A DNA stretch of 35,073 nucleotides from NCBI GenBank assembly GCA_005883405.1, contig VBGG01000050.1:2529-37601 (forward strand), written 5' to 3'. The notes beneath the pieces are model-generated. The model had not been told where the DNA came from and did not search any database. It worked only from the letters and a program-made list of their open reading frames with translations. This document shows positions 1-35,073 of the stretch, one piece after another; positions within the stretch are counted from its first letter, which is position 1; the number at the start of each line of letters is the position of its first letter. The translations under genes and the position numbers were made by a program. Source of the stretch: Chloroflexota bacterium. Its GTDB lineage: Bacteria; Chloroflexota; UBA6077; CF-72.

Positions 1-1
1 T

Positions 2-1174
2 CCAATCGAGCCACCGCGCGTACCGACGACACGGAACATCTTTCACAGCATCCGTGACGCGGGCTCCCTGCTGGTGCTCCACCCATACGAGTCGTTCGCC
101 AGCACTGTCGAGCGATTCCTGCGCGAGGCCAGTCAGGATCCCAAGGTGCGCGCGATCAAAATGACGCTCTACCGCACGTCAAAGGATGCGCGGATCGTCA
201 AGTACCTCGATGAGGCTGTCCGCAACGGCAAGCAGGTGGCGGTGGTGGTGGAGCTGAAGGCGCGCTTCGATGAGGCCGCCAACATCGCCTTCGCTGAGCA
301 GCTCGAGCGCATGGGGATCCACGTCAGTTACGGAGTACTCGGATTGAAGACGCACTGCAAGGTGTTGCTCGTGGTGCGCCAGGATTACGATGGGCTGCGT
401 CGCTATGTGCACGCCGGCACCGGCAACTATCATCCCGATACAGCCCGCATCTATGCCGACGTTGGTTTGTTTACGTCCGATCCGGTTATCGCCCAGGACG
501 TGAACGAGCTGTTCAATTATCTCACGACCGGCTATGGCACCGGGCGGGTGTACCGTAAGCTCTTGCCTGGGCCAGCGCGTCTCAAGCGAGCCATCATGGA
601 GCGAATCGAACGCGAGCGCGCCTTTGGACCGGCTGGCCTGATCCAATTCAAGATGAATGCCCTTGAAGATGCGGATGTCACCCGGGCGCTGTACCGTGCC
701 GCCCAGGCGGGCGTGCGCATCGACCTGATCGTGCGCGACACGTGCCGCTTGCGGCCTGGCCTGGCGGCGATCTCGGAGTGCGTCAGTGTGACGAGCGTCG
801 TCGGGCGCTTCCTCGAGCACACGCGGATCTACTACTTCCGCAACGGCGGCGCCGAGGAGTATTTCATCGGCTCCGCCGATTGCATGAAGCGCAATCTCGA
901 GAGTCGCGTCGAGGTGCTGGTGCCGATCGACGATACGGCTGCTCGCCAACGCTTGCGGGCGATGCTGGACCTGCAGCTCGCCCCGAATCGCAACGCGTGG
1001 ACCATGCGTGCGGACGGCGGCTATGCGAAGTCGCGCGCGGATGAGCGGGATCGGGGTTGCCAGTCGGCGCTCATGGATTGGCTCGTGGTGCAACACCCCA
1101 GCCCAGCCCCGCGCCGCAAACGGCGCGTGCCCGCGCGCTACGCCCGTCGCTCCCCGGCCCCAGCCGTAGCCTGA
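2..1174 (+). CDS. ppk1: Polyphosphate kinase 1, C-terminal part (5' truncated by the window edge)
   Basis: Frame 2 is open from base 2 (PIEPPRVPTTRNIFHSIRDAGSLLVLHPYESF...) into the listed ORF. PPK1-like motifs: HPYESFASTVERFLREA, VRAIKMTLYRTS, VAVVVELKARFDEAANI, GLKTHCKVLLVVR, HAGTGNYHPDTARIYADVGLFT. Confidence 0.95.
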   Translation, partial: PIEPPRVPTTRNIFHSIRDAGSLLVLHPYESFASTVERFLREASQDPKVRAIKMTLYRTSKDARIVKYLDEAVRNGKQVAVVVELKARFDEAANIAFAEQLERMGIHVSYGVLGLKTHCKVLLVVRQDYDGLRRYVHAGTGNYHPDTARIYADVGLFTSDPVIAQDVNELFNYLTTGYGTGRVYRKLLPGPARLKRAIMERIERERAFGPAGLIQFKMNALEDADVTRALYRAAQAGVRIDLIVRDTCRLRPGLAAISECVSVTSVVGRFLEHTRIYYFRNGGAEEYFIGSADCMKRNLESRVEVLVPIDDTAARQRLRAMLDLQLAPNRNAWTMRADGGYAKSRADERDRGCQSALMDWLVVQHPSPAPRRKRRVPARYARRSPAPAVA

Positions 1175-1202
1175 GATAAAGCGCGTCGCGGCCCCCAGCG
1201 GC

Positions 1203-2162
1203 CTACTCGCGGGCGAACCGGTCGAGCGCGCTGAGCATCCGCTCGCGCTTCGAGTCGCTGGCCTGGTGTCCGGAATCGTCGAGGACGATGAGCTCCGCGT
1301 CTGGCCAGGCGCGGGCCAGCTCCCATGCGGTGTCGACCGGTGCGCTCAGGTCAAGTCGACCGTGGATCAGCACCCCCGGGATGCCAGCCAGGCGCCCGGC
1401 ATCGCGCAGCAACGCACCCTCCTCCAGCCACGCGGCATGCGCGAAGTAGCGCGTGCAGATCCGCACGAACGCCAGCTGGTCGGCCGGTGGCCGATCACTG
1501 TACAAGTTTGGTTTCCCATTCGGCTCCAGCGAGACGACCGCGTCCTCCCAGGCGCACCATGCGTTGGCGGCTCGAGTGCGCATCTGTAAGTCAGGTCTGT
1601 CCATCAGGTGCGCGTAGGCGGCGACGAGATCGCCCTCGCGGTCCGCCTCTGGGACCGCGGCGCGGAACCGCTCCCACGCCTCGGGGAAGAACCGCGCGAC
1701 GCCGCGGTACAACCAGTCGATCTCGCAGCGCCGTGTGGCAGTCACGCTGGCGATCACGATCTCCGACACCCGTTGCGGGTGACGCTCCGCGTACGCGAGA
1801 GCCAGCGTCGATCCCCAGGAGCCACCGTGCAGTAGCCAGCGGTCGATACCGAGATGCTCGCGCAGCCGCTCCATGTCGGCCAGCAGATGCTCGGTGGTGT
1901 TGCAGCGCATGTCCGTGGCGGGATCACTCGCGTGTGGGATACTGCGTCCGCAGCCGCGTTGATCGAACAGCACCGCTCGATAGCGGTCCGGATCGAAGGC
2001 CTGGCGCATTCTCGTCGAGCACCCCGATCCCGGCCCGCCGTGGACCGCCAGGGCCGGCTTGCCATCCGGGTTTCCGCAGGTCTCCCAGTACACGCGATTG
2101 CCGTCACCAACTTCCAGCATCCCCTGGTCATACGGCTCGATGGGCGGGTACAGCTCGACCAC
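1203..2162 (-). CDS. pip: Proline iminopeptidase-like alpha/beta hydrolase
   Basis: 319 aa; VYWETCGNPDGKPALAVHGGPGSGCS, FDQRGCGRS, nucleophile elbow GGSWGSTLALAYAERHP, C-terminal IHGRLDLSAPVDTAWEL and DDSGHQ. Confidence 0.93.
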   Translation of the reverse strand: MVELYPPIEPYDQGMLEVGDGNRVYWETCGNPDGKPALAVHGGPGSGCSTRMRQAFDPDRYRAVLFDQRGCGRSIPHASDPATDMRCNTTEHLLADMERLREHLGIDRWLLHGGSWGSTLALAYAERHPQRVSEIVIASVTATRRCEIDWLYRGVARFFPEAWERFRAAVPEADREGDLVAAYAHLMDRPDLQMRTRAANAWCAWEDAVVSLEPNGKPNLYSDRPPADQLAFVRICTRYFAHAAWLEEGALLRDAGRLAGIPGVLIHGRLDLSAPVDTAWELARAWPDAELIVLDDSGHQASDSKRERMLSALDRFARE

Positions 2163-2224
2163 GCGCTGATCCTACGCGTCACTCGAGCCGATGTCGATCA
2201 GCGCTGAGGCCGTTTGTATAAGAG

Positions 2225-3493
2225 GTGAACAACAGACCACAGCCTCAAAGGAGGGCGACACTACCAGACGTGGCCGCGCTTGCAGCCCCGCAGATCGAGC
2301 GCGTTTTCCGCGAGGAGTACGGTCGCGCCGTGGCCATCCTGGTGCGCGTCTTCGGCGATATCGACGTCGCCGAGGAGGCCGTCCAGGACGCGTTCGCGAC
2401 GGCCGTGCAGCGGTGGCCGGCGACAGGACTGCCCCCGAGTCCCGCCGGCTGGATCATCACCACAGCGCGCAACCGGGCGATCAACAAGCTCCGCCGCGAG
2501 GCGTCGCGCCAGGACCGGTACGCGCAAGCGGCCCTCCTGCAGGCCCGCGGCGAACCGACCGAGGAGGGACCCGTGCACGACGACCGGCTACGCCTGATCT
2601 TTACGTGCTGCCATCCCGCCCTGGCCGCCGGCGTCCAGGTCGCCCTGACCCTGCGGCTGCTGGGAGGACTCACCACCCCCGAGATCGCCCGCGCCTTCCT
2701 GGTACCCGAGCCTACGATGGCCCAGCGATTGGTCCGCGCCAAAGGCAAGATCCGTGACGCGAGGATCCCCTATCGCCTCCCGAACGAGGCCGACCTGCCT
2801 GGCCGTCTTCGAGCCGTGCTGGCCGTCGTCTACCTGATCTTCAACGAGGGCTACACGGCCAGCTCCGGCGACCGGCTCGTCCGCGAAGACCTGTGTGCAG
2901 AAGCCATCCGACTTGGACGGCTCTTGACCGAGCTCATGCCCGACGAGCCAGAGGCCATGGGACTTCTTGCGCTCATGCTGCTCGTCGAGGCCCGCCGAGC
3001 CGCCCGAACTGGAGTGGACGGCCACCTCGTGCCGCTCTCCGAACAGGAACGCGGCCGCTGGGATAGCAAGCTTATTGCCGAAGGCCAGGCCATCGTCCGG
3101 CGCTGCTTGCGGCGCAACCAGCCCGGTCCGTACCAGATCCAGGCAGCGATCAACGCCGTGCACAGCGACGCGCCGAGCGCGGCCGCTACGGACTGGGGGC
3201 AGATCTTGCAGCTGTACGACCAGCTCATGTCGCTCGCCGCGACGCCGGTCGTGGCACTCAACCGCGCGGTCGCAGTGGCCGAGGTGGACGGAGCGGAGGC
3301 GGCACTTACGTTGGTCGACGGTCTCGATCTGGGTGGCTATCACCTGTTTCACGCCATCCGCGCCGACCTGCTTCGACGCCTGGGGCGCGACGCCGAGGCG
3401 GCATCAGCCTACGAGGCGGCTAACGTACGCACCGAGAACGCCGCCGAGCGCGACTTCCTGCGACGCAGGTGCCAGGCGCTCCAGGGAGCTTAG
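2225..3493 (+). CDS. ECF-family RNA polymerase sigma factor with long C-terminal extension (ECF42/DUF6596-like)
   Basis: 422 aa; [30 protein letters not shown] region 2, [58 protein letters not shown] region 4, then [16 protein letters not shown]... helical C-terminal extension. Exact start uncertain. Confidence 0.92.
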
Positions 3494-3506
3494 AAGTGCG
3501 TCCCGC

Positions 3507-3714
3507 AAGTTCGGGTCCTATGGAGGCTGAATGTCATCCTGAGCCTGCGAAGGATCCGCAACTCATGCGCCGAACACGAGGCGCTGGATAGATCCTTCTT
3601 CGCCTGCCCTGCATGGGCCTGCCCTGCGCGAAGCGAGCCTGCGAGCGGAGCCCATGGGTGCCTCCCCAGGATGACAGTGCGCACTGTCATCAACCTGTAT
3701 GAGACCCGAAACTT
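3507..3714. repeat. Intergenic palindromic/MITE-like element with imperfect terminal inverted repeats and nested hairpins
   Basis: Left end AAGTTCGGGTC (3507 on) is inverted at the right end as GACCCGAAACTT (3703-3714). TGTCATCCTG (3532-3541) is inverted as CAGGATGACA (3667-3676). GCGAAGGATC (3547-3556) vs GATCCTTCTTCGC (3592-3604). CATGGGC (3612-3618) vs GCCCATG (3650-3656). Perfect 20-bp palindrome ATGACAGTGCGCACTGTCAT at 3671-3690. Confidence 0.8.
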
Positions 3715-3730
3715 ACTTACCTCCTTGCGT

Positions 3731-3961
3731 TCATGGGACGCCCGCTTCCCGCTCGATGATGACCGGGCGTTCGATACTCTGACGGCGGTAGGTGCCTGGT
3801 GAAACGCCGAAGTCGCGCTTGAATGCCTGGGCGAGCATAAGTCCCGGAATCTGGGCGAAATCTCGAACGTTGCGGGTCATCAGGGTCAGTCCGTGTTCGA
3901 GCGCCGTCGCGGCGATGAGCGCATCGCCGAGGCTCATGCACCAATGCGCGGTGGCGCACAA
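3731..3961 (-). pseudogene. Chimeric remnant: PIN-domain (VapC-like) C-terminal fragment joined in frame to an AraC-family C-terminal fragment
   Basis: Translation ...SLGDALIAATALEHGLTLMTRNVRDFAQIPGL (PIN/VapC C-terminus) runs directly into AFKRDFGVSPGTYRRQSIERP (AraC HTH C-terminus). In-frame TAG just upstream of 3961. Confidence 0.65.
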
Positions 3962-3997
3962 TGCCTATGGTCGGTTTCTGCAGGTCCTGGAGCATCG

Positions 3998-5734
3998 GTG
4001 AAGACGACGCAAGGCGATGGATGGCGGGCGGCCCGCCGCGACGAGGTCGAGCTGTACGTGCGGACGTACAGCACGGTACTTCGCACCTCCGGCGAGGTCC
4101 ACTTGCGCGCATTCGAGCCAGCGCATCGCAACGTGGATCCCAGCCTCCACCCGGGCGCGAGCAGCACCGACGTCGACGCTGGCGCGCTGATCTACGCGGT
4201 CAACCGGCTGCCAGCGGTCATCAGCGCGGTCGAGCGGGTACTTCTCGGTCAACTGCCAGAGGACTTCGCCCAGGCTCTCGGCGCCAGCATCCAGGATTGG
4301 CAGCCGGTGCAGGCGCCCGCGCGACGCCGTCAGTGGCACTACGACGGCGCGCGCACGCTGGCGGTGCATGTGGCCAGCGCGTCCGACATCGACGATGTCA
4401 TTCCGACGCTCGTCGCGTTTCAGATCGAATGGAACAAGCTGCACGCGCGGCTTGCGGCCGAGCAGGCCGTCCAGGCGCTCGTGGAACGCAGCCCCATCCT
4501 CGACGAGGTGTCGCTCGAACAGGTAGGCGCAGGTCTGGGGATCGCACCCGACGACTGGCAGCGGCTGCAGGCTGGCCTCGCCACAGAATTCTGGCCGACA
4601 CTCCGCAGGATCGCCGCTTCCGAAAAGCAAATCGCCGTGCGCCTGCTGGGCGGTAGCCACATCGGCTACGCCAAGCTGACCAATCGCTGGTGGCAGCCCA
4701 TCGGGGCGGCGCTGACCGAGGGCGGGCTGCGCGGTCGACCCGTGTACTTCGTGTCCTCGAACCTCCACAGCCTGGTCAACATGCTGTCGGGCTACGCGCC
4801 GCGCCGCGCCAAGATGCTGTGGGCCTTTCTCGAGGAGTGCGGCCGTGCCGACCGGTCGAGCGAAGCGGCCCAGCTCGCCGAATTGCGCGGTCGGGCCAAC
4901 ACCGAAAACGTGCTGTACTACGCGGCGCGCTTGTGGCACCAGGCCCGGGGGACCGCGGCCGCGCGGCAAGAGCGCGCGGAAGAGGAGCGAGCGCGTGGCA
5001 TCACGACGATCGCACCGGTCGCCGGTGCCGACGTCGGCGCCCAGATCATCGACCTGGCCAGGGTGCGAGTCGCGGACGTGGACCCGCGCCTGCGTGATCT
5101 GGCGGTGGCTGGCCCCACGTCAGACGCCGTGATTCTCAACATCGACTATCCGCTGGGGATGGCGGGCTACCACATTCTGCGCCAGGTCGCCGAGGCAGTG
5201 GACAACCTGGCCGGCGTGTACGTGCTGGGCAAGGCCGCCACGCTGAACGGCGACATCGGCGACGTACTGATCGCGGACTCCGTTTACGACGAGCACACCC
5301 ACAATACCTACAGCTTCGACAACGCCTTCAGCTACGCGGATGTCGCACCCTTTCTCGAGCGCGGCTCGGTTCTGGACAATCAGCGGGCGGTGACCGTCAA
5401 GGGCACGTTCCTGCAGAACCGCGACTACCTGGACCTCTTCTATCGCGAGATGTACACGATCGTGGAGATGGAGGCAGGCCCGTACCTGGCGGCGTTGTAC
5501 GAGGCGAGCCACGTCAGCCGACATCCGCTCGGCGAGGCGGTCCACTTCCGCCAGCTGCCGCTGGACGTCGGCTTCATCCACTACGCCTCGGATACCCCGT
5601 ACACGCGCGCGCGCACCCTCGGCAGCCGCAGCCTGTCGTTCGAGGGTGTCGATTCGACCTATGCGTCGGCGGTGGCCATCCTGCGCCGCATCCTGTGCGC
5701 GCGGGCGGACGGTCCGAACGGCGAAGTCCACTGA
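3998..5734 (+). CDS. Uncharacterised conserved protein (~578 aa) with nucleoside-phosphorylase-like C-terminal motifs (tentative)
   Basis: Long ORF; GTG at 3998 is a more plausible start than 3893 because the earlier part overlaps the PIN/AraC remnant. C-terminal AVILNIDYPLGMAGYHILRQVAE, GVYVLGKAATLNGDIGDVLIADSVYDEHT and IVEMEAGPYLAALYE resemble the phosphorylase superfamily. Confidence 0.7.
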   Translation: MKTTQGDGWRAARRDEVELYVRTYSTVLRTSGEVHLRAFEPAHRNVDPSLHPGASSTDVDAGALIYAVNRLPAVISAVERVLLGQLPEDFAQALGASIQDWQPVQAPARRRQWHYDGARTLAVHVASASDIDDVIPTLVAFQIEWNKLHARLAAEQAVQALVERSPILDEVSLEQVGAGLGIAPDDWQRLQAGLATEFWPTLRRIAASEKQIAVRLLGGSHIGYAKLTNRWWQPIGAALTEGGLRGRPVYFVSSNLHSLVNMLSGYAPRRAKMLWAFLEECGRADRSSEAAQLAELRGRANTENVLYYAARLWHQARGTAAARQERAEEERARGITTIAPVAGADVGAQIIDLARVRVADVDPRLRDLAVAGPTSDAVILNIDYPLGMAGYHILRQVAEAVDNLAGVYVLGKAATLNGDIGDVLIADSVYDEHTHNTYSFDNAFSYADVAPFLERGSVLDNQRAVTVKGTFLQNRDYLDLFYREMYTIVEMEAGPYLAALYEASHVSRHPLGEAVHFRQLPLDVGFIHYASDTPYTRARTLGSRSLSFEGVDSTYASAVAILRRILCARADGPNGEVH

Positions 5735-5763
5735 GCGGACTGGAGCTCCTGTACAGTAGAGGC

Positions 5764-6267
5764 GTGACGGACGTCGGCGTCGACACGATCAAGGTTTACA
5801 GCACACCCACTTGACCCTGGTGTCACCGAGCGATGGAGTTCCTTCGCAAGCAGGGTGTCGCCTACCAGGAAGTGGATGTAACCAAAAACCCGCTGGCCGC
5901 ACAGGAGATGGTGCGCCGCACCGGGCAGATGGGGGTGCCCGTGATCACCGACAGCCAGGAGGCGATCGTCGGGTTCGACCTGCCCCGTTTACAGCGCATG
6001 GCGGCGCGGCACAGCCGGCCCGGGCTCGGCTTGCGGGTTAAAGACGCCGAGGACGGCCCGGGAGCATACGTCGGTTCGGTTCGACCGGATTCCCCCGCCG
6101 CGCGGGCCGGTATTGAAGTTGGCGACGTGGTCGACGAGCTTTCTGGAGCGCCAGTCCGCAACGCGGCTGACCTGGAGCAGATCGCCGCTGCGCGGCACCC
6201 GGGCCAACCCACGAGCATTACCCTCCGCCGCGGCACCGAGCGGCGAACACTCATCCTGCCAGGCTAG
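5764..6267 (+). CDS. Glutaredoxin-like domain fused to a PDZ domain; candidate selenoprotein with in-frame TGA (5812-5814) at the first catalytic Cys position (U-P-W-C)
   Basis: Reading GTG 5764 through the TGA: VTDVGVDTIKVYSTPT-[TGA]-PWCHRAMEFLRKQGVAYQEVDVTKNPLAAQEMVRRTGQMGVPVITDSQEAIVGFD (Grx fold with GVPVI cis-Pro motif), then a PDZ-like GLGLRV...GAYVGSVRPDSPAARAGIEVGDVVDELSGAPVRNAADL. The listed ORF (5833-6267) begins only after the TGA. Confidence 0.75.
5830..5847 (+). promoter_or_regulatory. Putative bacterial SECIS-like hairpin downstream of the in-frame UGA
   Basis: GCGATGG (5830-5836) AGTT (5837-5840) CCTTCGC (5841-5847): 6 Watson-Crick pairs with one U-U mismatch. Tetraloop AGUU has G in its first two positions. 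Loop starts 22 nt after the UGA. An outer ACCCTG (from 5814) / CAGGGT (from ~5851) pairing is also possible. Confidence 0.45.
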
Positions 6268-6344
6268 TCGCCCGCCTGTTTCGCTCGGGCTCGCCGCTTG
6301 ACAGGCTGGCGGGCTCGGCTGCAACCGGGCGAGCCGCACTTCCC

Positions 6345-6620
6345 GGGCGGAATGACAATCCAATAGATGTTTCTGGCTCTCGCCAGGGTAGCCACCGCCG
6401 CCGAACGGCCGAGACGCAACGCCTGTTGTCCCGCGCGGGCGGAATGTCAATTCAAAGGATGTTTCTGGCTCTCGCCAGGGTAGCCACCGCCGCCGAGCGG
6501 CCGAGACGCAACGCCTGTTGTCCCCGCGCGGGCGGAATGTCAATTCAAAGGATGTTTCTGGCTCTCGCCCGGGAAGTCACCCGCCGCCGAACGGCCGAGC
6601 GGCAAATCCTGCCAGGGGTA
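6345..6620. repeat. Three tandem direct repeats, unit ~92-93 bp
   Basis: Units start with GGGCGGAATG(A/T)CAAT(C/T)CAA at 6345, 6437 and 6530 and share GATGTTTCTGGCTCTCGCCAGGGTAGCCACCGCCGCCGA(A/G)CGGCCGAGACGCAACGCCTGTTGTCCC; the third unit is more diverged. Confidence 0.93.
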
Positions 6621-6686
6621 TCCCAGTCCGATGCGCGGTCCCTGATCATGCGGGCGCGGAACCTGCCGTCAGCATGCGGAGGATGG

Positions 6687-6704
6687 AAAGGGGTTCTCCC
6701 CTTT
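6687..6704 (-). terminator. Possible terminator hairpin for the minus-strand xylose-type ABC operon
   Basis: AAAGGGG TTCT CCCCTTT perfect 7-bp stem, ~40 nt past the stop of the 6744-7532 gene; no clear T-tract. Confidence 0.4.
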
Positions 6705-6743
6705 GAAACCCCGCCCGCAAACGAGCGATACCGACCCGCTCGG

Positions 6744-7532
6744 TTAGTGGAGCTGGGCGAGCTCCTTCTGCGTGACTTCGCTGGGCAGCTTGCCCATGAT
6801 GATCATCGCCAGCACCTCATCGGTGGTCACATCCGCTTTCCTGACGGTGCCAACCAGGCCGCCGTGAAGCATCACACTGATGCGGTCGGCAAGATCGAAC
6901 ACGTCGTGGATGTCGTGGCTGATCAGGAAGATACCGATGCCCTCGGTTTTGAGCTGCTGGATCAGCCTGCGCACCTGTTCGGTTTCGGCGGGGCCCAGCG
7001 CGGCGGTCGGCTCGTCCATGATCAGGATGCGCGCGTTGAAGTGGATCGCGCGGGCGATCGCCACCGATTGACGCTGCCCACCCGAAAGCCACCCGACGGC
7101 GGTCTTGAAGTTCTTGAAGTGCGGATTCAAGCGACCCATCACGTTGCGTGTCGCCGACTCCATCGCGGCGTCGTCGAGTGACCCGTCGCGCGTGAGCACC
7201 TCGCGTCCCAGGAACATATTGCCCGGCGCATCGATGTTGTCAGCCAGCGCGAGGGTCTGATAGATCGTTTCGATGCCCAGCGACTTGGCGTCTCGCGGGT
7301 TGGCGATCACGACCGGCTGACCATCGATCAGGATCTCACCCGCGTCCGGTGGGTGGGCTCCGGACAGCGCGCGCATCAGCGTGCTCTTGCCCGCCCCATT
7401 ACCGCCGACCAGCCCCACCACCTCACCTGCATGGAGATCGACGGTTACGTTGTCGACCGCGTGGACGCCGCCGAATGAGACGCGAATGTCGCGCAGCTCT
7501 GCCAACGGGGCGGTCTTCGCGCGATCGCTCAC
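6744..7532 (-). CDS. Sugar ABC transporter ATP-binding protein (single ATPase domain, xylose/CUT2-type)
   Basis: [21 protein letters not shown] Walker [19 protein letters not shown] signature, [12 protein letters not shown] Walker [20 protein letters not shown]. Confidence 0.93.
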
Positions 7533-7544
7533 CTTCGCTACTCC

Positions 7545-8870
7545 CTACTTGCCGCGACGGCGGAGGAATGCGTCCAGGCCGACCGCCGCGACCAGCACGG
7601 TGCCGACGACGATGTCCTGGGTCGGCGAGTCCACCCGCAACATGACCATGCCTGAGCGGAGAGACTGCATCACCACCGCGCCGAGCACCGCGCCCGGGAT
7701 GGTGCCGATACCGCCGCTCAACGAGCTGCCTCCAATGACCGCTGCCGCGATCACGTCCAGCTCGTTTTGCACGCCCAGATTGGTGACAGCGCTGTTGAGA
7801 CGGGCGGTCTGCACCGCCGCGCTGATCGCCACCAGCACGCCCATCAACGCGTACGTCAGCATGATGGTCCGACGCACGTTGATGCCGCCGAGGTCGGCTG
7901 CCTCCGGGTTGCCGCCGATGGCGAACACGTAGCGACCGAAGCGGCGGCGGGTGGCGAGGAACGTCATCGCCAGGGCGACGCCGACCAGGATCAGTACTGG
8001 GTAGGCGATGCCGACCGGGATGCGCAGCCCGCCGGGTGGCTCGGGGATGTTGTGCGCCAGCGCGTACTGGTGCGCGAGGGCCTCGGGCCACAGATAGCTG
8101 TTGGCGACCGACACCGCCCCGAGCACCACGGAGCAACTGACGGCGATCACCGTCGCCAATGCCCAGATCGGCCGCACTGGAAATCCGTACGTCTGGCGCT
8201 GGCGGCGATTGTTGATCACCGTGAATACGATGCCAGCGCACGCGACGGCGCCAACGACCCAGCTACCAACCTCGCCCAGCGAGCCGCTCGGGCCACCGCC
8301 CAGCAGGGCAAAGTTGCCGTCCATCGGGCCAATCGTCTGGCCTTGCGCGTAGGCGAAGATCAGGCCGCGCCAGATGAGGAATCCACCCAGCGTGACGATG
8401 AACGACGGCACGCCACCGTAGGCGACGATCAGGCCCTGGAAACCGCCGATCGCCGCTCCGACCACGAGGCCAACCGCCAGCGCGATAAGCCAGGTGTACG
8501 GCTGGTTGAAGCCGAGGTGGAGCGCGTTCGGAATCCACTGGGCCTGAACCATGGCCATGGTGTAGCCAAGGAAGCCGAGCATCGACCCCACCGACAGGTC
8601 GATGTTGCGTGAGACGATGATCAGCACCATGCCGGTGGCCATGATCGCGATCGACGCGCTCTGGACCGACAGATTCCACAAGTTCCGCGCGGTCAGGAAC
8701 AGACCGCCCGACATGATCTGAAAGCCGATCCAGATGATCGCCAGCGCGACGACCATGCCGAGCAGCCGCGTGTCGATGTCGAGCGCCCGCAGGAGCGACG
8801 TCATCGAGCGCTCCGAACGTGGTGGTCGGACCGCGCCTACGTCGCGGGATAGTGTGGCTTGAGTCATCAA
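7545..8870 (-). CDS. xylH: Sugar ABC transporter permease (XylH-like)
   Basis: 441 aa multi-TM protein; IIVSRNIDLSVGSMLGF, GGVPSFIVTLGGFLIWRGL, FAIGGNPEAADLGGINVRR, AAAVIGGSSLSGGIGTIPGAVLGA. Confidence 0.9.
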   Translation of the reverse strand: MMTQATLSRDVGAVRPPRSERSMTSLLRALDIDTRLLGMVVALAIIWIGFQIMSGGLFLTARNLWNLSVQSASIAIMATGMVLIIVSRNIDLSVGSMLGFLGYTMAMVQAQWIPNALHLGFNQPYTWLIALAVGLVVGAAIGGFQGLIVAYGGVPSFIVTLGGFLIWRGLIFAYAQGQTIGPMDGNFALLGGGPSGSLGEVGSWVVGAVACAGIVFTVINNRRQRQTYGFPVRPIWALATVIAVSCSVVLGAVSVANSYLWPEALAHQYALAHNIPEPPGGLRIPVGIAYPVLILVGVALAMTFLATRRRFGRYVFAIGGNPEAADLGGINVRRTIMLTYALMGVLVAISAAVQTARLNSAVTNLGVQNELDVIAAAVIGGSSLSGGIGTIPGAVLGAVVMQSLRSGMVMLRVDSPTQDIVVGTVLVAAVGLDAFLRRRGK

Positions 8871-8876
8871 TGGGAC

Positions 8877-8973
8877 GAGTTACGAGTTACGAGTTACGCG
8901 TTACGCGTTGCGCGTTACGCGTTGGCCTTCGGCACACCACAACGCGCAACTCGCAACGCGCAACGCGCAACTC
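8877..8973. repeat. Heptanucleotide tandem repeats in inverted arrangement (large hairpin) between the xylF-like stop and the xylH-like start
   Basis: Left arm: (GAGTTAC)x3 GCGTTAC GCGTTGC GCGTTAC GCGTTG (8877-8924). Right arm: AACGCGC AACTCGC AACGCGC AACGCGC AACTC (8941-8973). Spacer ~16 nt. Confidence 0.92.
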
Positions 8974-10074
8974 CTACGGACAGACCGCCACGCTGCCCGA
9001 TGGCACGCCCTGGCACAGTGTGGCCTGGCTGATCCAGCCCGCGTCGAGCACGAGGTTGAGGGTCGTCACGTTGATCGGCTGCGGCGTGAGCAGGATCGAG
9101 TTCAGCGTGTTGTTGCCCGGCGTGGTGAAGGGTTTGGCGCCGGAGACCTGGTCGCTGGTCGTGCCACCACAGAGCTGGACCGCGGACTCGCCGGCCGCCT
9201 TGCCGAGCATGCGCGCGTCCTTCCACACATCCACCGTCTGCAGCCCGAGCGCGACACGGTTGAGCGCTGGCGCATCGCCGTCCTGACCCGACACCGGAAC
9301 CCTCCCAGCCAGGCCTTGCCCAGCCAGCGCGGAGACGACCCCGCCCGCCATGCCGTCGTTCTCGGCTAGAACGGCGTCGACCTTGTTTTCCGCCTGGGTC
9401 AGGAACTGCTCCATCTCGGTCTGCGCCTTCGATGGATCCCAGTTGTCGGTATACGTTTCGCCGACGATCTTGATATCGCCGCTATTCACCGCGCTCTTGA
9501 TGACATCGTCATAGCCGCCGCGGAGGAAGTCGGCATTGGCGTCAGCCTTGTTGCCCTTGATAACGACGTAGTTCCCCTTCGGTTGGGCGCCGAAGACGGC
9601 GCGCGCTTCCATCCGACCGACCTCGACGTTGTCGAACGTGATGTAGAGCGCATTGGGATCCTCGATGAGGCGGTCATAGGCAATGACCGGGATGCCCTGG
9701 CTGACCGCGCTTGCGACAGCCGGTTTGATCGCCGTACCGTCCTGGGCGAGGATGATCAGCACGTTGGCGCCCTGCGAGATCAGATTCTCGACGTTGGACG
9801 CCTGCGTCTCGGCAGAGGACTTGGCGTCATTCGAGACATAATTTGCGCCGCCCTCGGCGAGCGCCGCCTTGATGGCCGGCTCGTCCCATTTTGCCCAACG
9901 CTCCTCCTGGAAGTTGTTCCACGAAACGCCAACCGTGCAGCCACCCTGCCGCGAGGGCTCGGCCTGCAGGGCCGCGGGCATGCTGCCAACGAGCAGCGCC
10001 GCGCCTGCGGAGGCCGTCAAAAGCCTGGCAGAGAGGCGCCTAGACGCGTTTCGCGTCCTCACAATTCCTGACAT
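8974..10074 (-). CDS. xylF: Xylose-type ABC transporter substrate-binding protein (XylF-like)
   Basis: Signal peptide plus CTVGVSWNNFQEERWAKWDEPAIKAAL, NLISQGANVLIILAQDGTAIKPAV, GIPVIAYDRLIED, VLAENDGMAGGVVSALAGQGLAGRVPVSGQDGD. Confidence 0.92.
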   Translation of the reverse strand: MSGIVRTRNASRRLSARLLTASAGAALLVGSMPAALQAEPSRQGGCTVGVSWNNFQEERWAKWDEPAIKAALAEGGANYVSNDAKSSAETQASNVENLISQGANVLIILAQDGTAIKPAVASAVSQGIPVIAYDRLIEDPNALYITFDNVEVGRMEARAVFGAQPKGNYVVIKGNKADANADFLRGGYDDVIKSAVNSGDIKIVGETYTDNWDPSKAQTEMEQFLTQAENKVDAVLAENDGMAGGVVSALAGQGLAGRVPVSGQDGDAPALNRVALGLQTVDVWKDARMLGKAAGESAVQLCGGTTSDQVSGAKPFTTPGNNTLNSILLTPQPINVTTLNLVLDAGWISQATLCQGVPSGSVAVCP

Positions 10075-10136
10075 CTGTGTTCATTTCCCTCCCGCATAGT
10101 GTCCTGGCGTGCGGTCCTGCGTAGACTACTACGCCC

Positions 10137-11972
10137 GTGGCGATGGAGCATCAAACGATAACGCGAAGGCGGCGCACATGGTTGGTGGTCGGGTTGGCGG
10201 CGGCCCTCGTCGTGGCCGCGAGCGCGACCGTTGCGGTACGCCAGGTCGGCTCGACCCAGGCCTGCCCAGCCATCGCCGACCACCCCGATTGGTCGGTGGC
10301 GCGGCGATGGGATGAGGCGCTGCTCGACGCGATCCGCCGCGCGCTGCCCGCGCCAACGCTCCACGCGCGCAACCTGTTCCACGTTTCGGCGGCGATCTGG
10401 GACGCATGGGCGGTGTACGACTCGCATGCCACGGGCTATTTCGTCACCGAAAAGCACAGCGTCCGCGACTCAGACCTGGCCGGGGCCCGCAACGAAGCGA
10501 TCAGCTATGCCGCCTACCGCGTGCTCACCTCCCGTTATATCAAGGCCATGGGCGCCGACCAATCGTTGTCCGAGTTTGACGACCTGATGGATTCGCTGTG
10601 CTACCCGCTAAACGTGACCTCGACGGAGGGAGACTCGCCGTCGGCGGTCGGCAACCGCATCGCCGCCGCGGTGATCGCCTACGGGTTGTCTGACGGATCA
10701 AACCAGGCCGGCGGCTATTCGGACCCGGAGTACGCGCCGGTCAATCCGCCGCTCGTCGTGGCGCAGTCCGGTACGACGATGAATGATCCAAACCGCTGGC
10801 AGCCACTCCAGCTGGAGCACATGATCTCCCAGAACGGCATCCCGGTCGTCAACGGGGTGCAGCAATTCGTCGGGCCGCACTGGGGCGGCGTCAAACCATT
10901 TGCCTTGCCCGCCGCTGGCCCCGACCGCCTGCCACTCGATCCGGGAGGTCCACCGCGGCTCGGGGACGCGGCGACCGACCAGGCGTTCAAGGACCAGGCC
11001 GTAGAGGTGATCCGCGACAGCGCCGCGCTGGACACCACCGCTGGCGTTACGCTGGACATCTCGCCCGCCACGCGCGGCAACAACACGCTCGGGACCAATG
11101 ACGGACATGGCTACTCGCTCAACCCCTCGACGGGCCAGCCGTACGCACCTGAGGTGATCAACCAGGGCGACTTTACTCGCGCCCTCGCCGAGTTCTGGGC
11201 CGACGGACCCGACTCGGAGACGCCGCCGGGACACTGGAACGTGATTGCCAACGCCGTCTCCGACAAGCTGGCCTCGAATCTGATGATAGGCGGCCAGGGT
11301 CCCGCGGTGGATCGACTCCAGTGGGACGTCAAGCTGTACTTCGCCCTGAACGGAGCGGTCCACGACGCGGCGATCGCCGCCTGGGGCGCCAAGGGTCACT
11401 ACGACTCGGTTCGGCCGATCTCGATGATCCGCTACATGGGCGGACTGCACCAGCTGCCCCTGGTAGCGGGTCTGGTCGAGGTCGTCACCAGTGAGACCAC
11501 GGCGCCTGGGCAGCGGCACGCGGTGCTGGCGGGGCACGAGGGCGAAGTCGCCATCCGCGCCTGGAGTCCGTCAGCCGGTGTGGGCTGGATTCGCGCGGCC
11601 GACTGGGTACCGTACCAGGCGCCCACCTTCGTGACCCCGTCGTTTGCTGGCTATTTCTCGGGACATAGCACGTTCAGTCGCGCGGCAGCCGAGGTGCTGG
11701 CCGGCTTCACCGGAAGCGAGTACTTTCCCGGTGGGCTGGCTGAATGGACCGTCAAGGCCGGCTCGCTCAAATTCGAGCCTGGACCATCGCAGGACGTCAC
11801 GCTGGAGTGGGCCAAGTACTTCGACGCCGCGGATCAGGCGGGGGTTTCGCGCCTGTACGGTGGGATTCACATCTCGGCGGACGACTTCACCGGTCGGCGT
11901 GCCGGCGCCGAGTGCGGCAAGGCGGCGTTAGCGTTGGCGCAACACTACTTTTCCCCGGAGGGGACCCAGTAG
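10137..11972 (+). CDS. Vanadium-dependent haloperoxidase-like / PAP2 superfamily secreted protein
   Basis: 611 aa with N-terminal TM/signal; all three PAP2/VHPO motifs: K-GHYDSV-RP, YFSGHSTFS, SR-LYGGI-H. N-terminal WDEALLDAIRRALPAPTLHARNLFHVSAAIWDAWAVYD. Confidence 0.88.
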   Translation: MAMEHQTITRRRRTWLVVGLAAALVVAASATVAVRQVGSTQACPAIADHPDWSVARRWDEALLDAIRRALPAPTLHARNLFHVSAAIWDAWAVYDSHATGYFVTEKHSVRDSDLAGARNEAISYAAYRVLTSRYIKAMGADQSLSEFDDLMDSLCYPLNVTSTEGDSPSAVGNRIAAAVIAYGLSDGSNQAGGYSDPEYAPVNPPLVVAQSGTTMNDPNRWQPLQLEHMISQNGIPVVNGVQQFVGPHWGGVKPFALPAAGPDRLPLDPGGPPRLGDAATDQAFKDQAVEVIRDSAALDTTAGVTLDISPATRGNNTLGTNDGHGYSLNPSTGQPYAPEVINQGDFTRALAEFWADGPDSETPPGHWNVIANAVSDKLASNLMIGGQGPAVDRLQWDVKLYFALNGAVHDAAIAAWGAKGHYDSVRPISMIRYMGGLHQLPLVAGLVEVVTSETTAPGQRHAVLAGHEGEVAIRAWSPSAGVGWIRAADWVPYQAPTFVTPSFAGYFSGHSTFSRAAAEVLAGFTGSEYFPGGLAEWTVKAGSLKFEPGPSQDVTLEWAKYFDAADQAGVSRLYGGIHISADDFTGRRAGAECGKAALALAQHYFSPEGTQ

Positions 11973-12031
11973 TTTGTCCGGCTCTCGGCCGCGAACGGGC
12001 GAGCGTCCCCTCACTGTGAGCTGGTAATCCC

Positions 12032-13678
12032 GTGAGGCGGCCGCAACTCGTCCAGGGTCTGGCCGTCGCTATCGGAGTCGCGCTGGCTGGCTGCAACCTG
12101 ATCGCCCCTGGCCCAACGACGCCGACATTGGCACTCGGTCCGCCGCACTTTGTCGAAGAGACCGAGACGAGCGGAATCGACCACGTCTACGCCGGTGGAC
12201 CGACGTTCGCCGTTGGTGGAGGCGTCGCCGCGTTCGACTGCAACGGCGATGGCAAGCCCGACCTGTACATCGCGAGCGGTCGCAATCCAGCCGCGCTGTA
12301 CCGCAACGACAGCGCGGTTGGAGGGGCACTCCACTTTACCCGGCTGCCCGATCCCGCGACGGACCTCGACAACGTCAACGGCGCTTACCCGATCGACATC
12401 GACGGAGACGGTCATACCGATCTGGTGGTCCTGCGCAACGGCGAAACCGTGCTGCTGCGCGGACTTGGCGGCTGCCGCTTCGAACGGGCTAACGAAGCCT
12501 GGTCGTTCGACGGCGGCGACGGCTGGACCACCGCCTTCAGCGCGACGTGGCAGGGCTCGGCTCCGCTGCCGACGCTTGCCTTCGGCCAGTACCTCCGCTT
12601 CGACCAATCCGGGGCGGCAACATCCGACTGCGCTGATAACCGCCTGGTCCGGCCGAGCTCAAATGCGCCTGGCTATAGACCTCCAGTGGCACTCACGCCC
12701 GGGTACTGCACGCTGTCGATCCTGTTCAGCGACTGGGATCGATCCGGGCGGCGCGATCTGCGCATGACCAACGACCGTCAGTACTACATCGGCGGCGAAG
12801 ACCAGTTGTGGCGCATGGCCGGCGACGAGCTACCCCGCCCGTACACCGATGCCGACGGATGGGTCTCCTTGCAGATATGGGGTATGGGCATCGCCACCTA
12901 CGACGTCACCGGGCGCGGTTATCCAGACGTGTTCCTGACCAGTCAGGGCGACAACAAACTCCAGACGTTGACGGCCGGGCCTGCTCAGCCCACCTATCGC
13001 GATATCGCCCTCAAGCGCGGAGTTACCGCCGCTCAGCCCTTCACCGGCGGCGATGTGCGGCCGTCGACGGCCTGGCATCCTGAGTTCCAGGACGTCAACA
13101 ACGACGGCTTCATTGACCTGTTCATCTCCAAGGGCAATGTGAGTGAGATGCCAGACTACGCGCGTCGCGATCCGAGCAATCTGCTGCTCGGCCAGGCCGA
13201 CGGCACATTCAAGGAGGCGGCCGACGCCGCGGGTGTGTTGAACTATGGCCGCGGTCGTGGCGCGGCCCTGGTGGACTTCAACCTGGATGGCATGCTCGAT
13301 CTGGTCGAAGTCAACTACGGCGAGCACGTGCGGCTGTGGCGGAATGTCGGCGCGGGCGATGCCGCGCAGCCGGCGGCGATGGGCAACTGGCTCGCCATCA
13401 GGCCTGCGCAACCGGGCCCCAACCGTGACGCCATCGGTGCGTGTCTCGAGGTCCAGGTCGGCAACGTCACCATGCGACGCGAGTTGACTGTCGGGGGTGG
13501 CCACGCCGGAGGCGAGCTCGGCTGGACCCACTTCGGCCTCGGCGCCTCCGCCGTCGCGCAGGTTCGCATTCACTGGCCAGACGGCGAAGTCGCAGCGTGG
13601 CAGCAGGTGAACGCGAATCAGTTCGTCGAGATGGACCGTGGCGCCGCACAGCCGCGGGTCTGGCAGCCAGGTCGCTGA
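12032..13678 (+). CDS. FG-GAP/VCBS-repeat lipoprotein with C-terminal ASPIC/UnbV domain (CRTAC1-like)
   Basis: Lipobox LAGCN; Ca-binding-like repeats AAFDCNGDGKPDLYIASGRN, YPIDIDGDGHTDLVVL, FQDVNNDGFIDLFISKGN, VDFNLDGMLDLVEVNYG; UnbV-like NWLAIRPAQPGPNRDAIGACLEVQVGN...HFGLGASAVAQVRIHWPDG. Confidence 0.9.
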   Translation: MRRPQLVQGLAVAIGVALAGCNLIAPGPTTPTLALGPPHFVEETETSGIDHVYAGGPTFAVGGGVAAFDCNGDGKPDLYIASGRNPAALYRNDSAVGGALHFTRLPDPATDLDNVNGAYPIDIDGDGHTDLVVLRNGETVLLRGLGGCRFERANEAWSFDGGDGWTTAFSATWQGSAPLPTLAFGQYLRFDQSGAATSDCADNRLVRPSSNAPGYRPPVALTPGYCTLSILFSDWDRSGRRDLRMTNDRQYYIGGEDQLWRMAGDELPRPYTDADGWVSLQIWGMGIATYDVTGRGYPDVFLTSQGDNKLQTLTAGPAQPTYRDIALKRGVTAAQPFTGGDVRPSTAWHPEFQDVNNDGFIDLFISKGNVSEMPDYARRDPSNLLLGQADGTFKEAADAAGVLNYGRGRGAALVDFNLDGMLDLVEVNYGEHVRLWRNVGAGDAAQPAAMGNWLAIRPAQPGPNRDAIGACLEVQVGNVTMRRELTVGGGHAGGELGWTHFGLGASAVAQVRIHWPDGEVAAWQQVNANQFVEMDRGAAQPRVWQPGR

Positions 13679-13727
13679 ATGCTCCTTGCATGTTCTTGCG
13701 TGCGTGACTATCAATAGGTAGAAGCAG

Positions 13728-15353
13728 TTGGCCGAGCACGACTACGACGTCCTGATCCGCGGCGGGACCGTCTACGATGGGTCCGGCGGCCCGCCGTTCC
13801 TCGGCGACGTGGCGATCACCGGCGATTCCATTGTGTCGGTTGGACCTGCCGGGGGAGACCGCAGCGAGCGGAGGGAGATCGACGCGGCCGGACTGGCGGT
13901 GGCGCCCGGCTTCATCAACATGTTGAGCTGGGCAGCCGAGACGCTGATCGCCGACGGCCGCTCTCAGAGCGACATCCGTCAAGGAGTGACGCTGGAGCTG
14001 TTCGGCGAAGGCTCGTCGTTGGGTCCACTGAACCAGGAGATGAAGCAATTCCTCCGCGAGCGACAGGGCGACATCCAGTACGACATCACCTGGACCACGC
14101 TGGACGAGGGACTGACGGAGCTCGTCAGGCGCGGCGTCTCGTGCAACGTCGCATCGCTGGTGGGCGCCGAGACGCTGCGCGTGCACGAGCTCGGCCATGC
14201 GGACCGGCGGCCAACGCCCGAGGAGCTGGAGCGGATGCGGGCGCTGGCACGCCAGGCGATGGAGGACGGCGCGCTGGGCGTCGGCTCATCGCTGATCTAC
14301 GCCCCGGCCTGCTTTGCCGATACCGACGAGATGGTCGCCCTGGCCGAAGTGGCAGGCGCCTACGGCGGCATGTACGCCTCCCACATCCGCAACGAAGGCA
14401 ACCGGCTTCTCGAGGCGATCGACGAGCTGGTCGAGATCTCGAGGCGGTCCGGGGCGCCCGCCGAGATCTGGCACTTCAAAGCGTCCGGGCCCGCCAACTG
14501 GCCCAAACTGGACGCGGCGATCGAACGCGTCGAGGCGGCGCGCGCCGAGGGGTTGCATCTCACCGCCGACATGTACACCTATCCAGCTTCCTCGACGGGG
14601 CTCGACGCCACCATGCCCGGCTGGGTCCAGGAGGGCGGACACCGCGCCTGGGTTGAACGTCTGAAGGATCCGGCCATCCGCGCTCGGCTCCGCCACGAGC
14701 TATCGACGGCGAGCGGTCATGGCGAGAACGAATTCCTGAGTGCCGAGAAGATCCTGCTCGTCGGATTCCGCAACGAGGCGCTCCGACCGTTGACGGGTAA
14801 GTCGCTGGCGGAAGTCGCACAGCTGCGGGGCACCTCAGTCGAGGACACCATCATGGATCTGATCGTCGAAGACGACAGCCGCATCCAGTCGGTGTTCTTC
14901 ACCATGTCAGAGGAGAACGTCCGCAAGGCGGTTGGCCTGGGCTGGATGGGCTTCTGTTCAGACGCCGGATCGCTCGCGCCCGAGGGCGTGTTTCTCCACA
15001 CCAGTACGCACCCGCGCGCGTACGGGAGCTTTGCGCGCTTGTTGGCCAGGTATGTTCGAGACGAGCGCGTCATTCCGCTCGAGGAGGCCGTGCGACGGCT
15101 GACGTCCCTGCCAGCCGACAATCTCGGATTGGAGCGGCGAGGACGCCTCGCGCCAGGCCAGTACGCCGACGTGGTCGTCTTCGATCCAAGCACCGTCCAG
15201 GACCACGGCACGTTCGAGCGCCCGCACCAGTACGCGACGGGCATGCGGGACGTACTCGTGAATGGCCAACAGGTACTTCGAGAAGGCGAGCACACGGGCG
15301 CAACGCCAGGCCGGGTCATACGCGGGCGCGGCTACCGAAAGGGACCGCGCTAG
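13728..15353 (+). CDS. N-acyl-D-amino-acid deacylase (D-aminoacylase)-like amidohydrolase
   Basis: 541 aa; YDVLIRGGTVYDGSGGPPFLGDVAITGDSI, GALGVGSSLIYAPACFADTDEMVALAEVAGAYGGMYASHIRNEG, LERRGRLAPGQYADVVVFDPSTVQDHGTFERPHQYATGMRDVLVNGQ. TTG start. Confidence 0.9.
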   Translation: MAEHDYDVLIRGGTVYDGSGGPPFLGDVAITGDSIVSVGPAGGDRSERREIDAAGLAVAPGFINMLSWAAETLIADGRSQSDIRQGVTLELFGEGSSLGPLNQEMKQFLRERQGDIQYDITWTTLDEGLTELVRRGVSCNVASLVGAETLRVHELGHADRRPTPEELERMRALARQAMEDGALGVGSSLIYAPACFADTDEMVALAEVAGAYGGMYASHIRNEGNRLLEAIDELVEISRRSGAPAEIWHFKASGPANWPKLDAAIERVEAARAEGLHLTADMYTYPASSTGLDATMPGWVQEGGHRAWVERLKDPAIRARLRHELSTASGHGENEFLSAEKILLVGFRNEALRPLTGKSLAEVAQLRGTSVEDTIMDLIVEDDSRIQSVFFTMSEENVRKAVGLGWMGFCSDAGSLAPEGVFLHTSTHPRAYGSFARLLARYVRDERVIPLEEAVRRLTSLPADNLGLERRGRLAPGQYADVVVFDPSTVQDHGTFERPHQYATGMRDVLVNGQQVLREGEHTGATPGRVIRGRGYRKGPR

Positions 15354-16399
15354 CCGGGCGGGAGTTCGCCCGAACCGCGCGCAATCAGGCGGGTCGGAAC
15401 GCGGATGTGCCGCGCAGGAAAGGCGTCGCCATCCAGCTGCTCGAACAGGCGCGACGCGGCTGCCTGGCCCAGACCGACCGCGTCCTGCGCGATCACCGAG
15501 ACGGCTGGCTCGAGAAGGTCGGCCAGCGTGAAGTCGTCGAAGCCAATCAGCGCCACGCGGTGGCGTAGTCCCAGCACCTGGAGCGCGCGGACCACGCCGA
15601 TGGTGAGCAGGTTCTGCCCGGCAAAGAATGCGCTGGGCGCCTCAGACGACCCGAGCAGCTCGGTTGCGGCTGCGCACGCGGCGTCGATGCCGCGCATGTC
15701 GCGACGGATCAGCCGCGGATCCAGCCGGATGCCCTCGGTGGCCAGGCCTTCGACATAGCCGAGGTAGCGCTCCTCAGCGGTCCAGATCGAATGCAGATCG
15801 CCCAGAAACGCGATGCGCCGATGGCCATGGCGTGCCAGGTGCCCGACGGCGAGCCGCGCGCCCTCACGATTGTCAGTCGTGACGCTGTCCACGTCGCGGG
15901 TGATCGCGGGTCGATCGACGAAGACCATCGGCAAGCCGAGGCGGTGCTCGTTGAGCAGCACGCGCTGGTCGGGCGCCACCGGAACCACGATCAAGCCATC
16001 CACCTGGCGCGCGGCCAGGGCGCGCACGAGATCAGCCTCGCGCTGAGCGTCGCCATCACTGCTGCTGGCAAAGACGAGGGTTCGGCGCGCATGGGCGAGA
16101 TCCTCGATGGCGCGGTTGATGGCCGACATGAACGGATTGGCCACATCCTCGACCACCAGCCCGATGCTGGCCGTGCGGCGGTCGGTACGCCGCAGGCTAC
16201 TGGCTGTCGTATCGTGGCGGTAGTCGAGCAAACGGATGGCCCCAGCGACGCGCTCGGCCAACTCGGCGGTGACGCCGGCTTCCTGGTTGACGACGCGCGA
16301 GACGGTCTTGAGACTGACGCCGGCGAGGGCGGCGACGTCGCGCATGGTCGGCGTGCGCGGAGCCGGAGGCTTGCCTGCCATCGTTGTCAGCATACGCAT
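15350..16399 (-). CDS. LacI-family transcriptional regulator
   Basis: HTH TMRDVAALAGVSLKTVSRVVNQEAGVTAELAERVAGAIRLLDYR; periplasmic-binding-like effector domain ending LPPG. Start may be ATG 16381. Confidence 0.95.
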   Translation of the reverse strand: MRMLTTMAGKPPAPRTPTMRDVAALAGVSLKTVSRVVNQEAGVTAELAERVAGAIRLLDYRHDTTASSLRRTDRRTASIGLVVEDVANPFMSAINRAIEDLAHARRTLVFASSSDGDAQREADLVRALAARQVDGLIVVPVAPDQRVLLNEHRLGLPMVFVDRPAITRDVDSVTTDNREGARLAVGHLARHGHRRIAFLGDLHSIWTAEERYLGYVEGLATEGIRLDPRLIRRDMRGIDAACAAATELLGSSEAPSAFFAGQNLLTIGVVRALQVLGLRHRVALIGFDDFTLADLLEPAVSVIAQDAVGLGQAAASRLFEQLDGDAFPARHIRVPTRLIARGSGELPPG

Positions 16400-16465
16400 C
16401 TCGCGACGGGCTGTCGTATCACAAAGCGTGTTCGAGTATTGACGCGACGGTCGATGCCGGGTAGC

Positions 16466-16481
16466 TTGACAACGTTGTCAA
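16466..16481. promoter_or_regulatory. Perfect 16-bp palindromic operator, predicted LacI-family site; also contains a TTGACA -35-like hexamer
   Basis: TTGACAACGTTGTCAA equals its own reverse complement. It lies between the divergent LacI gene and the fructose-type SBP gene, with central CG as in LacI-family operators. Confidence 0.82.
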
Positions 16482-16555
16482 AGTGCCGTTTACCTGCTCG
16501 GGAGTGTGGGGCGCGGCGTCGACAACCAGCCTCGAACACCAGGGAGAACTGCCTC

Positions 16556-17581
16556 ATGCGCATTCGTTCTGGACACCTCGCCGGCCTGGCCATCGCGCCT
16601 CTCCTGCTTGCCGCCGCTTGCACTCCGGCGCCGGCCGCGCCTTCGGCGACCAGCGCGCCGGCACCCGCGGCTGCTTCCGGCGGGCAGGTCCAGGTCGGCT
16701 TGATCACCAAGACCGAAAGCAACCCGTTCTTCGTCAAGATGAAGGAAGGCGCAGACAAGGAGGCTACGGCCAAGGGCGCCAAACTCCTGAGCGCCGCGGG
16801 CAAGTTTGACACCGACAATCAGAGTCAGGTCACCGCCATCGAGAACATGGTCACCGCCGGCGCCAAGGGCATCCTGATCACGCCTAGCGATACCAAGGCC
16901 ATCGTGCCGTCGATCAAGAAAGCGCGCGACGCAGGCGTGCTGGTCATCGCGCTGGACACCCCAACCGAGCCGCAGGACGCCAGCGACGCTCTCTTCGCCA
17001 CCGATAACAAACAGGCGGGCGTGCTCATCGGCAAGTACGCCAAGGCGGCCATGGGCGGCAAGCCGGTCAAAATCGCCACGCTCGACCTGGCCCCCGGCAT
17101 CAGCGTCGGCGTGTTGCGCCACGACGGATTCATCGAAGGCTTTGGCATCCAGAACAGCGATCCGCAGGTCGTCTGCAGCCAGGACACGCAGGGAGACCAG
17201 GCCAAGGGGCAGACGGCGATGGAGACCTGCCTCCAGAAGGATCCGTCGATCAACCTCGTCTACACGATCAACGAACCGGCCGCGTTCGGCGCCAACACCG
17301 CGCTGAAGGCTGCCGGTAAAGACAAGGACGTTACCGTCGTGTCAGTCGACGGCGGCTGCGCCGGCGTGCGCGGGGTCAAGGACGGCACGATCGCGGCCAC
17401 CTCGCAGCAATACCCGCTCAAGATGGCCACCCTGGGTGTTGACGCGGTCGTAGACTTCGCCCAGACGGGCAAGAAAGTCTCGGGCTACACGGACACGGGC
17501 GTCACGCTGATCACCGATAAGGCGCAGTCGGGCGTCGACTCAAAGGACACCGCCTTCGGCCTGGACAACTGCTGGGGCTGA
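16556..17581 (+). CDS. frcB: Sugar ABC transporter substrate-binding lipoprotein (FrcB-like)
   Basis: ATG 16556: MRIRSGHLAGLAIAPLLLAAACTPAPAA lipoprotein signal, then VGLITKTESNPFFVKMKEGADKEA...GAKGILITPSDTKAIVPSIKKARDAGVLVIALDTPTEP. The listed ORF from 15791 is over-extended. Confidence 0.9.
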   Translation: MRIRSGHLAGLAIAPLLLAAACTPAPAAPSATSAPAPAAASGGQVQVGLITKTESNPFFVKMKEGADKEATAKGAKLLSAAGKFDTDNQSQVTAIENMVTAGAKGILITPSDTKAIVPSIKKARDAGVLVIALDTPTEPQDASDALFATDNKQAGVLIGKYAKAAMGGKPVKIATLDLAPGISVGVLRHDGFIEGFGIQNSDPQVVCSQDTQGDQAKGQTAMETCLQKDPSINLVYTINEPAAFGANTALKAAGKDKDVTVVSVDGGCAGVRGVKDGTIAATSQQYPLKMATLGVDAVVDFAQTGKKVSGYTDTGVTLITDKAQSGVDSKDTAFGLDNCWG

Positions 17582-17603
17582 TCGGTTTGTTGGGAGGAGC
17601 GCC

Positions 17604-18536
17604 ATGACCAACGTCCTCACAGAGCGCCAGCCCGAACCGAGCGTTGTAAGCCGTGCGCGAGTCTCCCTCGCGCACGGCATCAACATCGGCACGCTGGGAC
17701 CGCTGCTGGCGTTGCTGCTTGCGGGCATCTTCTTCACGATCGAGTCAGACCGGTTCCTGACCGGGCCGAACCTGTCACTGGTCGTTCAGCAGGTCATGGT
17801 CGTCGGCACACTGGCCATCGGTCAGACGCTGGTCGATGCCGGGCTCAACCCGATCCTGACCATCGCTCTGGGCCTTTTGGTGTGCGCGGCGTTTGGCGCA
17901 CTCAACGGCACACTGATCACCCGCCTGCGCTTGCCCCCGTTCATCGTGACGCTCGGCACCCTGAACATCGCCTTTGCCCTCACCCATATCTACTCGCGCG
18001 AGCAGACGGTCTCCAATCTGCCTGACGCGCTGACCTTCTTCGGCAACACCTTCCGCCTGGGCCAGACAAACATCACCTATGGCTCGGTGCTGACGCTGCT
18101 GCTGTTCCTGATCGTGTGGTACGTGCTCGGCCAGACGGCCGTCGGCAGGCACGTGTACGCGCTCGGCAACAATCCCGAAGCCGCCCGACTGACGGGTATC
18201 AACACGCGTCGCCTGCTGCTCGGGGTGTACACCATTGCCGCGGTGATCTATGGCGTCGCAGGGCTGCTGCTGGTGGCCCGAACCGGCGTGGGCGACCCGC
18301 AAGCGGGCCAGACGGACAACCTGGATTCCATCACCGCCGTGGTGCTGGGCGGCACCAGCCTGTTCGGCGGACGGGGCGGCGTCATCGGCACGCTGATCGG
18401 CGCGCTCATCGTTGGAGTCTTCCGCAATGGACTGCAGCTCATCGGCGTCGCATCGATTTACCAGGTGCTGATCACGGGCATCCTGGTCATCCTGGCGGTC
18501 GCCGTCGACCAGATCGCTCGCCGGAGGCAAGCATGA
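17604..18536 (+). CDS. frcC: Sugar ABC transporter permease (FrcC-like)
   Basis: TM protein with RLPPFIVTLGTLNIAFALTHIYS, YALGNNPEAARLTGINTRRLLLGVY, AVVLGGTSLFGGRGGVIGTLIGALIVGVFRNGLQLIGV. Confidence 0.92.
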   Translation: MTNVLTERQPEPSVVSRARVSLAHGINIGTLGPLLALLLAGIFFTIESDRFLTGPNLSLVVQQVMVVGTLAIGQTLVDAGLNPILTIALGLLVCAAFGALNGTLITRLRLPPFIVTLGTLNIAFALTHIYSREQTVSNLPDALTFFGNTFRLGQTNITYGSVLTLLLFLIVWYVLGQTAVGRHVYALGNNPEAARLTGINTRRLLLGVYTIAAVIYGVAGLLLVARTGVGDPQAGQTDNLDSITAVVLGGTSLFGGRGGVIGTLIGALIVGVFRNGLQLIGVASIYQVLITGILVILAVAVDQIARRRQA

Positions 18537-19315
18537 ACCAGCAGGCTACGACCCCCGTGTTCGAGGCGCGTGGTCTGGTCAAGCGCTACGGCCAGGTCAC
18601 CGCGTTGGACGGGGCAGACTTCGAGCTGTACCCCGGCGAGATCCTAGCCGTCATCGGCGACAACGGTGCCGGCAAGTCGACGCTGATCAAGTGTCTATCT
18701 GGGGCCATCATCCCCGACGAGGGTGAGATCCTCCTCGACGGGCAGCCCGTGCGCTTCCAGAGTCCGATGGACGCGCGGCGGCAGGGAATCGAAACGGTCT
18801 ACCAGGATCTGGCGGTGGCACCCGCGCTCGACATCGCGGAGAACCTGTTTCTCGGACGCGAGCTGCGCCGGCCGGGCCTGGTTGGCTCGGCGTTCGGCAT
18901 GCTCGACAAGCCGCGCATGCTGGCCGAGGCGACGGCGCACATGCAGGACCTCAAGATCGGCATCCGCTCGATGCGGCAGGCGGTCGAGACGCTGTCTGGC
19001 GGCCAGCGGCAGGCGGTCGCCGTAGCGCGCGCGGCCGCGTTTGCTCGCCACGTGGTGATCATGGACGAGCCGACCGCGGCGCTGGGCGTCAAGGAGACGC
19101 ACATGGTGCTCGACCTGATCCGTCGGGTGCGCGAGCGCGGCCTGCCGGTCATCCTGATCAGCCACAACATGCCCAACGTGTTCGAGGTGGCCGACCGCGT
19201 CCACATCCAGCGCCTCGGCCGACGGGTGGCAGTCATCGCGCCGCACAGCTTCAAGATGTCCGACGCTGTGGCGATCATGACCGGCGCCATGGCCGGCGAG
19301 GAGGTCGCGGCTTGA
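18533..19315 (+). CDS. frcA: Sugar ABC transporter ATP-binding protein (FrcA-like)
   Basis: ATG 18533 overlaps the previous stop (ATGA). [56 protein letters not shown]. Confidence 0.92.
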   Translation: MNQQATTPVFEARGLVKRYGQVTALDGADFELYPGEILAVIGDNGAGKSTLIKCLSGAIIPDEGEILLDGQPVRFQSPMDARRQGIETVYQDLAVAPALDIAENLFLGRELRRPGLVGSAFGMLDKPRMLAEATAHMQDLKIGIRSMRQAVETLSGGQRQAVAVARAAAFARHVVIMDEPTAALGVKETHMVLDLIRRVRERGLPVILISHNMPNVFEVADRVHIQRLGRRVAVIAPHSFKMSDAVAIMTGAMAGEEVAA

Positions 19316-20283
19316 CCAGTGCGCCCGCGAAGTGGTGGGTCACCGTCGTCGGCGAGGCGTTGATTGATCTGGTCCCAGCAGGTCGCGTCGGGCTGTTCGA
19401 GGCCAGTCCGGGCGGCAGCCCGGCCAACGTGGCGGTCGGTCTGGCGCGCCTGGAAGTGCCCGTCCACCTGGCGGCACGGCTCGCGGACGACGTGTTCGGC
19501 CACCAGCTGCGTGCCCATCTGGCGGCCAACGGTGTAGACCTGACGTTTGCGGTGCGCGCGCGCGAGCCCACGTCACTGGCGATCGTGTCGGTCGATCCGC
19601 ACGGCGGACCGGCGTACGACTTCCGCGTGCAGGCTACCGCTGACTGGCAGTGGTCTGACACCGAATTGGCCGGCGTGCCAGATGAAACGGTGTGTGCGCT
19701 GCACACCGGCTCGCTCGCAGCCACCCTGGCGCCTGGCGCGGCCGCGCTGCTGCGGCTGGTCGAACGAGCGCGCTGCTCGGCGACGATCTCGTACGACCCG
19801 AACGTGCGGCCGCTGCTCATGGGTGCTCCTGAGGAGGTCCGCCCGCACATCGAGAAGCTTGTGGCGTTGGCGGACGTGGTCAAGGTCAGCGCGGAGGACC
19901 TGAACTGGCTGGCGCCAGGGCACGCCCCAGCGGAGGTCGCCGCGGACTGGCTGGCGTGCGGCCCGGCGCTGGTTACGGTCACCCTGGGCGCGTCAGGTGC
20001 GCTGGCCATCGCGCGCGAAGCGGGCACGGTGTGGCGGCCAGGACGGGTGGTCGAGGTCGTCGACACCGTGGGCGCTGGCGACGCGTTCGTCAGTGCGCTG
20101 CTCGCGGCGCTCTACGATCGCGACCTGCTCGGCGCGGACCAGCGTGAACGACTGCGGTTGATCGACTCGACGATGCTGGCCGAGGTCATCGACCAGGCCA
20201 TCGTCGCCTCGGCGCTGACCTGCACCCGGCGCGGCGCCGATCCACCTACGCGCGCTGAGCTCACGACGGCACTGGCTGCGTAG
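19312..20283 (+). CDS. PfkB-family carbohydrate kinase (fructokinase-like)
   Basis: VVGEALIDLVPAGRVGLFEASPGGSPANVAVGLARL N-terminal and DTVGAGDAFVSALLAAL C-terminal PfkB signatures; overlaps the ATPase gene by 4 bp. Confidence 0.92.
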   Translation: MTSAPAKWWVTVVGEALIDLVPAGRVGLFEASPGGSPANVAVGLARLEVPVHLAARLADDVFGHQLRAHLAANGVDLTFAVRAREPTSLAIVSVDPHGGPAYDFRVQATADWQWSDTELAGVPDETVCALHTGSLAATLAPGAAALLRLVERARCSATISYDPNVRPLLMGAPEEVRPHIEKLVALADVVKVSAEDLNWLAPGHAPAEVAADWLACGPALVTVTLGASGALAIAREAGTVWRPGRVVEVVDTVGAGDAFVSALLAALYDRDLLGADQRERLRLIDSTMLAEVIDQAIVASALTCTRRGADPPTRAELTTALAA

Positions 20284-20494
20284 GAGCACCCCAGGACGGT
20301 GATTTCACCGTACGGGATTTCCTGACACTTCGTCGTCCGCTGATGCGGAAATCCACTGACGCAATCTATAAGCCGCCACGACATAGTGCCGCCAGGTTTG
20401 AGCCAGCGTGTATTTCCGAGCCGGGTGGACCCACAGCTTGGACGAGCGCTGAGACATCAACAGCGATCAATCCCGCAGCGAAAGAGGGCTTGCA

Positions 20495-21742
20495 ATGGGT
20501 AGCAAGCACCACAATATGCAGCGCAAGTGCCGGATCGCGCTGTACAGCCACGACACTATGGGGTTGGGGCATGTACGCCGCAACCTGCTGCTCGCGCAGA
20601 CGCTGGTTCGGTCTCAGCTGGAGCCAGCTGTCTTGATGATTGCCGGCGCTCGGGAGGCAGGCCGTTTCGCATTTCCGCCAGGCGTCGACTGCGTAACGTT
20701 GCCAGCGCTTCGCAAGGACACGCCAGGCGGGTACGCATCGCGACACCTGGACGTTTCACTCGAGGAGCTGAGCGCGCTGCGCTCACGCATCATCCGCGCA
20801 ACTCTCGACGAGTTCGAGCCGGACGTGCTGATCGTGGACAACGTTCCGCGCGGCGCCGTTCGGGAGCTCGATCCGGCGCTCGCTTCACTCCGCGCGCGCG
20901 GGCACACCCGTTGTGTGCTGGGACTTCGCGACATACTGGACGAGCCAGAGGTCGTGCGTTGGGAGTGGCAGCGCGCGGCGAATGAGGAAGCGATCCGCGC
21001 GTATTACGACGCCATCTGGGTGTATGGAGATCCAGCAGTCTATCCGCTGGCGCAGGCCTACCACTTCCCCCGCGACCTGGTCGCCATGACCCGCTATCTC
21101 GGCTACCTGAACCAGACCGCTCGCATCGGTCCGGACGCGGATTCGGACGCCGAGCGAAGCGGCGTTCCAGCGCTGCCTCCGGGCCGCATCATCCTGTGCC
21201 TTGTCGGTGGCGGCCAGGACGGCGCACGACTGGCGGAGACCTTCGCCGAGGCGGATCTTCCGGACGGCGCCACCGGCGTGATCCTCACCGGAGCGTTCAT
21301 GCCTTCGGACGTACACGAGCGCCTCAAGCGGCGCGCGGCCGGATCACCGCACCTGCTAGTGCTTCCGTTCGTGAACGAGCCGGGTTTCCTGCTGCGTCGC
21401 GCAGAGCGGGTGGTGGCGATGGGAGGCTACAACACGGTCACCGAAGTCCTCTCCTACCGCAAGCACGCCCTCATCGTGCCCCGCGTGGAGCCGCGGCTCG
21501 AGCAGTTCGTCCGCGCGGAGCGTCTCCGCGATCTCGGCCTTCTCGACGTACTCCACCCCGACCTGCTGCATCCCAGCACGCTCTCCGCGTGGTTGCGCCG
21601 GGATCCAGCCGGGGCTCGCAGCCATGATCACGTGGACCTCAACGGGCTGCAGCGGCTCCCGCGCTACCTGGATGAGCTTCTTGCCAGCGACCCTGTCAAC
21701 TCCGGCTGGACAATCGACGATGCGCTTGCCCTGGCGCTCTGA
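20495..21742 (+). CDS. Glycosyltransferase family 28-like / MurG-like protein
   Basis: CRIALYSHDTMGLGHVRRNLLLAQTL; DVLIVDNVPRGAVREL; AERVVAMGGYNTVTEVLSYRKHALIVPRVEPRLEQFVRAERLRDLGL. Confidence 0.82.
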   Translation: MGSKHHNMQRKCRIALYSHDTMGLGHVRRNLLLAQTLVRSQLEPAVLMIAGAREAGRFAFPPGVDCVTLPALRKDTPGGYASRHLDVSLEELSALRSRIIRATLDEFEPDVLIVDNVPRGAVRELDPALASLRARGHTRCVLGLRDILDEPEVVRWEWQRAANEEAIRAYYDAIWVYGDPAVYPLAQAYHFPRDLVAMTRYLGYLNQTARIGPDADSDAERSGVPALPPGRIILCLVGGGQDGARLAETFAEADLPDGATGVILTGAFMPSDVHERLKRRAAGSPHLLVLPFVNEPGFLLRRAERVVAMGGYNTVTEVLSYRKHALIVPRVEPRLEQFVRAERLRDLGLLDVLHPDLLHPSTLSAWLRRDPAGARSHDHVDLNGLQRLPRYLDELLASDPVNSGWTIDDALALAL

Positions 21743-23495
21743 GCTCCGCGCCCCGGGCGGACAGGCACACCGCGTCCGGCAGATCGTCGTCGCAGAGCTG
21801 CGCCGGGTTCGGGGCCGTGTACTGCTGGCTGTGGTCAGCACCGTCGGCGTCACCGCGGCGGATCTGCTGCGGCCCTGGCCGCTCAAGATCATCTTCGACC
21901 AGATCCTGCTGGGGAAGGCGTTCCCGCCGTCACTGGACTTCATGCGAGAGACACTGCGCGAGGGCAAGCTGCTGCCCCTGGTGCTGGTGTCGTTTTCGAT
22001 CGTGTTGATCGCGATCCTGAACGGGCTCTTCTCTTACGCTCAGGTCTACCTCAGCTCAGGCATCGCCAGCCACATTGTCTACGCCCTGCGCCGAGAACTG
22101 TTCGCCCACCTGCAGCGCTTGTCGCTGTCGTTCCACGACCGCGCCCGCTCAGGCGAACTCCTCACCAAGGTCGCCAGCGACACCAATACCGTGAAGGACA
22201 TCGTCGCGGAGACGGCGTTGACTGCCGGCTCTCAGGTGCTGACGCTCCTGGGCATCGTGACGGTGATGCTGCTGTTGAACTGGAAACTGGCGCTCCTGGT
22301 CGTGGCCACCTTCCCCATACTGCTGTGGAATCTGTTCCGCGTCTTCCGCCGCGCGAGCGTCACCGCGCGACAGCAGCGCAAGAAGGAGGAATCGATCGCC
22401 ACACGCCTCAGCGAAGTCTTCGGCGCCATGTCGCTGGTCCAGGCATTTGGTCGGGAAAAGTATGAGGAAGAGCGTTTCGATGTGGAGAGCTCCGAGTACC
22501 TGGAGCTCAGCCTGACCAGCGCCCGCATCGAGGGGATTGCGGCGCGAGCCGTCGAGGTGACCACCGCCATCGCGACCTGGATGGTGGTGCTAGTGGGATC
22601 GTGGCAGGTCCTCCAGGGAGAGATCACGGTCGGCACCGTGCTGGTGTTCACCTCGTATCTCAGCAGCCTGTACAAGCCAGTGCGCCAGCTGGGCAAGGTC
22701 TCCGCACGCTTCTCGAAGGCAGTGGTCAGTGCCCACCGGATCGCCGAGATCCTGGACGTCGAGCCGGACGTCCAGGAGGAGCCGGATGCTGTCGATCTGG
22801 TGAACGTGAAGGGCGAGATCCGCTTTGAGCACGTCAGCTTCTCGTATGGTGATGGCAAACCGGTCCTGTCGGACGTCTCCTTCACCATCTCGCCCGGCCA
22901 GCGGGTTGCCCTCGTGGGTGTCTCCGGAGCCGGCAAATCCACTGCCATCAGCCTGATCCTCCGCCTGTACGACCCCCAGTCCGGTCGCATCCTGATCGAC
23001 GGCGTGGACGTCAAGAAGTGTCGCCGCGAGTCACTGCGCGGGCTGATCGGCATCGCGCTCCAGAACTCACTCCTGTTTGGCGCGACGATCAGGGAGAACA
23101 TTACCTACGGCAAGCCGGACGCCACGATGGCGGAAGTGGTGGCGGCCGCCCGGACTGCCAACGCCCACGACTTCATCGAGGGGCTGAAACACGGCTATGA
23201 CACGGTCATCGGCGAGCGCGGGGCGACGCTTTCGGGCGGCCAGCGCCAGCGCCTCGCTCTGGCACGAGCTCTCATCCGGAACGCGCCGATCCTGATCTTG
23301 GATGAGCCGATGGCAGGATTGGACGTCGTGAGTGAGAGCCATGTCAAGCAGGCGCTCGCATCCGCAACGGCGGGGCGTACCTGCTTGCTCATCACCCACG
23401 ACCTGCAAGCGGCGGCCGATGCAGATGTGGTGCTCCGGCTGGACGAGGGGCGCGTGGTCGAGTGGGACAGACAATCCGCGCTGCATGCAGCGTGA
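21720..23495 (+). CDS. ABC exporter, fused permease-ATPase (MsbA/ABCB-type half transporter)
   Basis: ATG 21720 overlaps the preceding gene by 23 bp. TM domain, then VALVGVSGAGKSTAISLILRLYDP Walker A, LSGGQRQRLALARALIRNAPILILDEPMAGLD. Confidence 0.93.
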   Translation: MRLPWRSELRAPGGQAHRVRQIVVAELRRVRGRVLLAVVSTVGVTAADLLRPWPLKIIFDQILLGKAFPPSLDFMRETLREGKLLPLVLVSFSIVLIAILNGLFSYAQVYLSSGIASHIVYALRRELFAHLQRLSLSFHDRARSGELLTKVASDTNTVKDIVAETALTAGSQVLTLLGIVTVMLLLNWKLALLVVATFPILLWNLFRVFRRASVTARQQRKKEESIATRLSEVFGAMSLVQAFGREKYEEERFDVESSEYLELSLTSARIEGIAARAVEVTTAIATWMVVLVGSWQVLQGEITVGTVLVFTSYLSSLYKPVRQLGKVSARFSKAVVSAHRIAEILDVEPDVQEEPDAVDLVNVKGEIRFEHVSFSYGDGKPVLSDVSFTISPGQRVALVGVSGAGKSTAISLILRLYDPQSGRILIDGVDVKKCRRESLRGLIGIALQNSLLFGATIRENITYGKPDATMAEVVAAARTANAHDFIEGLKHGYDTVIGERGATLSGGQRQRLALARALIRNAPILILDEPMAGLDVVSESHVKQALASATAGRTCLLITHDLQAAADADVVLRLDEGRVVEWDRQSALHAA

Positions 23496-23509
23496 CGTGG
23501 AGGACGACG

Positions 23510-24745
23510 ATGACTGTGGCGCACCCCAATGTTGCTTATCTCCTGAAGCGGTTTCCGCGGCTCTCCGAGACCTTTATCCTGCATGAGATCCTGGAGTTGG
23601 AGCGGCAGGGAGTCGGGCTCCGCCTGTACTCGATCATGGACTCCGCGGAGACGATCGTCCATGCGGACGTGCGTCGCGTGCGCGCGAGCGTCTCTTACCT
23701 CCCGTCAGGCAAGCGAGCCTGGCACGAAGTCCCCAAGGCGCATCTGGCACTCCTGAAGCGCCACCCTGGACGCTACCTGGGCACGGTGGCCTACAACCTG
23801 TGGCACCGGCCGCGCCGCACGGCTCTCAAGCACTTCCTGCGTGCCGGCTGGCTTGCGCATGAACTGGAGGCGGCGGGCGTGACCCACCTCCACGCGCATT
23901 TTGCGCACGGTCCAGCATCCGTGGCACGCTTCGTCTCACAACTGACGGGCCTGCCGTACAGCTTCACTGCGCACGCCAAAGATATCTACACCTCACCCCC
24001 CGCGTCGCTGGCAAACAAGATGGACGCGGCGCGCTTCGTGGTCACCTGCACCGAGTACAACGCGCAGTATCTTGCCGGCCTCGTCGCTCCGGGCACGGCG
24101 GAGCGTATCCACCGCATCTACCACGGCCTGGACCTGCGCAAGTTCGGCGCTCCGACTCACCCCGCCGAGGCCGCTGCCGGCGATATGCCGACGATCCTCG
24201 CGGTGGGACGACTCGTGGAGAAGAAGGGGCTTTCTTACCTGATCGATTCTATGGCCCTGCTGCGACGTCGCGGTTATGCGGCGAATTTGCAGATCGTCGG
24301 CGATGGCGACATTCGTGGAGCGCTCGTCCAGCAGATCGAGGCCGCCGGGTTACAAGACCGCGTCACCCTGCTGGGCCCGCGTCCACAGGAAGACCTGCTC
24401 GACATGTACCGGCATGCGACTCTGTTCGCCCTGCCCTGCATCGTGACCGACAACGGCGACCGTGATGGCATCCCGAACGTGCTCGTCGAGGCCATGCGCC
24501 TCGGCCTGCCGGTGGTTTCGACTCGGGTCTCCGGCATCCCTGAGCTGATCATTGACGGCGATACGGGGCTGCTGGTGCCGCCGCGCGATACGCGCGCGCT
24601 GACGGACGCTCTCGCTCGCCTGCTGGACGACCCGCACCTCCGCGGACGCTTGGCCGCCGGCGCTGCCCGGCACGTGCTGCACGAGTTCGACCTGGTCGAC
24701 AATGCCGCCCGACTCCGAGAGTTGCTCGATGGAGCGGCGGCATGA
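23510..24745 (+). CDS. Glycosyltransferase family 4
   Basis: VAYLLKRFPRLSETFILHEILELERQG; HFAHGPASVARFVSQLTGLPYSFTAHAKDIY; ILAVGRLVEKKGLSYLIDSMALLRRRG; DRDGIPNVLVEAMRLGLPVVSTRVSGIPELIIDGDTGLLVPPRD. Confidence 0.93.
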   Translation: MTVAHPNVAYLLKRFPRLSETFILHEILELERQGVGLRLYSIMDSAETIVHADVRRVRASVSYLPSGKRAWHEVPKAHLALLKRHPGRYLGTVAYNLWHRPRRTALKHFLRAGWLAHELEAAGVTHLHAHFAHGPASVARFVSQLTGLPYSFTAHAKDIYTSPPASLANKMDAARFVVTCTEYNAQYLAGLVAPGTAERIHRIYHGLDLRKFGAPTHPAEAAAGDMPTILAVGRLVEKKGLSYLIDSMALLRRRGYAANLQIVGDGDIRGALVQQIEAAGLQDRVTLLGPRPQEDLLDMYRHATLFALPCIVTDNGDRDGIPNVLVEAMRLGLPVVSTRVSGIPELIIDGDTGLLVPPRDTRALTDALARLLDDPHLRGRLAAGAARHVLHEFDLVDNAARLRELLDGAAA

Positions 24746-25965
24746 GGATCGCCTATCTGTGTGCCGACTTCGGCATTCCGATCCTTGGCCACAAAGGAGC
24801 CTCCGTCCACGTGCGGGAGCTGGTCACCGCGTTGACCGCCGAAGGCCACGAAGTGCGCGTGTTCTCACCGAATCCCAGCGGGAGCAACCATCTGGCAGCA
24901 GCGCTCCATGCGGTGAGCCCCGATGGGCTGGCTGAGACGTGTCGGCGCCTGCTACGCCGCGCGCTACCCGGCGCTCGGCCGCTCGACAAGGAGGTCCGCG
25001 AGCTCGCCTTCAACCTGACCTTCTACCGCTCCGTGCGCAACGAGCTGCGTAGTTGGCGGCCAGACGCCGTCTACGAACGCTATAGCCTGTTCAATCTCGC
25101 AGGTGTCGCGCTCGCCCGACGCAGCGGCGTGCCGCATCTTCTGGAGGTGAACGCGCCTCTGCGCCTGGAGCGCGCGCACACCAAAGGGCTTGCGCTGGAG
25201 CGTATTGCCGGACACGTGGAACGGCGTGTGTTCGGTTCGGCCGACGCCGTGCTGACCGTCACCGCCGCGCTGCACCGCTATGTGCTTGACCACGGCGGAC
25301 ACGCGGCGCGTACGCGTGTGCTGCAAAACGCAGTGGACGTCGAACGCTTCGGCCGAGGCAGGACTGATCGCCAGGCCGCACGGGCGCGCTGGGGGCTCGG
25401 AGCTGACGAATTCGTGATCGGTTTCGCCGGCTCGCTGAAACCCTGGCACGGGACCGAGACGCTGCTCGACGCATTCGGGCTGCTGCACGGACGGGTTCCC
25501 GGCGTACGCCTGTTGATGGTGGGCGAAGGGCCGATGGGCGACACTCTCCGCGCCCACGTCGCCGACCGGGGCCTCGCGTCGGCCGTGACTTTCACTGGCA
25601 GCGTCGATCATGCGGAGATGCCAGGCCTGCTCGCGTCGATGGACGTTGGCGTGGCGCCGTACTTCGACGCACCCAACTTCTATTTCTCACCGCTCAAGAT
25701 CTACGAGTACATGGCGGCCGGGTTGCCGGTCGTTGCAAGTGACGCGGGCGACATCGGCGGTCTGGTGCGTGATGGCGAGACCGGCTTGCTGTGTTCGCCT
25801 GGCGATCCACTTTCGCTCTCCAGCGCACTACACTGCCTCATCGAGGCGCCCAGGCTCCGTGCGGCACTGAGCGTTGCCGCGCGTGCCGAAGCGCAGCGCC
25901 ACACCTGGCGGGAGAACGCCCGCGTGGTGGCCAAGTTGGCGGCCGATCCACCTGTGCTTTACTAA
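24742..25965 (+). CDS. Glycosyltransferase family 4
   Basis: MRIAYLCADFGIPILGHKGASVHVRELVTAL; VIGFAGSLKPWHGTETLLDAF; YFSPLKIYEYMAAGLPVVASDAGDIGGLVRDGETGLLCSPGDP. ATGA overlap with the previous gene. Confidence 0.93.
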   Translation: MRIAYLCADFGIPILGHKGASVHVRELVTALTAEGHEVRVFSPNPSGSNHLAAALHAVSPDGLAETCRRLLRRALPGARPLDKEVRELAFNLTFYRSVRNELRSWRPDAVYERYSLFNLAGVALARRSGVPHLLEVNAPLRLERAHTKGLALERIAGHVERRVFGSADAVLTVTAALHRYVLDHGGHAARTRVLQNAVDVERFGRGRTDRQAARARWGLGADEFVIGFAGSLKPWHGTETLLDAFGLLHGRVPGVRLLMVGEGPMGDTLRAHVADRGLASAVTFTGSVDHAEMPGLLASMDVGVAPYFDAPNFYFSPLKIYEYMAAGLPVVASDAGDIGGLVRDGETGLLCSPGDPLSLSSALHCLIEAPRLRAALSVAARAEAQRHTWRENARVVAKLAADPPVLY

Positions 25966-26004
25966 TCCGCCAGATCACCAGCGGAGAGGACTCGGAACTG
26001 TAGT

Positions 26005-26963
26005 TTGAGCAGATCGATCCTCGTCACCGGCGGCGCGGGTTTCATAGCCAGCCACGTCGTGCAGGCGCTGCTCGAGCGGGGCGACGCCGTCGTCGCGCTC
26101 GATAGCCTGAACACGTACTACGACCCGCCTCGCAAGCGGGCCAACCTCGCCGAAGTTCAGAGCGAAGCCTCGGATGCGTCGCAGCTGACGTTTGTCGAGG
26201 GCGACATTCGCGACCGAGACCTGGTTGGGCGCCTGTTCGCGGACCACGCGTTCGACGCCGTGGTGCACCTGGCAGCCATGGCCGGCGTTCGGGCTTCCAT
26301 AGAAGATCCGGCGCTGTACTTCGACGTGAATCTCGCCGGGACGCTGGCTCGGAGAAACCCATCTTCATCCTGGCCAGCACCTCGTCGGTGTATGGGAGCA
26401 CCACGCAGATCCCGTTTGTCGAAACCGACCCATGCGATCGGCCGCTCGCACCCTACGCCGCCAGCAAGCGGGCGGCGGAGCTGCTTGGCTTCACCTACCA
26501 CCACCTGTACGGCCTCGACGTGACGGTACCCCGCTTCTTTACCGTCTATGGTCCCCGCGGCCGACCCGACATGATGGCGTACAAGGTGGCCGACAGCATC
26601 TTCCTCGGGCGGAATGTGCCACTGTTCAACAACGGGCAGATGTACCGCGATTGGACGTACGTGGGCGACATCGTGGCGGGCCTCGTGGCGGCCACCGAGC
26701 GTCGGCTTGGCTACGAGATCGTCAATCTGGGGCGCGGTGAGCCTGTGCTGCTGTCTGACTTCGTCCGATCGATCGAGGAGGTCATCGGGCGCAAGGCCAA
26801 CCTGACGCCCGCGCCGCCGCCCGACACGGACATCCTCTCGACGCACGCCGACACGACCAGGGCCGGCAGACTGCTTGGCTACCGCCCGACGGTCTCAGTG
26901 CAGACCGGCGTGGAGCGGTTCCTGGCCTGGTACGAGCGCGCCGTCAGAAACCAGCCGGCCTAA
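26005..26963 (+). pseudogene. NAD-dependent epimerase (UDP-glucuronate 4-epimerase/GalE-like), disrupted by a short deletion/frameshift at ~26347-26352
   Basis: N-terminal half in one frame (ILVTGGAGFIASHVVQALLERGD...VHLAAMAGVRASIEDPALYFDVNLAGTL); the rest in another (EKPIFILASTSSVYGSTTQIPFVETDPCDRPLAPYAASKRAAELLGFTYHHLYGLDVTVPRFFTVYGPRGRPDMM...). The usual ~10-13 residues between NxxGT and the SSVYG strand are missing. Confidence 0.85.
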
Positions 26964-27870
26964 CCGTAAGCGGGCCACACAGTTGCAGGAGGCCGGTGCC
27001 GACCGTGGCGCTCGCAGGGTGGGCGCTGTCGTGCCCACCGCGCAGCAGCCGAAGGTATCGGACCCGCCGCGCAAAGCGGAGCGCAGCTCGCACTGACCGT
27101 CGGCGCGTGCGACCGAGGAGACGATGATTCCACCACTTGCGGTCGAGCTGCTCGATTCCGCGCGCAAAGTCGCTGTTCGAGAAGTTGGTGTCGTGGCGTC
27201 GGTAGCGCACCAGCCGCTCTGGAACAAAGTGCACAGGGGCATGCAGAGCGAGCTGGACGGCGAGGTCAACGTCCTCTGCCCCCTGTCGGAAGGTCTCGTC
27301 CCAGCCGGCCGTTGCCTGGTACGCACTGCGACGGATGAAGGCCGTCGAAGGCAGCGCGCGGAAGCTTGCGACAAGCGACGACAACGGCGTTTCTGCCTGA
27401 TCGGCTGCAAGCGGGCCCAGGCCGTCGGGCGTCGGCGCATAGCGCACGTGCCACGACTCGGCAAACTCGGGAACGTGCAGGTCCTGGTCGAGGTGATCGA
27501 CTGGTCTCAACGAACAGTAGGCCAGGCCGACGTCCTTGTGCGCATCGAGGTACGCGAGCATCGTCTCGATGGCGTGGGGCTCGAGCATATCGTCAGCGTC
27601 GAGAAAGAGCAGGTACTCGCTTCCGCTCGAGCTGATCGCGAAACCGTTGTTGCGAGCGTTGCACACGTGCCCATTGGGTTGACGGACCGCGTGGATGCGC
27701 CGATCCCGCGCCGCGTAGCTGGCAACGATCGCTGCCGAGTCGTCGGTGCTGCCGTCGTCGACGACGACGTGCTCCCAGTCCGTGAAGGTCTGCGCCTGCA
27801 CGCTTTCGATCGTGCGACCGATGAAGCGCGCGCTGTTGTAACAGGGGGAGATGATGCTGAGTCGTGCCAC
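26944..27870 (-). CDS. Glycosyltransferase family 2
   Basis: VARLSIISPCYNSARFIGRTIESVQAQTFTDWEHVVVDDGSTDDSAAIV; YLLFLDADDMLEPHAIETML; GTG start at 27870 more plausible than 27930. Confidence 0.92.
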   Translation of the reverse strand: MARLSIISPCYNSARFIGRTIESVQAQTFTDWEHVVVDDGSTDDSAAIVASYAARDRRIHAVRQPNGHVCNARNNGFAISSSGSEYLLFLDADDMLEPHAIETMLAYLDAHKDVGLAYCSLRPVDHLDQDLHVPEFAESWHVRYAPTPDGLGPLAADQAETPLSSLVASFRALPSTAFIRRSAYQATAGWDETFRQGAEDVDLAVQLALHAPVHFVPERLVRYRRHDTNFSNSDFARGIEQLDRKWWNHRLLGRTRRRSVRAALRFARRVRYLRLLRGGHDSAHPASATVGTGLLQLCGPLTVRPAGF

Positions 27871-27963
27871 GCACCAGAGTAGTGTGTTCGTCTGCGACGG
27901 AAATACAGCTTCGAGTACACGAGAATTCAACCTGGCCTGAACTCTGCAGGCGTGCCTGGCGGC

Positions 27964-28677
27964 TCAGGGCGCCAGGCCCAGGACTTCGGAGACCGTGCCG
28001 ATGCGCCAGCCGCGCTGGGCGAAGTCGTCGAGCATCACAGGCAGCGCGCCGGCGCTGGCGGCCGAGCCGACGTGCTCCACGACGATGTCGCCGGGGGCGG
28101 CGAAGCGCAGGATGCGGCCAGCTACCCCGCCCGCGGTCGCGCGCGGGAGCCAGTCGCCCGAGTCGAGGCTCCAGTAGATCGAGCGAAAGCCCGAGGCGGC
28201 GGCGACGTCGAGCACTCGACGGTTGCGAGCCCCAAACGGCGGACGGAAGTACGGCCGCGTGTGGGCGCCCATTACGTCCGAGACGACCTGGTCGGTGTAG
28301 TCGAGCTCCCAGACGATTTGCTCGTCGCTCAGGCGGGTGAGGTCCGGGTGATCGTACGAGTGGTTGGCGATCTCGTGGCCGTCGTCCACGATCTGCTGGG
28401 CCAGCTCAGGGTTGTGGTCCACCCAGTGGCCCGACAGAAAGAAGGTGACGCGCAGGCCGCGCTCGCGCAGGATCTCCAGGATCTCGGGCGCCGATCCGCC
28501 GCCCTCGGTGCCTGCATCGAACGTGAGCGCCACAACGCCTGTGGCCGGATCGCCATGGACCACCTCGGAGTAGTCCACGTCCTGGCCGTGGGCCGTTCCT
28601 GAAGCCGTCAGGATGAGTGCCACCGCCAGACTCGCGACGCCGGCCGTGAACGAGCGACGCGCCGCGAAGAGCCGCAT
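27964..28677 (-). CDS. Polysaccharide deacetylase (NodB-homology domain), secreted
   Basis: Signal peptide; VVALTFDAGTEGGGSAPEILEILRERGLRVTFFLSGHWVDHNPELAQQIVDDGHEIANHSYDHPDLTRLS; RPYFRPPFGARNRRVLDVAAASGFRSIYWSLDSGDW. Confidence 0.92.
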   Translation of the reverse strand: MRLFAARRSFTAGVASLAVALILTASGTAHGQDVDYSEVVHGDPATGVVALTFDAGTEGGGSAPEILEILRERGLRVTFFLSGHWVDHNPELAQQIVDDGHEIANHSYDHPDLTRLSDEQIVWELDYTDQVVSDVMGAHTRPYFRPPFGARNRRVLDVAAASGFRSIYWSLDSGDWLPRATAGGVAGRILRFAAPGDIVVEHVGSAASAGALPVMLDDFAQRGWRIGTVSEVLGLAP

Positions 28678-28841
28678 TGGCCCGACCTATGCTACGGCTG
28701 CGTCGCTCGACGAGCTGTAAAAGTCCGCCGCGCCGCCCCAGCAGCGCCGGGCAGGCAGCCGTGGCAACCTCGCCAGGCTCGCGGCGCTGCGACCGCGCTC
28801 GGCGCCGAAGACACTCCCCAGGGGTCCCCTCCGGGGAATGA

Positions 28842-29690
28842 CTAGGTTGACTCTTCGGTGTCCTCTTCGGCGGCCAGCGCCTCGAGCGGCGTTTCTTCGA
28901 CGCCCACCTCCAGGTCGGCCGGCACGGCCTCGGTTTCCTCCTCTTCCTCCTCGCCGAGCTCCTCTTCCTCTTCCTCTTCCTCTTCCATCTCGTAGCGCAG
29001 CACGCCCTCGCGGGTATAGGCGCGCACGGCGCCTTCGACCGCCGCGGCCGGGCGGAACGACGGCCGATTGCCCATGGCCGCCGAGCGATGCGTCTCGCGG
29101 ATGATGACGTGGATAGATTGCTCGTTGGCCGCGGTGACGAACACCGCGTAGTGGTTGCCGAGGTCGAGCAGACGGATCAGGTCCTGCTCGAGCTTGGGCT
29201 CGATGCGGCCGATGTCGTGGCCGGCCGCGTTGGTCACGACCACCTGGTTGCCGCGGCGCGTCAGCGACAACTGGTCGCCGGCGCTCAGCTTGGCGGTCGC
29301 CTCGGAACGGCGGACGTCGGTCAACTGGGTGACCGTGGTCTTGCCGCTCTCCTCGATGAACAGGCGCGGGTCGACCGGCGAGGGCGCCGGCGCGGCCGAG
29401 CCTCCGGCGGCGAGCTTGCCCAGGCGCTGCAGGTTCTTGGAAGCGATGCCGTTGAGCGGATCGAGCTTGACAGCCTGGGCATAGGCGTCGCGCGCCTCGG
29501 CGTAGCGGCCGAGCTCGGTCAAGGCTTTGCCCAGCCGGTTATAGGCGTCCACCTCGTTCGGGAACATCTCGAGGATCTCCCGATTGAGCTGGGCCGCCTC
29601 ATCCCAGCGATTCTTCATCGCCAGGCTAATGGCTTGTTCAGACTTGGTGCGCTTCTGGCGCAGCCGATCCTCAGTGGGGAATGCCGTCAT
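28842..29690 (-). CDS. TPR-repeat protein with poly-glutamate C-terminal region
   Basis: ATG 29690; WDEAAQLNREILEMFPNEVDAYNRLGKALTELGRYAEARDAYAQAVKLDPLNGIASKNL TPR motifs; C-terminal MEEEEEEEEELGEEEEEETEAVPADLEVGVEETPLEALAAEEDTEEST. Confidence 0.85.
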   Translation of the reverse strand: MTAFPTEDRLRQKRTKSEQAISLAMKNRWDEAAQLNREILEMFPNEVDAYNRLGKALTELGRYAEARDAYAQAVKLDPLNGIASKNLQRLGKLAAGGSAAPAPSPVDPRLFIEESGKTTVTQLTDVRRSEATAKLSAGDQLSLTRRGNQVVVTNAAGHDIGRIEPKLEQDLIRLLDLGNHYAVFVTAANEQSIHVIIRETHRSAAMGNRPSFRPAAAVEGAVRAYTREGVLRYEMEEEEEEEEELGEEEEEETEAVPADLEVGVEETPLEALAAEEDTEEST

Positions 29691-30142
29691 AGTCAAACCA
29701 CGTGCGCCCCGGGGCTTCGGAGACCATCCGCCGCCCCAGCACAGCACAGCATCGCATACCTGGCGGGGACCGCTCAGTCTAGCGCCCGCTCAAGGTCTCT
29801 GCAATCTAAATGCCGCTCAACAGTGTGGGATGAATTCGCTTTTTATGCACGCGCGAGCATTAATGGATGTCCTGGGGTCAAAGCGATTTGACAAGCCCTG
29901 CGGGCTTTTGTAGGTTGGAAGAGTAGGCCTTACCCATACTTGCCGTTCCGCGCGGCTTCGGGGTGTTCGTCGTTGCGTCGATCAGTTGGCCACGCTTGAG
30001 ATTCGCGGCGGTCGGCTTTGTTGGAAGCCGGCTCGTCCGCGGGAACTTTTCGTGAGTCTGTATCGTCTTGTGCTTTGGGCCAGGTGTGTTCGCTGGCCCG
30101 CCGGTTGGAGAAACTCCGACTTCCCAAGGAGGGACTTAGCCC

Positions 30143-31529
30143 ATGCGTGGAGCCCCGCTTGTGCTCTCGCGCCTGTCTTCGTTTTCTGCAGCCGCGACGC
30201 TGTTCCTCGCCGCCTGCGGCGGGGGCGCCGCCCAGCCGACCGCCGCGCCGGCCGCGCCAGCAGCAGCGCCGACCAAGCCAGCCGCCTCGCCTGCCGCCTC
30301 GCCGGCCGCGTCGCCCTCGGCCGCGGCAGCTGCCAGCCCGTCCGCCGCCGCGGCTGCTAGCCCGAAGCCAGCGGTTTCGCCAGCGGCTTCACCTTCCGCC
30401 GTCGCCGCCCCATCGCCGAGCGCCGCGGTCGCCAGCCAACTCACCGGCACGATCAAGATCGTCTCGAGCCTGCCGCGCACGGGCAGCAGCAAGCAAAGTC
30501 GGCGGCGCCACGATCACCTACACCGATATGGACGACGCCACCGCTGCCAAGGGCGCGTGGGACGCCGCCCAGGAAGCGCAGAACGCCAACACTGCGCTCA
30601 ACGACCCCGACGTGATGGTCTACGTCGGCACGTTCAACTCGGGTGCCGCCAAGGTGTCTATCCCGATCCTGTGCGGGCAGAACCTGGGCATGATCTCGCC
30701 GGCCAACACCTATCCTGGCCTGACCAAGAAGATCGAAGGCGCCGTCGAAGCCAACGAGCCTGACGTCTACTACCCGAACTGCAAGCGCAACTACACACGC
30801 GTTGTGCCGTCTGACGAGATCCAGGGCGGCGCGGCGGCCAACTGGTCCAAGCAGCTTGGCGCCACAAAGGTGTACGTGCTGGACGATACCGAGCTGTATG
30901 GCCACGGCATCGCCGTCGTGTACGCCAACACGGCGCCCAAAGTTGGCCTGCAGGTGGTCGGCGGGCCCGAGGGCATCGACTCGAAGGCTAGCGACTATCG
31001 CGCGCTCGCCCAGAAGGTGCGCCAGAGCGGGGCCGACCTGGTGTTCTTCGGCGGCATCACCCAGAACAATGCCGGCAAGCTGTGGCAGGATCTGCGCGCC
31101 ACGCTCGGCAATGACGTAAAGCTGATGGGGCCTGACGGCATCTTCGAGCAGGCGTTCATCGACGCCGCCGGGCCGGCGGCCGAAGGCTCGTACATCACCT
31201 TTGGTGGCGTGCCGCCGAGCAAGCTGACTGGCGCGGGCCAGCAGTGGTACCAGAAGTACAAGCAGCAGTTCAATTCCGAGCCCGAGGCGTACGCTGGCTA
31301 CGGCTACGAGTCGATGAAGGTGACGCTGGATGCGATCAATCGGGCAAACAAGAAGGACCGCGCGGCGATTCGGGATGCCATCTTCGCCACCAAGAACTTC
31401 AACGGTGTGCTGGGGACCTGGAGCTTCACCGACACCGGTGACACCACCCTGACCGCTATGAGCGGCCGGCAAGTCAAGAACGGCGCATTCGACGACGCCA
31501 ACGCGCAGACGCTGGAAGCGCCGAAGTAG
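30143..31529 (+). pseudogene. livK: Branched-chain amino acid-type ABC transporter substrate-binding lipoprotein (LivK-like), disrupted by deletion/frameshift at ~30495-30498
   Basis: Lipoprotein signal LFLAACGGG, A/P/S-rich linker, TGTIKIVSSLPRTGSSKQ in the 30143 frame; KVGGATITYTDMDDATAAKGAWDAAQEAQN... to the C-terminus in the 30018 frame. The helix normally between them is absent. Confidence 0.85.
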
Positions 31530-31565
31530 CTTTCGTTTTCCCCCAGAGGGGACCCGTTGTTGTTG

Positions 31566-31600
31566 AGGGGCCGGCCCAAACGGAGTGCCGGCCCCTTACT
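31566..31600 (+). terminator. Rho-independent-like terminator/attenuator between livK and livH
   Basis: AGGGGCCGGC (31566-31575) / GCCGGCCCCT (31587-31596), 10-bp perfect stem, followed by TACTTTG. Confidence 0.65.
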
Positions 31601-31736
31601 TTGCGTCTCGACGGCGCCTTGGCGACTCTGAGCGCCAAACGGGTGAACAACACGAACTACTTGCCAGTACAGGCGCGGGACCCCATCATTAGGGCCACTT
31701 CGAGCCTCCAAGCCTGAAAGAGGAATCCACGCCCGC

Positions 31737-32693
31737 ATGCAGTGGTACGAAGAGGTACTGCAGATACTGCTGATCGGGATCGCCAACGGCGCGATCATCG
31801 CGCTAGTAGCCCTCGGCTATACCCTCGTCTACGGCATCATCGAACTGATCAACTTCGCCCACGGCGATGTGTTCATGATCGGCACGATGGTTTCGCTGAC
31901 CTTGATCACCGGGGTGTCCGGCCTGCTGGGGGTCAGGCAAGCCTTCCAGCTACCCGGCCCGACACTTCTGGTGCTCGTCGTCGGCTCGCTGATCGCGTCG
32001 ATCGTCGTCTGCGCTGCGCTCAACGTGTTCATCGAACGCGTCGCTTACCGCAGGCTGAGAAACGCACCGCGTCTGGCGCCGCTCATCACCGCGATCGGCG
32101 TGTCTTTCGTGCTGGTCAATATCGGACTGGTGTGGAAGGGCGCTTCACAGGTCAACTACCCGGACCTGCTGCCGCGGATCGACATCTTTCGCGACGTGCT
32201 GCACATCAATACGCAGGTGCTCTTCACGTTGAAGGACCTGTTCGTCATCGTCCTGGCCGTGCCGCTGATGGTCGCGTTGACGCTCTTCGTCCAGCGCACC
32301 CGCCTCGGCAAGGCCATGCGCGCTACCGCGCAGGACCGCGCCGCGGCGGCCATGATGGGCATCGACATCAACCTGACCATCGCGTTGACTTTCCTCATCG
32401 GGGGTGCCATGGCTGGCGCTGCCGGCACCATCTACGGCCTGTACAACAACTCGGCCTGGTACTTCCAAGGCTTCCGCAACGGTCTGTACAGTTTCACCGC
32501 CGCCGTGATGGGTGGCATCGGCAACATCCAGGGCGCTTTCCTGGGCGGGATGATCATCGGCCTCGCCGCGGCGATCTCCGACCGCGTCATCGACCCACGT
32601 TGGACCGAAGCGGTAGTCTTCGCACTGCTCGTGGTGATCCTGATCTTCAAGCCGACTGGTCTGCTCGGTGAAGAGACAACCGAACGCGCGTAG
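31737..32693 (+). CDS. livH: Branched-chain amino acid-type ABC transporter permease (LivH-like)
   Basis: GIANGAIIALVALGYTLVYGIIELINFAHGDVFMIGTMV; RLGKAMRATAQDRAAAAMMGIDINLTIALTFLIGGAMAGAAG; GGIGNIQGAFLGGMIIGL. Confidence 0.95.
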   Translation: MQWYEEVLQILLIGIANGAIIALVALGYTLVYGIIELINFAHGDVFMIGTMVSLTLITGVSGLLGVRQAFQLPGPTLLVLVVGSLIASIVVCAALNVFIERVAYRRLRNAPRLAPLITAIGVSFVLVNIGLVWKGASQVNYPDLLPRIDIFRDVLHINTQVLFTLKDLFVIVLAVPLMVALTLFVQRTRLGKAMRATAQDRAAAAMMGIDINLTIALTFLIGGAMAGAAGTIYGLYNNSAWYFQGFRNGLYSFTAAVMGGIGNIQGAFLGGMIIGLAAAISDRVIDPRWTEAVVFALLVVILIFKPTGLLGEETTERA

Positions 32694-33879
32694 CTCGTTG
32701 TTCGGGCTGAGGCGCAACGGCCAGTCGGTCGGCACCGTCTTCCGCAACGCGTTCCTGGTCACGTTCATCATCTTTCTGGCGCTCTACCCGCTCCTCGACG
32801 GCCGCTTCGGCTGGAACAAGATGGGCGCCTTTCCGACCATCCTCATCTACACCGTCCTGGCACTCGGTCTGAACATCGTCGTCGGCTTCGCCGGCCTGCT
32901 CGATCTGGGTTATGCGGCATTCTTCGCGATCGGCGGCTACACCGCCGCGTTCCTCACCTCGCCACAGAGCCCACTGGCAGGCGTCTTTCAGACCAACTTC
33001 TACGTGGCGATGGCACTGGCGTTTCTGGTCGCTGCAAGCTACGGCAGCGTCCTCGGCGCGCCGACACTCCGCTTGCGCGGCGACTATCTGGCGATCGTGA
33101 CGCTCGCCTTCGGCGAGATTGTGCCGCGGGCCTTCCTCAACCTGGAGCAGTGGACCAAGGGCTCGAAGGGCATCAACCCTATCGGGCGACCTACCGTTCC
33201 CTGGCTGGACAGTGGTCAGCTCACCACCAAAGAGCTGTTCAACTCCGATCAGGCCGCCTGGTACTACCTGATCTTCATCGTCGGCTGCCTGTCGGTGTTT
33301 GCGATCTACCGTCTGGCCAATTCGCGCATTGGGCGCGCGTGGATGGCGATGCGCGAGGACGAGCTGGCGGCATCGGCGATGGGTATCGACCTGGTGCAGA
33401 CGAAGCTGCTGGCGTTCGCCATGGGTGCATCCTTCTCGGGCTTCGCCGGCTCGCTGTGGGCGAGCATGCTGCAGCTCATCGACCCGTTCCAGTTCGACTT
33501 CTCGATCTCGATCGTCGTGCTGTCGATGATCATCCTGGGCGGCATCGGCAACATCTGGGGCGTCATCTTCGGCGGCGTGGTGCTCGGCTTCTACGACCGG
33601 GTGCTGACCAGCGAAGCCACCAACGTTCTGCACGGCTTTGCCAGCGCGATCAACCTGCCCATCATCAGCGCGGCGCTCGGCGCGCTCGATCTGAGCCAGT
33701 ACAAGTTCGGCATCTTCGGACTGGCGCTCATCATCCTGATGTTGACGCGACCCGAAGGCATCTTCCCCAACCGGCAACGCGCCATCGAGATGCACGGCGG
33801 TGAGGCTGGTGAACCGATCGACGAATTGCTCGGCGAGGATGCGCTGGTCGACCGCCCGCTGGGCGGCGTGCGAGCCTGA
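32668..33879 (+). CDS. livM: Branched-chain amino acid-type ABC transporter permease (LivM-like)
   Basis: YTVLALGLNIVVGFAGLLDLGYAAFFAIGGYTAA; LRGDYLAIVTLAFGEIVPRAFLNL; NSRIGRAWMAMREDELAASAMGIDLVQTKLLAFAMGASFSGFAGSL. Confidence 0.95.
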   Translation: MKRQPNARSSLFGLRRNGQSVGTVFRNAFLVTFIIFLALYPLLDGRFGWNKMGAFPTILIYTVLALGLNIVVGFAGLLDLGYAAFFAIGGYTAAFLTSPQSPLAGVFQTNFYVAMALAFLVAASYGSVLGAPTLRLRGDYLAIVTLAFGEIVPRAFLNLEQWTKGSKGINPIGRPTVPWLDSGQLTTKELFNSDQAAWYYLIFIVGCLSVFAIYRLANSRIGRAWMAMREDELAASAMGIDLVQTKLLAFAMGASFSGFAGSLWASMLQLIDPFQFDFSISIVVLSMIILGGIGNIWGVIFGGVVLGFYDRVLTSEATNVLHGFASAINLPIISAALGALDLSQYKFGIFGLALIILMLTRPEGIFPNRQRAIEMHGGEAGEPIDELLGEDALVDRPLGGVRA

Positions 33880-33885
33880 GCGGCG

Positions 33886-34657
33886 ATGGCTGAGCTGCTG
33901 GTCGCGCGCGGCATCAGCAAGCGCTTCGGCGGCCTGGTTGCGGTCAACGGGGTCGACTTCACCATCGACGAGCGCGCCATCGTCAGCCTGATCGGGCCCA
34001 ACGGCGCCGGCAAGACCACCTTCTTCAACCACCTTTCGGGGCGCCAACATCACCGCGCGCAAGCCGCACACCATCACCCAGCTGGGCATCGCTCGCACCT
34101 TCCAGAACATCCGCCTGTTCGGCACGATGAGCGCGCTCGACAATGTACTGGTCGGCATGCACTCGCGGCTGAAGTCGAACGCGCTCGACGCGGTGTTGCG
34201 TACCCCGCGCTTCAACCATGAGGAAGCCAGCGCGCGGGACAAGGGGCTGGATCTCTTGCGCTTCGTCGGGTTGGCCGGCAAGCACGAGGAGTGGGCGCGC
34301 AACCTGGCGTACGGCGACCAGCGCCGCCTGGAGGTGGCACGGGCGCTCGGGGCGGATCCACAGCTGCTGCTGCTCGACGAGCCGACCGCCGGCATGAACG
34401 CGCAGGAGACGGCGGCGCTGACGCGCCTGATCAGTCGCTTGCGGACCGAGCGCGGGCTGACGATTCTGCTCATCGAACACGACATGAAGGTGGTCATGGG
34501 CATCTCAGACAGGGTGACGGTGCTCGACTACGGTCAGAAGATCGCCGAAGGCACGCCGACCGAGGTGCAACGCAATCCGCGTGTGATCGAGGCTTACCTC
34601 GGCCGCGCCGCGACCGCCGAAGCAAGCGCGGCGCCTTCTGGAACGACCCCGCCGTGA
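33886..34657 (+). pseudogene. livG: Branched-chain amino acid-type ABC transporter ATPase (LivG-like), disrupted by deletion/frameshift at ~34039-34043
   Basis: [52 protein letters not shown] in one frame; [43 protein letters not shown]...LLLLDEPTAGMNAQE in another. The usual post-Walker-A segment (~12-16 residues) is missing. Confidence 0.87.
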
Positions 34658-35073
34658 GCACCACGCCGGCCAACGTGGCCTCCCTGACAGGCGAACGCAA
34701 GAACGGTGTCGCCGCGCTCGAGTTGCGCAACGTGCACACGTTCTACGGACACATCCACGCCATCAAGGGCGTCTCGCTACGAGTGGACCAGGGCGAGATC
34801 GTCACGCTGATTGGCGCCAATGGCGCCGGCAAGACGACCACGCTGCGAACGATCTCGGGCATCCAGCAGCCGCGCGAAGGTCAGGTGCTGTTGAACGGGC
34901 AGCGCATCGATCGGCTGCCGCCACACCGCATCGTCGAGATGGGCATCTGCCAGTCGCCGTAGGGGCGGCGGATCTTCTCGCGCATGAGTGTGCAGGAGAA
35001 CCTCGAGATGGGTGCCTTTGCGCGGCGCGACGCGGCCGTGGCCATCCGCGCGGACCTCGAGCGCACGCTCGAG
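34654..35073 (+). pseudogene. livF: Branched-chain amino acid-type ABC transporter ATPase (LivF-like), in-frame TAG at 34960-34962; 3' end beyond the window
   Basis: LELRNVHTFYGHIHAIKGVSLRVDQGEIVTLIGANGAGKTTTLRTISGI...HRIVEMGICQSP-[TAG]-GRRIFSRMSVQENLEMGAF. The family normally has Glu (QSPEGRRIF) at the TAG position. Confidence 0.85.

Follow-up and report, generated by a model that had tools for sequence, protein, structure and literature searches.

Selenocysteine-containing glutaredoxins with a UxxC active site are already known, as are the UXX-star families, the HUGP/GUXX-star fusion and a Trx7/PDZ family with a CxxU motif, according to the accessible parts of two publications (PMC9312934, PMC13188914). 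The bacterial representative from Clostridium sp. OhILAs / C. oremlandii (PF00462) has the glutaredoxin (Grx) fold and selenocysteine (Sec) at the N-terminal redox position, as is predicted for the protein discussed here; unlike our protein, it is described without mention of a PDZ domain in those parts of the same papers (PMC13188914, PMC9312934). The C. oremlandii enzyme binds glutathione, and GSH-bound structures are among the references of the review as far as its accessible text goes. A second relative, NF041199 (Trx7/PDZ), came out of the Global Ocean Sampling survey; it likewise couples a thioredoxin-superfamily redox domain to PDZ in a selenoprotein, but combines Thioredoxin_7 with CxxU where our protein combines glutaredoxin with UxxC. 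On the PDZ side, the HtrA/DegP/DegQ proteases are closest by both sequence and fold, although their protease domain is absent from our protein. The 2022 and 2026 selenoproteome tables, in the portions available, list no glutaredoxin-PDZ selenoprotein, and PDZ occurs once in each text (PMC9312934, PMC13188914). These two papers were the only relevant ones in a literature search on glutaredoxin, PDZ and selenoprotein; Haft & Tolstoy 2025 lay outside its coverage. Among NCBIfam models, none for a Grx-PDZ protein came up for ours. The Grx-PDZ selenoprotein apparently represents a new domain architecture, and its family, which is widespread in the Chloroflexota, appears to be undescribed.

The gene lies in a 35,073-nucleotide stretch of a Chloroflexota metagenome-assembled genome (G000:C279:2529-37601), here called the window; the assembly comprises 6.17 Mb in 682 contigs and is 89.75% complete. 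With TGA translated as Sec, the plus-strand frame 5764-6267 encodes 167 residues, reads ...IKVYSTPT-U-PWCHRAMEF... and stops at TAG 6265-6267. Its sole internal stop, TGA 5812-5814, falls where the glutaredoxin motif CPWC begins, on the N-terminal redox cysteine. The first-pass annotation had placed the TGA at exactly this residue with the resolving cysteine retained; the DNA reads as it was quoted, and the codon is shared by 31 of 40 homologues, far more than chance would give. The GTG start is inferred from the frame and the homologues, and no clear Shine-Dalgarno sequence precedes it in the window. The ORF that ordinary gene calling finds with translation table 11 opens with ATG 5833, leaving out the active site. 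On the comparative evidence set out below, UGA 5812-5814 is very probably decoded as Sec, making the Grx-PDZ gene a selenoprotein gene. Coordinates are collected in Table 1.

Table 1. Features of the Grx-PDZ locus and of a second UGA-containing gene in the same genome (window coordinates unless a contig is given).
Feature	Position	Strand	Remarks
Predicted Grx-PDZ selenoprotein, complete CDS	5764..6267	+	167 residues, Sec17, GTG start, TAG stop; homologues align over full length
Glutaredoxin domain, residues 9-78	5788..5997	+	PF00462 1.2e-18; TIGR02196 84.8 bits vs cut-off 88.55; AlphaFold2
Predicted Sec codon (in-frame TGA), N-terminal redox residue of UPWC	5812..5814	+	TGA in 31/40 Chloroflexota homologues, Cys in 9/40
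TGT, resolving Cys of UxxC	5821..5823	+	Cys invariant in 30/30 members of the first alignment
SECIS-like hairpin GCGAUGG-AGUU-CCUUCGC	5830..5847	+	7-bp stem, U-U mismatch 5834/5843, apical AGUU 5837-5840
Truncated ORF from ordinary gene calling, 144 aa	5833..6267	+	ATG replaces the usual Lys AAG
HtrA/DegQ-type PDZ domain, residues 86-163	6019..6252	+	PF13180 2.3e-13; Foldseek
Formate-dehydrogenase-like molybdopterin oxidoreductase	L130 (G000:C610:1-8000); PF00384 at C610:3288-4904		In-frame TGA at canonical Sec position, ORF intact

The fusion of a glutaredoxin to a C-terminal PDZ domain, proposed in the first-pass annotation, is borne out by Pfam: residues 9-61 match Glutaredoxin (1.2e-18; 67.5 bits against a gathering cut-off of 22.9) and residues 86-163 match PDZ_2 (2.3e-13). 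The sequence contains both UPWC and the cis-Pro loop characteristic of glutaredoxins, with VPV invariant in the homologue alignment. An AlphaFold2 model computed with C in place of U shows two clear domains at a mean pLDDT of 91.9, and the glutaredoxin domain in this model follows the order beta-alpha-beta-alpha-beta-beta-alpha. Foldseek returned HtrA/DegQ-family structures as best matches through the PDZ domain, isolated HtrA PDZ domains among them. Profile comparison placed 7c10 and 7c12 first among solved relatives of the glutaredoxin part. Since just eight residues precede the first strand at the N-terminus, the product is probably cytosolic.

Among profile models, the Uxx-star model NF041212 and the YruB-family model TIGR02196 (GlrX_YruB) come closest to the Grx domain; they have 70 and 74 positions and describe this domain only, with no PDZ. 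The first-pass annotation had named Uxx-star as an NCBIfam family; it is one, and the window protein falls under its cut-off (61.1 vs 66 bits), as it does for TIGR02196 (84.8 vs 88.55 bits). All 29 scanned members of the family match both models at E<=0.001, and some relatives exceed the cut-offs: L027 (69.6) and L028 (69.1) for NF041212, and L028 (91.3) for TIGR02196. The Trx7/PDZ model NF041199 matched the window protein at 30.4 bits against a cut-off of 300, through the PDZ part alone.

Among 151 related genomes searched, 30 Grx-PDZ homologues could be aligned, 26 with TGA at exactly this codon and 4 with Cys there; a further locus (L048), whose in-frame match is limited to the Grx part, was excluded from this alignment. 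A profile search of 399 Chloroflexota genomes then provided 40 strong matches in 39 genomes, of which 31 have TGA, 8 have no stop and one is a Cys form with TAG in the linker. Carriers of TGA include the single-contig genomes G055, G063, G094, G122, G192, G248 and G262. When the redox residue was masked for tree building, the nine Cys forms came out scattered and a minimum of 8 changes between Sec and Cys was required; a genome with the Sec form and a genome with the Cys form occur together in family f12, and likewise in f54. The one match considered from outside the Chloroflexota, L003, is weak and restricted to Grx.

These data bear directly on an alternative in which a nonsense mutation or a base-call error turned TGC or TGT of an ordinary Cys glutaredoxin into TGA, leaving a pseudogene or an assembly error. 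A single substitution is enough for this, and other reading frames of the window look frameshifted, for example the epimerase at 26005-26963. However, the identical TGA stands at the same codon in 31 homologues, several of them in single-contig genomes, and a base-call error is therefore implausible. The gene also shows no sign of the decay that the first-pass annotation had named as a counterindication: over the whole ORF, dN/dS between the window copy and its two same-genus homologues is 0.16 and 0.21, and 0.10 between these two, values that are approximate given near-saturated synonymous sites and that cover the whole frame, the ten codons before the UGA being too few alone. The hairpin described below, which is tied to TGA, argues in the same direction. 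For the family as a whole the error reading is refuted, and the conserved TGA cannot stem from damage to a Cys codon or from its misreading; for the window copy we consider it highly improbable.

Translation could also begin at ATG 5833, giving a PDZ protein with a truncated, inactive Grx behind a noncoding upstream frame. This ATG is in frame and is what a standard ORF call selects. Against it, the YxTxTUPxC segment upstream of the ATG is conserved in all homologues, with Y, T and T invariant or nearly so, and most homologues have no ATG at this position but Lys, encoded by AAG or AAA. The window copy has Met where its homologues keep this conserved Lys after the motif. The N-terminal conservation contradicts a start at 5833, which on these alignments would seem scarcely credible.

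In the wide search, the TAG homologue of G287 was considered as a possible case of UAG-encoded Sec and rejected: its TAG follows a Cys-type Grx, within the linker, and splits the paralogue into two ORFs. Most other in-frame stops inspected were the normal ends of Grx-only genes that had been read through. The G287 locus itself (L094, G287:C3:253500-257500) is a Cys-type Grx-PDZ paralogue whose linker TAG separates a Grx ORF from a PDZ ORF; inspected by eye, its neighbours include sulfide:quinone oxidoreductase-, rhodanese-, TusA- and DsrE-like genes, a hint of sulfur or persulfide chemistry. A different variant, L103 (G025:C126:21620-21841, minus strand), is a Grx-only gene that lacks the PDZ domain and has TGA at the redox Cys followed by a near-perfect SECIS-like hairpin; its genome also carries the Grx-PDZ form.

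The published bacterial SECIS model, in the accessible text, comprises an apical loop of 3-9 nt, an upper stem of 4-16 bp and a spacing of 16-37 nt, with a G within the first two loop positions (PMC13188914). The stem in this family, perfect or near-perfect and 7-8 bp long, begins 15 nt beyond the UGA (window 5830) and carries an apical AGUU or GUU loop whose G lies 23 nt after the UGA, in agreement with these constraints as given there (PMC13188914). Two stem registers occur, because the codons for Phe-Leu-Arg (UUC CUU CGC) and Phe-Leu-Ser (UUU CUU UCG C) need different pairings; each has a full stem, and the second contains three compensatory pairs (C-G/U-A, A-U/G-C and A-U/G-C/C-G). When all TGA members were analyzed together, RNAalifold reported almost no conserved structure, probably a consequence of the two registers, and splitting by register resolved the hairpin.

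Because the stem overlaps the conserved residues AKEFL, synonymous-codon randomisation was used as the null model. Paired positions exceeded it at p<0.05 in 28 of 31 TGA members and in none of the nine Cys members, and folding energy was significant in 23/26 and 0/4, respectively. A downstream hairpin conserved among homologues, which the first-pass annotation had asked about, is hence found, and it is restricted to the TGA members. The window copy has 6 of 7 positions paired (p=0.02 for paired positions, 0.050 for energy). Its U-U mismatch stems from an AUG codon where most members have AAG or AAA; this one change from Lys accounts both for the mismatch and for the ATG that gene calling uses as a start. 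Folded as a longer stretch, 5812-5859 adopts a different minimum-energy structure (z -1.11). For the family the predicted hairpin is convincing; for the window copy it is moderate, and there it is the weakest piece of evidence.

Of the selenium machinery that the first-pass annotation expected in the host, selA and selB are present, while tRNA-Sec and selD are missing from the assembly though found in both same-genus genomes. The genes selA (545.9 bits) and selB (332.8 bits) form an operon on the minus strand of contig C615, adjacent and with open frames; SelB covers model positions 2-579 of 581, and SelA runs off the contig end. As selA scores over the cut-off in 124 of 151 related genomes, its presence alone is weak evidence and a tally of Sec form against selA is uninformative. 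Among TGA carriers of the first set 25 of 26 have selA, which agrees with Sec use and falls short of proof; the remaining one, G017, has tRNA-Sec and selD without a selA match.

No tRNA-Sec over the gathering score and no selD over the cut-off were found in the 682 contigs of the 89.75% complete genome. Both same-genus genomes (G001, G002) have a tRNA-Sec with TCA anticodon and a selD that itself contains TGA. Sequence next to tRNA-Sec in G001 corresponds to bases 10-204 of contig C106, right at its start, which would put the tRNA about 145 bases off the contig end. On C7, the alignment with the gene that lies downstream of selD in G001 begins at base 5, with selD beyond that contig end. The upstream neighbour of selD is on C11 with no selD beside it, so a contig break alone is insufficient on that side. 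Because the flanks of both genes lie at contig ends, assembly fragmentation is the best explanation for the gap; a true absence of tRNA-Sec and selD from this genome is possible. G002 carries two slightly different tRNA-Sec genes (L082 on C41, L083 on C171), each less than about 200 bases from a contig end, which suggests that this locus assembles badly. In the window's genome, bases 1075-1137 of L050 (contig C21) show 95-97% identity to the genus tRNA-Sec over its 3' part, spanning the anticodon, variable and T arms with a CC insert in the anticodon loop, whereas the 5' half and the acceptor differ. ARAGORN called no tRNA in this stretch, perhaps a decayed copy or the trace of an integrated element. 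Searched against Rfam, neither the window nor the sel contig nor C21 gave a match at gathering level.

A second, textbook selenoprotein gene in this genome encodes a formate dehydrogenase (C610) with the segment NQARI-U-HSSSVPGLG, in which the TGA occupies the site of Sec in formate dehydrogenase. In Dehalogenimonas, FdnG contains Sec (PMC13390414).

The missing genes also count in favour of a reading in which the family is Sec-decoded and the copy of this strain has recently degraded and is no longer decoded. The U-U mismatch with its Lys-to-Met change and the disrupted tRNA-Sec 3' part on C21 fit it as well. However, selA and selB are present and open, the formate dehydrogenase ORF is intact with its canonical Sec, the G001 flanks of selC and selD fall at contig ends here, the gene is under purifying selection, and the window hairpin stands above codon-shuffle expectation. 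We regard a degraded copy as very unlikely, if slightly less so than a sequencing or nonsense error. Variant tRNAs that read UGA are known in bacteria, and a tRNA for UGA was not found in this assembly; both points fit a reading in which Cys or Trp is inserted, through an unusual tRNA or a change of code. Yet TGA 5732-5734 is the ordinary stop of the adjoining DUF6909 gene, the same-genus genomes have the canonical tRNA-Sec, and the hairpin predicts SelB dependence, which together make such decoding extremely improbable.

Selenocysteine remains the favoured reading. The first-pass annotation's proposal of a real Sec protein missed by standard annotation gains strong support from the homologue TGA, the TGA-linked hairpin, selA-selB and low dN/dS. 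In the mechanism we propose, SelB and Sec-tRNA would decode the UGA with the short downstream hairpin as guide, to yield an oxidoreductase of glutaredoxin fold whose active site is U-P-W-C and which bears an HtrA-type PDZ domain at its C-terminus. Its selenol could attack client proteins at disulfides or oxidised sulfur, release of the product could fall to the resolving Cys, and the PDZ domain might recruit clients or partners via their C-termini. Sequence comparison best supports the Sec decoding, the presence of the hairpin, the fusion of the two domains and purifying selection across the UGA, while for the functional picture taken jointly we see the chances as about even. Gene neighbourhood is not conserved and offers no functional clue: the window copy adjoins DUF6909, the copies in G001 and G002 have genes for an HlyD-type protein and an aminotransferase nearby, and other homologues have a radical SAM protein, a TIM-barrel protein or a transporter.

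Two further features of the window were recorded. Just downstream of the Grx-PDZ gene, 6344-6617 holds three tandem copies of a GC-rich repeat spaced 92-93 nt apart, with ungapped identities of 94% and 62%. The genes for an NAD-dependent epimerase (26005-26963) and an ABC ATPase (33886-34657) show an apparent frame switch in mid-gene, which appears to resemble single-base assembly indels or recent frameshifts.

The family illustrates how gene calling drops an active site and turns a Sec-Grx-PDZ protein into a truncated PDZ protein. In its Sec or Cys form Grx-PDZ occurs in 39 of the 399 Chloroflexota genomes sampled, about one in ten, and adds to the known selenoproteome. The repeated exchange of Sec and Cys, with gain or loss of the SECIS, is a natural case in which the cost and benefit of Sec can be weighed inside individual families. 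Through its PDZ fusion the protein may aim a selenol at specific partners, and it is perhaps an even call that this phylum-wide family, with its PDZ domain delivering the selenol centre to chosen clients, would represent targeted selenium-based protein reduction in the Chloroflexota.

What the first reader, a model, noticed from the sequence alone, without database searches (positions are those of the whole stretch)
5812..5857. SECIS-like hairpin with AGUU apical loop positioned after the in-frame UGA
Seen: GCGAUGG-AGUU-CCUUCGC (5830-5847), 6 WC pairs with one internal U-U; loop begins 22 nt after the UGA. A further ACCCUG (from 5814) / CAGGGU (from ~5851) pairing could close a larger domain. 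Established: bacterial SECIS elements lie immediately 3' of UGA within the coding region, usually with a small apical loop carrying a G (often GU) about 16-37 nt downstream. Inference: fits SelB recruitment, but short GC-rich hairpins are easy to find by chance.
Basis: partly seen in the sequence, partly recalled or inferred. Interest (0 to 1): 0.75.

Follow-up and report, generated by a model that had tools for sequence, protein, structure and literature searches.

The report
Selenocysteine signal in glutaredoxin-PDZ gene
The small RNA hairpin is a real signal, conserved across many Chloroflexota bacteria, that tells the ribosome to read a stop codon as the rare amino acid selenocysteine in a glutaredoxin fused to a PDZ domain; this kind of signal is well known, but the fused protein is not on the lists of known selenoproteins that could be checked.

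Summary
Confirmed. The hairpin GCGAUGG-AGUU-CCUUCGC (5830-5847) lies 22 nt after an in-frame UGA (5812-5814) that replaces the first Cys of a glutaredoxin active site (STPT-U-PWC) in a 167-residue Grx-PDZ fusion (5764-6267). Folding energy alone does not beat shuffles (z -0.7, -1.3). Comparison decides: of 37 Chloroflexota homologs (window included), 27 have TGA at this codon, and all 27 keep a stem-loop there with GU in the loop. There are compensatory changes (C-G/U-A, A-U/G-C, A-U/G-C/C-G) and strong synonymous constraint (Leu CTT 25/27, against 0/10 in Cys homologs). Cys homologs scattered among the Sec ones lack the stem. The window's genome encodes SelA, SelB and a UGA-containing formate dehydrogenase whose hairpin has a GGUCU loop. 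tRNA-Sec and SelD were not found in this 90%-complete MAG, but a same-genus genome has both. The window's stem carries one substitution (AAG to AUG) breaking a pair that is intact in its relatives, and the outer ACCCUG/CAGGGU pairing is not conserved. New member of a known kind: a bacterial SECIS in a UxxC glutaredoxin selenoprotein, with a PDZ fusion that I did not find catalogued.

The parts
5764..6267 (+). Grx-PDZ selenoprotein gene, GTG start to TAG stop, 167 residues with UGA read as Sec at residue 17
   Evidence: purifying selection on both sides of the UGA
5788..5946 (+). glutaredoxin domain (Pfam match, residues 9-61; model strands and helices run to about residue 83)
   Evidence: PF00462, 1.2e-18; AlphaFold model
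6013..6252 (+). PDZ domain (about residues 84-163)
   Evidence: PF13180 2.3e-13, PF00595 2.7e-11; AlphaFold model
5812..5814 (+). in-frame UGA, selenocysteine codon (UPWC motif)
   Evidence: TGA at the same codon in 27 of 37 homologs, TGC/TGT in the rest
5830..5847 (+). SECIS upper stem-loop GCGAUGG-AGUU-CCUUCGC, loop 5837-5840 with GU at 5838-5839
   Evidence: conserved and covarying in TGA homologs
5834..5834 (+). U of AUG codon that makes the U.U mismatch in the stem; the six relatives in the same register have AAG and an unbroken 7-bp stem
5814..5856 (+). possible outer pairing ACCCUG (5814-5819) with CAGGGU (5851-5856); not conserved, probably not part of the element
3893..5734 (+). upstream DUF6909 gene that ends in an ordinary TGA stop (5732-5734), showing that UGA is also used as stop here

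Best explanation
The hairpin is a bacterial SECIS element in the coding region of a Grx-PDZ selenoprotein gene. The ribosome meets the UGA at 5812; SelB carrying Sec-tRNA(Sec) binds the loop of the hairpin just downstream (GU at 5838-5839) and delivers selenocysteine, so translation runs on to the TAG at 6265-6267. The product is a glutaredoxin with a UPWC active site and a C-terminal PDZ domain; Sec is the attacking nucleophile towards disulfides or related oxidised groups of partner proteins, and the PDZ domain probably holds partners by a peptide tail. Shown here: conserved UGA, conserved and covarying stem-loop, absence of the stem in Cys homologs, SelA, SelB and a second UGA gene in the genome, Grx and PDZ domains by profile and model. 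Inferred: SelB binding, Sec insertion, redox role, PDZ partner binding, cytosolic location.
For: UGA on the catalytic Cys position. TGA at the same codon in 27 of 37 homologs, all with a stem-loop with GU in the loop. Covariation in 20 sequences of the main register: 95.8% of cells paired, 13 cells changed on both sides against 3.5 in shuffles, slid registers much worse. Leu CTT 25/27 in TGA genes against 0/10 in Cys genes and 10% of Leu codons elsewhere in the same genes; codons +6 and +8 end in G in 27/27. Hairpin codons show no synonymous difference from same-genus relatives while about 60% of synonymous sites in the gene differ. Cys forms lie scattered among TGA forms on the tree and lack the stem. 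SelA and SelB in the genome; FDH-N alpha with in-frame TGA and a GGUCU-loop hairpin. tRNA-Sec and SelD with UGA in a same-genus genome.
Against: Energy of the window's hairpin is no better than shuffles. The window's stem has a U.U mismatch not seen in relatives (-6.6 against -10.4 kcal/mol), and the covariance model from the other register does not report the window. tRNA-Sec and SelD were not found in this assembly. No expression or binding data.
Confidence: 0.92

Rival explanations
1. The family carries real SECIS elements, but the copy in this genome is decaying: the stem mutation weakens SelB recruitment and the genome may have lost tRNA-Sec and SelD, so the UGA now mostly stops translation.
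For: Window-only AUG in the stem; tRNA-Sec and SelD not found in the assembly.
Against: The 167-codon frame is otherwise intact and under purifying selection after the UGA; SelA, SelB and a UGA-containing FdhA with a canonical-looking hairpin are present; the MAG is 90% complete in 682 contigs and selA runs to a contig edge; same-genus genomes have tRNA-Sec.
Confidence: 0.05
2. The UGA is a true stop or a sequencing error for UGC/UGU, and the hairpin is a chance GC-rich fold; a shorter protein may start at AUG 5833.
For: Energy not above shuffles; loose SECIS geometry is common (13.5% of positions); a 144-residue ORF starts at 5833.
Against: TGA at the same codon in 26 other genes from 25 other genomes, each with the hairpin; covariation; CTT and other synonymous constraint only where TGA is present. 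A start at 5833 would cut off the active site.
Confidence: 0.02
3. The organism reads UGA as an ordinary sense codon (changed genetic code), so no SECIS is needed.
For: It would also open the frame.
Against: The upstream DUF6909 gene, matched end to end by its profile, stops at TGA 5732-5734; the genome has SelA and SelB; the hairpin is conserved only in TGA genes.
Confidence: 0.01

Closest known systems
Bacterial SECIS (bSECIS) consensus model (as given in PMC13188914)
   Same: Immediately 3' of UGA inside the coding region; loop of 4 nt (5 in most relatives); G in the first two loop positions, followed by U; spacing 22 nt, within 16-37; stem within 4-16 bp.
   Different: One U.U mismatch in the window's stem; the hairpin alone is -6.6 kcal/mol, short of the -7.5 limit, which is met only with flanking sequence (-10.2 over 39 nt).
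E. coli fdhF/fdnG SECIS (PMC8659212)
   Same: Stem-loop downstream of UGA with GU in the loop (G23, U24). The same genome's FdhA has a hairpin with loop GGUCU.
   Different: E. coli needs a bulged U17 in the 5' strand; most relatives here have an unbroken stem, and the window has a U.U mismatch at a different spacing from the loop G.
Selenoprotein glutaredoxin cGrx1 of Clostridium oremlandii (PMC7642778)
   Same: Glutaredoxin with U(C)PxC active site; best solved-structure matches to the Grx part are 84-residue chains named Glutaredoxin, 7c10 and 7c12, which I take from memory to be this protein.
   Different: No PDZ domain; a clostridial protein paired with MsrA, a partner not seen near this gene.
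Trx7/PDZ domain-containing (seleno)protein, NF041199
   Same: A redoxin domain joined to a PDZ domain in a selenoprotein.
   Different: Thioredoxin_7 with CxxU (PMC13188914, PMC9312934), not Grx with UxxC; the window matches only its PDZ part, 30.4 bits against a cut-off of 300.
YruB-type (TIGR02196) and Uxx-star (NF041212) glutaredoxin-like proteins
   Same: Best NCBIfam matches to the Grx part: 84.8 and 61.1 bits.
   Different: Both below the curated cut-offs (88.55 and 66); neither model includes the PDZ domain.

Membership tests
bacterial SECIS element | in-frame UGA with the hairpin directly downstream in the coding region, spacing 16-37 nt | tested here: met
   UGA 5812-5814, loop from 5837, spacing 22 nt
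[quoted passage not shown]
   loop AGUU; GU in the loop of all 27 TGA homologs
bacterial SECIS element | upper stem of 4-16 bp, conserved with compensatory changes | tested here: met
   six WC pairs plus one mismatch in the window, 7-8 bp in most relatives; covariation
bacterial SECIS element | MFE of -7.5 kcal/mol or lower | tested here: inconclusive
   hairpin alone -6.6, 39 nt from the UGA -10.2; not better than shuffles
bacterial SECIS element | Sec machinery in the genome (SelA, SelB, SelD, tRNA-Sec) | tested here: inconclusive
   SelA and SelB present; SelD and tRNA-Sec not found in the incomplete MAG but present in a same-genus genome
bacterial SECIS element | binding by SelB and UGA readthrough | not testable with these tools
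   needs a reporter or binding assay
glutaredoxin selenoprotein (PF00462, UxxC) | glutaredoxin domain with Sec codon at the first Cys of CxxC, with Cys homologs | tested here: met
TIGR02196 YruB-family glutaredoxin | score over the curated cut-off (88.55 bits) | tested here: not met
   84.8 bits
NF041212 Uxx-star | score over the curated cut-off (66 bits) | tested here: not met
   61.1 bits
NF041199 Trx7/PDZ selenoprotein | score over the curated cut-off (300 bits), redoxin part included | tested here: not met
   30.4 bits, PDZ part only

The most novel reading that the evidence does not exclude
A Chloroflexota-wide family of Grx-PDZ selenoproteins, not yet catalogued, in which a Sec redoxin is targeted to client proteins by a PDZ domain; its SECIS slipped by one base in one clade (4-nt loop with an Arg codon in the 3' arm, against a 5-nt loop with a Ser codon), and the hairpin was lost with each separate Sec-to-Cys change.
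Probability: 0.5. Interest if true: 0.5.

Novelty: new member of a known kind. Interest (0 to 1): 0.38.

Why it matters
Automatic annotation is likely to cut this gene at the UGA or start it at AUG 5833, losing the active site. Calling it right adds a redoxin to the selenoproteome of mostly uncultured Chloroflexota. The Sec/Cys sister pairs are a natural test of what happens to a SECIS once the UGA is gone, and the PDZ fusion gives a testable idea of how a Sec redoxin finds its clients.

Tried and rejected
Energy against shuffles: uninformative. Loose SECIS geometry: too common to mean anything alone (13.5% of positions). Outer stem ACCCUG/CAGGGU: not conserved. Rfam: no match in the window. 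Covariance model R1, built from the other register, gives the window's register weak scores and does not report the window, so it is not used as evidence for the window. Conserved gene neighbours: none shared with the window; only one ORF cluster recurs next to the gene in two same-genus genomes. The genome-contig scan used Cys-codon patterns and so returned Cys relatives. The SelD match in G000 is under the cut-off (92.8 against 125 bits) and its protein looks like another AIRS-family member (by eye). Whole-model Foldseek hits are PDZ domains of HtrA-type proteases. Changed genetic code and sequencing error considered and rejected (see rivals).

Full report
Observation. On one sequence alone it is not exceptional: 46/200 shuffles of 5805-5870 and 22/200 of 5812-5857 fold at least as well, and a synonymous-codon control on the window alone gives p 0.16. 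Loose SECIS geometry fits 13.5% of all positions; the stricter geometry (GU in a 4-5 nt loop at 20-25 nt) fits 0.09% of positions and 2 of 861 TGA triplets, ours included.

The gene. Reading UGA as a residue gives a 167-residue protein from GTG 5764 to TAG 6267: a glutaredoxin domain (Pfam 1.2e-18) and then a PDZ domain (2.3e-13). The UGA falls on the first Cys of CPWC. The AlphaFold model has mean pLDDT 90 with the secondary structure of Grx followed by PDZ; pTM is 0.59, so the arrangement of the two domains is not settled. I saw no signal-peptide-like stretch before the Grx domain (by eye, no predictor run), so a cytosolic location is inference.

Relatives. Searches of 151 genomes of the phylum and of all 29 held genomes of the class gave, after reading the DNA, 37 homologs with the motif, the window included: 27 with TGA at this codon and 10 with Cys. 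Thirty of them are full-length Grx-PDZ (26 TGA, 4 Cys); seven match the Grx part only (1 TGA, 6 Cys). Named Cys relatives on contigs of the same length as two of these are labelled Chloroflexi (L106, L107). Every TGA homolog has a stem-loop at the same place with GU in the loop. Two registers occur: GCGAAAG-AGUUU-CUUUCGC and variants (20 sequences), and GCGAAGG-AGUU-CCUUCGC (7, the window included). On the tree these seven lie in one clade (99/95) together with one Cys form, L024.

Covariation. For the 20 sequences of the first register 95.8% of cells pair; 13 cells change on both sides against 3.5 in shuffles; the covariation score is 0.259 against 0.125; no shuffle reaches these three values, and slid registers do much worse. 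The number of pairs with a double change (3) is not exceptional by shuffles (60/500). Pair types seen: C-G/U-A at stem position 2, A-U/G-C at position 5, and A-U/G-C/C-G closing the loop. Two or three sequences break the pair at position 1 or 2, and one the loop-closing pair.

Synonymous constraint. In the TGA genes the conserved Leu is CTT in 25 of 27, and CTC in the two whose partner codon changed to AGA; in the 10 Cys genes it is CTC or CTG, never CTT (Fisher p 2e-7). CTT makes up 10% of Leu codons later in the same genes. Codon +6 (Ala, Val or Thr) and codon +8 (Glu, Gly or Ala) end in G in 27/27. Between the window and its same-genus relatives about 60% of synonymous sites differ over the gene, yet five of the six hairpin codons are identical and the sixth (ATG against AAG) is a replacement. 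The mean longest stem is 7.35 in TGA genes against 4.5 expected from synonymous resampling, and 3.6 against 3.6 in Cys genes (the first 20 TGA genes).

Sec and Cys forms. Cys forms are scattered among TGA forms: 4 changes, at least 3 forced by well-supported branches (the root is by midpoint, so the direction Sec to Cys is inferred). The sisters L190 (TGA) and L027 (Cys), joined at 100/99, show the point: the TGA gene has the full stem; the Cys gene keeps the 5' arm and lacks the 3' arm. The genomes of all four full-length Cys forms (G065, G113, G073, G013) still have tRNA-Sec.

Machinery. The window's genome encodes SelA and SelB side by side on C615. SelA is 79% and 74% identical to those of two same-genus genomes, which argues against a foreign contig. 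It also has an FDH-N-type alpha gene with one in-frame TGA (ARI-U-HSSSVPG) followed by a hairpin with loop GGUCU. tRNA-Sec and SelD were not found; the assembly is 90% complete in 682 contigs and selA runs to a contig edge. G145 of the same genus has tRNA-Sec and a SelD with UGA, and G156 has tRNA-Sec. UGA still serves as a stop here: the upstream DUF6909 gene ends in TGA at 5732-5734.

What is odd here. The window's stem carries AUG where the other six members of its register have AAG, which costs one pair (hairpin -6.6 against -10.4 kcal/mol). It may be real and tolerated, the start of decay, or a sequence error; these tools cannot tell. E. coli SECIS needs a bulged U17 as well as G23 and U24 (PMC8659212); most relatives here have an unbroken stem, in line with the remark that many bacterial SECIS do not resemble those of E. 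coli (PMC13188914).

Known or new. The element fits the bSECIS model of PMC13188914 in loop, stem and spacing; the energy limit is met only with flanking sequence. Sec glutaredoxins are established (cGrx1 of C. oremlandii, PMC7642778; list in PMC13188914). In the two reviews searched the only PDZ selenoprotein is Trx7/PDZ, a different redoxin with CxxU, and no NCBIfam model found covers Grx-PDZ. A Grx-PDZ-like protein is annotated by its domains in Candidatus Chlorohelix allophototropha (its codon was not read). So: a known kind of signal and a known kind of enzyme, in an architecture I did not find catalogued as a selenoprotein.

Noticed in passing
window 6344-6617: Three tandem copies of a 92-nt GC-rich repeat (CGGGCGGAATGTCAATTCAAAGGATGTTTCTGGCTCTCGCC...) in the intergenic stretch downstream of the gene.
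   Followed up: no
window 3893-5734: DUF6909 protein directly upstream of the selenoprotein gene on the same strand, 29 nt apart; function unknown, and not found as a conserved neighbour in relatives.
   Followed up: partly
L225 (G000:C610:2958-3713): FDH-N-type formate dehydrogenase alpha in the same genome with an in-frame TGA and a hairpin with loop GGUCU: a second selenoprotein gene.
   Followed up: yes
L082-L100: SelD itself carries an in-frame TGA in nearly all relatives; in those read the motif is HGAG-U-ACK.
   Followed up: partly
L191 (G155:C126): A second TGA-containing glutaredoxin in one genome, matching only the Grx part, with the same CGAAAGAGUUUCUUUCG hairpin.
   Followed up: no
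L024 and L027: Cys forms that keep the 5' arm and loop of the SECIS but lack the 3' arm, like relics after a Sec-to-Cys change.
   Followed up: partly
G156:C41 and G156:C171: Two tRNA-Sec matches in one same-genus genome; a second copy or contamination (about 6%).
   Followed up: no
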